64,000 nt of DNA from Bacteroidales bacterium (lineage in GTDB: Bacteria; Bacteroidota; Bacteroidia; Bacteroidales; VadinHA17): NCBI GenBank assembly GCA_025454755.1, contig JALONV010000009.1, forward strand, positions 1 to 64,000, read 5' to 3'. A program made the translations under genes and the position numbers. Numbering within the stretch: position 1 is the first letter of the stretch; the number at the start of each line of letters is the position of its first letter. This document shows positions 1-64,000 of the stretch, one piece after another. Below the pieces are notes generated by a model that saw only the letters and a list, made by a program, of their open reading frames with translations, did no database searches and had not been told where the DNA came from.

Positions 1-9
1 TTCTTCACC

Positions 10-681
10 ATGATCATTATGTTTGTTGCGATGATAATGTTCCCTTCAGTTCTTAAATCCCAGGATAAAGAGAACTCCCTGTTTACAGCCGGTGCCGATC
101 TTTACAGCAGTTATATTTTCAGAGGTACAAAATATGGGACAGGTCCTGCAATTCAGCCGATGCTTAAATTCTCAAAAGCTTTTTTCAGTGCCGGAGCCTG
201 GGGATCATTCGGTTTCCACGGATACCAGGAAGCTGACCTTTATTTCTCATTTTCGCTTCCGGCAGGTTTCAGTCTGGGCATGACCGATTATTATTATCCG
301 GACTATAATTATTTCGACTATACCGACACAGCAGGCAGCCATGCATTTGAAGTCAACCTGGGGTTCTCAAAATGGGGGCTGACACTGAGCGGGAATTACA
401 TTCTGAACGAAGCAGGTAATGCAGGGTCAATTGGCGGAGACAAGTATTTTGAAGCAAGATATTCATTCAAATCTTTATACCTGTTCCTGGGGGCAGGCGA
501 TGGCTGGCACTCTTTAAATACCGCAGACGGGAAAGACAGGTTCACAATATGCAATGTCGGAATAGGAGTGACACAAAATATCGAAATCACTGATAAATTC
601 AGCATGCCTGTTAATGCCCAGGTGATCTTCAACCCGGATACCAAAAAAATGTTCATAATCGCAGGCTTTACCTTGCAATAG
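10..681 (+). CDS. putative outer-membrane porin-like protein (TorF-like); true start may lie upstream of the window
   Basis: Hydrophobic N-terminus, aromatic/glycine-rich beta-strand pattern ending in 'IIAGFTLQ', 'AGADLYSSYIFRGTKYG' motif; lies just upstream of amt. Confidence 0.6.
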   Translation: MIIMFVAMIMFPSVLKSQDKENSLFTAGADLYSSYIFRGTKYGTGPAIQPMLKFSKAFFSAGAWGSFGFHGYQEADLYFSFSLPAGFSLGMTDYYYPDYNYFDYTDTAGSHAFEVNLGFSKWGLTLSGNYILNEAGNAGSIGGDKYFEARYSFKSLYLFLGAGDGWHSLNTADGKDRFTICNVGIGVTQNIEITDKFSMPVNAQVIFNPDTKKMFIIAGFTLQ

Positions 682-729
682 CAATCAGCCAGAGTATTTT
701 TTTTGTAGTGCGTGTTTCAGAAGTCAGTT

Positions 730-837
730 TTAACCGCAAAAGCGCAAAGAATTAAGAACTAAGATCGCAAAGCAAGTCCAATTATGGATTTCTCTTTGCA
801 TCCTTTGCGTATTAGTCTTAGCGGCCTTTGCGGTTAA
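730..837. repeat. imperfect ~108-bp intergenic inverted repeat (TTAACCGCAAA ... CCTTTGCGGTTAA)
   Basis: Ends are exact reverse complements (ttaaccgcaaa / tttgcggttaa); the inner part carries repeated CGCAAAG/CTTTGCG motifs. Confidence 0.7.
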
Positions 838-1072
838 AGGATTTATTTATTTGAAACAGCCTCTTCCTAAAAAATAATTTATATAGATTTTAAATAAATA
901 CATGAATATCCTAAAAATGAGGGGGTATAAATGGGAATAAGCATAAAAAAAATACAAATTACCCCTAAAATAATAGGGTAGAAGGTGAGAAAAATACAAA
1001 ATAATTGAATTATACCCCAAAAATATATAGGTTTGTCACAAAAATTATTGTTTTTGTAATAAACTATTAGGT

Positions 1073-2404
1073 ATGAATTCAAAATTTAAAAGAGTCTTAT
1101 TGCTGTTCCTGTTATCTCTGGCAGGCAGTGCCGGACTCTATGCATCAGATGGAACTCCGATTGATTCAGGTGCAACTGCCTGGATGCTGACCTCAACTGC
1201 ACTTGTACTATTGATGATCCCGGGACTGGCGATGTTCTATGGTGGACTTGTACGGTCGAAAAATGTACTGGGAACCATTATGCACAGCTTTGTTGCTATG
1301 GGTATTATAAGCGTTCTGTGGGTAGCTGTCGGTTATTCGATGGCCTTTGGGAAGAATATCCTGGGAGGTATTTTCGGATGGAGTCCAGATTATTTCTTCC
1401 TGAAAGGAATAGATACCAATATCCTTGATGCCGGTATTCCGGAGTATGTTTTTTCAATGTTCCAGGGCAAGTTTGCAATAATAACTCCTGCACTCATTGC
1501 CGGCGCTTTTGCTGAACGGGTCTCTTTTAAGGCATATTGTATATTCATAGCGTTATGGAGCCTGCTTGTCTATAATCCCCTTTGTCACTGGGTATGGGCA
1601 TCCGATGGTTTCCTTTTTAACCTCGGCGCAAAAGGTGCAATCGATTTCGCCGGAGGAACGGTTGTTCATATATCCGCCGGGGTAAGCGGACTTGTAGCTG
1701 CACTATTTCTTGGATCACGCAGAGGTTATCCTTACCAGGTGATCAGGCCTAACAACCTTGTGATCACAATGCTGGGAGCCGGACTTCTTTGGGTGGGCTG
1801 GTTCGGATTCAATGCAGGAAGCAGCATATCAAGCGGACTGGGGACAGCTCAGGCTCTTACCGCCACCCAGGTGGCTGCAGCTGCCGGAGCTCTTGCATGG
1901 ATCATTATTGAGAGTTTTCACCAGGGAAAAGCAACTGCTCTTGGTTTTGCTTCTGGAATTCTGGCAGGACTGGTTGCAGTAACACCGGCCGCAGGAGTTG
2001 TCCAGCCATATGGTGCATTGATAATCGGTGTACTCGCTTCACTGATATGTTATATGGCCATTCAGGCTAAAAACCGTCTTGGCTATGACGACAGCCTTGA
2101 TGCATTCGGGATACATGGAGTGGGGGGTATTGTTGGAGCATTATTCCTTACGTTCTTTATCAGAAAATCATGGATGACAGATGCGGCTGCAGTTTCCGAT
2201 GGCACATGGACGATCTGGAATCAACTAGGTGTACAGTCTGTTGCAGTGCTTATTGCAATAGTGTTTGCCGGAGGAATGACATTCCTGATAATCTGGACGC
2301 TCAATAAGTTCGTGAAATTCAAAGCTTCCGAGGATGATGAGATGGCAGGTCTCGACAGATCATACCATGGTGAAAGAGGTTATGGAATGCTGAATCCCAG
2401 TTAA
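1073..2404 (+). CDS. amt: ammonium transporter
   Basis: Amt family motifs (DSGATAWMLTSTALVLLMIPGLAMFYGG, DFAGGTVVHISAG, GIHGVGGIVGALF). Confidence 0.97.
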   Translation: MNSKFKRVLLLFLLSLAGSAGLYASDGTPIDSGATAWMLTSTALVLLMIPGLAMFYGGLVRSKNVLGTIMHSFVAMGIISVLWVAVGYSMAFGKNILGGIFGWSPDYFFLKGIDTNILDAGIPEYVFSMFQGKFAIITPALIAGAFAERVSFKAYCIFIALWSLLVYNPLCHWVWASDGFLFNLGAKGAIDFAGGTVVHISAGVSGLVAALFLGSRRGYPYQVIRPNNLVITMLGAGLLWVGWFGFNAGSSISSGLGTAQALTATQVAAAAGALAWIIIESFHQGKATALGFASGILAGLVAVTPAAGVVQPYGALIIGVLASLICYMAIQAKNRLGYDDSLDAFGIHGVGGIVGALFLTFFIRKSWMTDAAAVSDGTWTIWNQLGVQSVAVLIAIVFAGGMTFLIIWTLNKFVKFKASEDDEMAGLDRSYHGERGYGMLNPS

Positions 2405-2430
2405 TTACAAAACTATTAAAAGATTACAGT

Positions 2431-2778
2431 ATGAAACTTATAACAGCAATAATCCGTGAAGTCCAGCTCGATAAAGTTCGCGAAGCCCTTATCGCAGCAG
2501 AAATAACCAGGATAACAGTAAGCCGTGTTTCCGGACATGGACAGCAGAGAATAGAGGAAATGTACAGGGGTCAGCGAATAGTCCCCGACCTCATACCAAA
2601 AATCAAAATAGAGATTGCAGTTAATGAATCATTTGTAGAAATTACCATCGATGCAATTCTCAGATCGGCAAAAACCAACGGGACAGAAGGTGTCGTAGGT
2701 GATGGAAAGATATTCATTACTCCTCTTGAAGAGTGCATACGTATCAGGACCGGAGAAAGAGGCGGTACCGCGATATAG
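2431..2778 (+). CDS. glnB: nitrogen regulatory protein P-II
   Basis: PII fold sequence with C-terminal signature EECIRIRTGERGGTAI; directly downstream of amt. Confidence 0.95.
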   Translation: MKLITAIIREVQLDKVREALIAAEITRITVSRVSGHGQQRIEEMYRGQRIVPDLIPKIKIEIAVNESFVEITIDAILRSAKTNGTEGVVGDGKIFITPLEECIRIRTGERGGTAI

Positions 2779-2896
2779 AAACAGCAACTGTTTCTCAGGG
2801 AGACTGAAGACAAGAATGAGCCCGGGAAGCAGACATATTTATTTTTCATTCCCGACACTCATATAATATTAAGTTAAAGACGGTTGATCAAGCCAC

Positions 2897-3690
2897 TCAG
2901 GGGAGAAGAATTTTAGGGGTGATATCGATTCTTTTTCCCATCATGATGCCGCCCGCCATTGTTTTCATTGCGATAATCCCATATTGTTTCTTTAACAGAA
3001 CCGGTAATGCTTTCAGCTGGAACGATTCATAGAAGGGGTCGCAGACATTTAGAGGCATCTGGCATGTATCAAGTTCAATGCCCATAGCTTCGATCCTGCA
3101 AAGGAAATGCAGCATGGCCGACGGAGTTTTATGACCCGAAAATCCGATATACCTGGTTTTTCCTTTAGATTTGGCTTTCAAAAATGCATCCAGTACACCA
3201 TTATTTATACGGTTATCCACATCCTCAATGCTGCCTAAATGATGAATTTGCCAAAGATCGAGATAATCAGTATTTAAAGCTTTTAGCGAGGCATCAAGCT
3301 GTTTTTTTTACCTCTGCTCCGCCTGCTCCATGTGCCTTTGTCATGATGAATACCTGATCGCGGTATTTCGGAGATAGAAAGCGTCCCATGTATTCTTCGG
3401 ATCTTCCCTGATTATAACCCCTGGCATTATCGAAAAACCTTACACCAAGCTCAATGGATTTTTCCATCATTATTTCCGCATCTTTAGGGTTGTCTGTAAA
3501 ACCAAAATGGTATCCGCCAAGGCAGAATGCGGTGACCTTTTACCCGTGCCTTGTCAGCTTTCTCAACGGAAGTGTATCTCCAAGCTTGTCCCTGACAGGT
3601 ATTGCGGATGCCCAGTCAGCAACCAATCCAAAGGCGATTGTTGCGGATAGTTGTTTAATAAATTGTCTGCGATTTTCCTTATAAGTATGT
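2897..3690 (-). pseudogene. aldo/keto reductase family pseudogene (Tat-like NRRQFIK N-terminus)
   Basis: Aldo/keto reductase similarity spans two frames: frameshift at an 8-nt A/T run (3302-3309), in-frame TAA near 3540 (RHG*KVTAFCLGGYHFGF), no obvious start codon, truncated C-terminus. Confidence 0.75.
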
Positions 3691-4101
3691 ATTACCTTTA
3701 AATATCAATTAAATCATTCTGATTTCTTTAAGAAACAGAGAGAAAAAATCAAACTAAAGCATTAGAAATCCTTAGTAAGACAAAAAAATAGTAATATTGG
3801 AATTTGATAATTATAAATGGTGGCTATTTATTATCTTATATATAATAGGATCGGCTGCCGGTATGATGGGACTTCTGGCATTCAGGAGGGAGGTTATAAC
3901 TTCAACGAAAAGGCTCAGGCTGTATTTCCCGTGCTTGGGGTAGACATTAATGAGAACGAGGCGGCACGCTATCCGATTGGAACAAAATGGTTATCGAATG
4001 TATCGAATGTGAAATAAAGGTTTCCGGTAAAAGAAACAGGAATGGGTTAATAAAATGCATAGGTTAAGAGATAAGATTTGTAAAATAAATTAAGTGTTAC
4101 C

Positions 4102-4620
4102 ATGAAAATTTCATTATCAGCTTTTTTAACGGTAATAATCATTGCTATCCACATGCCATGCAAAGGTCAAAAGGAGAACTTGTATGTCGGAACAATGGAT
4201 CAGAGAGAGAGTAAGGGTATTTATGTCTATGAATACAACAGGGCAGCAAACACTTTTACACTTTTGCAGACCAATCCGGAAATCAAGAATCCCAATTTTC
4301 TGGTTATACATCCCGGAGGGAAATATCTTTACTCGGTAAATACCGTAAGGGGGAATGACGGAAAGAGATTTGAAGCCGTCAGCTCGTTTGCGATAAACAA
4401 GACCAATGGCATCCTTAAGTTCATCAACCAGATACCTACATACGGCAAAGCAACATGCCATGTAAGTATTGACCATAAAGGAAGGTTCGTACTTGTTGCC
4501 AATATGAACTCCGACAGTATAATCTCCTTAAGTCTTGATAAGTCAACAGGCAGGCGCAAAAGCAACGGGCTTACTTTATCTCTCCCCGCCCCATGCTGCC
4601 TTAAGTGGCTGATGCTTTAA
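4102..4620 (+). pseudogene. truncated lactonase-family (YbhE/6-phosphogluconolactonase-like beta-propeller) gene
   Basis: N-terminal half resembles lactonase family proteins (NLYVGTMDQRESKGIYVYEYN... HPGGKYLYSVN... VSIDHKGRFVLVANMNSDSI), then a low-similarity tail at 172 aa instead of ~350+ aa. Confidence 0.6.
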
Positions 4621-4717
4621 CCATTGTCCGGATTTTAGCAACCCCGGACCCTAACAGATAATCTGCAAAGGCAGTAAAACTATTCAGGAACAGAGTAAAT
4701 TAATTACAGAAAAAAAC

Positions 4718-6052
4718 ATGGATTCAAAAAAAATTTTCAGATATGCGTTGATCCTTTCTCTGCTTGCCTTTGCAAGTGCCGCAACCGGTCTGATTTTTAA
4801 AGCAGGCAAACCGACATGGCTGCTATTCCTGGCAGGTTTTGTTATTCTCTCGGTCGCCGTCAGAGGGTACCCGGTTTTTAAAGGATTCTCTTACACTCTC
4901 CTTATCTTCGCAGCAGTTATCCTATCAATGATCTATCCAGGGCCTTTCGTGAAAGTCGGAACCTTCGAGATGAAAAAACTCATTGTACCCCTTCTGCAGA
5001 TCATTATGTTCGGCATGGGTTCCCAGATGAGCCTTCAGGATTTTACCGGTGTGATTAAAATGCCCAAAGGTGTGATAATAGGTGTTGTTTCGCACTATTT
5101 AGTAATGCCTCTTGTTGGCTTCGCAATAGCAAGCCTTTTCTCTTTCCCGCCCGAGATCGCTGCCGGGATAATACTTATAGGATGCGTTCCCAGCGGTCTG
5201 GCATCGAATGTAATGTCGTTTCTTGCTAAAGCCAATCTTGCGCTTGCAATAACTGTGGGAGCCATCTCCACCCTGCTGTCTCCCTTTATTACCCCAATAC
5301 TCATGAAATGGCTGGGAGGACAGTTTATTGAGGTGAACTTCTGGAATATGATGTTTGACATTCTGAATATGATTATACTTCCAGTGGTTGCAGGATTTAT
5401 TTTTAACCTTTTTGCAAAAAAAGTAGTTGCAGTAAGGTCTAAAGTCATTCAGCTTTCAGCCTATTTAATAATCATTGTTCTTACCAACCTTGTCTTTTTA
5501 AAGTCAAAAGATGCCGGCATGGCTGATTTCTTCATTAATCTAGCAAAAAACATGATATGGTTCTATTTTTTGCCAATAACAGGAGCTGTTATTTTTTCAA
5601 AACTTCTCAGGGGTGAAGATAGTATTCTGAGCAGGGTTTTGTCATTCTTTTCAATGGCAGGAATTGCTGTGATCATTACCATAATTACTGCTTCGGGACG
5701 GGACAGCCTGCTGCAGGTCGGAGGACTTCTGATGATTACCAGTCTCCTTCATAATCTTTCGGGCTATACGCTGGGGTATTCTCTTTCATGGCTTGTCGGC
5801 CTGCCTGAGCGTGACCGGCGTACCATCGCCTTTGAAGTGGGTATGCAGAATGGCGGACTGGCTTCGGGGCTCGCGCTCCAGATGGGTAAGGTGGCAACCG
5901 TGGGACTTGCTCCTGCCATATTCGGCCCGCTGATGAACATCACCGGATCCACCCTGGCAACTTGGTGGAGAAACAGGCCTGTGGAACAAATTACTGCTCC
6001 CGGGGAGTGCATTCCTATCCAGACCGGAGAAAGAGGAGGGAAAGCTATTTAA
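4718..6052 (+). CDS. bile acid:sodium symporter (BASS) family transporter with PII-like C-terminal tail
   Basis: Multi-pass protein with BASS motifs (FGMGSQMSLQDF, GCVPSGLASNVMSFLAKANLALAITVGAISTLLSPFITP, FEVGMQNGGLASGLALQ); C-terminus GECIPIQTGERGGKAI. Confidence 0.9.
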   Translation: MDSKKIFRYALILSLLAFASAATGLIFKAGKPTWLLFLAGFVILSVAVRGYPVFKGFSYTLLIFAAVILSMIYPGPFVKVGTFEMKKLIVPLLQIIMFGMGSQMSLQDFTGVIKMPKGVIIGVVSHYLVMPLVGFAIASLFSFPPEIAAGIILIGCVPSGLASNVMSFLAKANLALAITVGAISTLLSPFITPILMKWLGGQFIEVNFWNMMFDILNMIILPVVAGFIFNLFAKKVVAVRSKVIQLSAYLIIIVLTNLVFLKSKDAGMADFFINLAKNMIWFYFLPITGAVIFSKLLRGEDSILSRVLSFFSMAGIAVIITIITASGRDSLLQVGGLLMITSLLHNLSGYTLGYSLSWLVGLPERDRRTIAFEVGMQNGGLASGLALQMGKVATVGLAPAIFGPLMNITGSTLATWWRNRPVEQITAPGECIPIQTGERGGKAI

Positions 6053-6099
6053 AAAAAAGACGATATTTGCACGCCTTATTATTTCATCTGGTATTATAG

Positions 6100-7197
6100 A
6101 TGCGTGTACTCTATCTGATTAATAGTTTCAATTACGGCGGTGCGGAAAACCATGTCCTGGATCTTGCAAATTCAATGGCAGAGCTCGGCAACGATGTCCA
6201 TGTTATTGCAGGAAAAGGTTTGCAGGCAAACCGTCTCAGCAGCAAGGTGAAGTATATTCCTATGAGAATGAGAGATATCTTTCTCCCGTTTCAGGTAGTG
6301 TTAATATGTTTCATTGCTTCAAGGTACAGGATAGAAATAATGCATGCGCACAAGCGTCTTGCAATTCTTCAGGCTTCACTGGCAGGGACTATTTTAAATG
6401 TTCCTGTTGTGGCGACAGTACACGGCAGGCCGCGTTATGATATGCGTTCCCGGTTATCGAAGAGACTGACCGACAGGATCATATTCGTGAATAACACAAC
6501 CTACCAGGCAAACTTCAACAGCAGGTATTTCCGGGATAAGTCAGTTCTGATACATAATGGAGTTAAGATTAATGGTCATTGTGCCGTAAAAAATCATTTT
6601 ACTTTGCTGTATATCTGCAGGATCGACAGGAAACATGCTGAAATGATCTCTATGCTTATAAATGATGTTGTTCCGGAAATAATTAAACGCTATCCGGAAG
6701 TGACATTTGAAATAGCTGGTGACGGGGAGACATTTGAAATAGCTGGTGACGGGGAATTCTTCGGAATATTGAAAAATGATGCAGAGATCCTGAACAGGCA
6801 ATTTAATCGCAAAGTGATTCTGTTCCATGGATTTATAGATGATATAAAACCGGTTGTGGACCGGTCAGGGATTGTCATGGGTGTAGGGAGGGTAGCCCTT
6901 GAAGCCCTATCATGCTCTGTCCCCGTGATATCGTTGAACAGGAAGTTTATGGGACAGCTGATAACAAGGGATAATTACGAATTCTACAGGCTGAATAACT
7001 TTGTTGCTATTGATCACGGCAAACCTGATACGGAAAAACTGGCAGGCATGTTGAGTGATTACCTCCATGATCCTGAATTTTGGCATAGCGAGGCAAAAGA
7101 GCTGCGCAGATCAGTTGAGGAACACCTCAGTATTGAAAAGATAGTATCTGATATTCATGGACTCTACACTGAAGCATGCCTTTCAAAAAAAGACTGA
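6100..7197 (+). CDS. glycosyltransferase family 4 protein
   Basis: GT4-like N-terminus (YLINSFNYGGAENHVLDLA) and 'EIAGDGE' region; contains a 27-bp in-frame tandem duplication. Confidence 0.85.
   Translation: MRVLYLINSFNYGGAENHVLDLANSMAELGNDVHVIAGKGLQANRLSSKVKYIPMRMRDIFLPFQVVLICFIASRYRIEIMHAHKRLAILQASLAGTILNVPVVATVHGRPRYDMRSRLSKRLTDRIIFVNNTTYQANFNSRYFRDKSVLIHNGVKINGHCAVKNHFTLLYICRIDRKHAEMISMLINDVVPEIIKRYPEVTFEIAGDGETFEIAGDGEFFGILKNDAEILNRQFNRKVILFHGFIDDIKPVVDRSGIVMGVGRVALEALSCSVPVISLNRKFMGQLITRDNYEFYRLNNFVAIDHGKPDTEKLAGMLSDYLHDPEFWHSEAKELRRSVEEHLSIEKIVSDIHGLYTEACLSKKD
6703..6756 (+). repeat. 27-bp tandem direct duplication (TFEIAGDGE x2)
   Basis: acatttgaaatagctggtgacggggag / acatttgaaatagctggtgacggggaa, 26/27 identical. 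Confidence 0.97.
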
Positions 7198-7280
7198 TAC
7201 TCAACATGATTGATTTTCCTTTTCAAAGCTAAAATTTGTATATTTACAGAAAGGACTATTAATTAAAATACCTCCTGCAT

Positions 7281-7814
7281 ATGAAAAGTCTTGTTCTTAT
7301 TCTTGTTGCTGTTTTATTTTCAGCATGTGCTGATCAGAAATCAGAAGACACGAAATATGTCACTGCACCAGACACATTCGATCCGGCGACGCTTTTGGTT
7401 AAAGGACCTGCAGATTCAGGGCTTACTGGACAGCTTCTTTATATGCCTGTATATTCGAATATTCCCTATCATATTGTGGGTATGAGTGAGTTCGACATGA
7501 GCGCATTTGTTGCCGTCCATAATACTGATCTGCTAAATCCGATAAAAATAACCAAAGCACTCTATTTCGACACGCATGGTAAACCGGTATTTGATTTTCT
7601 CATTGAAGGAGTGGTTGATCTGGAACCCCTTGCCACCAGGGATTTCTATGTCCCCTATGAAGATAAAAGCGGAACGGGTGCAAATTTTCTGATTGAATGG
7701 ATTTCTGCTGAGCGTGTCAGCGAGCCGCTGGTTGAATCGATAACAATCAGTCTAAAGCCTAACCAGAGCGTTGCGTTTCTCAGCAAGGGCAGGGTGATAA
7801 GAGAAAGCAGATAA
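7281..7814 (+). CDS. DUF3124 domain-containing lipoprotein
   Basis: Lipobox LLFSAC-like N-terminus (VLFSACADQ); 'LYMPVYSNIPY... FDMSAFVAVHNTD... FYVPYEDKSGTGANFLIEW'. Confidence 0.75.
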   Translation: MKSLVLILVAVLFSACADQKSEDTKYVTAPDTFDPATLLVKGPADSGLTGQLLYMPVYSNIPYHIVGMSEFDMSAFVAVHNTDLLNPIKITKALYFDTHGKPVFDFLIEGVVDLEPLATRDFYVPYEDKSGTGANFLIEWISAERVSEPLVESITISLKPNQSVAFLSKGRVIRESR

Positions 7815-7877
7815 GACCAAAGAGAGGCTGCCACAAAAGCCTCTTTATATCTTCAATAATTTGTACAGTAAATTTCC

Positions 7878-8168
7878 CTATTTCTGAGGATCAGGGTTTG
7901 GTTCTTCAGGTTTCGGTTCATCTTGTGTCTTTTTCCTGATACCCTCAGCAAGATCTTCCAGTTTATCGGCTGCCTTTACTGCAACTTTTTTACCGAACTC
8001 TTCAGCCTTGTCTAAAGAGTCTTTAATTTCACCGAAAGCCTTGCTTTTCTTTACCTTATCAACCTTCTCATCGATGAAATCATCGGCTTCGTCTATCAGT
8101 TTCTTTGCTTTTTCGGCCCAACCCTCTTCTTCAGGTCCAACCGGTTCTTTTTTTGTTTCTTCTTCCAT
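7878..8168 (-). CDS. small highly charged Lys/Glu-rich protein, amphipathic helical
   Basis: 96-aa ORF with heptad-like KVDKVKKSKAFGEIKDSLDKAEEFGKKVA; no competing ORF. Confidence 0.6.
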   Translation of the reverse strand: MEEETKKEPVGPEEEGWAEKAKKLIDEADDFIDEKVDKVKKSKAFGEIKDSLDKAEEFGKKVAVKAADKLEDLAEGIRKKTQDEPKPEEPNPDPQK

Positions 8169-8419
8169 AATTTAAAGAGTTAAGTTATTTAGCAAAAGAT
8201 TTAGTACCCTGAGGGGTGATATTAGCGTGAATGGTTAAAGTTATAAAAGATAGATCAGACCGGCAATGATAAATTGATAATTTTAGTTGTGGTATTTATA
8301 ATCTTCAAATTCTGAAAAAACTGTTCAGACATATACAAAAATGATTTTTTATCTGCTAAAAATAAAATTGACTTTAGATACTCGTTTTCGTAAATTTGAC
8401 GGGACAAATCCTTCAGGTT

Positions 8420-9895
8420 ATGAAGAAATACATCTTTTCATTGCTTTTAATTTTGACAATAACTTCCTGCGTCAATAACAACAATAAGGCACGCTGGCCT
8501 CAGTTCCGGGGTCCTGACGGTTCAGGCGTGGCTGATAAAAAAGCCAGGCCTCCCGTCAGATTTGAAGAAAACCTGAAATGGCAAACTGATCTGCCGGTCG
8601 GTTTTTCTTCGCCTGTTATCTGGGATGACAAAATATTCCTTACCGGATATATTGAAGAGAAAAAAGAGCTGGCGACGATCTGCTTAAACCGCGAAGATGG
8701 AAAAATCATCTGGCAAAAATCTTTTTCTCCTGACACACTTGAAAAATTTCATTCTGTGGCCAATCCGGCCCAGAGTACTCCGGCGACGGACGGCGAAAGG
8801 GTGGTTTCATATTTCGGCTCCTGCGGGCTGGTGTGTTACAACATGCAGGGAGAATTACTTTGGAAGTATTCAAAACCATGCACTAAATTTATGTATGGAA
8901 ATGCAACATCGCCGGTAATTACAGATAGCAAAGTAATATTGATAAAGGATGAAGGGAGGATCAGGTATCTTCTCGCAATTGATAAAACAACCGGAAAGGA
9001 AATATGGAGGGCCGGTTTTGAACGTGACACACTAATAGGATGGGCCGGTAACGCCACACCCTTGATCTATAAGGATAATGTTATTGTCCACAGGGTGGGA
9101 GAAGTTGCAGGCTATTCAGTTAGTGACGGAACATGTTTATGGAACTATAAAATCCTGACGGAAGCGTCCGGTTCTCCGGTCATAGCAGAAGACAAAGTCC
9201 TGATCAGCTGCTGGTATAATTTAAGTGATGATGCAGAACGCCCTGAAGTGCTTGATTTTGAGGGATTACTTCTGAAATCTGATTCAAATAAAAACGGTAA
9301 AATTGATAAAACCGAAATCCCTGGAGACCTCATGCTCTTTCAGAGACCAGAGATGAAAGAAATTGAAGGAACATCTTTTTCAGTTAAACCGTATTTTGAT
9401 GGACTGGATATGAATGGAGATAAGGAACTTGATGATAAGGAATGGGAACAGGTACTTGAATGGTTTAAAAATTATAGCAGGCCATCAGGTTTAATCGCGA
9501 TCAGTCCCGATTCAAGGGGTACACTGAACGACAGTGCTGTCCTTTGGAGAGTGACTAAATATATATCAGAAGTCCCATCTCCGATTTATTACAAAAAGAG
9601 AGCTTACATGATAAAAGACGGAGGTTTTGTGACATGTGTAAATCCGGGAACTGGAAATATAATTTATCAGACAAGAGTTGGGACCCCCGGACCTTACTTT
9701 GCATCTCCTGTGGCTACCAACGGTCTTTTGTATCTATTTGCATTCAATGGCAGACTTACAATAATAAAAGCCGGAGACGAACCGAAAATAGTCGCCAAAC
9801 ATGATTTTAAGGATAATATAGCGGCTTCGCCTGCGATTATAGGGAATACGATCTATATTCGTACAAAAAAAGGCCTTCTGGCCTATTCTAATTGA
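8420..9895 (+). CDS. PQQ-like beta-propeller repeat lipoprotein with inserted EF-hand-like motifs
   Basis: Lipoprotein signal MKKYIFSLLLILTITSC; start moved to 8420 because 8396 lies in the predicted -7 box; repeats such as GKIIWQKSF, GELLWKYS, GKEIWRAGF; DSNKNGKIDKTEI and DMNGDKELDDKEW. Confidence 0.8.
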   Translation: MKKYIFSLLLILTITSCVNNNNKARWPQFRGPDGSGVADKKARPPVRFEENLKWQTDLPVGFSSPVIWDDKIFLTGYIEEKKELATICLNREDGKIIWQKSFSPDTLEKFHSVANPAQSTPATDGERVVSYFGSCGLVCYNMQGELLWKYSKPCTKFMYGNATSPVITDSKVILIKDEGRIRYLLAIDKTTGKEIWRAGFERDTLIGWAGNATPLIYKDNVIVHRVGEVAGYSVSDGTCLWNYKILTEASGSPVIAEDKVLISCWYNLSDDAERPEVLDFEGLLLKSDSNKNGKIDKTEIPGDLMLFQRPEMKEIEGTSFSVKPYFDGLDMNGDKELDDKEWEQVLEWFKNYSRPSGLIAISPDSRGTLNDSAVLWRVTKYISEVPSPIYYKKRAYMIKDGGFVTCVNPGTGNIIYQTRVGTPGPYFASPVATNGLLYLFAFNGRLTIIKAGDEPKIVAKHDFKDNIAASPAIIGNTIYIRTKKGLLAYSN

Positions 9896-10078
9896 TTCTT
9901 AAATCATATTGTAATTGTAATCACATTAAAGTAGATCTTTATAAAGCTTTCTTCTTTTCTGTCGCGGAATATCCACTTCGTTACGATCTCCTTAATAGTT
10001 TGACTTTGGTCTTTTTCTGTCGTAAATTGGATCAATAAAACAACGACTCATTTAAATTAACAATTAAAGCCTGAATTC

Positions 10079-10522
10079 ATGGACAACTTAATTATTAGAA
10101 CCCGGTATCCTTTGTCCAAAAAAATAATTTATGGCGGAGGAATGATTTTAGTGGCTGTTGTAATGATAGTTTTAAGCATCACACTGCATATTAAGTTTTT
10201 AGCCGGATCGATGATTCCTCTTCTGGGAACAGGAGTATTATTTTTTACTCCTCTTATGGGTTCATATAATACACAGATTTATGCAGCTAATGGGTTTCTT
10301 AAGATAAGATGGCCTGACAGGGCTAAAATAAATGTGCTGGAATCTGAAATTGAAAGGATTACCTTATCGACTAATTATATTTTTATTTTCAGAAAAGTCA
10401 GGAAAAATATTAAACTTACGCTATATGATAAAGATCAAAAAGCTCAGGTCTTTAAATTTTTTACTGAATATGCAAAAGAAAAAAATATTCCCCTGGTTAA
10501 CCAGGATGAACAGAAGCATTAA
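10079..10522 (+). CDS. hypothetical membrane protein (two TM helices plus PH-like domain)
   Basis: Long ORF with hydrophobic N-terminal hairpin; preceded by predicted promoter at 9999-10030. Confidence 0.6.
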   Translation: MDNLIIRTRYPLSKKIIYGGGMILVAVVMIVLSITLHIKFLAGSMIPLLGTGVLFFTPLMGSYNTQIYAANGFLKIRWPDRAKINVLESEIERITLSTNYIFIFRKVRKNIKLTLYDKDQKAQVFKFFTEYAKEKNIPLVNQDEQKH

Positions 10523-10715
10523 ACATATCTTTTATCTCCCCTTTTTTATCTTTTTCATCCATTTCCGAAGATGTAAAAAACTGGTGCAGATTCGCCACTA
10601 AAAATAAATTTGACTTAGGCTTTTTGCTGTTGTAACTTTACATTTTCTGATGGTTAACAAGCCATAATGATATTCTGATCGAATTGATTTTATTGTTTTC
10701 TTATACTTTGCCACT

Positions 10716-11723
10716 ATGAAACAATTAAGTTATTTGCTCTTCATTTTCATTTTGTTACTTTCAGGATGTGACAGGAACGATAATGGTGATGAAAATAATA
10801 ATGACTCACCAAAATGGACTAAATACACAGGCAATCCGGTAATGATTCCCGGTGCTTCAACTGATTGGGACAGGGAATTTGTAGGCTTGGGATCGGTGAT
10901 TTATCATGGAGACGTATTCAAAATGTGGTATTCCGGAGGAAGTATGACCAACACCAGTTCACCTTTACGAATTGGTTATGCCACATCCCCTGACGGGATC
11001 ACCTGGTCGAAGTACAATAATAATCCGGTTTTAAATAAAGGATCAGATGGAAGCTGGGATGATAATTCAGTTCATTCTCCCTGTGTTTTAATCATTAATG
11101 ACAAATTTCATATGTGGTATACCGGACACAAAGGATCTGATTCAAGTATTGATTTTCAGATAGGTCATGCCACTTCGTCAGACGGTATTGCCTGGACAAA
11201 AGATCCAAATAATCCGGTTCTGAAAAGGGGAATAATAGGAGACTGGGATTATTATTGGGTCTCAGTTGGATCAGTCTTATATGACGGCACCGAATATCAT
11301 TTATGGTACACAGCCAGTGGCACTAGTGGAATAAAGATTGGGCATGCCACATCTCCGGATGCACTGACCTGGTCAAAAGATCCTTCAAATCCCGTTGTTA
11401 TTCCGGGAAGCTCGGGAAGCTGGAACTATCCAAGAGTTGACTTTCCGACAGTTATATATGATGGCACTATTTATGAAATGTGGTACTCCGGTGGTGGTGG
11501 TTTTAATTGGCGTATTGGTCATGCCAGATCCTCAAATGGTAGTACCTGGACGAAAGATGCTTATGGGGTAATAACTGTCGGTCCCGTAGGAAGCTGGGAT
11601 TCGAGATCGGTAGCCTGCATGTCAGTAATAGATAGTTCAGATGTAAAATATAAAATGTGGTACTGGGGAAGCGACAATGCAAATCTGGCAAGTATCGGAT
11701 ATGTCACTAAGCTGCATGAATGA
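10716..11723 (+). CDS. five-bladed beta-propeller lipoprotein (GH43/GH32-like repeats)
   Basis: Lipobox LLLSGC; five repeats of the type W(T/S)K-x-NPV-x-PG ... MWYSGG ... IG(Y/H)A. Confidence 0.75.
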   Translation: MKQLSYLLFIFILLLSGCDRNDNGDENNNDSPKWTKYTGNPVMIPGASTDWDREFVGLGSVIYHGDVFKMWYSGGSMTNTSSPLRIGYATSPDGITWSKYNNNPVLNKGSDGSWDDNSVHSPCVLIINDKFHMWYTGHKGSDSSIDFQIGHATSSDGIAWTKDPNNPVLKRGIIGDWDYYWVSVGSVLYDGTEYHLWYTASGTSGIKIGHATSPDALTWSKDPSNPVVIPGSSGSWNYPRVDFPTVIYDGTIYEMWYSGGGGFNWRIGHARSSNGSTWTKDAYGVITVGPVGSWDSRSVACMSVIDSSDVKYKMWYWGSDNANLASIGYVTKLHE

Positions 11724-11808
11724 AAGATATGATACAATTCCGCTAATTTTAGTTGGGAATTTTTTTTTACTCCCGTTTTGAGCTCATATAAGACAGAGCA
11801 TAAGATTG

Positions 11809-11857
11809 GCAAAAGAAAAGAATATTACCCTGGTGAACCAGGATGAATAGAAGCATT
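11809..11857 (+). pseudogene. 49-bp remnant of the 3' end of a second copy of the 10079-10522 ORF
   Basis: 45/49 identity to 10472-10520 (AKEKNIPLVNQDEQKH versus AKEKNITLVNQDE*). Confidence 0.8.
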
Positions 11858-11977
11858 GAAGCAGATTCCACGCTTCACTTCGTTACACTCCCGGAATTTA
11901 ATAATAAATCGACCTTAAAAAAATTTGACTTTGGCTTTTTACCGGTGTAACTTTGCATTAAACTAAACTTGCTGGAT

Positions 11978-13396
11978 ATGAAAGCCTTAGTTAAATTTCT
12001 GCCAATTATTCTTGTTCTGACAGCGATTATCAGTTTTTCATCATGTGAAAAGAAGGATGCTGGGTCTGAAAAGGGAATGCTTGAAATCTCTCTGAATTTA
12101 CCTGACGAGACAAGTTCTTCCAAATCGGGTGTGAACACCGACAGCAGTGGAGTAGTTTCATATCATTTAATGATTTCCATTGAAGATATGGAAGGTAATC
12201 TGGTTATGAATGATTCTATGATTCCACTTTATACTTTCGGAACAGGTTTTGTCAGTAAGAATGTAGAACTGAAAACCGGAGAGTACAAGCTGTCCAAATT
12301 CATGGTGATTAATCCATCCGGAAAGGTTGTTTTTGCAACACCGGTTGAAGGTGCTCCTCTCGCATACCTTGTCAACAGACCGCTTCCATTGACTTTTAAT
12401 ATCCTGCCCGTCCAGGTTACCAGAATAATACCTGAAGTGCTGGCAGTCGGAGATAATTCTCCAACCCGGTTTGGATATGCCAGCTTTGGCATTCAGATCA
12501 TTATGCCGCTTCATTTCTGGACAATATGCATACCAGATAATCCATTAGCGACGGCCATCTCACAACTTACAGCAGCAAAACTTACTATCTATGCTGAAAA
12601 TGGCTGGCATTATACTTTTAGGCTGGAGGCAGCAGTAAATCATCTGATAATCAGGGGAGGATCGCAGGTATATTATTTTCTGCTGGAAAAGGAGGGTTAT
12701 CAGCCAAAGAAAATGCTGTTCACGGCAGAACAATTAATGTCAACCACCAGGGAAAATCCCCTCATTCTGAAAATTCCATCGGTCAGCGCTACAGTTAATT
12801 TAAAAGAAGGATTAGTTGCATATTACCCTTTTGTCGGAAATGCAAGTGACATTAGCGGGAATAATCATAATGGAATTGTTCATGGTGCAACATTAACCTC
12901 TGACCGGTTCGGAAATATGAATAATGCTTACTGCTTTAATGGAGTTGATACATTTATTGATCTGGCTAATACTGATACTCTGAATATGTTTTCAGGATTT
13001 ACACTTTCTGCATGGGTTAATTTTAAAACCAGTAATGGCGGTTCAATAGTATCTAAGCATATTAATTATTTCTATAATTCTTTTACGATGGCAGCTACTA
13101 ATTGTAATGCTGTTCTCACAACTGATAACTCACACTATTATATTGCAACAACAGAAAAGTACAATGATGGAACCTGGCATTTGTTCACTGGTGTTTTCAC
13201 CGGAACCAGGTTATTAATCTATGTAGACGGATTATTAAAAGTATCTGGCAATGCAAGCTATACAACGGGGAATGATAGGGAAATAAGAATAGGAGCAGAT
13301 TCAGAATTATCGTTTTTTAATGGAAAAATTGATGACGTCCGGATCTGGAACCGTGCATTGAGCGAGAACGAAATTTTTGCTTTATCTAAAGAGTGA
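11978..13396 (+). CDS. lipoprotein with LamG/concanavalin A-like C-terminal domain
   Basis: Signal MKALVKFLPIILVLTAIISFSSC; C-terminal 'LVAYYPFVGNASDISGNNHNGIVHGATLTSDRFGNMNNAYCFNG ... GKIDDVRIWNRALSENEI'. Confidence 0.85.
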   Translation: MKALVKFLPIILVLTAIISFSSCEKKDAGSEKGMLEISLNLPDETSSSKSGVNTDSSGVVSYHLMISIEDMEGNLVMNDSMIPLYTFGTGFVSKNVELKTGEYKLSKFMVINPSGKVVFATPVEGAPLAYLVNRPLPLTFNILPVQVTRIIPEVLAVGDNSPTRFGYASFGIQIIMPLHFWTICIPDNPLATAISQLTAAKLTIYAENGWHYTFRLEAAVNHLIIRGGSQVYYFLLEKEGYQPKKMLFTAEQLMSTTRENPLILKIPSVSATVNLKEGLVAYYPFVGNASDISGNNHNGIVHGATLTSDRFGNMNNAYCFNGVDTFIDLANTDTLNMFSGFTLSAWVNFKTSNGGSIVSKHINYFYNSFTMAATNCNAVLTTDNSHYYIATTEKYNDGTWHLFTGVFTGTRLLIYVDGLLKVSGNASYTTGNDREIRIGADSELSFFNGKIDDVRIWNRALSENEIFALSKE

Positions 13397-13540
13397 AGAT
13401 TGGATCTAAATACTTATGACAGGATGCTCATTAAAATGAAATTGACTCTGGCTTAAAGAAAGTGTAACTTTATTATATGTAACTATTAATAAAAGATATT
13501 CAATTCAACATCAATTTATTACTACTATATCAAAATAAAA

Positions 13541-13954
13541 ATGGAAAGTATTAAGGACACCTCACAGGAAGGATTTATAAATGTGAAATTTAATCTTACT
13601 TACTCTGTTTTGATGATTCTATTTGGAATAGCGTTTGTCATTTGGGCTTTATGGCCTGATCGGGATGTCTTTCTAAAATATTATTTCCTTATATTGGGAC
13701 TGATTGTATTAGCACATGGCATTTACGCAATATCAGGTGGAAGATATTTCAGATATTATCTGGCTGATAAGAAAATTATTTTTTCCGGACTCTTTATGAT
13801 AATCGGCAGAACCGTAAAATTTGACAAATTATTTATTAAAGGTAAAGACCTTTATAGAGTAATAAACGGAAAAGTAAGATACATAAACCTTATAAAGTAT
13901 CAGTGCAATAAAAAAGATCTTGATATCTTCTTTCAAGAAATCAATAAGGGGTAG
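13541..13954 (+). CDS. hypothetical membrane protein, PH-like
   Basis: ORF with two N-terminal TM segments and charged soluble tail; promoter at 13441-13472. Confidence 0.55.
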   Translation: MESIKDTSQEGFINVKFNLTYSVLMILFGIAFVIWALWPDRDVFLKYYFLILGLIVLAHGIYAISGGRYFRYYLADKKIIFSGLFMIIGRTVKFDKLFIKGKDLYRVINGKVRYINLIKYQCNKKDLDIFFQEINKG

Positions 13955-14188
13955 TCCTTAACAAGCTTTACGGAGCAAAAACAAATTTAAATCCTTTTTG
14001 CACTTGTAGTATTGCAGCAAGATATATTTATTCCAAATTAGAGATACCGCTACTCTTTTGTATTACGTAATTAGTTCCAACTATTTGGATATAATAAAAT
14101 ATATTTTCTGATCAAAGAAAGGTTTCCGAAATTTGATACAGAAGGCAATGATCGTAATAAAGATTACCACAACATTAAACTAAATTGT

Positions 14189-14635
14189 ATGAAAACATTA
14201 CGAATTATTACTGCAATTTGTTTCTTCCTGGTTTCAACCTCAATCGCTTATTCACAAGACACCGCAATGTTCAAAGCTAAAATTCACAAGTATCAAAACA
14301 AGGTGCGAAATGGCAAGATATTAACAATTACTGGTACTCCTTTAATTGCAGTTGGCGGGATACTTTTTGCCGTCGGGAATCATAATTTGCAACTTTCTAA
14401 TGATTATAGTATTTTTTCAGATGAGAGCCAGAGATATTCAATCAGAGGAACAAATTATGAAGTGCTTGGGCTCCTGATTGGAGAAGCCGGAATTGCTTTA
14501 ACGGTAACCGGCATAATTAATAGGAGTATTGGGAAAAGAAAAATTACCCAGTATAAAATTAAACTTGACAATGCAAGATCAGGTTTTTACTATAGACCTG
14601 ACCAGGCAGGATTAAGGCTGGCATTTAAGTTTTAA
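14189..14635 (+). CDS. hypothetical secreted/membrane protein
   Basis: Signal peptide-like N-terminus (MKTLRIITAICFFLVSTSIAYS), C-terminal 'AGLRLAFKF'. Confidence 0.55.
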   Translation: MKTLRIITAICFFLVSTSIAYSQDTAMFKAKIHKYQNKVRNGKILTITGTPLIAVGGILFAVGNHNLQLSNDYSIFSDESQRYSIRGTNYEVLGLLIGEAGIALTVTGIINRSIGKRKITQYKIKLDNARSGFYYRPDQAGLRLAFKF

Positions 14636-14808
14636 GACTATCAGTTAGTTTAATATATCGATTTTATATCCGTAAACCGGCTCCTTCTCAACTTTTATCT
14701 TTTGCCTTTTGTTCCGCTGTGCGGAATTTCCTCACTTCATTCGTCAATCTTTAATTTTATTTCAATATCTTTGGTAAGTGTTTCCAAACGTGCTAAATAA
14801 TTTTGGAT

Positions 14809-14847
14809 ATGCTAATAAGAACATTTGCCAGTGCCGTTACCGGTATT
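14809..14847 (+). repeat. duplicated 5' end of comM (first 13 codons)
   Basis: 38/39 identity to 15576-15614; upstream ~40 nt also recognisably similar. Confidence 0.95.
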
Positions 14848-14910
14848 TTTGATTCTGTCGTTGACATTTCTAATTTAAATCCTCAAACTGATAAATGGCC
14901 AATACAATTT

Positions 14911-14935
14911 AACTGGTCGCAATTTGCGACCAGTT
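14911..14935. promoter_or_regulatory. perfect palindrome aactggtcgcaa-t-ttgcgaccagtt, candidate operator of the ORF6N gene
   Basis: 12-bp perfect inverted arms with 1-nt centre, 17 nt upstream of the start codon at 14953. Confidence 0.7.
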
Positions 14936-14952
14936 CATAATTAGCTGTCTTT

Positions 14953-15480
14953 ATGATAAGCAAACTAATAAAAGCAGATTATAAATCTCTGATATTTGAG
15001 TTCAGAGGGTACAAAGTAATGGTTGATTTTGACCTTTCAATATTATATGGTATTGAAACAAAACGTTTGAAGGAACAAGTAAAGAGAAATATCAGAAGAT
15101 TCCCGGAAGATTTCATGTTCGAATTAACCAGGGAAGAAAAGGAACACTTGTTAGTGACTTGTGAACGGTTATCAATGCTTAAACATTCTTCGGTCAGTCC
15201 GATGGTTTTTACCGAACAGGGGGTAGCTATGCTTTCATCTGTGCTCCATTCAGAAAAAGCTATCAGCATCAATATTGAAATTATGAGAGCTTTTTCTCAT
15301 TACAGAGCATTGTTATATGAAAATAATGAGCTCAGAAGAGAAATTAAAAACCTAGATAAGAAGATTAATACGGCATTCAGGTTTCTGCTTAGCCGAATAG
15401 ATGAACTTCACCAAAAGAAAATTGCAAGAAAACCGATAGGATATAAAAATTATGCGGATGGAGAAAAAGAATCTGATTGA
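14953..15480 (+). CDS. ORF6N domain-containing DNA-binding protein
   Basis: FRGYKVMVDFDLSILYGIETKRLKEQVKRNIRRFPEDFMFELT... FTEQGVAMLSSVL. Confidence 0.9.
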   Translation: MISKLIKADYKSLIFEFRGYKVMVDFDLSILYGIETKRLKEQVKRNIRRFPEDFMFELTREEKEHLLVTCERLSMLKHSSVSPMVFTEQGVAMLSSVLHSEKAISINIEIMRAFSHYRALLYENNELRREIKNLDKKINTAFRFLLSRIDELHQKKIARKPIGYKNYADGEKESD

Positions 15481-15575
15481 AACTATATCCGAGGTATTTC
15501 AAGAGTATATTTTGTTAATAAATAATTTCCTATATTTAGAAGGTGTTTCCTTGAAGTGCTAGTAAACTTAAAATT

Positions 15576-17114
15576 ATGCTTATAAGAACATTTGCCAGTG
15601 CCGTTACCGGTATTGACGCAGTGACAGTTACCATAGAGGTTAATGTGTCGCGCGGGATCCGTTTTTTTCTTGTAGGACTGCCAGATGTTGCAGTCAAGGA
15701 GAGCCAGCAGAGAATTGAATCTGCCCTCCGTTCGTTAGGTCATAAATGGCCCGGCAAACAGGTACTGATAAACATGGCCCCTGCAGACATCAGGAAAGAG
15801 GGATCATCATACGACCTTCCCCTTGCAATGGGCATACTTACTGCCGATGAAAAAGTAGTAAAAGACGAAATAGAATCCTATATATTGATGGGAGAGCTTT
15901 CCCTTGACGGAACTCTTCAGCCGGTGAGAGGTGTGCTGCCTATCGCTCTCAGGGCACGTGAGGAGAAGTTCAGGGGTGTCATAGTCCCCGTAAAAAATGC
16001 ACGCGAAGCAGCTGTGGTAAATGGTCTGGATGTTTTTGGTATGGAGAATCTTGGTGAAGTGGTCGATTTCTTCAATGGCATGAAGAAATTCGAACCGGTT
16101 AAAGTCGATCTGATGGAGATCTTCAACAATGAAGCAAACAAATATGATGTTGATTTTTCTGATGTCAGGGGACAGGAAAATGTCAAGAGGGCCCTGGAGG
16201 TGGCTGCCGCAGGCGGCCACAACATACTTATGATCGGCCCTCCCGGCGCAGGCAAAACGATGCTGGCAAAAAGGATCCCTACAATAATTCCGCCTCTGAC
16301 CCTCGAGGAAGCCCTGGAAACCACCAAGATACACTCTGTCGCGGGAAAGATCGACGACCATACTGCCCTCATGACCCGAAGACCTTTCCGGTCGCCACAC
16401 CATACTATTTCAGATGTTGCGCTTGTTGGCGGAGGAACATTCCCCCAGCCGGGAGAAATATCTCTTGGCCATAACGGAGTACTTTTCCTCGACGAACTGC
16501 CGGAATTCAAGCGTACTGTGCTCGAAGTAATGAGACAACCTCTTGAAGACAGGGTTATAACTATCTCCAGGGCTAAATCGACAGTGGATTATCCTGCTTC
16601 ATTTATGCTGGTAGCAAGCATGAATCCCTGTCCGTGCGGATTCCATAACCACCCGGAAAAAGAGTGCATGTGCTCTCCCGGTATGGTTCAAAAATACCTT
16701 AACAGGATCTCTGGTCCTCTGCTTGACAGAATAGATATACATATCGAGGTTGTCCCCGTGAAATATGACAAACTGACAGAATCAGGAAAAACTGAGAAAT
16801 CAGCTGTTGTAAGGGAAAGAGTGGTAAAGGCCAGGGCAATACAGGCAGCCAGGTTTGCTACAATAAAGGGAGTCTATTCGAATGCACATATGTCATCGTC
16901 AATGCAGAGAAGATATTGCCAGCTCGATGAAACGGGAGGAAGGCTTCTTAAGACTGCCATGGAGCTTAGAGGATTATCGGCAAGAGCATACGACAGGATT
17001 CTGAAAGTGGCGCGTACTATTGCCGATCTGGCTGAATCGGAAAATATTACATCTGAACATATTTCTGAGGCAATCAACTACAGGAATCTCGACAGAGAAG
17101 GCTGGGCTGGCTGA
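15576..17114 (+). CDS. comM: YifB/ComM family Mg chelatase-like AAA ATPase
   Basis: MLIRTFASAVTGIDAVTVTIEVNVSRG..., Walker A GPPGAGKTMLAKR, FRSPHHTISDVALVGGG, NPCPCG. Confidence 0.95.
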   Translation: MLIRTFASAVTGIDAVTVTIEVNVSRGIRFFLVGLPDVAVKESQQRIESALRSLGHKWPGKQVLINMAPADIRKEGSSYDLPLAMGILTADEKVVKDEIESYILMGELSLDGTLQPVRGVLPIALRAREEKFRGVIVPVKNAREAAVVNGLDVFGMENLGEVVDFFNGMKKFEPVKVDLMEIFNNEANKYDVDFSDVRGQENVKRALEVAAAGGHNILMIGPPGAGKTMLAKRIPTIIPPLTLEEALETTKIHSVAGKIDDHTALMTRRPFRSPHHTISDVALVGGGTFPQPGEISLGHNGVLFLDELPEFKRTVLEVMRQPLEDRVITISRAKSTVDYPASFMLVASMNPCPCGFHNHPEKECMCSPGMVQKYLNRISGPLLDRIDIHIEVVPVKYDKLTESGKTEKSAVVRERVVKARAIQAARFATIKGVYSNAHMSSSMQRRYCQLDETGGRLLKTAMELRGLSARAYDRILKVARTIADLAESENITSEHISEAINYRNLDREGWAG

Positions 17115-17118
17115 GTTC

Positions 17119-17214
17119 GGCTTCGCTCACTCAGACCAGCCCAGGCTTCGCTCACTCAGACCAGCCCAGGCTTCGCTCACTCAGACCAGCCCAGGCTTCG
17201 CTCACTCAGACCAG
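17119..17214 (+). repeat. tandem 25-bp repeat array, ~4 copies (ggcttcgctcactcagaccagccca)
   Basis: Copies begin at 17119, 17144, 17169 and 17194, directly after the comM stop. Confidence 0.97.
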
Positions 17215-17239
17215 GTTATAATTAGTTTGCTGCAAATCC

Positions 17240-17608
17240 ATGAAAAGACTTTATGTATATATTTTAGAATGTGCAGATGATAGCTTTTACGTAGGAGTTA
17301 CTAATAATGTCGGAAGACGGTTTATTGAACACATGACTGGTATAAAAGAGAATTCATACACTTTCAACAGAAGGCCTTTGAAATTAGTGTTTTGCAGGGA
17401 ATTTGAGCGGCCAATGAAAGCAATTAATTATGAGAAACAGGTAAAAGGTTGGACAAGAGCCAAAAAAATGGCACTCATCAATTCGGATTTTAAGCTCTTA
17501 CATGAATTAGCTAAATGTAAAAACGAAACATCTCATACAAATTACATGGTCAGAGTGAGCGAAGCCGAACGAGGACCATGTAAGCGAAGCCGAACGAGGA
17601 CCATGTAA
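17240..17608 (+). CDS. GIY-YIG nuclease family protein
   Basis: LYVYILECADDSFYVGVTNNVGRRFIEHMTG... FCREFERPMKAINYEKQVKGWTRAKKMALI; C-terminus encoded within the repeat array. Confidence 0.92.
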   Translation: MKRLYVYILECADDSFYVGVTNNVGRRFIEHMTGIKENSYTFNRRPLKLVFCREFERPMKAINYEKQVKGWTRAKKMALINSDFKLLHELAKCKNETSHTNYMVRVSEAERGPCKRSRTRTM

Positions 17609-17654
17609 GCGAAGCCGAACGAGGACCATGTAAGCGAAGCCGAACGATGACCCA
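17559..17654 (+). repeat. tandem 25-bp repeat array, ~3.8 copies (gcgaagccgaacgaggaccatgtaa)
   Basis: Copies begin at 17559, 17584, 17609 and 17634; in inverse orientation to the array at 17119. Confidence 0.97.
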
Positions 17655-17840
17655 GTTACAGGAGTGATTTTCCTTTGTGCTCTTAGTGGTTAAAATTTAA
17701 AATCATTTTATTCCTCAATTTCAAGCTAAAATCACTCCCAATCCTCTTAATACTTAAATCGATATTAATATTGGTTTTATTTGCAGTCTTGTTAATTTTT
17801 GTTAATTTTATCTTGTTAAAACCTACCTGATTAACCCGGC

Positions 17841-18956
17841 ATGGATCTCACCCGCAAGATTCGCACCATGTTGATGGAGCAGCGCCTTATGTTTGTATAC
17901 AGAGGCATTGTAACAAATGATAATTCCATACCCCTGCTGATGCTTCTTGAAAAAGAGATGGAGACCGCTGAATTCGGATTTGTAGGCCGTAAAAGACTTT
18001 TTATGTTTGTTCTGGAGAGCCTTCAGAATGTTTCACGACACAGCAACGGGACGGTTCATTCAAATATGTCGCTGGTTGTCTATTCCAAGCAAAGTGGAGG
18101 TTATACCGTTACGACCGGGAATGTCATTTCCACTGCCAATATAGAAGATCTTAAGAAGCGCCTCGATGAGATAAACAACCTGGCCACCGATGAGATCAGG
18201 AATGTGTACAGGCAAATGCTGAGTAATTCAGAATTCAGCAGTAAGGGCGGCGCCGGGCTGGGCCTTATTGAAATGGCCAAGAAAACAGGAAACAAACTCG
18301 ATTATGACTTCCTGAAGCTCGACGATCAGAACTCATACTTTATCCTGAGCAAAACTGTTGATTCTGAAGGAACCGGTGTTCATTTCAGTAACAACGAAAA
18401 ACCTTTTCACGGGAAGGCCGTGTCACAACTCGAAAGAATCATGGCAGATAACAATATCTATCTTCTCTGGTCGGGACATATTACTCCGGATGTCGGAAAA
18501 GAGGTTATTTCATTTACCGAGACGAAGCTCTCTGAAGATGATATTGAAGCAAACCTGAGAAGGAGGGTATTCAGCATTCTTGTCGAGATAATAGAGAATG
18601 TGGCAAAATACAGTCCGGGGAAGGAGGCTGAAGAGAAATTCGGAATGCCTGTGGCAATGATAAGGTTTGAGAATAAAACATACTCTCTTACAACAGGCAA
18701 CCTTATCCTTAATGAAAAAGTCGCTCATCTGAAGGAAAAACTCGAACTGATCAATCAGTACGACAAAATAGGACTCAAGGAATTATTCAGGAAATCTCTT
18801 TCAGGCCAGACAATAAATTCTGAAAGCACCGGCAACATGGGTTTGATAGATATGGCAAGAAAATCAGGGAGCAAGCTGGCATACGAATTTGAAGAAATAA
18901 ACGACCAGTTTTCCTATTACACCCTTACCGTTAAGGTTGAGGATAGACCTCTTTAA
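17841..18956 (+). CDS. tandem DUF6272/SiaB-like (GHKL-type kinase-like) protein, two copies in one chain
   Basis: Two parallel halves: 'FMFVLESLQNVSRHS...TVTTGNVIS...GAGLGLIEMAKKTGNKLDYDF' and 'FSILVEIIENVAKYS...SLTTGNLIL...TGNMGLIDMARKSGSKLAYEF'. Confidence 0.8.
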   Translation: MDLTRKIRTMLMEQRLMFVYRGIVTNDNSIPLLMLLEKEMETAEFGFVGRKRLFMFVLESLQNVSRHSNGTVHSNMSLVVYSKQSGGYTVTTGNVISTANIEDLKKRLDEINNLATDEIRNVYRQMLSNSEFSSKGGAGLGLIEMAKKTGNKLDYDFLKLDDQNSYFILSKTVDSEGTGVHFSNNEKPFHGKAVSQLERIMADNNIYLLWSGHITPDVGKEVISFTETKLSEDDIEANLRRRVFSILVEIIENVAKYSPGKEAEEKFGMPVAMIRFENKTYSLTTGNLILNEKVAHLKEKLELINQYDKIGLKELFRKSLSGQTINSESTGNMGLIDMARKSGSKLAYEFEEINDQFSYYTLTVKVEDRPL

Positions 18957-19699
18957 TCAAAAATTATGAGATTCAGGGTATTGCCATCCCATTCGGCATA
19001 ACTGCTGTGTTTTATCCAGTCACCGAGAAAAATAATTTCTCCATCCTCTTTCATTTGGTATGTCATTGCCATGTGTCGATGTCCGAAAACGAAATAATCC
19101 ATTTTTTCCTTTGCTGAAACAGATGAAGCGTACCTGATCAGATCCTCTTTATCTTCTCCCAGAAAATCAAGCGAAATGCCTTTTCCAAGTCTCGAGCTGA
19201 GAGACCATTTGTGCCCGATACCAACACCGATTGAGGGATGAAGTGCTGAATAGAGAATCCTGAGAGGTCTGTTGTGGAATATCCACAGGAGTATCTTATA
19301 ACCAACGCTTTTCGATCCGAGTCCCTCACCATGGGCCAGATGAAATTTCTTCCCGTTAAAGGAAGTTGTCAGCGGACCGGTATGCACAATGATCCCGCAC
19401 TCTTTTGTAAGATAATCGCCAACCCACATGTCATGATTTCCGGTAAAGAAATGGACCGGAATGCCTGAATCGGTAATTGAAGCAACCTTACCCAGGAATC
19501 TCGTAAATCCGCGCGGAACGACGAGTTTGTACTCCCACCAGAAATCAAAAATATCGCCCATCAGGTAAATCTCTTCAGCTTCCCCGGCAACCGTGTCGAG
19601 CCAACCGACAATTTTCTTCTCCCGCTCAATAGGTGAGGTGCCTGCGCTGAGGCCAAGATGAAAATCGGATGCAAAAAATATTTTTCCGGGATGGGCCAT
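18953..19699 (-). CDS. lpxH: UDP-2,3-diacylglucosamine diphosphatase-like metallophosphoesterase
   Basis: FASDFHLGLSA, LMGDIFDFWWEYK, FTGNHDMW, LAHGEGL, FGHRH. Confidence 0.85.
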   Translation of the reverse strand: MAHPGKIFFASDFHLGLSAGTSPIEREKKIVGWLDTVAGEAEEIYLMGDIFDFWWEYKLVVPRGFTRFLGKVASITDSGIPVHFFTGNHDMWVGDYLTKECGIIVHTGPLTTSFNGKKFHLAHGEGLGSKSVGYKILLWIFHNRPLRILYSALHPSIGVGIGHKWSLSSRLGKGISLDFLGEDKEDLIRYASSVSAKEKMDYFVFGHRHMAMTYQMKEDGEIIFLGDWIKHSSYAEWDGNTLNLIIFD

Positions 19700-19707
19700 G
19701 CCTGTTA

Positions 19708-20868
19708 TCAGTTGTTGAGTAATTGTAAAAGTCTAAGCTGAAGCGCTTTTCCGTGAAGGTTTGATTCAATGATATTTCCTTTCGGATCGAACAGGTAATT
19801 GGCAGGAACGGATTTTACATTGAACAGCAATGCATTTCTTGGATTTTCCGGATCATCTTCCCTCGTGCTTATCCATGGAAGCTCATCGAACTTTACTGCA
19901 GCCTTCCATTTTGCCTCATCGGTATCGAGACTGATCTGGTATATCTCGAATCCCTTTTTATTGTAGATTTTATAAAACTCTTTCAACTGCAAATTTTCAG
20001 CAATACAATCCCTTGATTCTGACGACCAGAAAGCCAGCAGGACATATTTCCCCCTCAGGGATGACAGAGCTACGATCCTGCCGTTTATATCCTTCAATAC
20101 CGGATCAAGCTTTGTTTCAGGAAGATTCTCAACCAGCTGATTCAGCTTTATGGCATTCAATTCCCTTATTCCCTCCTCCAAAGATTTAACCAGCGCTTTT
20201 GTATGTCTTGAGTCTGGATAATAACGTGTTAGTGAATCAGAAGCGATTTTCAGATACTGAAGATCATATTTGTCATAAAGCACATAAGTCTTGTCATTCA
20301 GTTTCTGGTAGAGAGCTTTTATCGTGGCAAGGGATGTGATATTTTTGACCACAAATTCAATATTGAAACGTCTTTGAGCCTTTGCAATAGCCAGAGCTTC
20401 CTGTGAAAGCTTTTCCTGGACAGCAGCCGCTTCCGGTTCCGTGGATGCTTTTTTGAACAGTATATCGAGCGAGTCCAGCTTTCGCCTGGTATCAAGCAGT
20501 TTATAATCAAGTGTCTGAACCAGTTCAGAACCCTCAGAACCTTCAACAGCATAATTCAGATAGAGATTTTCATCAGCAAATGTCAGGTTTATTTTCTCCC
20601 CGGGTTCTGCAAGAAGAGTCATAAAATTGGTCGGAGAGAAACCTGCCTGGTAGAAATCGGGTTCTGTAGCTTTTATCCTGATCCTGAATCTTCCATTACT
20701 GCTGATCTTTGCTGAATCGATGAATTCTATGCTATTGATATCAACTTTAGTTATAGTAATATATTCATGAGTGTGGTCCTTTATTGTCCCATTTACAGTA
20801 AACGAATCATTCTTCCTGCATCCGGAAAGGATGGCAAGAGGGATTAGAAGGAGCAGTATTTTTTTCAT
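19708..20868 (-). CDS. thioredoxin-like/DUF4369 lipoprotein lacking the CxxC motif
   Basis: Same architecture as 20907-22076, but active-site region reads LAFWSSESRDCIAENLQ. Confidence 0.85.
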   Translation of the reverse strand: MKKILLLLIPLAILSGCRKNDSFTVNGTIKDHTHEYITITKVDINSIEFIDSAKISSNGRFRIRIKATEPDFYQAGFSPTNFMTLLAEPGEKINLTFADENLYLNYAVEGSEGSELVQTLDYKLLDTRRKLDSLDILFKKASTEPEAAAVQEKLSQEALAIAKAQRRFNIEFVVKNITSLATIKALYQKLNDKTYVLYDKYDLQYLKIASDSLTRYYPDSRHTKALVKSLEEGIRELNAIKLNQLVENLPETKLDPVLKDINGRIVALSSLRGKYVLLAFWSSESRDCIAENLQLKEFYKIYNKKGFEIYQISLDTDEAKWKAAVKFDELPWISTREDDPENPRNALLFNVKSVPANYLFDPKGNIIESNLHGKALQLRLLQLLNN

Positions 20869-20906
20869 CAGCTAATTATTAAAAGCAGAGCTATGTATCT
20901 GATTTT

Positions 20907-22076
20907 TCAATTTTTGAACAGTTCGGCAAGTTTTCTCTGCAGCATTTCGCCTCGCAGGTTGGACGCAATCACACGGCCTTCCCTGTCGAGAAGAAAATTA
21001 TTTGGTATTTGCTCCAGCTTATATAACGGTACAACCACCGATTGCCAGTATTTAAGATCGCTTACATGTATCCATCTGTCCAGATTATCTTCCCGGATAC
21101 CTTTGATCCAGGCTTCTTTCGTCTTGTCGAGCGATACCTGGTAGATCTGGAATCCACGGTTATGATATTTATCGTATGCATCGACAAGATTCGGATTCTC
21201 ATCCCTGCAGGGTTTGCACCATGCTGCCCAGAAATCCAGCAAAACAATATTTCCTCTCGTTGAGGAGAGCTTAACCGTATCACCCTCTGTATCAGGCAAG
21301 GCGATCTCAGGCGCCTGAACACTCTCATATAGCACAGGAGATCTTAGCTTTTGGGCTTCTATTTCTGATTTCAGTCCCTGGACCTGTTCATGAAGTGATT
21401 TTACCGGTTCATAATCAGGATATAAGCGGGAAAGCGAAGAGTCAACCTTAATGAAATATTCGATATCTTTTTCAGGATGAAGTATATACTCGCCGGGAGC
21501 CACCTGCTGGTACAGGGCAACCAGGCTGACAAGAGAATTCAGGTTATTATCAATATATTCCTTTGTATACCTGTTCAGATCGTCAATCTGGATCTGTGCC
21601 AGGCTGTCGAGCCTGTCCATTACCACCGCCAGCTGGTCGGCTCCAAGGTTCTGGATGTAAACGTCATAAAGCTTCTTCAGCTGGTTGATTGTTTTCAGAA
21701 GGCGCTTGTTATATTCGTTCATCAGCTCAGTGCCCTTTGATCCGGTAATTGATGCAGGATAATTGAGTGAATCCTGGTATGATTTTACAGTTATGTTCTG
21801 TCCGGGTTCCAGGAGCATTGTAAGGAAATTAGTCTCATCTGTCTTTATAAGGTAAAATGAGGGATACTCTATCTTCCTTCTGAATAAAAATGTACCATCT
21901 TCCTCAATAATTGCCGAGTCGACTGTTATAAGTTCAGTGGACCTGAGTTCATCGAGATATAGAAATACCCCGTTTGCGGGAGCTAAAAGTTTGCCGTTAA
22001 TCTCAATATTGTTATTTTTACAGCCTGCAGCAATCAGGGCAGTCAATAACAAGAAAGTGGCTATTTTAATCATCAA
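20907..22076 (-). CDS. TlpA family disulfide reductase with DUF4369 N-terminal domain
   Basis: LLDFWAAWCKPCRDENPNLV active site; lipoprotein signal LTALIAAGC. Confidence 0.9.
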   Translation of the reverse strand: MMIKIATFLLLTALIAAGCKNNNIEINGKLLAPANGVFLYLDELRSTELITVDSAIIEEDGTFLFRRKIEYPSFYLIKTDETNFLTMLLEPGQNITVKSYQDSLNYPASITGSKGTELMNEYNKRLLKTINQLKKLYDVYIQNLGADQLAVVMDRLDSLAQIQIDDLNRYTKEYIDNNLNSLVSLVALYQQVAPGEYILHPEKDIEYFIKVDSSLSRLYPDYEPVKSLHEQVQGLKSEIEAQKLRSPVLYESVQAPEIALPDTEGDTVKLSSTRGNIVLLDFWAAWCKPCRDENPNLVDAYDKYHNRGFQIYQVSLDKTKEAWIKGIREDNLDRWIHVSDLKYWQSVVVPLYKLEQIPNNFLLDREGRVIASNLRGEMLQRKLAELFKN

Positions 22077-22252
22077 TCAGCAGGTTAATTAGTACTCTTT
22101 TAAAATTATTGAACTGCAAAGTTATTCATTTTTTTCACCGGCAGGCATGAGGGAAAAACTATTAATTTTTTTCCCCTTGTGCAGAGGGTTTGCAATGTTG
22201 GAGAAAAAATGTTATCTTAAAAGACTTTTTTGTTAATACAAATTGTAATTAT

Positions 22253-24199
22253 ATGAGTTACATCAAGTTCGAAAAAGGACAAATTGTAAACCTGGAATAT
22301 TCACTGGGAAGGGAAATGCTCCGGACAAACAGGGCCGGAACATATGCTTCCACAACAATTGTAGAATGTAATACCCGCAAATACCACGGATTGCTTATTT
22401 GTCCTGTCGATGAGCTTGGCGGAGGCAGATTTGTGCTGCTCTCCTCTCTTGATGTCACAGTAATTAATGAAAACCAGAGCTTTAACATAGGGATCAGAAA
22501 ATATAAAGGAGACTATTTCAGCCCCAAGGGACATAAATATCTTGAGGACTTTGCAACAGAGATCATACCGATGCGTATATTCCGGGTGGGCAATGTACTG
22601 CTGAAAATGGAACGACTCCTTGTTCATTATGAGGAACAGCTGATTGTAAGATATACAGTTCTTGAAGCCAGCGAAAAGATGAAACTGCAGTTAAGGCCCT
22701 TTCTGGCTTTCCGCAGCATCCATGAGCTTACTCATGCAAATCTTTCCGCAAATACCAAGATAGAGCCGGTAAAGAACGGTATACGGTCGAAACTGTATGA
22801 CGGATTCCCTTATCTGAACATGCAATTTTCAACAAAAGCCGAATTTGTTCATGTTCCCGACTGGTACCTCGGCGTTGAATATCTGGAGGAGCAAAGAAGG
22901 GGCTACGACTATTCAGAAGATCTCTTTACTCCGGGTTTCTTTGAACTGGAAGCAAAGAAAGGCGATGAAATCATATTCTCTGCTTCCACAAAAGAGGAGA
23001 GCCCTGCAGGCTTAAAAGCTAAATTCGAAAAGAATATTACAGGAAAAATCCCACGCGACAATTTTGTCGATTGCCTGAGGAATGCCGCCCAGCAGTTTGT
23101 TGAAAAAAGGGGAGGCGATACGCTTATTATTGCAGGCTATCCATGGTTCGGAGCCTGGGGACGGGATACATTCATCTCACTGCCGGGCATTGCACTCGCG
23201 CGCCGCAAACTTGACCTTTATGGTGATGTTCTTGACACACAGGTAAAAAGAATGAAGGACGGATTGTTCCCGAATATGGGAACAGCCGGTCATTATGCAT
23301 TCAATTCCGTTGATGCTCCGCTCTGGTTTTTCTGGGCACTCCAGCAATATGTGCTGAATGGCGGAAAGGATTGCATCAAACGCTATGGGGAAGCTGCAAA
23401 ATCTGTCCTTAATGCCTATAAAAACGGAACAGCCTATAATATACATGTGAGGGAAAATGGTCTGGTATATGCCGATGCCCCGGGTAAATCTCTTACATGG
23501 ATGGATGCCGTTGTCAACGGAGTTCCTGTTACACCGCGACGCGGATATGCAGTTGAAATAAATGCCCTCTGGTATAATGCCGTATGTTTTACCATTGAAA
23601 TGGCAAAATCGGAAAAAGACAAACAGTTTATTAAGGAATATGACTATCTGCCGGAACTCATTAAAAAATCCTTTCTTGACTTGTTCTGGGATGAGAAAAA
23701 AGGATACCTGGCCGATTATGTAAATGATCAGGAGGGAAAGAACTTCTTTAAGAGACCCAATATGGTAATTGCCGTTTCACTTCCCTGGTCTATGCTCGAT
23801 AAGGAACAGATGAAAAAAGTTCTTGATGTTGCTGATAAAGAACTTGTGACGCCAAGAGGACTCAGAACTCTTTCTCCGGGCCATAAATTATACAAAGGTA
23901 TCTATTACGGGAACCAGGAGGCCAGGGATAATGCGTATCATCAGGGTACGGTGTGGCCCTGGTTGTTTGGACCTTTCTGCGAAGGATGGCTGAAAGTTTA
24001 TGGCAAACAGGGAGTTCAGAAAGTGAGGAACCTGATATTCGGACTCGAAGAATGTATGAGTGAACATGGTGTCAGCACGTTGTCAGAAATACACGACGGT
24101 GATCCGCCTCATGCACCCCGCGGAGCAATCTCACAGGCATGGAGTGTTGGCGAGGTGCTGAGGATCATAGAGTTGCTGGGGAACGATTATTCTAATTAG
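22253..24199 (+). CDS. glycogen debranching enzyme (amylo-alpha-1,6-glucosidase family)
   Basis: TRKYHGLLICPV, GYPWFGAWGRDTFISLPGI, YGNQEARDNAYHQGTVWPWLFGPF; start at 22253 preferred. Confidence 0.92.
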   Translation: MSYIKFEKGQIVNLEYSLGREMLRTNRAGTYASTTIVECNTRKYHGLLICPVDELGGGRFVLLSSLDVTVINENQSFNIGIRKYKGDYFSPKGHKYLEDFATEIIPMRIFRVGNVLLKMERLLVHYEEQLIVRYTVLEASEKMKLQLRPFLAFRSIHELTHANLSANTKIEPVKNGIRSKLYDGFPYLNMQFSTKAEFVHVPDWYLGVEYLEEQRRGYDYSEDLFTPGFFELEAKKGDEIIFSASTKEESPAGLKAKFEKNITGKIPRDNFVDCLRNAAQQFVEKRGGDTLIIAGYPWFGAWGRDTFISLPGIALARRKLDLYGDVLDTQVKRMKDGLFPNMGTAGHYAFNSVDAPLWFFWALQQYVLNGGKDCIKRYGEAAKSVLNAYKNGTAYNIHVRENGLVYADAPGKSLTWMDAVVNGVPVTPRRGYAVEINALWYNAVCFTIEMAKSEKDKQFIKEYDYLPELIKKSFLDLFWDEKKGYLADYVNDQEGKNFFKRPNMVIAVSLPWSMLDKEQMKKVLDVADKELVTPRGLRTLSPGHKLYKGIYYGNQEARDNAYHQGTVWPWLFGPFCEGWLKVYGKQGVQKVRNLIFGLEECMSEHGVSTLSEIHDGDPPHAPRGAISQAWSVGEVLRIIELLGNDYSN

Positions 24200-24214
24200 T
24201 TAAAGAGGCAGGAT

Positions 24215-25507
24215 ATGCGTGTGTTAATGTTCGGATGGGAATTTCCGCCTCATATCTCAGGCGGATTGGGGACGGCAAGTTACGGCCTTACAAAGGGTAT
24301 GACCACACTCGATGACCTGGAGGTGATATTCGTAGTGCCTAAAACATGGGGCGATGAAGATCAGAGTGTTGTCAGGCTGATCGGTGCCAATAAAGTGCCA
24401 GTTGCATTCAAACATATCTATTACAAGGGTATCAGAAGGCCAATTGAAAAAATTGAAGTCTCCTCTAAAATCATACCATATACCGATCCGGAAGATTTTT
24501 GGAAAGTCACAAGATCAGAAGTAACAGGGCACAAATTATATATCCAGACTAACAGAAAAGGCATGGTGGATTTCTCCGGCAGGTATGACAGCAACCTGCT
24601 GGATGAGATCTATAAATATTCGATTGTCGCATCTGTCATTGCCGAAGAGAATGAATTTGATGTCATCCATGCCCATGATTGGCTTGCATATCCCGCAGGG
24701 ATAGCAGCCATGGAGGTTTCAGGCAAGCCGCTTGTGATCCATGTTCATGCTACTGACTTTGACAGAAGCGGAGGAAATGTCAATCCCGACGTATACCGTA
24801 TTGAAAAACAGGGCATGGATGCCGCATCCAAAATAATCACGGTAAGCAACCTGACAAGGGATATAGTCATAAACAAGTACGGGATACATCCCGACAAGGT
24901 TGAAACAGTATATAATGCCGTTGAACCTGTCAATTTCACAGAGGATATTGTTGTAAACAAGGGTTTTGATGAAAAGGTGGTCACATTTCTCGGCAGGATA
25001 ACCCTGCAAAAGGGACCGGAATATTTTATTGAGGCTGCATATAAAGTCCTCAAGGTGATGAAGAATGTAAGATTCGTAATGGCCGGTTCCGGCGATATGA
25101 TGGAGAGGATGATGAGAAGAGCCGCCTCACTCAGGATAACAGACCGGTTTCATTTCACCGGATTCCTGAAGGGAAAAGATGTCTTTACCATGCTGACAAT
25201 GAGCGATGTTTATATAATGCCATCTGTGTCAGAACCTTTTGGCATCTCTCCCCTCGAAGCCATGCAGTCAAATGTGCCTGTCATTATTAGTAAGCAATCG
25301 GGAGTGGCTGAGATACTCACTCATGCAGTGAAGACCGATTTCTGGGATATTGATGCGATGGCAGATGCTATCTATGGCATATTGAACTATCCGGCGCTGT
25401 CAAACATGTTCATAAAGAATGGCAAGGAAGAGGTTATAAGGCTGAAATGGGACAACTCGGCAAGACATGTAAAAGATATTTACGAAAGAGTCATTTGGCA
25501 TAAATAA
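24215..25507 (+). CDS. glycosyltransferase family 4 (glycogen synthase-like)
   Basis: MRVLMFGWEFPPHISGGLGTASYGL, VIHAHDWLAYPAG, PSVSEPFGISPLEAM. Confidence 0.93.
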   Translation: MRVLMFGWEFPPHISGGLGTASYGLTKGMTTLDDLEVIFVVPKTWGDEDQSVVRLIGANKVPVAFKHIYYKGIRRPIEKIEVSSKIIPYTDPEDFWKVTRSEVTGHKLYIQTNRKGMVDFSGRYDSNLLDEIYKYSIVASVIAEENEFDVIHAHDWLAYPAGIAAMEVSGKPLVIHVHATDFDRSGGNVNPDVYRIEKQGMDAASKIITVSNLTRDIVINKYGIHPDKVETVYNAVEPVNFTEDIVVNKGFDEKVVTFLGRITLQKGPEYFIEAAYKVLKVMKNVRFVMAGSGDMMERMMRRAASLRITDRFHFTGFLKGKDVFTMLTMSDVYIMPSVSEPFGISPLEAMQSNVPVIISKQSGVAEILTHAVKTDFWDIDAMADAIYGILNYPALSNMFIKNGKEEVIRLKWDNSARHVKDIYERVIWHK

Positions 25508-25516
25508 GAATAAATC

Positions 25517-27061
25517 ATGAGTGCAGCAGGCAAAAAAGCAGTATGCTTATATTTTCAGGTTCATCAGCCTTTCAGGCTTAAACGGTACAGGTTTTTCGAC
25601 CTGGGACATGATCATTACTATTATGATGACTTTTCAAATGAATCGATCTTGAGAAAAGTGGCGGATAAATGCTATCTTCCTGCCAACAAGATTATCCTTG
25701 ACCTGATCCAGAAACATAAGGGTAAATTCAAAGTCACTTTTTCTCTTACAGGAATAGTAATAAACCAGTTCAGGCTTTATGCCCCTGAAGTCCTTGAATC
25801 TTTCAAACAGCTTGCTGAAACCGGCATGGTTGAGTTCCTTGCCGAAACCGATTCGCACTCTCTCTCATCTCTCAAAAACAAAGCCGAATTTGAACGACAG
25901 GTAGAGATACACCGTGAGATGATGCGCCAGTTTCTTGGCGTTGAGACAACATCCTTCAGGAATACAGAACTGATCTATTCCGACCAGATTGGATCATGGG
26001 TAGCCGATATGGGCTTCAAATCAATGCTTACAGAAGGAGCAAAGCATGTTCTTGGATGGAAGAGCCCCAATTACCTGTATTGCAATGCCATAAATCCCCG
26101 TCTTAAAGTTTTGCTCAGAAACTTTGTGCTGAGCGATGATATTGCTTTCAGGTTTTCGAATAAGCAGTGGAGCGCATGGCCACTGACTGCTGATAAATAT
26201 GCCTCATGGCTCAATAAGCTTGCGCCTAAAAGTGAACTGATAAATGTTTTTCTCGACTACGAGACTTTTGGCGAACATAACTGGAAAGAGACAGGTATAT
26301 TCGATTTTCTCCAGCATCTGCCGGGGGCTATTTTGAAAAAAACACCATACAAGTTCATGACTCCCACGGAAGTTGCCGATTCTCTTCAGCCTGTTTCTGC
26401 AATAAGTATCCCTTCTCCCATATCATGGGCCGATGAAGAAAGGGATATAACGGCATGGCTGGGCAACGAACTTCAGGTTGCGGCGCTCGATAAGCTTTAC
26501 GAATTGTCCGACAGGGTGTTTAAATGCAATGATAAACTGATGAATAAAGACTGGGAATACCTTCAGTCGAGCGATCATTTTTATTATATGGCAACCAAGT
26601 TCTTCTCTGATGGCGCTATCCACGCTTATTTCAATCCTTATGATACTCCCTATGATGCCTTTATGAACTATATGAACATATTGAGCGATTTTGAAATAAG
26701 AGTTAAAAGATGCTTCCCGATAACAAGCGAGCAGGAACATATATTGAGACTTGAAAACATTATTAAGGAGAAAGATATTGTCATAGAAAAACAAACCGCT
26801 GAAATACAGAAGCTTACCGGTAAAACGGAGAAAACTGTCAAGCGCGGTCGTCCGGCCGCCAGGAAGGAAAATCAGCCTTCCCTTAAAGAGCTTGCAGCCA
26901 AATTGGCTGAAACAAGCCTTAAGAAAGCTCCGGCAAGAAAGAAAACGGCAACTTCGAAAAGCAAATCAAAAACAACAAAAACTGCTGCAAAAAAAACTGC
27001 AACAAAGAAAACAACTGCAGGCAAAACTGTAAAAAGAGTCAGCAGGACAAAAATAAAGTAA
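25517..27061 (+). CDS. GH57 family alpha-amylase/glycoside hydrolase with Lys/Ala/Thr-rich C-terminal tail
   Basis: CLYFQVHQPFRL, FLAETDSHSLSSL, DYETFGEHNW; tail KKAPARKKTATSKSKSKTTKTAAKKTATKKTTAGKTVKRVSRTKIK. Confidence 0.92.
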   Translation: MSAAGKKAVCLYFQVHQPFRLKRYRFFDLGHDHYYYDDFSNESILRKVADKCYLPANKIILDLIQKHKGKFKVTFSLTGIVINQFRLYAPEVLESFKQLAETGMVEFLAETDSHSLSSLKNKAEFERQVEIHREMMRQFLGVETTSFRNTELIYSDQIGSWVADMGFKSMLTEGAKHVLGWKSPNYLYCNAINPRLKVLLRNFVLSDDIAFRFSNKQWSAWPLTADKYASWLNKLAPKSELINVFLDYETFGEHNWKETGIFDFLQHLPGAILKKTPYKFMTPTEVADSLQPVSAISIPSPISWADEERDITAWLGNELQVAALDKLYELSDRVFKCNDKLMNKDWEYLQSSDHFYYMATKFFSDGAIHAYFNPYDTPYDAFMNYMNILSDFEIRVKRCFPITSEQEHILRLENIIKEKDIVIEKQTAEIQKLTGKTEKTVKRGRPAARKENQPSLKELAAKLAETSLKKAPARKKTATSKSKSKTTKTAAKKTATKKTTAGKTVKRVSRTKIK

Positions 27062-27094
27062 CATCTAGAAATCAATATTAATCATATTCTTAAA

Positions 27095-30000
27095 ATGAAG
27101 GTTGAATTTATTTTCGAAACCAGCTGGGAAGTCTGCAATAAAGTCGGCGGAATCCATACTGTAATCTCAACAAAAGTCCTGAACATTGTAGATGAACTTG
27201 GCGATAATTACATACTTATTGGCCCGGATGTTTGGAGGGAAGATGTAAAGAATCCGGAATTCATCCCTGATGAATCGCTCTTTGTGGAATGGAAAGCAAG
27301 AGCTGCTTCTGAAGGTCTGAGGGTGAAAACAGGGCGATGGAATATTGCCGGAAAACCAATCGTGATGCTGATTGATTTTACTCCGTATTTTGGTCAGCAG
27401 AATGAGATATTCGCAAAATTCTGGGAGACTTACAAGCTCGACAGCATCTCCGGTCAGTGGGATTATGTTGAACCTGCTCTTTTCGGATATGCCGCCGGTA
27501 AACTGATCGAAAGCTTCACATCATTTTACCATGATCATCATAACATTGTTGCTCAGTTCCATGAATGGATGACCGGCATAGGTATTCTTTACCTGAAAAA
27601 GCAGGCGCCATGGATATCTACATCATTTACAACTCATGCTACTGTTTTGGGTCGTTGCGTCGCAGGAAATAACAGACCTCTGTACGGGAAGATGAAAGAA
27701 TATGTCCCCTCACAGGTTGCACGCGAGTTCAATGTTATTGCAAAACAGTCACTGGAAAAAATCTCTGCAGCCGAAGCAGATGTCTTCACTGCGGTGAGCC
27801 AGCTAACCGGAAAGGAATGCAGCCACTTTCTCGGAAAGGACGTAGATATTGTCACTCCAAATGGTTTTGAAGATTCATTTGTACCTCCGTCCGATGTCTT
27901 TGAGGAAAGAAGACATACTGCAAGAGCGAAACTTAAGAATGTGGCAGAAGCAATTCTTGGTTATAAGCTTCCTGATGACTGTGTCCTGATTGCAAACAGC
28001 GGCCGGTATGAATTCAGGAACAAGGGGGTTGATATTTTCATTGATTCCCTCGGAGAAATGAATAAAAAGGAAAAACTTAACAAACAGTGCGTTGCATTCA
28101 TTCTGATGCCGGCATATCATAAAGGTCCGCGCCAGGACGTAGCTGACATACTTTATAATAACGGACCGGCAAATGGCGGCGACAAATATCTTACCCACAG
28201 CCTTCATTATCCTTCAACCGATCCCGTACTGAACAGGATAAACGCCAATAATCTTCATAACGACGAAAAATCACAGGTCAAGGTTATTTTTGCCCCTTCC
28301 TACCTGAATGGAAATGATGGTATATTCAATATGCCATATTACGACCTTCTCATTGGATTCGACCTCTCTGTATTTCCATCCTATTATGAACCATGGGGAT
28401 ATACACCACTGGAAAGCCTGATGTTCTCGATACCCACCGTGACAACATCACTTTCGGGTTTCGGCCTCTGGGTAAGGGATTATTTCCAGAATCCGGGGAA
28501 CGGCATTGCTATAGTTGAAAGGACTGATAACAACGAAAATAAAGTTATCAGCGAAATAAGGCAATTTATGGCTATGTTCGTCGGCCTTAATGAAAATGAG
28601 ATCAGGGAGGCAAGAGCTAAAGCTCATGAGATCTCACGTATTGCAATGTGGGACAGTCTGGTTCAGCATTATTTCACCGCCTATGATATGGCCCTTGAAA
28701 AGAGCGGTGAGAGAAGAGAAGAACCCCGTGAGTTTGTCGGATTCGTTGAGGCTCCGGGTGTGCCTGTACGCAAACCGCACCAGGTACCCGTATGGAAAGA
28801 CATTTATGTTCAGAGCGACGTTCCTGAAAAACTCGCTTCTCTCAAGGAGCTTTCCAATAATCTGTGGTGGTCGTGGAACACTGAAGCAGAATTGTTGTTC
28901 AAGCGGATGGATCCGTCGCTTTGGGAGGAGGTAAAGCATAATCCAAAGTTGCTGTTAGAGAAGATAGATTATAAGAGACTCCTCGTCCTTGAGGATGATG
29001 AGGAATTTGTCGCCGACCTCGAAAAAGTAACCGGCAAATTCAGAGAATACATAAACCGTACTGACGATCCTGAAAAACCAACCATTGCATATTTCAGCAT
29101 GGAGTTCGGGATACATCCCTGCCTGAAGATATATTCCGGCGGATTGGGAATTCTGGCAGGTGACTACCTTAAGGAAGCAAGTGATTCAAACATTCATATT
29201 ATCGGTATCGGACTTCTTTACCGGTTCGGCTATTTCAGACAAAAGCTGGGACCAAAGGGAGAACAGCTTGCCATTTATGAGGCTGAAGAATTCTCAAGAC
29301 TACCGATTAATCCTGTGAAGGATGAAAAAGGTAACCACATGTCGGTCAGCATGGTATGGCCGGGAAGAACGGTGAAGATACGTGTATGGGAGGCCAAAGT
29401 AGGCAAGGTGAGCCTTGTACTTCTTGACACCGATTTTGATGATAATACTCCCGAGGACCGTACTGTTACACACCATCTTTATGGAGGTGATATTGAAAAC
29501 AGACTACGGCAGGAGCTTATTCTGGGTATCGGTGGTATTCGGGCGATGGTTGCAATGGGACTGAAACCTGATGTATACCACAGCAATGAAGGCCATTCCG
29601 CATTTATCAGCCTTGAAAGACTCAGGACTATGATTGAGGAGCACCATCTCACCTTCAGCCAGGCACTTGAAGCTGTCAGAGCTTCAACTCTTTTCACAAC
29701 ACATACACCGGTGCCGGCCGGGCATGATGCCTTTGAAGAAGATTTACTGAGAAAATATATCAGTCATTATCATAGCCGCCTGAATATTACATGGGATGAG
29801 CTTATGGCCCTGGGCCGTTGCGAGACCGACATGGACAGGAAATTTAACATGAGCTACCTTGCCACACGGATGTCGCAGGAAGTCAATGGAGTAAGCAAAC
29901 TTCACGGAGAAGTAAGCCAGGGAATGTTCAACAAACTTTGGCCCGGTTATCTCAAGGAAGAGCTTTTCATCGACTACGTCACCAACGGAGTTCACCATCC

Positions 30001-31318
30001 TACCTGGACTGCACCGGAATGGAAAGAAGTTTATAAGGAGATCACCGGAAGCGATAGTTTCGACCAGACGAACAGGGATCTCTGGGAAAAACTCTATAAT
30101 GTCGAAGACAAAAGGATCTATGATATAAAGAGCGGACTTAAAAAGGTTCTTTTTGAGAATATCAGAAAAAGACTTCAGACCGACATGATGCAAAGGCATG
30201 TGAGTCCCAGGACACTGATGAACATCAGCAGTCATCTCGATGAGAAAGCGCTTACAATAGGCTTTGCCCGGCGTTTTGCAACATATAAAAGAGCGACACT
30301 GATCTTCAGGGATCTTGACAGGCTTGCCCGCATTGTGAACAATCCCGAGAAACCCGTTCAGTTCATTTTTGCAGGAAAGGCTCATCCGCATGACGGAGGA
30401 GGCCAGGACCTGATAAGAAGGATTCTCGAAATTTCACAGATGCCTCAGTTTACCGGCAAGGTCATTTTCCTGGAAAATTATGATATCGAACTTGCCAAAT
30501 ACCTGGTGAGAGGTGTGGATATATGGCTCAATACACCGACAAGGCCTTTGGAAGCATCAGGCACAAGCGGTGAAAAAGCAGTGATGAACGGGACAATACA
30601 TTTCAGCGTTCTCGATGGCTGGTGGGTTGAAGGTTACAGAGCTTATGCAGGCTGGGCGCTTCCGAAGAAGAAATCATTTGAAAACCAGGATCTTCAGGAT
30701 GATGTAGACGCAGAGACGATCTATAACATGCTCGAATTTGAAATAATCCCGGCTTATTATTCATTTGACAACCAGGGCGTTCCCGTAGAATGGGTCAGCC
30801 TTATCAAGAACACCATGATCAAGATCGCTCCTGAGTTTACGATGAAACGCCAGCTCGACGATTACTGCGAAAAATATTACTACAAGCTGTTTACACGTAG
30901 TAAATATCTCATTGCCAACAATTTTGACAAGGCAAAAGAGATGGCTGTATGGAAGAAGACAATGAAAGATGAGTGGGATAACATAGAGGTACTGAATTAC
31001 AGCTTTGAGAAACCCGGCGAAAATATTTATCATTCAGGCCATGATTATAAAGCTGAAATAGCACTACATGTCCACAAAATACCAAAGGAAAATGTAGGTG
31101 TCGAGTTTATCATCACTCATATGAGCAAGGAGGGCGAGCATGAGTTTGTGGCAAGCAATGAATTTGTACTTGTAAGCAGCAGGAGCGGGAAATGCCTGTA
31201 CAGGGCAAACCTGGTTCCGGAAAAAGCAGGCACATTCTTCTATGGCATAAGGATATACCCCAAACATAAGGATCTTCCGCACAAGCAGGATTTCTATCTG
31301 CTGCGCTGGATCGATTAA
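27095..31318 (+). CDS. glycogen synthase (GT3-like)/alpha-glucan phosphorylase fusion protein
   Basis: N-terminal ~560 aa: FETSWEVCNKVGGIHTVISTK...FPSYYEPWGYTPLESLMF; then DUF3417-like LKELSNNLWWSWN and phosphorylase TIAYFSMEFGIHPCLKIYSGGLGILAGDYLK...RPLEASGTSGEKAVMNG. Confidence 0.93.
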   Translation: MKVEFIFETSWEVCNKVGGIHTVISTKVLNIVDELGDNYILIGPDVWREDVKNPEFIPDESLFVEWKARAASEGLRVKTGRWNIAGKPIVMLIDFTPYFGQQNEIFAKFWETYKLDSISGQWDYVEPALFGYAAGKLIESFTSFYHDHHNIVAQFHEWMTGIGILYLKKQAPWISTSFTTHATVLGRCVAGNNRPLYGKMKEYVPSQVAREFNVIAKQSLEKISAAEADVFTAVSQLTGKECSHFLGKDVDIVTPNGFEDSFVPPSDVFEERRHTARAKLKNVAEAILGYKLPDDCVLIANSGRYEFRNKGVDIFIDSLGEMNKKEKLNKQCVAFILMPAYHKGPRQDVADILYNNGPANGGDKYLTHSLHYPSTDPVLNRINANNLHNDEKSQVKVIFAPSYLNGNDGIFNMPYYDLLIGFDLSVFPSYYEPWGYTPLESLMFSIPTVTTSLSGFGLWVRDYFQNPGNGIAIVERTDNNENKVISEIRQFMAMFVGLNENEIREARAKAHEISRIAMWDSLVQHYFTAYDMALEKSGERREEPREFVGFVEAPGVPVRKPHQVPVWKDIYVQSDVPEKLASLKELSNNLWWSWNTEAELLFKRMDPSLWEEVKHNPKLLLEKIDYKRLLVLEDDEEFVADLEKVTGKFREYINRTDDPEKPTIAYFSMEFGIHPCLKIYSGGLGILAGDYLKEASDSNIHIIGIGLLYRFGYFRQKLGPKGEQLAIYEAEEFSRLPINPVKDEKGNHMSVSMVWPGRTVKIRVWEAKVGKVSLVLLDTDFDDNTPEDRTVTHHLYGGDIENRLRQELILGIGGIRAMVAMGLKPDVYHSNEGHSAFISLERLRTMIEEHHLTFSQALEAVRASTLFTTHTPVPAGHDAFEEDLLRKYISHYHSRLNITWDELMALGRCETDMDRKFNMSYLATRMSQEVNGVSKLHGEVSQGMFNKLWPGYLKEELFIDYVTNGVHHPTWTAPEWKEVYKEITGSDSFDQTNRDLWEKLYNVEDKRIYDIKSGLKKVLFENIRKRLQTDMMQRHVSPRTLMNISSHLDEKALTIGFARRFATYKRATLIFRDLDRLARIVNNPEKPVQFIFAGKAHPHDGGGQDLIRRILEISQMPQFTGKVIFLENYDIELAKYLVRGVDIWLNTPTRPLEASGTSGEKAVMNGTIHFSVLDGWWVEGYRAYAGWALPKKKSFENQDLQDDVDAETIYNMLEFEIIPAYYSFDNQGVPVEWVSLIKNTMIKIAPEFTMKRQLDDYCEKYYYKLFTRSKYLIANNFDKAKEMAVWKKTMKDEWDNIEVLNYSFEKPGENIYHSGHDYKAEIALHVHKIPKENVGVEFIITHMSKEGEHEFVASNEFVLVSSRSGKCLYRANLVPEKAGTFFYGIRIYPKHKDLPHKQDFYLLRWID

Positions 31319-33348
31319 ATATCGGTTGCTTTCCTGATAGCCTCCCTTTTGAATACAATGGCTGTTCTTGAAGGCAGGTACAAATAGAGCTGGAAGGGAA
31401 CATTCAATGTTGTCCTTTCTGCTTTTCTGACAGATGTATATACTGATCTTCTGTCTATACGGTCGAATCCTCCAAATTCGGGATTATCGGAATCAATGAT
31501 CATACTGAATTTTCCCTTAACTGGTATTCCATAGTCGGTAAATGAGCGGGTTGGATTGAAGTTGAAAACGAAAAGCAGATCGCCTCTTGTGAAAGCAATG
31601 ATCTTGTCATTGCTGTTCTCTGTTAATCTTCCGATATAAAGGTCGTCGAGTATCCTGTAATTATGCTGAAGTGCAGTCATTTGCCTGTCGAACCTGGCAA
31701 GGAACTGGTATTTGAGATCATTGTTTTCCAGGAGCTGCCATTGCCTGAGCGCATATTTGTAACTCCAGTTGTTTCCTTCACGGGGAAAATCAATCCACTC
31801 GGGATGCCCGAACTCGTTTCCCATGAAATTCAGATAACCACCGCCTGCAGTGCTGAAAGTCAGGAGGCGGATCATTTTATGAAGAGCAATGCCACGGTCG
31901 ATATTAAAGCTGTGGTGTGATTTTGTCATACCGGTGTACATCTCGGCATCTATCATTCTGAAAATAAGTGTCTTGTCTCCGACGAGTGCCTGGTCGTGCG
32001 ATTCACAGTACGAAATTATTTTTTCTTCAGGGCGGTGCTGTGTAAGCTCATGCATCAGATGTCCCATATCCCAGTTCTCATCCATGGTCTCCTTGATAAG
32101 TTTGATCCAGAAGTCGGGAACGCCCATAGAAAGCCTGTAATCAAACCCATAACCCCTTTTTGATGTTTCTGCTGCAAGACCAGGCATTCCGCTCATCTCT
32201 TCCGCGACAGTAATTGAATGTGGCCTGAATTCATGGATCATTTTATTAGCCAGGTAGAGGTATACAAGCGCATCAACATCCTGCCCTGCGTCAAAATATT
32301 CACCATAGGAAGTAAAATTCTTTCCCAGTCCATGGTCATAATAGATCATACTGGTAATGCCATCGAACCGGAATCCGTCAAACTTATATTCTTCCAGCCA
32401 GTAGCGGCAGTTGGATAACAGGAAATGTATCACACTATCCTTGCCATAGTCGAAGCAGAGCGAATCCCATGCTATATGATTTCTGCGATTTCCCGTGTGG
32501 AAATACTGGCCGGGAGAACCATCGAAAAGACCCAGTCCCTCGTTCACATTCTTGACGGAATGGGAATGAACAAGATCCATGATGACCCGCAGGCCCGCCT
32601 TATGTGCGTTGTCAATCAGCTCTTTAAGCTCTTCGGGTGTCCCGAAGCGCGATGAGGCTGCAAAGAAATTGGCAACGTGATATCCGAATGATCCATATAA
32701 AGGGTGTTCCTGGACGGCCATCAGCTGGATTGTATTATAACCTGCCCTGGCAATTATGGGAATAATATTATCAGTGAATTCCCTGTACGTCCCTGTTTTC
32801 TCCAGAGGAGTGGCCATACCTACATGAGCCTCATATATCACCGGGGTTGTTGCTTCTGAAACAAAAGTTTCAATTTGCCATTTATAGGATTTTTCAGGAA
32901 TCCAGACCTGGGCGGAGAAGATCTTAGTCCTGTCGTCCTGAACCACACGGTTTGCATAGGAAGGGATACGCTCTCCCTTACCGCCATGCCAGTGAACACT
33001 AAGCTTGTACAGGTCGCCATGGTTCATCGCCTGAATCGGGAATATTATTTCCCAATCGCCATGCTGATTGATCCTGGTCATCCTGAACTCAGGCTTCTCC
33101 TTCCAACCCGTAAATGTTCCTTTCAGGAAGATATCAGTTGCATTAGGCGCATGCTCCCTGAAGATCCAATTGTCTTTGTCCCTGTGAAGGCCGTAATAGA
33201 AATGTCCCATGGCAAATCCGGAGAGAGTTCCACTGCCGGCAAGCTGCCTTTCTTTCTGATGACATTTGCTTATCCGTTCATCAATTATTTCTGTGAATGG
33301 TTTCAGCCAGGGATCGACAGTATAAAATTTTGCAGCACCAGTCTTCAT
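31315..33348 (-). CDS. glgB: 1,4-alpha-glucan branching enzyme
   Basis: YEAHVGMA, VIMDLVHSHSVKN, DGFRFDGITSM, GNEFGHPEWIDFPREGN. Confidence 0.95.
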   Translation of the reverse strand: MKTGAAKFYTVDPWLKPFTEIIDERISKCHQKERQLAGSGTLSGFAMGHFYYGLHRDKDNWIFREHAPNATDIFLKGTFTGWKEKPEFRMTRINQHGDWEIIFPIQAMNHGDLYKLSVHWHGGKGERIPSYANRVVQDDRTKIFSAQVWIPEKSYKWQIETFVSEATTPVIYEAHVGMATPLEKTGTYREFTDNIIPIIARAGYNTIQLMAVQEHPLYGSFGYHVANFFAASSRFGTPEELKELIDNAHKAGLRVIMDLVHSHSVKNVNEGLGLFDGSPGQYFHTGNRRNHIAWDSLCFDYGKDSVIHFLLSNCRYWLEEYKFDGFRFDGITSMIYYDHGLGKNFTSYGEYFDAGQDVDALVYLYLANKMIHEFRPHSITVAEEMSGMPGLAAETSKRGYGFDYRLSMGVPDFWIKLIKETMDENWDMGHLMHELTQHRPEEKIISYCESHDQALVGDKTLIFRMIDAEMYTGMTKSHHSFNIDRGIALHKMIRLLTFSTAGGGYLNFMGNEFGHPEWIDFPREGNNWSYKYALRQWQLLENNDLKYQFLARFDRQMTALQHNYRILDDLYIGRLTENSNDKIIAFTRGDLLFVFNFNPTRSFTDYGIPVKGKFSMIIDSDNPEFGGFDRIDRRSVYTSVRKAERTTLNVPFQLYLYLPSRTAIVFKREAIRKATDI

Positions 33349-33443
33349 GGATTGGATATATTAGCATAAAAATACAAAAACTAAATCATAATTAACTGCC
33401 ATATTGCAATGCTTTGCTAATTTTGCGGCGATATATTCCATGT

Positions 33444-34373
33444 ATGGAAATTCACGAAGGATACTATAACCTGGATCTGAAAAAGCCTGTCGTCACCATG
33501 GGTATTTTCGATGGTGTCCATCGAGGACACAGGATTCTTCTTGATACACTTGTGAATTGCGCTGCTGCTTCAGGAGGTGAATCCGTCGTTATCACTTTTG
33601 ACCCGCATCCGCGGCTGGTGTTGGACAAGAACAAAAAGAAACTGTCATTCCTTTCTGATATGGATGAGAAAAGACAACTTCTTGAAAAAGCACATGTCAA
33701 TCATCTGATTATTATCAGTTTCACTCCCGCATTCAGCAGAATGACTGCCAACGATTTCGTCAGGAAAGTGCTTGCCGAAAAAGTAAAAACCAGGTACCTT
33801 ATTATCGGCCATGACCATCATTTCGGATACCATGGCGAAGGTAATTTTGATACTGTCAATAAATGCGCGTCCTCGATGGGATTTGTTGTCGAACAGTTAC
33901 GGGGACTTAAGTCCAGGGAAGGTGTCATCAGCTCATCACTCATACGCGAAGCTCTGCTGACTGGAAACCTTGATAATGCAAACAAATGGCTTGGATACTG
34001 TTATTCGCTTAAGGGACAAGTTGTTAAGGGAAGAGGAATCGGAAGGAAACTGGGATTTCCCACAGCAAACCTTAAACCATGCTACAGATATAAACTAATT
34101 CCTGCCGACGGTGTTTATGCTGTGGAAGTAAAAGTGAATAATGAAATAAAACCGGGTATGCTGAGCATTGGTACAAATCCAACAGTAAGCAAAGAACCCG
34201 GAAGGAGATCGGTAGAAGTAAATATTTTTGATTTCGGGAGAGATATTTACGGGATGGAAATTGAGGTAATGTTCAGATATCGCCTGCGCAACGAGATCAG
34301 ATTTGAGACTGTCGGACAGCTTTCTCTGCAAATGCAGCAGGACAGGGCGGTGGCTCTCACCCTTCTGGTATGA
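33444..34373 (+). CDS. ribF: bifunctional riboflavin kinase/FAD synthetase
   Basis: TMGIFDGVHRGHR, GHDHHFGYHGEG, GRKLGFPTANL. Confidence 0.95.
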   Translation: MEIHEGYYNLDLKKPVVTMGIFDGVHRGHRILLDTLVNCAAASGGESVVITFDPHPRLVLDKNKKKLSFLSDMDEKRQLLEKAHVNHLIIISFTPAFSRMTANDFVRKVLAEKVKTRYLIIGHDHHFGYHGEGNFDTVNKCASSMGFVVEQLRGLKSREGVISSSLIREALLTGNLDNANKWLGYCYSLKGQVVKGRGIGRKLGFPTANLKPCYRYKLIPADGVYAVEVKVNNEIKPGMLSIGTNPTVSKEPGRRSVEVNIFDFGRDIYGMEIEVMFRYRLRNEIRFETVGQLSLQMQQDRAVALTLLV

Positions 34374-34423
34374 ACAACAACCGGTATATTTTGTTAAATT
34401 TGCAGGCTTAACATGAAATAAAG

Positions 34424-35839
34424 ATGACATTAGTAAAGGAAAAAATGGAATATAAAGTAAAAGATATCTCCCTTTCCGATTTTGGAAGAAAGGAGATAAA
34501 AATAGCTGAAAAGGAGATGCCTGGACTTCTGGCAATAAGGAAGAAATATGCAGCTGAAAAGCCGCTTAAGGGAGCACGGATCACGGGTTCTCTTCATATG
34601 ACAATCCAGACTGCCGTTCTGATTGAGACTCTGAAAGAACTTGGAGCTGACGTTCGCTGGGCAAGCTGCAATATTTTTTCGACTCAGGATCATGCCGCCG
34701 CCGCGATAGCAAAAGCCGGAATCCCTGTATTTGCATGGAAAGGAGAGTCCCTTGAAGAGTACTGGTGGTGCACTGCGCAGGCGCTTTCATTTCCGGAAGG
34801 CAAAGGCCCGAATCTCATTGTTGATGATGGCGGTGATGCATCTCTTCTTGTTCATCTTGGCTATAAGGCGGAAAATGATCCTTCGATTCTCGAAAAGAAA
34901 CCATCCAGCCGCGAAGAAGCAATTATCTTTTCAACCCTTAAAAATATCCTTGCAGACGAACCGGGCAAATGGCATCGTGCAGTTGCTGAACTCAAAGGCA
35001 TTTCGGAAGAGACAACAACGGGTGTTCACAGGCTTTACCAGATGCTCGACAACAATGAGTTGCTGGTGCCGGCAATAAATGTTAACGATTCGGTAACAAA
35101 ATCCAAGTTCGATAATCTTTATGGTTGCCGCGAATCACTTGCCGACGGAATAAAAAGAGCCACTGATGTGATGATTGCAGGCAAAATTGTTGTAGTCTGC
35201 GGTTATGGCGATGTAGGCAAGGGCTGTGCAAAATCGATGAGAGCTTACGGGGCAAGGGTGATAATCACAGAGATCGATCCGATCTGTGCTCTCCAGGCAT
35301 CCATGGAAGGCTTTGAGGTAAAAACTATTGAAGATACACTGGATGAGGGAAATATTTTTGTCACCGCAACCGGTAACCGTGATATAATAACTGTTGAGCA
35401 CATGAAGAAAATGAAGGACCAGGCTATCGTTTGCAATATTGGTCACTTCGACAACGAGATACAGGTTGATGGATTGAATGATTTCAAAGGCATCAATAAA
35501 ATTAATATCAAGCCGCAGGTTGACCAGTATGTATTCCCTGACGGGCATGCTGTTTTTATTCTTGCAGAGGGCAGGCTTGTGAACCTGGGTTGTGCCACGG
35601 GTCATCCTTCATTTGTGATGAGCAACTCATTCAGTAACCAGACTCTTGCACAGATCGATCTTTGGAAAAAAGATTATAAGATCGGCGTTTACAGGCTTCC
35701 CAAATATCTTGATGAGGAGGTCGCAAGGCTTCATCTTGGCCAGCTTGGAGTAAAGCTTACGCAGCTTACGAAAGAACAGGCTGATTATATTGGTGTACCG
35801 AAGGAGGGACCTTATAAACCGGAGCATTACCGATATTAA
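34424..35839 (+). CDS. ahcY: adenosylhomocysteinase
   Basis: [47 protein letters not shown]-terminal KPEHYRY. Confidence 0.97.
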
Positions 35840-36366
35840 TAATTCTGAACAGTCAGGTATCTGCCATTCAGAATAGTTCTATAGTTTTTCAACGGGTATC
35901 TGCCAGGACCTGATGCAGGAGTCCCGGATGCGGCAAGTGCATATGTAGTATTGCATTTTGGGCATCTGGCGATCGTAAAATCAATAATTACTTTTACGCT
36001 CTGTCCGTTATCGACATATTCATGAGGGCAGGTCCTGTCATATGCATAATATCCATCAGCACCGGAAAATATTATTATGCCATTCCCATTATATCCGCCT
36101 GCATACCTGGCATAATCGATCCTTTGATCGCCTGCATCAACTGTATCAGATCCAACCAGATTGTAAATGTTCGGAAAATCCAGAAGATCTATGGTGAAGT
36201 CGACATACTCATACGGTATCACATCATTTTTATTCTTTTCGCATGAAATCAGCAGAGAAGTAATTACCAGTATAAGGAAAAAATATTTTAATTTTGGGCT
36301 TGTGGGCATTTCCGGTTTAATTTTCGGTAAAATTAGCATTACCGGTGGAAATGTAACGAAAAACAA
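35836..36366 (-). CDS. Rieske-like lipoprotein with altered ligand set
   Basis: Lipobox-like [20 protein letters not shown] ... [30 protein letters not shown]. Confidence 0.7.
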
Positions 36367-36389
36367 TATGTGTTTATTTTAATTATCTT

Positions 36390-36782
36390 ATGATGAACAG
36401 ACTCGCTATCAGAAAAATCCTTGTTTTATCATTTAGCTTCTTTATCACTATTACATTTTGCGAAAGCCGATCATATGGCCGTACAATAGTTACAGGCCAT
36501 TTGATTAGCATGTCAGACATGCCGGTTCAACAAAAGAAGTCAAAAGTAAGTAGACCCAAATCAGCCAGGAAAGTACAGAAGGAAGCGGATAAGAAAGAAA
36601 AAAAGCAGGATAAGGATTATGCAAAGTTCGTAAAGGAGAATCAGAAAAGGTCGATTGAGATACAAACGCCTGAGGTTAAGGCCCGTATGAAGCAGAACGT
36701 TAAAAATGCCAATGCAAACTACAAGGCAAAAAAGAAGAACAATGCTTCCAGGACAAAACAGGCCGGGAAAAAATACAGGTAA
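36390..36782 (+). CDS. small Lys-rich hypothetical secreted protein
   Basis: ORF with N-terminal hydrophobic segment and basic remainder. Confidence 0.5.
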   Translation: MMNRLAIRKILVLSFSFFITITFCESRSYGRTIVTGHLISMSDMPVQQKKSKVSRPKSARKVQKEADKKEKKQDKDYAKFVKENQKRSIEIQTPEVKARMKQNVKNANANYKAKKKNNASRTKQAGKKYR

Positions 36783-36831
36783 AGACAAATAAAAAAATAT
36801 GATTTTGTAAACATCTTATTTTCAGGTTTTT

Positions 36832-36863
36832 TTTGGATTTATTTTAAGAATTTATTATATTTG
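36832..36863 (+). promoter_or_regulatory. Bacteroidetes-type promoter of greA (TTTG-N20-TATATTTG)
   Basis: TTTG 36832-36835, 20-nt spacer, TATATTTG 36856-36863. Confidence 0.8.
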
Positions 36864-36867
36864 TCTT

Positions 36868-36907
36868 ATGAAGAGTTCCGGAAACCCCGGAATTCTTCAT
36901 GTTTTTT
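36868..36907 (+). terminator. terminator-like hairpin in the greA leader (candidate attenuator)
   Basis: atgaagagttccgg-aaacc-ccggaattcttcat, arms 13/14 complementary, followed by gtttttt. Confidence 0.65.
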
Positions 36908-36923
36908 AATATAACAGCTTACC

Positions 36924-37397
36924 ATGCCGGAGGTTTTATACAATACGGAAGAGGGTCTTCAGAAGTTGAAAGACGAACTTGAACAGCTCAGGGCTGTTGA
37001 AAGACCTATGATAGCAAGGATGTTATCCGATGCAAGGGCTCAGGGCGACCTGACCGAGAATGCCGAATATGCTGCTGCAAAAGAGGCACAGGCTATGCTT
37101 GAGGCAAAGATTGCAAAGCTTGAAGATCTTATTGCCAGGTCAAGGATTATTGACGAATCTAAAATTGACACCAAAACGGTAAGAATACTTAACAAGGTCA
37201 GGATCCGGAACAAGGTGAATAACACTGTAATGGAGTACCAGCTTGTCCCGGAAAGCGAAGCTAACCTGAAACTGGGCAAAATTGCCGTTAGTTCACCTAT
37301 TGCCCAGGGACTCATTGGCAGGAAAGTAGGAGAGGTGGTGGAGATAAAAGTCCCGTCAGGCATTATTCCTTTTGAGATTGTTTCTATCTCACTATAG
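36924..37397 (+). CDS. greA: transcription elongation factor GreA
   Basis: LQKLKDELEQLRAVERP, DARAQGDLTENAEYAAAKEAQ. Confidence 0.96.
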   Translation: MPEVLYNTEEGLQKLKDELEQLRAVERPMIARMLSDARAQGDLTENAEYAAAKEAQAMLEAKIAKLEDLIARSRIIDESKIDTKTVRILNKVRIRNKVNNTVMEYQLVPESEANLKLGKIAVSSPIAQGLIGRKVGEVVEIKVPSGIIPFEIVSISL

Positions 37398-37415
37398 TTA
37401 TTTGATATTAGTCAT

Positions 37416-37814
37416 ATGGCATCTGTTTTTACAAGGATCATCAATGGGGAAATACCTTGTTATAAGGTGGCTGAAGATGACAGGTATTTTGCATTTCTCG
37501 ATATCAATCCGCTGAGAGAAGGCCATACTCTTGTTGTGCCCAAACAGGAAACTGATTACATTTTTGATCTTGACGACGACACGCTTTCAGGAATGATCAT
37601 GTTCTCGAAAAAAGTCGCCGCTGCAATCAGCGCAGCAATACCCTGTGCCAGGATCGGAGTGGCTATTCTGGGCCTTGAGATTCCGCATGCACATATTCAC
37701 CTGGTGCCTATGAATTCAATGGAGGATGTGAATTTCAAGAATCCAAAGCTGAAACTTACTCCGGAAGAATTCAAAGCAATAGCAGAAAAAATCAGTTCGA
37801 AAATAATACTATAG
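37416..37814 (+). CDS. HIT family hydrolase
   Basis: FTRIINGEIPCYKV, HAHIHLVP. Confidence 0.95.
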   Translation: MASVFTRIINGEIPCYKVAEDDRYFAFLDINPLREGHTLVVPKQETDYIFDLDDDTLSGMIMFSKKVAAAISAAIPCARIGVAILGLEIPHAHIHLVPMNSMEDVNFKNPKLKLTPEEFKAIAEKISSKIIL

Positions 37815-37911
37815 ATACTTCGTTGCACAAATTGAACTACATTTCAAGCTGAGGAGATTCCTCACTTCACTTCGTTCCGTTCGGAATGACATCGAATTTT
37901 TAAAGAGAAGG

Positions 37912-37981
37912 GGACAGAAGCGGCGATTCGCAGGCTGATTTATTATAGATCAAATTTTCTTGCGAATAGCCGCTTCTGTCC
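37912..37981. repeat. 70-bp foldback (ggacagaagcggc ... gccgcttctgtcc), nested in larger imperfect inverted repeat
   Basis: Arms 37912-37934 and 37959-37981 match at about 20/23 positions. Confidence 0.85.
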
Positions 37982-38175
37982 TATGATCCTAAAAGAGCTA
38001 CTGTCATTTCGAGCGCTTTGGGCACCGAAGCTTTAGCGAAGGTGACCAGCGAGAAATCTCCTTAATTCATAAGGAGTTATCCATTATACGATTGCTTTTT
38101 TATAAGCAATTTCAAAAAAACATGGAGGTGGTTCTTTCAAATTTCTTATCTTTATATAATAATTCAGCTCGCTGC

Positions 38176-38877
38176 ATGAGTTATCTTTATGATCTCTGGG
38201 ACGATGTCATCAGTCTCCTCTTTCCGAGGCTTTGCTATGCCTGTGGAAATCATCTTCTCAGGAATGAAAACCTTATATGCACGGAATGTTATGTTCTCAT
38301 TCCGCGGACAAATTATCACCTTGAAGAAGATAATCCGGTTGCACGTCTCTTCTGGGGTCGCTGCAGGATCGAAAAGGCTGCGGCATTCTCCTTCTATAAC
38401 AGGGACAGCAGGTTAAGGAGGTTGATTCATAATCTTAAATACAAGGGGATCAAGGAGATAGGTTATGAGCTGGGGACGATTTATGGCAACACTCTTTTAG
38501 GGACGGAATTCTTAAAGGATATTGATCTTATAATCCCTGTTCCTCTTCATCCTTCAAAAAAACGGATAAGAGGCTTTAACCAGAGCGACATTATAGCCTG
38601 TGGATTCTCAGAAGCGACAGGATTGCCTGTAGGAACAGGCATTCTGGAAAGAGTGGCTCTGTCCGATACACAGACTAAAAAGTCGAGATATGACAGATGG
38701 GTGAATGTGGAAGGGATCTTCAAGGTTGCAGATCCCGGGAATCTTATTGGCAAACATGTCCTGGTTATTGACGATGTCATTACTACAGGATCTACCCTGG
38801 AATCGTGTGCTGTCGAGCTTCTTAAAGCTGAAGCGGTAAAAGTAAGTGTTGCTGCAATTGCAGTTGCTGTAGTCTGA
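38176..38877 (+). CDS. ComF family protein (phosphoribosyltransferase-like)
   Basis: CYACGNHLLRNENLICTECY zinc-finger-like start, LVIDDVITTGSTLESC PRT motif; start at 38176 preferred. Confidence 0.9.
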   Translation: MSYLYDLWDDVISLLFPRLCYACGNHLLRNENLICTECYVLIPRTNYHLEEDNPVARLFWGRCRIEKAAAFSFYNRDSRLRRLIHNLKYKGIKEIGYELGTIYGNTLLGTEFLKDIDLIIPVPLHPSKKRIRGFNQSDIIACGFSEATGLPVGTGILERVALSDTQTKKSRYDRWVNVEGIFKVADPGNLIGKHVLVIDDVITTGSTLESCAVELLKAEAVKVSVAAIAVAVV

Positions 38878-38886
38878 AGGATTTTT

Positions 38887-39447
38887 CTATTTAATCCTTC
38901 CCGGATTCTTTTTCATAAAATCTTTCCACCCTGAATAGGCTTTTTCAGAAGAAGGGTTATTTGACTGGTAAAAATGACACAAAGCAGCTGCAAGACCATC
39001 GGTGGCATCGAGCTTCATATCCGATTTTCTGAACTTCAGAATGTTCATCAGCATTGCAGCAACCTGCTCCTTTGATGCCGCGCCCTGTCCCGTGATCGAC
39101 ATCTTTATTTTTCTCGGTGCATATTCGAAGATAGGGACAGAACGTGTAAGCGCGGCTGCAATAGCGGCGCCCTGAGCTCTGCCCAGCTTAAGCATCGACT
39201 GTACATTCTTGCCATAGAATGGGGCTTCAATTGCCAGCTCATCGGGATGATATTCATCAATGATACCGATTGTCCTGTCGAATATATGCTTGAGCTTGAT
39301 ATAATGATCGCCTGATTTTGAGAGATCTATAAGACCAATAGTTATCAATTCAGGTTTTGAGCCGACAGCCCTGATCACGCCATACCCGGTAATGTTTGTT
39401 CCGGGATCAATTCCCAGGATGATCCTCTCTTTTGGTTTCCTCTTCAA
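38887..39447 (-). CDS. ruvC: crossover junction endodeoxyribonuclease RuvC
   Basis: ILGIDPGTNITGYGVI, EAPFYGKNVQSMLKLGRAQGAA. Confidence 0.96.
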   Translation of the reverse strand: MKRKPKERIILGIDPGTNITGYGVIRAVGSKPELITIGLIDLSKSGDHYIKLKHIFDRTIGIIDEYHPDELAIEAPFYGKNVQSMLKLGRAQGAAIAAALTRSVPIFEYAPRKIKMSITGQGAASKEQVAAMLMNILKFRKSDMKLDATDGLAAALCHFYQSNNPSSEKAYSGWKDFMKKNPGRIK

Positions 39448-39490
39448 TTTTTTGATATCTAAACTATTCTTTAATACAAAGATAACAAAA

Positions 39491-40381
39491 TTACATCCTG
39501 CCTTGTTTGCGGTTCTGAAGCCATATACCTGCTATTATAAGCAGTAAACCCAAAGGTGTGGTATAATAAACCGGCTCGTGAAGAATGAAGTGCACAAAAA
39601 TGAGTGAAAGAAAAGGAGCAAGATATACAAGATTGCTCACCTTATCGGTTGTTTCTGCCATCTGAAGCGCTTTAAGCCAGAACAAAAATGTAATGCCCAT
39701 CTCAAAGAGTCCTATATAAACTGCGGCAAGCAATCCTTTCGTACCGGTTCCGGATACCTGCCATTCTTTTGTAATCAGCAAAGCAATAATCAGATACAGG
39801 TAGCCAAAAAGGAAATTCAGGAATAGTTTTATTACTTCATCCCTTTTATCTCTGACATTAAGGATAAAATAGAGAGCCCAGAACAAAGAGCTGCCTGTCG
39901 CCAGCATTACTCCCCTGACATCTGCATGTCCGGTTTTGAGAAGATTACCCTGCGAAGAGATTACATATACCCCTATAAAACTTATAAACAGGGCTATGAA
40001 GCTTCTGGTTTTTATTTTCTGCCGGAGAATCGGAACAGAAAGGAAAACCAGGATTATAGGCCAGATCATATTAAGGGGTTGTGCAATCTGAGCAGGAAGA
40101 AGAGTATAGGCATTCAGAAGAATAATATAATAGATGAATGGATTGATTAAACCCAGAAGGGCAGATCCCAGCAATTCTTTCCACGAATTTTTGAAAAGCA
40201 GATAAGTTTTCTTTTCTGCTATTATGATGGCAAGCAATACGGAAGCGGATGTGCCTGATGCGATAGCCAGGATAGGCAGAATGCCAAGTTCCTTCAGACT
40301 AATCTTGAATGCGGTAGGTACTGTAGCCCAGAGGAGTATGGCAAGGAGGGCATAGATATATGATTTACGTCTCTTATCCAT
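39491..40381 (-). CDS. EamA/DMT family transporter
   Basis: About 10 TM segments; start moved to 40381 (MDKRRKSYIYALLAILLWATVPTAFK) because the upstream ORF extension runs through repeat element 40391-40482. Confidence 0.88.
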   Translation of the reverse strand: MDKRRKSYIYALLAILLWATVPTAFKISLKELGILPILAIASGTSASVLLAIIIAEKKTYLLFKNSWKELLGSALLGLINPFIYYIILLNAYTLLPAQIAQPLNMIWPIILVFLSVPILRQKIKTRSFIALFISFIGVYVISSQGNLLKTGHADVRGVMLATGSSLFWALYFILNVRDKRDEVIKLFLNFLFGYLYLIIALLITKEWQVSGTGTKGLLAAVYIGLFEMGITFLFWLKALQMAETTDKVSNLVYLAPFLSLIFVHFILHEPVYYTTPLGLLLIIAGIWLQNRKQGRM

Positions 40382-40390
40382 AATTCGGTG

Positions 40391-40482
40391 ACCCCCCTGC
40401 CCCCCTGAAGGGGGGTTATAGACCCACCTAAATATCTTGATTAGTAATGGGTTTGAACCCCCCTTTAGGGGGGATGGGGGGT
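40391..40482. repeat. C/G-run intergenic inverted-repeat element
   Basis: Left arm acccccctgcccccctgaaggggggttatagaccca; reverse complement of right arm is acccccctagcc-like acccccca-tccccccta-aaggggggttcaaaccca; each arm also folds on itself. Confidence 0.9.
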
Positions 40483-40484
40483 AT

Positions 40485-41759
40485 TCAATCAATAAATTCA
40501 AATCCGGTATACGGCACCAACACCTCCGGCACTTTGATTCCGTTTTCGGTCTGATTGTTTTCGAGTATAGCAGCAACGATCCTTGGAAGAGCCAGTGCGC
40601 TCCCGTTAAGTGTATGGACGAGACGGGTCTGCTTGTCGCCCTTTTCCTTGTACCTGCATTTCAGCCTGTTTGACTGGAACGATTCAAAATTGGAAGTTGA
40701 GCTTACCTCCAGCCATCTTTTCTGTGCTCCCGACCATACTTCGAAATCGTAGGTAAGCGCTGAAGTAAACGACATATCACCTCCGCAGAGCCTCATTATG
40801 CGGTATGGAAGTCCAAGCTTGGCAATGAGTCCTTCCACATGGCTGACCATTTCCCCGAGAGACTCATAGGAATGGTCAGGATGTGCTATCTGCACTATCT
40901 CAACTTTATCGAACTGGTGAAGCCTGTTGAGTCCCCTGACATGTGCGCCCCAGGATCCTGCTTCTCTTCTGAAGCATGGAGTGTAGCCTACGTTTTTTAT
41001 TGGCAGCTCGTCGGCGCTGAGAATCACATCCCTGTAAATATTCGTTATCGGCACTTCAGCCGTGGGGATAAGATAAAAATTGTCGATGCCCACATGGTAC
41101 ATCTGGCCTTCCTTATCAGGCAGCTGACCGGTTCCAAAACCTGAGTCCTCATTCACCATTATCGGAGGCATAACTTCCCTGTATCCTGCTTTCCCTCCCT
41201 CATCGAGGAAAAAGTTGATCAGCGCTCTTTCAAGTTTTGCACCTTTGCCCTTATATACAGGAAAGCCGGCACCTGTAAGTTTTATTCCGAGGTCGAAGTC
41301 GATGATATCATATTTTTTAATGAGATCCCAGTGGGGGAGTGCAGTTTCGGGAAGAACCGGAATTTTTCCTCCTTCACGAACTTTTACGTTATCGTCTGCA
41401 CCATGACCCGGAGCAACGGATTCATTAGGCAGATTGGGCAGCTTAACGATCTCATTCTTCAGCTCATTATCTAAAGGGATAAGCTTATCGGAGAGTGCCT
41501 TTATTTCTTCTTTCAGCTTGTAGGTTTTCTCCTTGGCAGCCTCAGCCTCATTTTTCTTTCCCTCCTTCATCAGGGAACCGATCTCTTTGGAGATCCTGTT
41601 CATTTCTCCCTGCATCTGGTCTGCACGTGTTTGAATGTCGCGTCGTTCGGTATCGAGTGATATTATTTTGTCGAGAATTTCCTTTGCGTCAAAGTTCTTT
41701 ACTTTTAAGCGTTCGCTGATGAAATCCTTTTTTTCACGGATCAGGCTGATGGTAAGCAT
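40485..41759 (-). CDS. serS: seryl-tRNA synthetase
   Basis: GTGQLPDKEGQMY, PTAEVPITNIYRD, TPCFRREAGSWG, SSTSNFESFQSNRLKCRYK. Confidence 0.96.
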   Translation of the reverse strand: MLTISLIREKKDFISERLKVKNFDAKEILDKIISLDTERRDIQTRADQMQGEMNRISKEIGSLMKEGKKNEAEAAKEKTYKLKEEIKALSDKLIPLDNELKNEIVKLPNLPNESVAPGHGADDNVKVREGGKIPVLPETALPHWDLIKKYDIIDFDLGIKLTGAGFPVYKGKGAKLERALINFFLDEGGKAGYREVMPPIMVNEDSGFGTGQLPDKEGQMYHVGIDNFYLIPTAEVPITNIYRDVILSADELPIKNVGYTPCFRREAGSWGAHVRGLNRLHQFDKVEIVQIAHPDHSYESLGEMVSHVEGLIAKLGLPYRIMRLCGGDMSFTSALTYDFEVWSGAQKRWLEVSSTSNFESFQSNRLKCRYKEKGDKQTRLVHTLNGSALALPRIVAAILENNQTENGIKVPEVLVPYTGFEFID

Positions 41760-41779
41760 AGTATAAAAATTATTAATAA

Positions 41780-41805
41780 AAAAGCAGGCTTCAGTAAGCC
41801 TGCCG
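41780..41805 (-). terminator. intrinsic terminator downstream of rpmA
   Basis: GCAGGCTT-actg-AAGCCTGC stem followed by a T run on the minus strand. Confidence 0.8.
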
Positions 41806-41814
41806 TATATGTGG

Positions 41815-42075
41815 CTACTCGCTTACCGGCTTCACCGATACATAAGACCTGTTATCTTTTCTTTTCCTGAATTCAACTTCTCCGTCGGCAAGAGCAAAGA
41901 GTGTATGATCTTTTCCAAGTCCAACGTTCAGACCCGGATTATGCTTTGTACCGCGCTGGCGGACAATGATATTCCCGGCTTTGGCGATCTGACCGCCGAA
42001 GAGCTTAACGCCCAATCGCTTGCTTTGGGAATCGCGACCGTTGCGTGAACTGCCTGCTCCTTTCTTGTGTGCCAT
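41815..42075 (-). CDS. rpmA: 50S ribosomal protein L27
   Basis: [29 protein letters not shown]. Confidence 0.98.
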
Positions 42076-42112
42076 AATTATTAATATTTAAATGTATTCA
42101 GATTTTGGTTTT

Positions 42113-42619
42113 TTATTTGCCTGATTTTTTTGTTTCAGACTTTTTTGTTGCCGGTTTCTTTTCAGCCGGTTTTTTTGTCGCTGTTTTCTTTGCAGCAGCT
42201 TCAGGTTTTTTTGCAGCCGGTTTTTTAGCTTCAGCTTTCTTTTCTTTTACAGGTTCGTCGGCTACCGGTGCGGCTTCTTTCTTTGGTGACTGTTTCTTTG
42301 ATGATGTTTTGCCGTTAATGCTTATAATTTCAACCTGCGTGAAGTTCTGGCGATGCCCGTTTTTTACCCTGTATCCTTTTTTTCTTTTCTTCTTGAAGAC
42401 AATGACTTTCTGCCCTCTTACCTTTTCAATGACTTTTGCCTGAACTGATGCATCCTTTACGGTAGGTTCCCCGACAGTTACTTTACCATCTTCCTCGATT
42501 AAGAGGACATGATCAAAATCAATTTTCTTGCCATCCTCAACATCAAGCCGATGAACAAAAATCTTCTTCCCCTCTTCTACTTTGAATTGCTGACCTGCAA
42601 TTTCTACGATTGCGTACAT
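42113..42619 (-). CDS. rplU: 50S ribosomal protein L21 with long Lys/Ala/Pro-rich C-terminal extension
   Basis: MYAIVEIAGQQFKVEEGKKIFVHRL, KKRKGYRVKNGHRQNFTQVEI; extra ~65 aa KKxx/PAAKK tail. Confidence 0.96.
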   Translation of the reverse strand: MYAIVEIAGQQFKVEEGKKIFVHRLDVEDGKKIDFDHVLLIEEDGKVTVGEPTVKDASVQAKVIEKVRGQKVIVFKKKRKKGYRVKNGHRQNFTQVEIISINGKTSSKKQSPKKEAAPVADEPVKEKKAEAKKPAAKKPEAAAKKTATKKPAEKKPATKKSETKKSGK

Positions 42620-42850
42620 TTTATTCTCTGTTATGTTACTCCGTGAGGCGTATCCGGCTCTTCGTCAGATAACTTTCTTTGGCCCCGGCGGATTTCTTTC
42701 AATTTGGACTGCAAAGATATATAAAATAGATTATTAACAAACCACTTAGGATAATTTTTTTGAATCAAACTGTCATGCTACCTCTATAATAGCTATATTT
42801 GTTGAACACAGCAGGAGAGCCTGAATAATATCTGCGCATAATTAGTTGAT

Positions 42851-43444
42851 ATGAAACGAGTTAAACTTAAGGTAATGGGGATGTCTTACAGCCAGACTCA
42901 GTCGGGAGCATATGCGCTGCTTCTGATAGAGGAGAATGGCGAAAGACGCATCCCAATAATAATCGGAGGTTTCGAAGCTCAGGCTATTGTCATAAAACTC
43001 GAAAATCTGGAGCCACCAAGGCCTCTTACACATGACCTTTTCAAGAAATTTGCCGATCAGTTTAATATTACTGTAACCGAAGTGATGATCCATAAGCTTG
43101 AAGATGGCGTTTTCTTTTCAAGGCTGGTTTGCAATGATGGTAAAAATGAATATTCTATCGACAGCAGAACATCCGATGCAGTTGCCATCGCACTTAGGTT
43201 CGCCTGCCCCATCTACATTTCCGAAGAAATTCTTGAGAAGGCTCAGCTTACAAACAGCCCCACGGATGCAGATGTAACTGCCACGAATGAGGCCGATATT
43301 AAATATGAGCCAAACGGCAGATATGAAACTTTTACTGATGAAGAACTTTATAAAATGATCGATGATGCGGTGAAGACAGAAGACTACGAACGTGCTGCAG
43401 CAATCAGGGATGAAATCGATAAAAGAAAAAAGAAAAAAAGGTAA
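42851..43444 (+). CDS. bifunctional nuclease (DUF151/BFN) family protein with C-terminal UVR-like motif
   Basis: ENGERRIPIIIGGFEAQAI, SIDSRTSDAVAIALRF; C-terminal EDYERAAAIRDEIDKRK. Confidence 0.9.
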   Translation: MKRVKLKVMGMSYSQTQSGAYALLLIEENGERRIPIIIGGFEAQAIVIKLENLEPPRPLTHDLFKKFADQFNITVTEVMIHKLEDGVFFSRLVCNDGKNEYSIDSRTSDAVAIALRFACPIYISEEILEKAQLTNSPTDADVTATNEADIKYEPNGRYETFTDEELYKMIDDAVKTEDYERAAAIRDEIDKRKKKKR

Positions 43445-43529
43445 CCTCTGTTTCAGAATGCTTAAAGATACCGCTTATCAAAACAGGCTGCTCCAAAGCA
43501 TTAATCATAATTACAATTAATTCTTAAAG

Positions 43530-45476
43530 ATGAAACGGATTATTTCAGGAATTCTTCTCCTGTTTGTTTTTACAACATATTCTTTTACAAAGGACTACAA
43601 ACTTTTTTCACCTGACGGGAAAATATTGGTAACCATAAAGGCAGGTCCGGGATTTGTGTGGTCAGCCGCTTATAACGGAAAAAGTATTATATCTTCTGCT
43701 GAGGGAGGAATGATTCTTGGGACCGGAGCTATACCTGGAGAAACTGAAATGGTAAAAAAAGCGGTTTATAGCACTATCAACCAGGAGCTTATTCCTGTTG
43801 CACCCAATAAGAGATCGAAAATTACTGATAACTGCAATACGCTGTTAATTAGTTTTAGATCAGGCATTAACGTTCAGTTCAGAGCTTATAACGATGGTGT
43901 GGCATACAGGTTTGAGACTTCTTTCAGAAATGACATTATTGTAAAAGATGAAGTCACCGGCATTGAATTTCCTCCAGGCTCATTTTCATGGTATCCTCTT
44001 GAAGAGAGCTTCATGTCGCATAATGAAAGAGTTTACAGGTATTGTTCTCTCGACACTCTTGGCGAGAACCACCTTGCAAGCCTTCCCGCTCTGTTCGTTG
44101 CAAATGGCATCAATGTTCTGCTTACGGAATCAGACATTTCTGATTATCCCGGGATGTGGCTCAGCGACACAGGTCCCGGAAAGGTGAAGGGAGTACATCC
44201 ATTTTATCCTGCTGAAGAAAAACTGCAAGGCGACAGGGATCTGGTCGTCACGAAGACGAAGGATTATATTGCTTCCACAAAAGGAGCCAGAACATTTCCA
44301 TGGAGGGTTTTTGTGATCGCAGAGAAAGACGGACAGCTGATTGAAAGCGACCTGGTGTACAAGCTTGCCGCTCCATGCAAAATCAACGATACAAAGTGGA
44401 TAAAACCCGGTCAGGTTGCATGGGACTGGTGGAATGCCAATAATATATATGGTGTTAATTTCAGGGCCGGTATAAATACTGAAACGTATAAATATTATAT
44501 CGATTTCGCATCATCGAACGGTATCGAATATGTGATCCTTGATGAAGGGTGGTATAAAAAAGGAACTGTCCTGGAGTCGATACCTGAAATTGATATGCCG
44601 GAGCTTTGCAGATATGGGGAAAGCAAAAATGTAGGCGTTATACTCTGGGTCGTATGGAAAACATTCTGGGACAAAATTGATGACGCAGTTGCCTTATATG
44701 AAAAATGGGGCGTAAAGGGTGTAAAAGTTGACTTCATGCAAAGAGATGACCAGCCTTTGGTCAACTTTTACCACGAAGCAATGCAGAAAACTGCAGAACA
44801 TCATCTGCTTATCGATTTTCACGGAGCCTATAAGCCTGACGGAGCAGGTCGTACATGGCCTAATGCGCTTACGAGAGAAGGAGTAAAAGGACTGGAAAAC
44901 AGCAAATGGAGCAAGGATATTACTCCCGATCACAATCTCATGCTTCCTTTTATCAGGATGGTTGCAGGTCCGATGGATTATACACCCGGCGCCATGCTGA
45001 ACTTTGAGAAGAATAATTTCACCCCAATTTTCAATCGTCCCGGAAGCCAGGGTACCAGGGTGCATCAAATGGCACTTTATGTGATCTTTGAAAGCCCGCT
45101 TCAAATGCTCGCAGACTCTCCGACTAACTATATGAAGGAGCAGGAGTGCACAGACTTTCTTGTGAAAATTCCGGTTGTATGGGACGACACCAGGGTGCTC
45201 GATGCGAAGATCGGAGATTACCTGCTTATTGCACGCAAATCAGGGGATGACTGGTTTGTGGGAGCATTGACCGACTGGACAGCACGTGAGATGGAACTTG
45301 ATCTGTCATTCCTGCCGGCTGGGAATTATTCCATTGAAATATTCAGGGATGGAATAAATGCCGACCGGCATGCACAGGATTACAAGCATGTTACACAGGA
45401 AGTCAGGGCAGGAGAAAAGATAAAAATAGATATGGTTTCGGGCGGTGGATGGGTAGCAAAAATATCTCCGGAATAA
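43530..45476 (+). CDS. GH97 family glycoside hydrolase (SusB-like alpha-glucosidase)
   Basis: AWDWWNANNIYGVNFRAGINTETYKYYIDFAS, VDFMQRDDQPLVNFYHE, HGAYKPDGAGRTWPN. Confidence 0.94.
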   Translation: MKRIISGILLLFVFTTYSFTKDYKLFSPDGKILVTIKAGPGFVWSAAYNGKSIISSAEGGMILGTGAIPGETEMVKKAVYSTINQELIPVAPNKRSKITDNCNTLLISFRSGINVQFRAYNDGVAYRFETSFRNDIIVKDEVTGIEFPPGSFSWYPLEESFMSHNERVYRYCSLDTLGENHLASLPALFVANGINVLLTESDISDYPGMWLSDTGPGKVKGVHPFYPAEEKLQGDRDLVVTKTKDYIASTKGARTFPWRVFVIAEKDGQLIESDLVYKLAAPCKINDTKWIKPGQVAWDWWNANNIYGVNFRAGINTETYKYYIDFASSNGIEYVILDEGWYKKGTVLESIPEIDMPELCRYGESKNVGVILWVVWKTFWDKIDDAVALYEKWGVKGVKVDFMQRDDQPLVNFYHEAMQKTAEHHLLIDFHGAYKPDGAGRTWPNALTREGVKGLENSKWSKDITPDHNLMLPFIRMVAGPMDYTPGAMLNFEKNNFTPIFNRPGSQGTRVHQMALYVIFESPLQMLADSPTNYMKEQECTDFLVKIPVVWDDTRVLDAKIGDYLLIARKSGDDWFVGALTDWTAREMELDLSFLPAGNYSIEIFRDGINADRHAQDYKHVTQEVRAGEKIKIDMVSGGGWVAKISPE

Positions 45477-45496
45477 TAGTTTTTATTCTGATTTGA

Positions 45497-46291
45497 ATGA
45501 AGCAATATCTCGATCTTCTTGATCATGTAATCAGGCATGGTATACATAAAGAGGACCGGACAGGCACCGGGACCATCAGTGTTTTCGGTTACCAGATGAG
45601 GTTTAACCTTGAAGCGGGTTTTCCTCTGCTGACCACCAAGAAACTCCATGTGAAATCGATAATTCATGAGCTGCTCTGGTTTATAGCCGGGGATACCAAC
45701 CTCAAATACCTGAATGACAATGAAGTAAGTATCTGGAACGAATGGGCAGACAATGACGGCAATCTTGGGCCGATATATGGATATCAGTGGCGATCATGGC
45801 CGGCAGCCGATGGCAGAAAAATCGACCAGATCTCAGAGGTGATCAGCAGCATAAAGAAGTCGCCTGACTCAAGGCGACATATTGTAAGCACCTGGAATGT
45901 AGGTGAACTTGAAAAAATGGCACTTCCTCCATGCCATGTTATGTTCCAGTTTTATGTGGCAGGAGGTAGACTTTCATGTCAGCTCTACCAGAGAAGCTGT
46001 GATCTCTTCATTGGAGTGCCCTTCAATATTGCATCATATTCCCTTCTTACACTGATGGTTGCACAGGTAACAGGACTTAAACCGGGAGATTTTATCCACA
46101 CCCTCGGTGACGCTCACATCTACCTGAACCATATTGAGCAGGTAAAGCTTCAGCTCACTAGAGAACCATATCCTTTGCCAAAAATGAAAATTAATCCCAA
46201 AGTTGATGATATTTTAAAATTCAGGTTCGGGGATTTCGAGCTGACTAATTATGTGTCACACCCTCATATTAAAGGAGAAATATCGGTATAA
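45497..46291 (+). CDS. thyA: thymidylate synthase
   Basis: [52 protein letters not shown]. Confidence 0.98.
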
Positions 46292-46296
46292 AATCA

Positions 46297-46791
46297 ATGT
46301 CTATGATCTCAATAATTGTCGCTGTTTCAGAAGACCTGGGTATCGGAAAGAACAATGATCTTTTATGGCACCTGCCTGAAGATATGAAAAGGTTCAAGAG
46401 GCTTACCACAGGCAATACTGTGATTATGGGGAAGCGAACATGGGAGTCGCTCCCGAAAAGGCCTCTTCCGGGGAGGAAAAATGTAGTGATCACCGATATT
46501 CCCCACGAAAACTTTGAGGGAGCAGTAGCGGCATATTCCATTGATGATGCAGTAGCCAAATGCAAAGGAGACAATGAGATATTCATCATGGGGGGAGGCA
46601 GTATCTACAGACAGTTCATGCCGCTGGCCGACAGGCTTTATATTACACATGTGCATAAAAGTCAGGACGCAGATGTATATTTCCCGAAGATCGACCCTGA
46701 AATCTGGGAAGTAGTTGAGAAAGAAGAATTTAAGGAAGAAGGTGAGGGGATACCGTATACCTATGTAATATACGAACGGAAGAAAACCTGA
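46297..46791 (+). CDS. folA: dihydrofolate reductase
   Basis: SIIVAVSEDLGIGKNNDLLWHLPEDMKRFK, IMGKRTWESLPKRPLPGR. Confidence 0.96.
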   Translation: MSMISIIVAVSEDLGIGKNNDLLWHLPEDMKRFKRLTTGNTVIMGKRTWESLPKRPLPGRKNVVITDIPHENFEGAVAAYSIDDAVAKCKGDNEIFIMGGGSIYRQFMPLADRLYITHVHKSQDADVYFPKIDPEIWEVVEKEEFKEEGEGIPYTYVIYERKKT

Positions 46792-46899
46792 TAGAGACTG
46801 AAAAATATCCCTGAAAAAAACCTGTTTCCGATTAAACCTTTTAATGCGACTATCATCTAAATGGTTGTTGATCGGAATTATTCACTTAAAATATGATTT

Positions 46900-47739
46900 A
46901 TGAAAACAAAGATTTTCTTAATGATTGCAGCACTTGCAATATTTTCATTTACATCATGCGACAAGCAGTCAGACATCGACCAGACAAGCATTGACCTGGC
47001 CAATGATGATGCAGTAAGCGATGCGATTTATGAAGATGTATTCAGCTCTGTCGATAATGCCGACATTATTCTTGATAACTACATGAAGAGCGGCTATGCA
47101 AAATCTGCAGTCGCCGATTCTTGTCCTCTTGTAACAATCGATCATCCCGATGATGCGAAATGGCCGAAAACGATCACAATTGATTTCGGAACGCTGTGCA
47201 CTGGATTATATGACAACACCAGGTCAGGAAAAATAATCACTGTCGTAACTGGCCCGAGGCTTCAGCAAGGATCCAAGAAAACCGTCACATTCGATAACTA
47301 TTATGTCAACGGAATCAAAGTTGAAGGCACAAAAGTGATTGAAAACATGGGTTACAATAACAACCAAAACATGGTTTTTACAGCTACACTCACAGGCGGC
47401 AAACTTACCCTTGTTAATGGCAGAACAATTGAACGTTCATTCACCCATGAGCGTGAATGGATTGCCGGGTTGCTGACAAAGTACATTTGGGATGACGAAT
47501 GTTTCATTACCGGAACAGCAAATGGCATTACATTAAAAGGAGTAAGTTTTACCAATACCATCACCTCTGCGCTTCACTGGAAACGTGTATGCAGGTTTAT
47601 TGTAAGTGGTGTTGTAAAAATCGAAAGGGAAGGACTTGAACCTGTTGTACTGAACTATGGCGAAGGTGAATGTGATGCTAAAGCAACTCTTACCATGGGC
47701 GATCAGACAAAAGAGATACTGCTTAAATACCACAGGTAA
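46900..47739 (+). CDS. hypothetical lipoprotein
   Basis: MKTKIFLMIAALAIFSFTSCDK lipobox; uninterrupted 279 codons. Confidence 0.7.
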   Translation: MKTKIFLMIAALAIFSFTSCDKQSDIDQTSIDLANDDAVSDAIYEDVFSSVDNADIILDNYMKSGYAKSAVADSCPLVTIDHPDDAKWPKTITIDFGTLCTGLYDNTRSGKIITVVTGPRLQQGSKKTVTFDNYYVNGIKVEGTKVIENMGYNNNQNMVFTATLTGGKLTLVNGRTIERSFTHEREWIAGLLTKYIWDDECFITGTANGITLKGVSFTNTITSALHWKRVCRFIVSGVVKIEREGLEPVVLNYGEGECDAKATLTMGDQTKEILLKYHR

Positions 47740-47753
47740 TATTAGTGCAAAAT

Positions 47754-47785
47754 AAGGGGGTTGAAATTTCAGCCCCCTTTTTTTA
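47754..47785. terminator. bidirectional intrinsic terminator between convergent genes
   Basis: aaggggg-ttgaaatttcag-cccccttttttt; overlaps the clpX stop codon. Confidence 0.85.
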
Positions 47786-49000
47786 TGATACCCTGAGCAC
47801 CTTCATATCTATTCTTTCGAGCTTGCTGTTCGCATAGTCGAGTGTAATTGTCAGCTCATCTTTGCCTATCGAAGGCATATCGAACATAGCATCGAGCATA
47901 ATGGTTTCGCATATCGATCTGAGTCCGCGTGCACCAAGCTTGAACTCGACAGCTTTATCCACAATAAAATCCAGCACGCCGTCAGCAAAGGTAAGTTCGA
48001 TGTTGTCCATCCTGAAAAGCTTTACATATTGCTTGACAAGTGCATTTTTTGGTTCGGTAAGGATAGCCCTGAGAGCTTTTTTATCAAGCGGATCAAGATG
48101 GGTCACTACCGGCAGCCTTCCTATGATCTCGGGGATCATTCCATAAGCCCGCAGATCCTGCGGTGCTATATATTTCAGAAGATTATCCTTGTCGACCTTT
48201 TCCCTGTTCTTTGATGCTCCATATCCTACAATCTGGGTATTAAGCCGTTGTGCGATTTTCTTTTCAATGCCGACAAAAGCCCCGCCGCATATAAATAGGA
48301 TATTCTTGGTATCGACAGGTATCATCTTTTGTTCGGGATGCTTTCGTCCGCCCTGTGGAGGCACATTAACTATCGATCCTTCAAGGAGTTTCAGCAATCC
48401 CTGCTGTACACCCTCTCCGGATACATCGCGTGTTATGGAAGGATTATCGCCCTCTTTCCTTGCAATTTTGTCGATCTCGTCGATGAATACAATGCCTTTT
48501 TCGGCTGCCTTTACGTCATAATCGGCGTTCTGCAGAAGACGTGTGAGAAGGCTTTCTATATCTTCGCCGACATAACCGGCTTCGGTAAGCACCGTCGCGT
48601 CGACTATGGTGAAGGGGACGTGCAGCATTTTTGCAACAGTTCTGGCCAGAAGGGTTTTCCCCGTTCCTGTTTCTCCTGCCAGAATTATATTCGATTTTTC
48701 GATCTCGATATCCTCGGGATCAGGTTTCTGCATCAGCCTTTTATAATGGTTATATACGGCTACGGATATAACCTTCTTGGCCATATCCTGTCCGATAACA
48801 TACTGGTCGAGGAAATTCTTTATCTCGGTGGGTTTAAGAAGATTAATTGTGTCGAATGACACATTCTTTTTAGTACCGAGCTCTTCATTCATTATGCCAT
48901 AGGCCTGTTCAATGCAATGGTCGCATATATGGCCCTCGAGACCAGCTATCAGTATGTTGGCCTCTTTTTTTGTCCTGCCGCAAAATGAACACTTATCCAT
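47783..49000 (-). CDS. clpX: ATP-dependent Clp protease ATP-binding subunit ClpX
   Basis: [11 protein letters not shown] zinc domain, [31 protein letters not shown]. Confidence 0.98.
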
Positions 49001-49002
49001 TT

Positions 49003-49686
49003 TTATTTATGATCGTTTCTTACAAGGATCTCATCAATCATGCCGTAATCCTTTGCTTCCTGTGATGTCATCCAGTGATCCCTGTCGGAATCTTTTTCGA
49101 CTTTTTCAACGGGATTACCCGAGTGGAGAGCAATGATCTCATAAAGTTCCCTTTTGATTTTCATGATCTCGCGTGCCTGGATTTCAATATCTGAAGCCTG
49201 ACCTTCAACGCCGCCCATAGGCTGGTGGATCATTATGCGTGAATGTTTCAGTGCTGATCTTTTTCCCTTCGTGCCCGCTGTAAGGAGGACAGCTCCCATT
49301 GAAGCGGCCATCCCGGTGCAGATGGTTGCAATGTCGGAAGAGATATACTGCATTGTATCGTATATGCCAAGTCCTGCATTGACAGATCCTCCCGGTGTAT
49401 TGAAATAGATCTGGATATCTTTACCGGGGTCTGAAGAATCGAGGTACAGAAGCTGTGCCTGAACGATGTTTGCAACATAATCGTCAATCGGAAGGCCGAG
49501 GAAAATAATCCTGTCCATCATCAGCCTTGAGAAGACGTCCATGGATGCTACATTTAACTGTCGTTCCTCTATGATTGTAGGAGATATATAGGCGTCGGCA
49601 ATTATGGAAGAGTACCTGTGAAGGGAGAGGCTGCTTATTCCGCGCCTGCTTCGTGCAAATCTGCCAAAATCGTCAATAATATTCAT
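49003..49686 (-). CDS. clpP: ATP-dependent Clp protease proteolytic subunit ClpP
   Basis: [32 protein letters not shown]. Confidence 0.97.
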
Positions 49687-49751
49687 TTCACTCTGTTTTA
49701 GGATTAAGGATCAAAGATATGAAAATTATAAATATGATCGTAATCAGCTGA

Positions 49752-51104
49752 TTACGATTCAAAAAGCTTGTTGAACTCTTCCGCGGTAATCTTTTTGTCC
49801 TCTGTTTTTACAATCTCTTTCAGCTTCACCAGAACTTTATCTTCCAGGATCTTATCGGCAATTCTTTTAGCATCGTCTTCTCTCTTGAGGGTCTCTTTTG
49901 CATAATTTCCTATCTGCTCATCGGTAGCATAAAATAGCCCGTACTGCCTGAACTGGTACCTTGTAATATTCTCAGCCTCTTTCTGAAGCTCCTCTTCACT
50001 GATCTTCATTTCATTATCTTTTGCGACCTTATTCCTTATCAGCTGCCATTTCAGGTCCTGCCTGAAGCTGTCGAATTCTTTTTCTATCTGTTCGCCGGTA
50101 GTGTTCTCGTTAACCTTAAGGAGCCATTTTTTCAGGAAATTTTCAGGAAGGCTGAATTCGGTATTATCCAGGATGAGCTTCTTGATATCCTGCATCAGTT
50201 TGAAATCGCTTTCGCGATTTAGACTGGCAGCTATTTCCTCTTCGATCTTCTTCATGAATTCCTCTTCAGAGTTTACCACTCCTTCGCCGTAGATCCTGTT
50301 AAAAAGCTCCTGGTTAAGATCAGCACCGTGGAACCTTGATATTTCTCCTATGGTAAACCTGAATTTGCCTTCGAGTCCTTCAACTTCCTCTTTCTTCCTG
50401 CCAAGCAGACCTGCAATCTCAGAATCATTCGGGAATGCCTTTTTTATATCAAAATCGATCGATTCATTTTCCTTTTTTCCAATGAAATCCTTCTTTATTT
50501 CTTCGTCTTTGATGATATCGACTGCGAGAGTTGCCTTTTCATTTGTGATGCCATTGGTTTTTGGATTGCCCTGATCATCGAGAGCTTCAATCTTTCCCTT
50601 CAGGATATCCTTATCTTCGGCAATCTCCTCCTTTTTAAATTCACCATAACGGCGGGTATAGTTGGCCAGATAGTCATTTTTCATTTTTTCGTCGATGGTT
50701 ATCTCATACAGATTGACCTTGTTTTTTTTGCCAAGGGTTATTGTAATTGCAGGTGCAAGTCCCAGTTCAAATGAGAAGTTGAAGTCATCCTGTTTTTCAA
50801 AATCGATCTTTTCCTGTTCATCAGATTTCGGGAGCGGATCTCCAAGAATTTCGATCTTTTCATCGGCGATGTATTTATGTATATTCTCGCTGACTGTTTT
50901 ATTTATCTCATCAACCTTTACAGCAAAGCCATACATTTTTCTGATCAGGTCAATAGGCACCATGCCCGGACGGAATCCCTTGATATTGGCTTTTTTACGA
51001 TAGTCTCTAAGCACTTTCTCGACTTTCTCCAGGTAATCATTTTTTTCGATCCTCACTTTCAGAACTGCATTCAGATCATCGATGTTTTCTCTTGTGATAT
51101 TCAT
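49752..51104 (-). CDS. tig: trigger factor
   Basis: MNITRENIDDLNAVLKVRIEKNDYLEKVEKVLRDYRKKANIKGFRPGMVP; start moved to 51104 because the longer ORF overlaps tRNA-Leu. Confidence 0.9.
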   Translation of the reverse strand: MNITRENIDDLNAVLKVRIEKNDYLEKVEKVLRDYRKKANIKGFRPGMVPIDLIRKMYGFAVKVDEINKTVSENIHKYIADEKIEILGDPLPKSDEQEKIDFEKQDDFNFSFELGLAPAITITLGKKNKVNLYEITIDEKMKNDYLANYTRRYGEFKKEEIAEDKDILKGKIEALDDQGNPKTNGITNEKATLAVDIIKDEEIKKDFIGKKENESIDFDIKKAFPNDSEIAGLLGRKKEEVEGLEGKFRFTIGEISRFHGADLNQELFNRIYGEGVVNSEEEFMKKIEEEIAASLNRESDFKLMQDIKKLILDNTEFSLPENFLKKWLLKVNENTTGEQIEKEFDSFRQDLKWQLIRNKVAKDNEMKISEEELQKEAENITRYQFRQYGLFYATDEQIGNYAKETLKREDDAKRIADKILEDKVLVKLKEIVKTEDKKITAEEFNKLFES

Positions 51105-51123
51105 ATTTCTGTTTTTGATTTTA

Positions 51124-51172
51124 TTTAAAAAAACCGCCAACTCACATTTTGCTGAGGTTATGGGCGGTTTTC
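51124..51172 (-). terminator. intrinsic terminator of tRNA-Leu
   Basis: Minus strand AAAACCGCC ... GGCGGTTTTTTT. Confidence 0.75.
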
Positions 51173-51180
51173 GTTGTTGT

Positions 51181-51262
51181 GCGGATGAAGGGACTCGAAC
51201 CCCCACGTCATTAAGACACAAGATCCTAAGTCTTGCTCGGCTACCAATTACGACACATCCGC
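51181..51262 (-). tRNA. tRNA-Leu(TAG)
   Basis: Minus strand GCGGATGTGTCGTAATTGGTAGCCGAGC AAGAC TTAGGATCTTG ... GGTTCGAGTCCCTTCATCCGC; 7-bp acceptor stem, anticodon loop CTTAGGA. Confidence 0.93.
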
Positions 51263-51314
51263 GTAAAACCGGTGCGAAAGTACAGAATTTTATTGTTTTA
51301 ACAAAGAGGAGCGG

Positions 51315-52040
51315 CTATCTGCGGAGCTCAAAGTTCTTTCCGAGGTACACCGTTCTGACATGTTCGTCTTCAGCCAGCTGTTTTGAGGTGCCGGATTTAA
51401 GTATTTTTCCTTCGAACAGCAGGTAAGCGCGATCGGTGATTGACAGGGTTTCGTGGACATTATGATCAGTGATCAGTATCCCGATGTTCTTATTCTTCAG
51501 GTGCGATACGATACTCTGGATATCCTCAACGGCAATGGGATCGACTCCTGCAAAGGGTTCGTCGAGAAGTATAAATTTAGGTTTAAGGGCAAGGGCTCTT
51601 GCTATTTCGGTTCTTCTTCTTTCGCCGCCTGAAAGCTGTATCCCTTTGCTTTTTCTGATCTTCTGCAGGCCGAATTCCTGAAGAAGGTTTTCCATCCTTT
51701 CTGTCTGTTCTTTTTTCGGGAAACCCGACATTTCAAGCACTGCCTTCAGGTTATCTTCAACCGACAGGTTCCTGAATACTGAAGCCTCCTGGGCCAGGTA
51801 TCCGATGCCCTTGCGGGCACGCTTGTAAACAGGCAGGGTGGTGATATCCTCATCATCAAGGAATATCTTTCCTTCCTTTGGCCTTATCAAACCAACAATC
51901 ATGTAGAAAGAAGTCGTCTTTCCGGCGCCATTCGGCCCAAGCAGACCTACTATTTCTCCCTGCTCAACATCAATAGAAACATGGTCGACAACAGTTCTGT
52001 TGTGATATCTTTTAACCAGGTTTTCAGTGTAAAGTTTCAT
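51315..52040 (-). CDS. lptB: LPS export ABC transporter ATP-binding protein
   Basis: [57 protein letters not shown]. Confidence 0.96.
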
Positions 52041-52048
52041 GGGAAATA

Positions 52049-52948
52049 TTATTTTGTTACTGCCGACTTTTCAGTCTTTTCCTCATTGCTCATGAACTCG
52101 TCATGTTTTTTCTGCTTCGATCTCATTACTCCTGCCGAAATGAAAATACTTATCTCATAAAGCACAAGCAGCGGAATAGCTACCAGCATTTGTGAGAAAA
52201 CATCGGGAGGAGTGATTATCGCCGCCATGATGAAAATAACGACAATAGCATGCTTTCTGTATTTTCTCATAAAAGCCGGCGTAATGATCCCTATCTTTGT
52301 GAGAAAAAATGCGATTATCGGAAGCTCAAAAACTATACCTGTCGCAAAGCAGACCGAAGTGAGCGTGCCAATGTAGGATCTTATATTAATTTGATTGAGT
52401 ACATTAGGGCTCACCTGGTAAGAGGTAAGGAAATGAATCGAAAGAGGTGCAAGTAAAAAGTATCCGAAGAGAACTCCCGTGAAAAACAGCAAAGTAGAAG
52501 CAAGAACCGCCCCTCTTGCGTGTTTTGCCTCGTTGGAATGCAGGGCAGGTCTGAAAAAAGCCCAGAATTCCCTTATTACGAAAGGAAAAGCAAGAATTAA
52601 TCCGGATACCAGTGCTACAATAATGTGGGTCGTGATCTGACCAGCCATCTTAATGCTTATCAGCTGAAATGGGTTCCCTGTGTTTATACAGAGGATATCA
52701 GGATTCCTGGTAATTCCGACGGAAGCCAGGTAGTTTCCAAACTGACAAAACAAACGGTTCGTAATAAAATCAGATTGGGAAGGCGCAATTAAAATCGTGT
52801 CGAAGAGCAGAGATTTAAAGCAGAATGCCACTATCATGAAAGACACAATTGCCACCAGTGATCTTATTATATGCCACCTTAGTTCCTCGAGATGTTCCAG
52901 AAATGACATCTCTGCTTCCCCTTTCCTGCTCTTCCATTTAAACGCCAT
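52049..52948 (-). CDS. tatC: Sec-independent protein translocase TatC
   Basis: [50 protein letters not shown]. Confidence 0.95.
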
Positions 52949-53156
52949 CTGTAGCCACCTGTTTTGAAATTCAGCGTGTAAAGATGATAAATCTTACAAT
53001 TCAAAACAACAACAGCATCATGTAATGTTCTATTTATGGGGAACAATTGTGTTAATTATTTATTAAAACTAGCAATTGATAAGTAAAATTATTAATTTAG
53101 ATAAACTGTTGAAATGAATAAACTGATATACAGATGTTTATTCTATAAAGAATTGA

Positions 53157-55337
53157 ATGGTAAGTGACAAGACGACACATGATTACCTGAAAAGGTATTT
53201 CGGATTCGACACCTTCAAGGGAAACCAGGAACATATCATTAGAAATGTCCTGGAAGGGAGAGATACGTTTGTACTTATGCCCACAGGCGGAGGCAAATCG
53301 CTTTGCTATCAGCTTCCTGCAGTGATGGGAGAAGGGACTGCAATCGTGATCTCTCCGCTGATAGCCCTCATGAAAAACCAGGTTGATGCCATGCGTAACT
53401 TCAGCACCAACGACGACGTGGCCCATTTCCTTAATTCATCTCTCACCAAAACAGAAATAGCAAGAGTAAAGAAGGATGTTCTCGACCATCAGACAAAATT
53501 GCTTTATGTTGCCCCCGAATCGCTTACCAAAGAGGAAAATATAGATTTTCTCAAGAATATTAAGGTGTCGTTTTATGCTGTCGATGAGGCGCACTGCATA
53601 TCGGAATGGGGGCATGATTTCAGACCCGAATACAGGCGCATAAGGCCGATAATTGATACTATCGGCCGTTCTCCGATAATTGCTCTCACGGCAACGGCAA
53701 CACCAAAAGTTCAACATGATATCCAGAAAAACCTGGGCATCCTTGAAGCAGATGTCTTCAAGTCGTCATTCAACAGGCCAAACCTGTATTATGAAGTGAA
53801 ATCGAAGCAGGACGTCACAAAAGAGATCATAAAATACATTAAGAATAATTCAGGAAAATCGGGGATCATCTATTGCCTGAGCCGCAAGAAGGTTGAAGAG
53901 ATGGCTGAGGTTCTGAAAGTAAATGGCATCAAGGCGCTACCATATCATGCCGGCATGGATTCCTCAACACGGACACAGAATCAGGACAAGTTCCTCATGG
54001 AAGAGGCGGATGTGATTGTAGCCACCATTGCTTTCGGGATGGGGATTGACAAACCCGATGTGCGATTCGTGATCCATTACGACATACCGAAGAGCCTGGA
54101 AGGCTATTACCAGGAAACCGGGCGTGCCGGCCGTGACGGAGGGGAAGGCAACTGTATTGCCTATTACAGCTATAACGATATTGTCAAGCTTGAGAAATTC
54201 ATGCAGGGAAAACCTATTGCCGAACAGGAAATAGGGAAACAACTACTTCTTGAAACGGTATCATATGCTGAGTCTTCAGTATGCAGGAGGAGACTGCTCC
54301 TTCATTATTTTGGCGAAGAGTATCCGAAAGACAATTGCGAAGCATGTGATAACTGCCTCCATCCCAAGGAGCAGTTCGAAGGCAGTGAAGCAGTTGTCAA
54401 CGTTCTGGAAACGATTCTTGCAGTCAAGGAAAAATTCAAGGCCGATCATATTGCACATATTCTTTCAGGCAAAGTCACATCAGCAATAAAGTCGTATAAA
54501 CATAACAAGCTTGAATATTTCGGAATCGGGGAGGATAAGGATGAGAAATTCTGGAACATGGTCATCAGGCAGGCCCTGATAGCAAAATTCCTCACCAAGG
54601 ACATTGAGAATTATGGCCTGCTGAAGGTAACGGAAAAAGGGATGGAATTCATTGAAAAGCCATCCTCATTAATGCTTGCAGAAGATCATGATTATGCAGA
54701 TACTGCAGACGAAGAGAATGCTTTCGGCGCCAAGACTGCCGCTGTCGACGAGGAGCTCTTCAGCATATTGAAAGATCTGCGGAAGAAAATTTCAAAGCAA
54801 AAAGATGTGCCTCCATTTGTGATCTTCCAGGATCCTTCACTGGAGGATATGGCTATACAGTATCCGATTACCCTCGACGAACTGCAGAATATTTCGGGTG
54901 TAGGTGCCGGCAAAGCACAACGTTACGGAAAGGAATTCGTGGATATAATCAAAAAATATGTCGAGGAAAAAGAGATAATAAGGCCTCTCGATATGGTGGT
55001 CAAGTCGGTGGTGAACAAATCAGGGATAAAGGTTTACATTATCCAGAGCATCGATATGAAGCGGCCGCTGGAGGATATTGCAGAGGCCAAGGGACTGGAG
55101 ATCGGGGAGGTTATTTCAGAAGTTGAGGCGATAGTGAATTCAGGAACCCGCCTGAATCTTGATTATTATATAAATACGGTTATTGATGAAGATCGTCAGC
55201 ATGACATATTTTCCTATTTCAGGGAAGAGGCCCAGACCGATTCACTGGAAGAGGCTATCAAAGAGCTGGGCAATGAATTTGAAGAAGAGGAGATAAGGCT
55301 GATGAGGATCAAGTTCCTGTCGGAGATGGGGAACTAA
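53157..55337 (+). CDS. recQ: ATP-dependent DNA helicase RecQ
   Basis: LMPTGGGKSLCYQLPA, VDEAHCISEWGHDFRPEY, QETGRAGRDG, CEACDNCLHP. Confidence 0.97.
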   Translation: MVSDKTTHDYLKRYFGFDTFKGNQEHIIRNVLEGRDTFVLMPTGGGKSLCYQLPAVMGEGTAIVISPLIALMKNQVDAMRNFSTNDDVAHFLNSSLTKTEIARVKKDVLDHQTKLLYVAPESLTKEENIDFLKNIKVSFYAVDEAHCISEWGHDFRPEYRRIRPIIDTIGRSPIIALTATATPKVQHDIQKNLGILEADVFKSSFNRPNLYYEVKSKQDVTKEIIKYIKNNSGKSGIIYCLSRKKVEEMAEVLKVNGIKALPYHAGMDSSTRTQNQDKFLMEEADVIVATIAFGMGIDKPDVRFVIHYDIPKSLEGYYQETGRAGRDGGEGNCIAYYSYNDIVKLEKFMQGKPIAEQEIGKQLLLETVSYAESSVCRRRLLLHYFGEEYPKDNCEACDNCLHPKEQFEGSEAVVNVLETILAVKEKFKADHIAHILSGKVTSAIKSYKHNKLEYFGIGEDKDEKFWNMVIRQALIAKFLTKDIENYGLLKVTEKGMEFIEKPSSLMLAEDHDYADTADEENAFGAKTAAVDEELFSILKDLRKKISKQKDVPPFVIFQDPSLEDMAIQYPITLDELQNISGVGAGKAQRYGKEFVDIIKKYVEEKEIIRPLDMVVKSVVNKSGIKVYIIQSIDMKRPLEDIAEAKGLEIGEVISEVEAIVNSGTRLNLDYYINTVIDEDRQHDIFSYFREEAQTDSLEEAIKELGNEFEEEEIRLMRIKFLSEMGN

Positions 55338-55386
55338 ACGGCGCAAAGGCTCAACGGCGGAGGGGCATAAAGGCTTTTACAAAATA

Positions 55387-56469
55387 TTACCAGCGGTTTC
55401 CACTGTAAACTGCTTTCGAAACAACCCTTAATATATAATAAGTATATAAGAACTGCGAAGGTATAAACCACCGCATCAGTTTTTTTCTTCCGTATCTGGA
55501 GGTTGTGTTTCGAAGGATCAAATAATCCGGGATCGACTTTAATCCAAATGCAACAAGAAATACCAGCAGGAAAACAGGATAAAAGATCCCTGCCACAAGC
55601 AACGCCGTTAACATTAAAATTGTAACAAATGTTACAAATGCAAGAAGGACAGTTAAGCTGTCGCTATACGATCCGGCCTTGGATATCCATCGTGCCCTCT
55701 GGCTTATAAATGACGACCAGGTCTCCGATGTACAGGTCGTTACAAGAGCATCGGTTGATTCAAGCCAAATGATCTTACTGCTCTTATTCTCCTTCAGGTT
55801 GTGAAGAAGGAAAATATCATCGCCGCTGACTTTATCTTCATGCAGATCGAGGGAGTGGTTTTTATAAGCCTCCTTTGTATATGCCAGGTTAGCTCCGTTG
55901 CACATTACGGGATCTCCTATAGCTGCAGTTCCGGCAGTGACTCCCTGCAAACTCAGGAATTCAAGTTCCTGGAATCGCTGAAAAAATCCTCTGTCTCCTT
56001 TTAAGGCAACCGGCCCGATTATCATGTCAGGTTTATTTTCGGAGTAGTATGAAACAATTGTCTTTAACCAGTTTTTGCCCGGTCTGCAGTCAGCATCTGT
56101 CGTAACCACAAGTTCTCCTGAGCCGACACCGATGCCTGATTTAATTGCAATTTTTTTCCCTGTCCCTGGGTTTTTGATGACTTTCAGATTCCTGATTCCG
56201 CCATAGTCTGATGCTATGTTAAATGTTGAGTCGGTGGAATTGTCATCAATTATGATCAGTTCAAGCTTATCGGGATTATAATCCTGCGAAGCAATACCTG
56301 AAAGGAGTGAAGTAATGTTCTTTTCTTCATTGCGGCATGCAACTATCACTGAAACAGAAATATCCGGTGTTGATTGTGGTTTAAAGGATTTGATCCTGAC
56401 AAGACCTGCGTATATCCTGATCAGGATATACAGATAAGGAAGAAGTAATATCAAGGCAAGCCATTGCAT
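55387..56469 (-). CDS. glycosyltransferase family 2 protein
   Basis: SVIVACRNEEKNITSLLSGIASQDY, IIDDNSTDST, TDADCRPGKNWL; C-terminal TM segments. Confidence 0.92.
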   Translation of the reverse strand: MQWLALILLLPYLYILIRIYAGLVRIKSFKPQSTPDISVSVIVACRNEEKNITSLLSGIASQDYNPDKLELIIIDDNSTDSTFNIASDYGGIRNLKVIKNPGTGKKIAIKSGIGVGSGELVVTTDADCRPGKNWLKTIVSYYSENKPDMIIGPVALKGDRGFFQRFQELEFLSLQGVTAGTAAIGDPVMCNGANLAYTKEAYKNHSLDLHEDKVSGDDIFLLHNLKENKSSKIIWLESTDALVTTCTSETWSSFISQRARWISKAGSYSDSLTVLLAFVTFVTILMLTALLVAGIFYPVFLLVFLVAFGLKSIPDYLILRNTTSRYGRKKLMRWFIPSQFLYTYYILRVVSKAVYSGNRW

Positions 56470-56472
56470 AGA

Positions 56473-56922
56473 TCATTTCCTCATCCATTCATAAAAGTTG
56501 TAATGTTCTGAACTCATTCCCAGTGCCTCGTAGGTCTTCTGCGCTCTTATGTTTTTTGTTTCAACATAAAGTCTCAGTCCGGCAATATCCTGTTCTTCGG
56601 CCAGCTGTCTGATATGATTGTACATTTTCCTGAATACTCCCTTTCTGCGGAATTCAGGTACGACATAAACTGACTGAAACCACCATACGCTGCAATTACG
56701 CCAGTCGCTCCATTCAAAGGTAATGAGCAGGGAAGCAATTATGCGGCTATTGTCTTCAGCCACATAATATTGACCGCGGGAATGGTCTTCAAAAACTGCC
56801 TGAACGCCCTCCGTTACTATTTCAGGTATAAGCTTCATCTCTTCTGTTTCCCATGCCATTTTCAGCTGGAAATCGATGATCGATGTAGCATCTGTTGATT
56901 TTGCTTTACGGATAAAGATCAT
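56473..56922 (-). CDS. GNAT family N-acetyltransferase
   Basis: SVYVVPEFRRKGVFRKMYNHI, LYVETKNIRAQKTYEALGM. Confidence 0.92.
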   Translation of the reverse strand: MIFIRKAKSTDATSIIDFQLKMAWETEEMKLIPEIVTEGVQAVFEDHSRGQYYVAEDNSRIIASLLITFEWSDWRNCSVWWFQSVYVVPEFRRKGVFRKMYNHIRQLAEEQDIAGLRLYVETKNIRAQKTYEALGMSSEHYNFYEWMRK

Positions 56923-57004
56923 ATATTAATATTTTAAAATCTCTTTTTAACCACGGATTACACGGGTCTCACGGAAATGTCACGGAGAAATATCTCCCCA
57001 TTTT

Positions 57005-57172
57005 GCCCTCACACCCTCTCGCCCTCACGCCCTCTCGCCCTCACGCCCTCTCGCCCTCACGCCCTCTCGCCCTCACGCCCTCACGCCCTCACGCCCTCAC
57101 ACCCTCTCGCCCTCACGCCCTCACGCCCTCTCGCCCTCACACCCTCTCGCCCTCACGCCCTCTCGCCCTCAT
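57005..57172. repeat. 21-unit octanucleotide tandem array (gccctcac/gccctctc)
   Basis: 168 bp of uninterrupted 8-mers; lies 2 nt from the carB stop codon. Confidence 0.98.
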
Positions 57173-57174
57173 TC

Positions 57175-60100
57175 TTATTTATATTCATCCCAGCTTTTAA
57201 TCGCCAACTGATCCTCGCTCATCCTGCAGAAGGCAAGGATAAAGGCGCTGGCGAGCCGGGCATTTGTTATCAGAGGAACATTAAAATCGACTGCGCTCCT
57301 GCGGATCGAATAATCGTTGTTGAGCTCTGCATCGGAAAGATCTTTCGGGATATTTACCACCAGATCAACTTCGCGGGACTTTATAAGCTCAATTGTGTTG
57401 GGCGATTTATCTTCGTCAGGCCAGTATGCCACTTCGGCTTCGACACCCGCATTCTGAAGGAATTGCTGAGTTCCTCTTGTGGCATAGAGCTTATGTCCCC
57501 TGTCCCTTAATGCTTTTGCGCTGTTGAGAAGTTCCACCTTGGAACGTGCTGGCCCTGTTGAAAGAAGGATGCTTTTTTTTGGCACCCTGTATCCGACCGA
57601 GAACATAGCCTTCAGAATTGCCTCATAAAATCCTTCACCTATGCACCCCACTTCTCCTGTAGATGACATATCAACACCGAGGACGGGATCGGCCTTTGCA
57701 AGTCGCGAAAAGCTGAATTGCGGCGCCTTCACGCCAACATAGTCAAGCTCAAAAACCGACTTATGCGGTTTCTCTGCCGGCATGCCAAGCATTACTTTTG
57801 TCGCAAGTTCTATCAGATTGGATTTAAGAACTTTAGAAACGAAAGGCATGCTCCGGCTTGCCCGAAGATTACACTCAATCACTTTTATATCATTATCCCT
57901 TGCCAGGTACTGGATATTGAACGGACCGGTAATGTTAAGCTCTTTTGCGATCTGACGCGAGATACGCTTTATACGCCTTACGGTCTCAAAATAGATCTTC
58001 TGGGGCGGGAAAACTATAGTTGCATCGCCTGAATGAACGCCTGCAAACTCGACATGTTCGCTAATTGCATAGGCAAGGATTTCTCCTTCACGTGCTACGG
58101 CATCAACCTCAATCTCTTTTGCATTTTCAATGAATTCGGAGACAACCACAGGGTACTGTTTTGAAACCTTGGCAGCAAGCTCGAGGTAATGAGTAAGCTC
58201 ACTCTTGTTGGATACCACGTTCATTGCGGCACCGGAGAGAACATATGAAGGACGTATAAGAACCGGAAAGCCTATCCTGTCGACAAACTCAAAGATATCT
58301 TCTATTGCGGAGAGCTCTTTCCAGCGTGGCTGGTCGACTGAGAGATTGTCGAGCATCTTTGAGAATTTATGCCTGTTCTCAGCCCTGTCTATCGAGAGAG
58401 GCGATGTGCCCAGCACCGGAACATTCTCCCTGAAGAGCCTCAATGCAAGGTTGTTGGGGATCTGTCCGCCAACCGAAACAATAACTCCACCGGGATTTTC
58501 CAGGTCGATAATGTCAAGCACCCTTTCGAATGTGAGCTCATCGAAATAGAGCCTGTCGCATGTGTCATAATCGGTGCTGACAGTTTCCGGATTGTAGTTG
58601 ATCATTATTGCCCTGAGTCCTTGTTTCCTGATCGTCTCAATTGCATTTACCGAGCACCAGTCGAATTCAACACTGGAACCTATTCTGTATGCCCCTGAGC
58701 CTAGAACGATTATCGATTTCTTGTCTTTCTCAAATCTGATATCATGTTCGGTGCCGCTGTAAGTCAGGTACAGATAATTGGTCACAGCAGGATATTCGGC
58801 TGCAAGGGTGTCTATCTGTTTCACATAAGGGACGATGCCCAGCATTTTTCTATGCTCCCTTACTTTTAAAAGATCTTCGTTGATATTTGCCGGACCTGAT
58901 CCCATCACATGCCTGGCTATCTGGAAGTCGCTGAATCCGTTTACTTTAGAATGAGCCAGAAGATCAGCAGGAATAGTATTAAGGGATTTGTACTTACATA
59001 ATTCATCCTTTATATTTATTATATTCCTGAGCTTGAAAAGGAACCATTTATCAATTTTAGTCAATTCATGGATCCTGTCGACAGAGATGCCTTTATCCAG
59101 GGCTTCAGCTATGGAAAAGATCCTCATGTCGGTGGGTTCTGCAAGCTCTTCTTCGATCTCCCTGAATTTCAATTCCCTGTTGCCGGTGAATCCGTGCATG
59201 CCCTGTCCGATCATCCTGAGACCCTTCTGGATAGCCTCTTCGAAATTTCTTCCTATGGACATCACCTCTCCGACACTTTTCATGCTGCTTCCAATTGCAT
59301 GTGATACACCTTCGAATTTGTTAAGGTCCCAGCGTGGTATTTTGCATACTATATAATCAAGTGCCGGTTCGAAGCATGCAGTAGTGGTTTTTGTGACCGA
59401 GTTCTTCAGTTCATGGAGGCCATAACCTATGCCGAGCTTTGCAGCAATGAAAGCAAGAGGATAGCCGGTTGCTTTAGATGCCAGCGCACTCGACCGGGAA
59501 AGCCTTGCATTGACTTCAATGACCCGGTACTCTGCCGAATCGGGAGAGAGGGCATACTGAACATTGCATTCTCCGACAATGCCAATATGCCTGATGATCC
59601 TTATTGAGAGTTCCCTCAGTTCATGGTATTCACTATTCGTAAGAGTCTGAGAAGGAGCAACGACGATGCTCTCGCCGGTATGAATACCCAGAGGATCGAA
59701 GTTTTCCATGTTACACACGGTGATGCAATTGTCATATTTATCGCGAACCACCTCGTATTCAACCTCTTTCCATCCTTTGAGAGATTCTTCAACAAGTATC
59801 TGGTCAGTATAGGAGAATGCTTTTGCAGCCAGTGTTTTAAGTTCAATTATGTCTGAAGCAAATCCGCTTCCCTGGCCTCCAAGAGTGTATGCAGCCCTTA
59901 TGATCACCGGGAAACCCAGATTTTTTGCAGCTTCGAGTGCTTCGTCAACACCCTGAGCGGCAATGCTTCGGGGCGTTTTTATATTTATCTGGTCAAGTTT
60001 TTTTACAAAAAGCTTGCGATCCTCAGTGTCCATAATTGCAGCGACAGGTGTCCCCAGCACCTTCACTTTGTATTTTTCAAATACACCTGCCCTGAATAAC

Positions 60101-60396
60101 TCTGTGCCACAGTTCAAAGCTGTCTGTCCGCCAAAGGAGAGAAGAATGCCATCAGGTCTCTCTTTTTCTATGATTTTTTCAACATAATAAGGAGTGACCG
60201 GAAGAAAGTATATTCTGCCAGCAAGTTCCTCGGAAGTTTGTACTGTAGCGATATTAGGATTAATAAGGACTGTTTTTATTCCCTCCTCTTTCAGGGCTTT
60301 AAGAGCCTGTGATCCTGAATAATCGAATTCTCCGGCTTCACCTATTTTGAGAGCTCCGGATCCCAGGATCACCACCTTTTTTAACTTATCTGTCAT
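57175..60396 (-). CDS. carB: carbamoyl-phosphate synthase large subunit
   Basis: [48 protein letters not shown], second half [20 protein letters not shown]. Confidence 0.97.
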   Translation of the reverse strand: [1073 protein letters not shown]

Positions 60397-60458
60397 CTGC
60401 AGGATTTGGTGTCAAAAATAGCACAAATATTTTATCGTGACTTGCAATTAATAAAAAA

Positions 60459-60493
60459 TGAATATATTTGCAAAATAAATGAATAAATATGCA
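60459..60493. promoter_or_regulatory. two tandem ARG-box-like sites between carB and argR
   Basis: TGAATATATTTGCA (60459-60472) and TGAATAAATATGCA (60480-60493), 21-bp spacing; compare TGAATWWWWATTCA. Confidence 0.75.
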
Positions 60494-60968
60494 AAAAGCA
60501 AAAAGACTTCCTGCAATTGAAAAGATTATTACCGGGGAGATCATTTCATCTCAGGAAGCACTTCTTAAGAAGCTCAGGTCAAAAGGGATAGCCTGCACTC
60601 AGGCAACATTATCCCGAGACCTGCGGCAGCTTGGGGCCGGCAGGATTTCTGACGGCCAGGGAGGCTATAAGTATGCCCTGCCGGAAAGTCCGGCAGATCT
60701 CCAGCCGGATTATAGCAGATTACAGATGCTCCCGGTAATACGGGATCTTGTCGACGCAAAAGGCTTGCTGGTAATAAGGACACTTCCCGGAAATGCAAAC
60801 AATACGGCAATCTATATAGATAACACATTAAGATTTGAAATTGCCGGAACAATTGCAGGTGATGATACAATACTGGTGATACCACGCGACGGAATCACAA
60901 ACAACCAGGTTCATACATGCCTGGAACTGATTTTACCGGGATTACATGAAAAGATAAAAGGTAAATAA
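60489..60968 (+). CDS. argR: arginine repressor
   Basis: SSQEALLKKLRSKGIACTQATLSRDLRQLGAGRI; C-terminal GTIAGDDTILVIPRD. Confidence 0.93.
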   Translation: MQKAKRLPAIEKIITGEIISSQEALLKKLRSKGIACTQATLSRDLRQLGAGRISDGQGGYKYALPESPADLQPDYSRLQMLPVIRDLVDAKGLLVIRTLPGNANNTAIYIDNTLRFEIAGTIAGDDTILVIPRDGITNNQVHTCLELILPGLHEKIKGK

Positions 60969-60976
60969 GAGACCAG

Positions 60977-61067
60977 ATACCCCCTTTCCTTTTTTTCTCA
61001 AGGGGGACCCCTTCCCCCGTGGGGGAAAGCCTGCCCCGCTTCGGCGGGGGCTGGGATGGGGGTATTA
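60977..61067. repeat. C/G-run intergenic element between argR and argG
   Basis: ataccccc ... gggggtat ends, internal ccttcccccgtgggggaa and gccccgcttcggcggggc hairpins. Confidence 0.85.
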
Positions 61068-61107
61068 AGAAATAAGAAAGTAACAATTTAAACAAAAATT
61101 TAAAAAG

Positions 61108-62340
61108 ATGAAAGAAAAAGTAGTGCTGGCATACAGTGGGGGGCTTGATACTTCAGTGATTCTCAAATGGCTTATCGACAAGGACTATGATGTGATAGCA
61201 TTCATTGCAGACGTTGGCCAGAAGGAGAATTTTGAAGAGTGCAGAAAGAAAGCTCTGGCATTGGGAGCAACAAAAGTCATTATCGCCGACCTGAAGAGGG
61301 AGTTCGTTGAAGATTATGTTCTCAAGGCAATAATGGCAAATGCCATCTATGAAGACAGGTACCTGCTGGGTACGGCACTCGCAAGGCCTCTGATTGCAAA
61401 GAAACAGATTGAGGCTGCCAAACAGGAAGGTGCACTTGCTGTGGCACACGGAGCAACCGGAAAAGGCAACGACCAGGTTAGATTCGAGCTCTGCTATTAT
61501 GCACTTATGCCTGGTGTGAAAGTGATATCTCCATGGAAAGACAAGGAGTTCCTTGCACAGTTCAAGGGGCGGACCGACCTTCTGAAATATGCAGCTGAAA
61601 AGAATATTCCGGTTAAAGCAAGCATTGATAAGCCTTACAGTGAAGATGATAACCTCATGCATATCAGTCACGAAGCCGGTATACTTGAAGATCCCATGTA
61701 CACTCTCCAGAAAAGCATGCTCGAGAAAATGGTAATGCCGCAGGATGCACCCGACATTGAAACAAGAATTGTGATACATTTTAAGAACGGGCTTCCGGTA
61801 AAGCTTATAAATAAGGAAGACGGTACTCTTAAGGAAGATGCATATGATATGTATGTATATCTGAATGAACTGGCTGGTAAGAATGGCATAGGCCTGCTCG
61901 ACATGGTCGAGAACAGATTCGTGGGCATTAAATCGAGAGGCGTTTATGAAACACCGGCTGCAACTGTTCTTCACATTGCCCACAAGGATATCGAAGGTAT
62001 CGCAATGGACCGTGAAGTAATGAGACTCGTAAACATGCTCACCCCGAAATTTGCAGAAATAATCTATAATGGTTTCTGGTTCAGCCCTGAAATGGACTTC
62101 CTTATGGCCGCAATCGGAAAGAGCCAGGAACTGATCGATGGGAGTGTTCATCTGTGCCTCTATAAGGGAAATGTGATTGTGGAGGGACGCGAATCGCCTT
62201 CTTCATTGTATAACAAGAAGCTTTCGAGCATGGATATTGAAGGGGGCTTTGATCAGACCGACAGCAGGGGATTCATCAGGATCAATGCAATAAGACTTAT
62301 GGCTCACAGGGCAATTGTGGAAGAGAGTAAGGAAAGGTAG
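61108..62340 (+). CDS. argG: argininosuccinate synthase
   Basis: [31 protein letters not shown]. Confidence 0.96.
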
Positions 62341-62346
62341 ATAACT

Positions 62347-62463
62347 AGCCCCCCAACCCCCCTAAAGGGGGGCTAATACTCATCTAATTATGTAAAAAAC
62401 AAGCTTTTAACACTTAATTAATCCCCCTTTAGGGGGAAGGACGCGAAGCGACCAGGGGGCATT
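62347..62463. repeat. C/G-run intergenic element between argG and argH
   Basis: agccccccaacccccctaaaggggggct and atccccctttagggggaaggacgcgaagcgaccagggggcatt. Confidence 0.85.
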
Positions 62464-62498
62464 ATAATGGAATTGGATTTATAATTTAATATATCGTT

Positions 62499-63839
62499 AT
62501 GAAACTCTGGGAAAAAGGTATCAATCCCGAACCTGCAATAATCGAGTTTACTGCGGGCAAAGACAGGAAAACAGATCTTCATCTTACAAAATGGGACATT
62601 GTCGGATCAATGGCTCATGTGATAATGCTTAATGATGTGGGACTTATCCTGGAAGAGGAGAGAAATGACATGCTTAAAGCGCTTCATTCCCTTTTCGTAT
62701 GGGATGAAGAAGGGAGCCTGGTTATCGAGAAGGATGTGGAGGATATCCATTCCCAGATCGAAAAAGAGATGGCATCAATCCTGGGAACAACCGGCAAGAA
62801 GATCCATACAGGAAGGTCGAGGAACGACCAGGTTCTTGTCGACATCAGGCTTTATACAAGGGAAGAGATCGACAAGCTCGCAGATCTTATAAACAGTCTT
62901 TTTACACGATTGCAGTCGCTCAGCGACCAGTATAAGGATGTACTTCTGCCCGGCTACACACATATGCAGCCGGCAATGGTTTCATCCTTTGGATTATGGT
63001 TTGGTGCTTATGCCGAATGTTTGTCCGACGACCTGCTGCTTCTTTCAACAGCAAGGGCACTGAATAATAAAAATCCTCTCGGAACAGCAGCCGGCTTCGG
63101 AACCACACTGCCATTAAACAGAAAACTGACATCGGAGCTGCTTGAATTTGATGATCTTCTTTACAACTCTGCTTACGCCAGCCTGAGCAGGGGCAAGGTG
63201 GAAATGGCCATTGCTTCTGCGCTGGCCTCAGTAGCCCAGACACTTTCGAGATTCTCAATGGATATCTGCCTGTATATGACTGCGGAATTCAGGTTCATCG
63301 ACTTCCCCGACGAATACATCACGGGATCCAGCATAATGCCACAGAAAAGAAATCCGGATGTTTTCGAACTTATCAGGGGCAGATCAAATGTGATCCAGAC
63401 TCTGCCGAATGAAATAGCAATGCTGACATCAAATCTTCCTTCAGGCTATAACCGTGATCTTCAGCTGCTTAAACAGGTTGTCTTTGATTCCTTCGACGAG
63501 ATGAAAGAATGCATTGAGATCATGCTGTTAATGCTGAATAACATTAAGGTGAAAAAAAACATTGCCGAAAATCCACTCTACAACACGATTTTCAGCACCG
63601 AAGAAGTTAACAGGCTCGTAAAGCAGGGCATACCATTCAGGGATGCCTATAAGGCAGTTTCAGAAATGGTAAAGGGTTCATCTTTCTCCAGGACATCGGT
63701 TAATGATTATGTTCATGAGGGAAGTATCGGCAATCTGTGCAACGAAGAGATTGCTGCCATCTTTAATGAAAGGATGAAATTCTTCAAGAATAAGTCAGCT
63801 GCAGAAATGGCTGAGAAGATGATGGGGTATGTTAAATAG
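62499..63839 (+). CDS. argH: argininosuccinate lyase
   Basis: GKKIHTGRSRNDQVLVDIRLY, GSSIMPQKRNPDVFELIRGR. Confidence 0.96.
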   Translation: MKLWEKGINPEPAIIEFTAGKDRKTDLHLTKWDIVGSMAHVIMLNDVGLILEEERNDMLKALHSLFVWDEEGSLVIEKDVEDIHSQIEKEMASILGTTGKKIHTGRSRNDQVLVDIRLYTREEIDKLADLINSLFTRLQSLSDQYKDVLLPGYTHMQPAMVSSFGLWFGAYAECLSDDLLLLSTARALNNKNPLGTAAGFGTTLPLNRKLTSELLEFDDLLYNSAYASLSRGKVEMAIASALASVAQTLSRFSMDICLYMTAEFRFIDFPDEYITGSSIMPQKRNPDVFELIRGRSNVIQTLPNEIAMLTSNLPSGYNRDLQLLKQVVFDSFDEMKECIEIMLLMLNNIKVKKNIAENPLYNTIFSTEEVNRLVKQGIPFRDAYKAVSEMVKGSSFSRTSVNDYVHEGSIGNLCNEEIAAIFNERMKFFKNKSAAEMAEKMMGYVK

Positions 63840-63841
63840 AC

Positions 63842-63888
63842 AACCCCCCCTTTTAGGGGGCGAGCCACGCGTCAGCGTGGCTGGGGGT
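63842..63888. repeat. C/G-run intergenic element between argH and carA
   Basis: aacccccccttttagggggcgagccacgcgtcagcgtggctggggg; internal gccacgc-gtca-gcgtggc hairpin. Confidence 0.8.
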
Positions 63889-64000
63889 TTATTGCCTTTT
63901 AATATTCTCAATAAATTCATCAAACAAATAATCCGTATCAGTCGGACCACCAGAGGCTTCAGGATGAAACTGTGTTGAGAAGAAAGGTTTTGTCTTATGT
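63889..64000 (-). CDS. carA: carbamoyl-phosphate synthase small subunit, C-terminal part (runs off window)
   Basis: Minus-strand translation [41 protein letters not shown](S)GGPTDT class I glutamine amidotransferase C-terminus. Confidence 0.88.

Follow-up and report, generated by a model that had tools for sequence, protein, structure and literature searches.

Why should a transporter of the BASS/SBF family end in the C-terminal signature of a PII protein, and does the resulting tail carry any of the regulatory functions associated with PII? The question is posed by the window analysed here, a stretch of 64,000 nucleotides from a Bacteroidales MAG, in which the transporter lies 3.2 kb downstream of an intact glnB gene (Table 1). 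The explanation which we favour, with a probability of roughly 0.8, is that the tail represents the locus's own glnB 3′ end, orphaned when a catabolic gene cluster was inserted.

Table 1. Features of the amt–glnB region, with positions in the window.
Feature	Position	Strand	Basis or remark
Outer-membrane-like protein (OMP) resembling Gcw_chp; flanks the conserved amt–glnB locus on the left	10..681	+	
amt, ammonium transporter	1073..2404	+	Pfam
glnB (PII), intact	2431..2778	+	The genome's only PII match besides the tail
Aldo/keto reductase (AKR) pseudogene	2912..3677	-	One in-frame TGA, one frameshift, cut
Two scraps (N-terminal, C-terminal) of an enolase-superfamily (MR_MLE) gene, middle deleted	3830..3987	+	
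Truncated 7-bladed lactonase, about the first third	4102..4620	+	Profile positions 2-119 of 344
BASS/SBF transporter with an intact body, ending naturally at about ...RNRPVE	4718..5986	+	Pfam, ortholog C-termini, structure model
CAA codon at the junction, possibly the former BASS TAA stop	5987..5989	+	
C-terminal tail of BASS (20 codons and the stop), putatively an orphaned glnB 3′ end	5990..6052	+	glnB match, shuffles
Promoter-like motif ACGATATTTGCA upstream of GT	6060..6073	+	Also in the glnB–GT gap of G009 and, less exactly, G003
Glycosyltransferase (GT, Glyco_transf_4)	6100..7197	+	

Translation of the transporter ORF (4718–6052) gives the C-terminus ...STLATWWRNRPVEQITAPGECIPIQTGERGGKAI and that of glnB (2431–2778) gives ...FITPLEECIRIRTGERGGTAI, each followed by the stop; the two ORFs end in ITAPGECIPIQTGERGGKAI and ITPLEECIRIRTGERGGTAI, respectively. 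Codons 425–444 of the transporter together with its stop codon are the same as the 3′ end of glnB at 47 of 63 nucleotides, the encoded C-termini are identical at 14 of 21 residues, and an exact run of 15 nt, GACCGGAGAAAGAGG, is common to both. The homology begins at position 5990 (ATT ACT...), the preceding CAA differing from the TTC of glnB. Over 66 nt the tail scores 47/66 on glnB, the runner-up site on either strand of the window reaching 36/66. Chance similarity is ruled out by 150 codon-shuffled tails, whose best matches anywhere in the window average 33.7 and do not exceed 37/66. The part of the tail reading TGERGGxAI is better kept (8/9) than the part before it, whilst the positions of the two ATP-contacting arginines of PII (R101/R103) are occupied by P and Q. 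The first-pass annotation of this DNA had described the same counts, the same substitutions and a true relationship to the PII C-terminus, all of which were borne out on recounting.

The remainder of the protein is an ordinary member of its family. Pfam assigns the transporter, glnB and amt to SBF, P-II and Ammonium_transp, respectively; the transporter matches PF01758 with an E value of 1.7e-36, and also TIGR00841, albeit below the curated cut-off of that model. SBF and SBF_like are its only Pfam matches, with no PII domain found, and its PII homology is confined to 20 codons, whereas the full PII domain, with its ferredoxin-like fold, has about 100 residues. An AlphaFold2 model built from the protein and 20 relatives has a helical body and a mean pLDDT of 80.8 for the whole chain. 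Orthologs from a search of 60 related genomes are mostly 51–72% identical, and all of them end in a short, mostly charged stretch of their own after WWRxKP. In another Bacteroidia MAG (locus L143) the protein stops at ...WWRSKPPKE, which aligns with ...WWRNRPVE in the window; the fusion point is therefore the natural BASS end, and the glnB homology starts exactly where the short orthologs stop. That the tail follows the usual end of the transporter as an appendage produced by rearrangement had been proposed in the first-pass annotation, together with a search for the tail in related BASS proteins as a check. This search returned the window genome only. The tail is absent from 23 orthologs of the genus and order; across 395 genomes of the order, 17 match the protein at E below 1e-120 and the window alone aligns beyond residue 433; and a further set of about 60 BASS C-termini taken from GTDB genomes, with some loci represented again, also lacks it. 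In all, about 80 other BASS proteins were examined and the tail was found in none, ruling it out as a conserved feature of the family.

The neighbourhood suggests where the tail belongs. The flanking order OMP–amt–glnB...comM is conserved in the genus, and glnB is immediately followed by a GT ortholog in three genomes (G003, G009 and G062) and has one 1.4 kb downstream in a fourth (G035). In G009 comM follows GT, as it does in the window, where it is farther on. The window GT adjoins the BASS tail, not intact glnB, and ACGATATTTGCA starts about 10 nt after the tail stop codon; the glnB–GT gap carries ACGATCTTTGCA in G009 and GCGATATTTACG in G003. Since GT and the promoter-like motif follow the tail just as they follow glnB in relatives, the tail occupies the native slot of a glnB 3′ end. 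Judged by gene order, it is the intervening 3.2 kb, from intact glnB to the tail, that does not belong here. The interval from glnB to comM (2779–15554 in the window; L061, L062, L097, L098, L102, L104 and L105) ranges from below 1 kb to about 13 kb, differs in gene content among species of the genus and looks like a variable region. The window GT also contains an in-frame 27-nt tandem duplication at 6703–6756 (TFEIAGDGE twice, as judged by eye), of which the G003 ortholog has one copy.

The 3.2 kb in question contain the remains of a gene cluster. The AKR pseudogene shares 64–69% identity with a 339-aa protein that is intact in G023; relative to this protein it breaks off at residue 256, at its glnB-facing end. 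Of the two enolase-superfamily scraps the C-terminal one is recognized at E 6e-10 and the N-terminal one only at E 0.009. The L143 locus, which lacks a PII gene, has AKR, the enolase-superfamily gene, the lactonase (likewise truncated) and BASS side by side, and the insert in the window is therefore the fossil of such a catabolic cluster, of which BASS is the sole gene still open. Among the genes identified in 2779–5986 there is no integrase; the window carries two diverged glnB 3′ ends. The L143 lactonase (2744–3184) is truncated at profile position 109 of 344, compared with 119 of 344 in the window; this near-equal truncation may be an old lesion of the cluster shared by both.

From these observations we infer the following course of events. 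The ancestral order would have been OMP–amt–glnB–GT–...–comM, and a cluster comprising AKR, the enolase-superfamily gene, the lactonase and BASS would have been inserted at the glnB 3′ end, so that intact glnB retained one such end and another remained next to the GT promoter. Decay would then have overtaken the enzyme genes but not BASS, whose open frame was either fused in phase to the orphan or extended into it by loss of the BASS stop (possibly TAA to CAA at 5987–5989), translation now terminating at what would be the old glnB stop. The two ends could have arisen in either of two ways. The glnB end may have been duplicated within the lineage on insertion. Alternatively, the cluster may have arrived with a donor glnB end and recombined with the resident glnB, the other junction being made illegitimately inside the resident end. 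In homology-facilitated illegitimate recombination (PMC3240628), one end is joined by homology and the other illegitimately. Such an event would leave one donor and one recipient end of the anchor gene, as in the second alternative, although no donor with glnB beside such a cluster was found here. The relatives' loci examined contain neither an insert with an unfused BASS stop nor such a cluster, an AKR or a lactonase beside glnB as a donor arrangement, so the insertion step is not seen directly. Furthermore, AKR lies on the strand opposite to that of its L143 counterpart, and an additional inversion or a different donor arrangement is therefore needed. The sequences following the two glnB ends are too diverged to give an informative match to any relative.

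On this reconstruction the direction of movement is probably the reverse of that first proposed. The first-pass annotation had a PII tail moved onto a transporter, whereas synteny would place the tail in the ancestral slot and have the cluster moving in. Its suggestion of a neutral 3′ end swap comes closest to the truth, except that it is the cluster rather than the tail that would have moved, and it was right to connect the decayed genes between the two loci with the event.

Divergence between the two ends bears on their origin. Relative to its own glnB the tail has changed at 8.0 of 15.2 synonymous and 7.0 of 44.8 nonsynonymous sites. The synonymous divergence of 0.53 compares with at least 0.59 to any other glnB end of the genus. 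In simulations, which are simple and based on 20 codons, a neutral copy gave a mean synonymous divergence of 0.28, with a fraction of 0.05 at or above the observed value, and a random genus allele gave a mean of 0.78, with a fraction of 0.046 at or below it. The observed value is intermediate and therefore does not choose between duplication and an imported allele. The nonsynonymous divergence is 0.16 per site, against a pairwise median of 0.056 among glnB ends of the genus, and fits weak or no constraint on the tail sequence.

An improbable alternative, in line with the scenario of the first-pass annotation, is ectopic duplication or gene conversion, by which the upstream glnB, 3.2 kb away, would have supplied a copy of its 3′ end to BASS, with adjacency to GT a coincidence. 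The window's own glnB is indeed the nearest to the tail among about 30 3′ ends of the genus (47/66, the second at 45/66), and synonymous divergence is lowest to it. This lead amounts to only 2 nt, however, and the 15-nt run is weak evidence of a local source because its codons recur identically in the glnB of other species. A copying event also leaves unexplained why the tail stands immediately ahead of the GT promoter, in the place of the native glnB end.

Orphaned glnB ends do occur in this genus, as is shown independently by the genome G076. A search of 63 genus genomes with the PII tail returned ordinary PII genes and two orphans only, in the window and in G076. G076 (L061, G076:C19, 3930–4000) and G061 (L102) are about 90% identical over the amt–glnB locus, and in the former amt and the glnB body have been lost in a clean 1.79-kb deletion, which starts in the hairpin CCCCCCTATTTATAGGGGGG downstream of OMP and stops at the 3′ end of glnB. 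Just the last 62–63 nt of glnB are retained, and this is the only PII match in G076. Across the order sample the only match in a clearly longer frame apart from the window, of 592 aa in G097, resembled a fusion but was rejected: amt and glnB are ordinary neighbours there, and the long frame is spurious. A second PII paralog as the source of the tail was likewise set aside, none being found in the window genome, where an undetected lost paralog is possible. No PII match at E 0.001 was obtained in 19 of the 63 genomes, several of them near complete, and amt–glnB seems to be dispensable in this group.

The G076 breakpoint and the start of the window tail lie within about 3 nt of each other in glnB, both orphans beginning at the I of KIF|ITPLE. 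This coincidence, along with the variable content and length of the glnB–comM interval, could point to the glnB 3′ end as a recurrent site-specific breakpoint or integration site in the genus, a proposal compatible with cluster insertion. It nevertheless seems distinctly improbable. There are two cases only, the probability of their falling in the same place is estimated at about 2% if breakpoints are uniform along glnB, and the genes named in the insert include no evident integrase. Were a repeated breakpoint at the same codon to prove general, it would indicate a recombination hotspot at glnB in these Bacteroidales.

There is very little probability that the tail is a functional PII-derived handle, whether as a PII mimic, by interfering with trimers or targets, or through regulated degradation. 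The idea of a mimic or regulatory handle was raised in the first-pass annotation, and the frame has been kept open, TGERGGxAI is the better-kept portion, and the regulation of transporters by PII is well known. Against it, the tail occurs in one genome only, both arginines are lost, seven nonsynonymous differences have accumulated in 45 sites compared with the genus median, and a PII fold is impossible with 20 residues. Residues 424–444 are the only segment of the BASS model with pLDDT below 50, and the tail is predicted to be disordered. A narrow literature search, requiring all terms together, returned no paper on a PII/GlnB–transporter fusion in Bacteroidetes. Most likely the tail is without PII-type function, and it is an evolutionary fossil rather than a new regulatory device. 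It is very doubtful that an orphaned PII end has since been taken into use as a C-terminal BASS handle, for example by binding GlnB or GlnB partners weakly; if it had, a gene fossil would have become a regulatory peptide. An assembly chimera joining glnB sequence artificially to BASS is equally hard to credit: the genome is a MAG in 160 contigs, but the longest exact repeat (15 nt) is shorter than the k normally used in assembly, 16 of the 63 tail sites differ from glnB and so exclude a collapsed copy, and both flanks follow genus synteny, so that two independent misjoins would be needed.

Parallels can be drawn with two known situations. In AmtB–GlnK and SbtA–SbtB a whole PII trimer binds the transporter, and the fold of SbtA is BASS-like. 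The window similarly brings together a transporter and PII sequence in one locus, but here there is a 20-residue PII end only, with neither fold nor ligand site. This is a caution that a common C-terminal signature need not imply common regulation. Another likeness is to E. coli icd, where insertion of e14 or phage 21 into the gene end has orphaned 3′ ends of the icdC type. In both cases the inserted DNA has an intact gene with its 3′ end on one side and, on the other, a diverged second 3′ end of that gene, which in the window lies next to GT, the ancestral downstream neighbour of glnB. No integrase or element is recognisable among the genes named in the insert, a decayed catabolic cluster, and, unlike in icd/icdC, the orphan end now codes for part of a different gene's product; at codon resolution, this is a case of one protein acquiring a segment of an unrelated protein through an insertion at a gene end.
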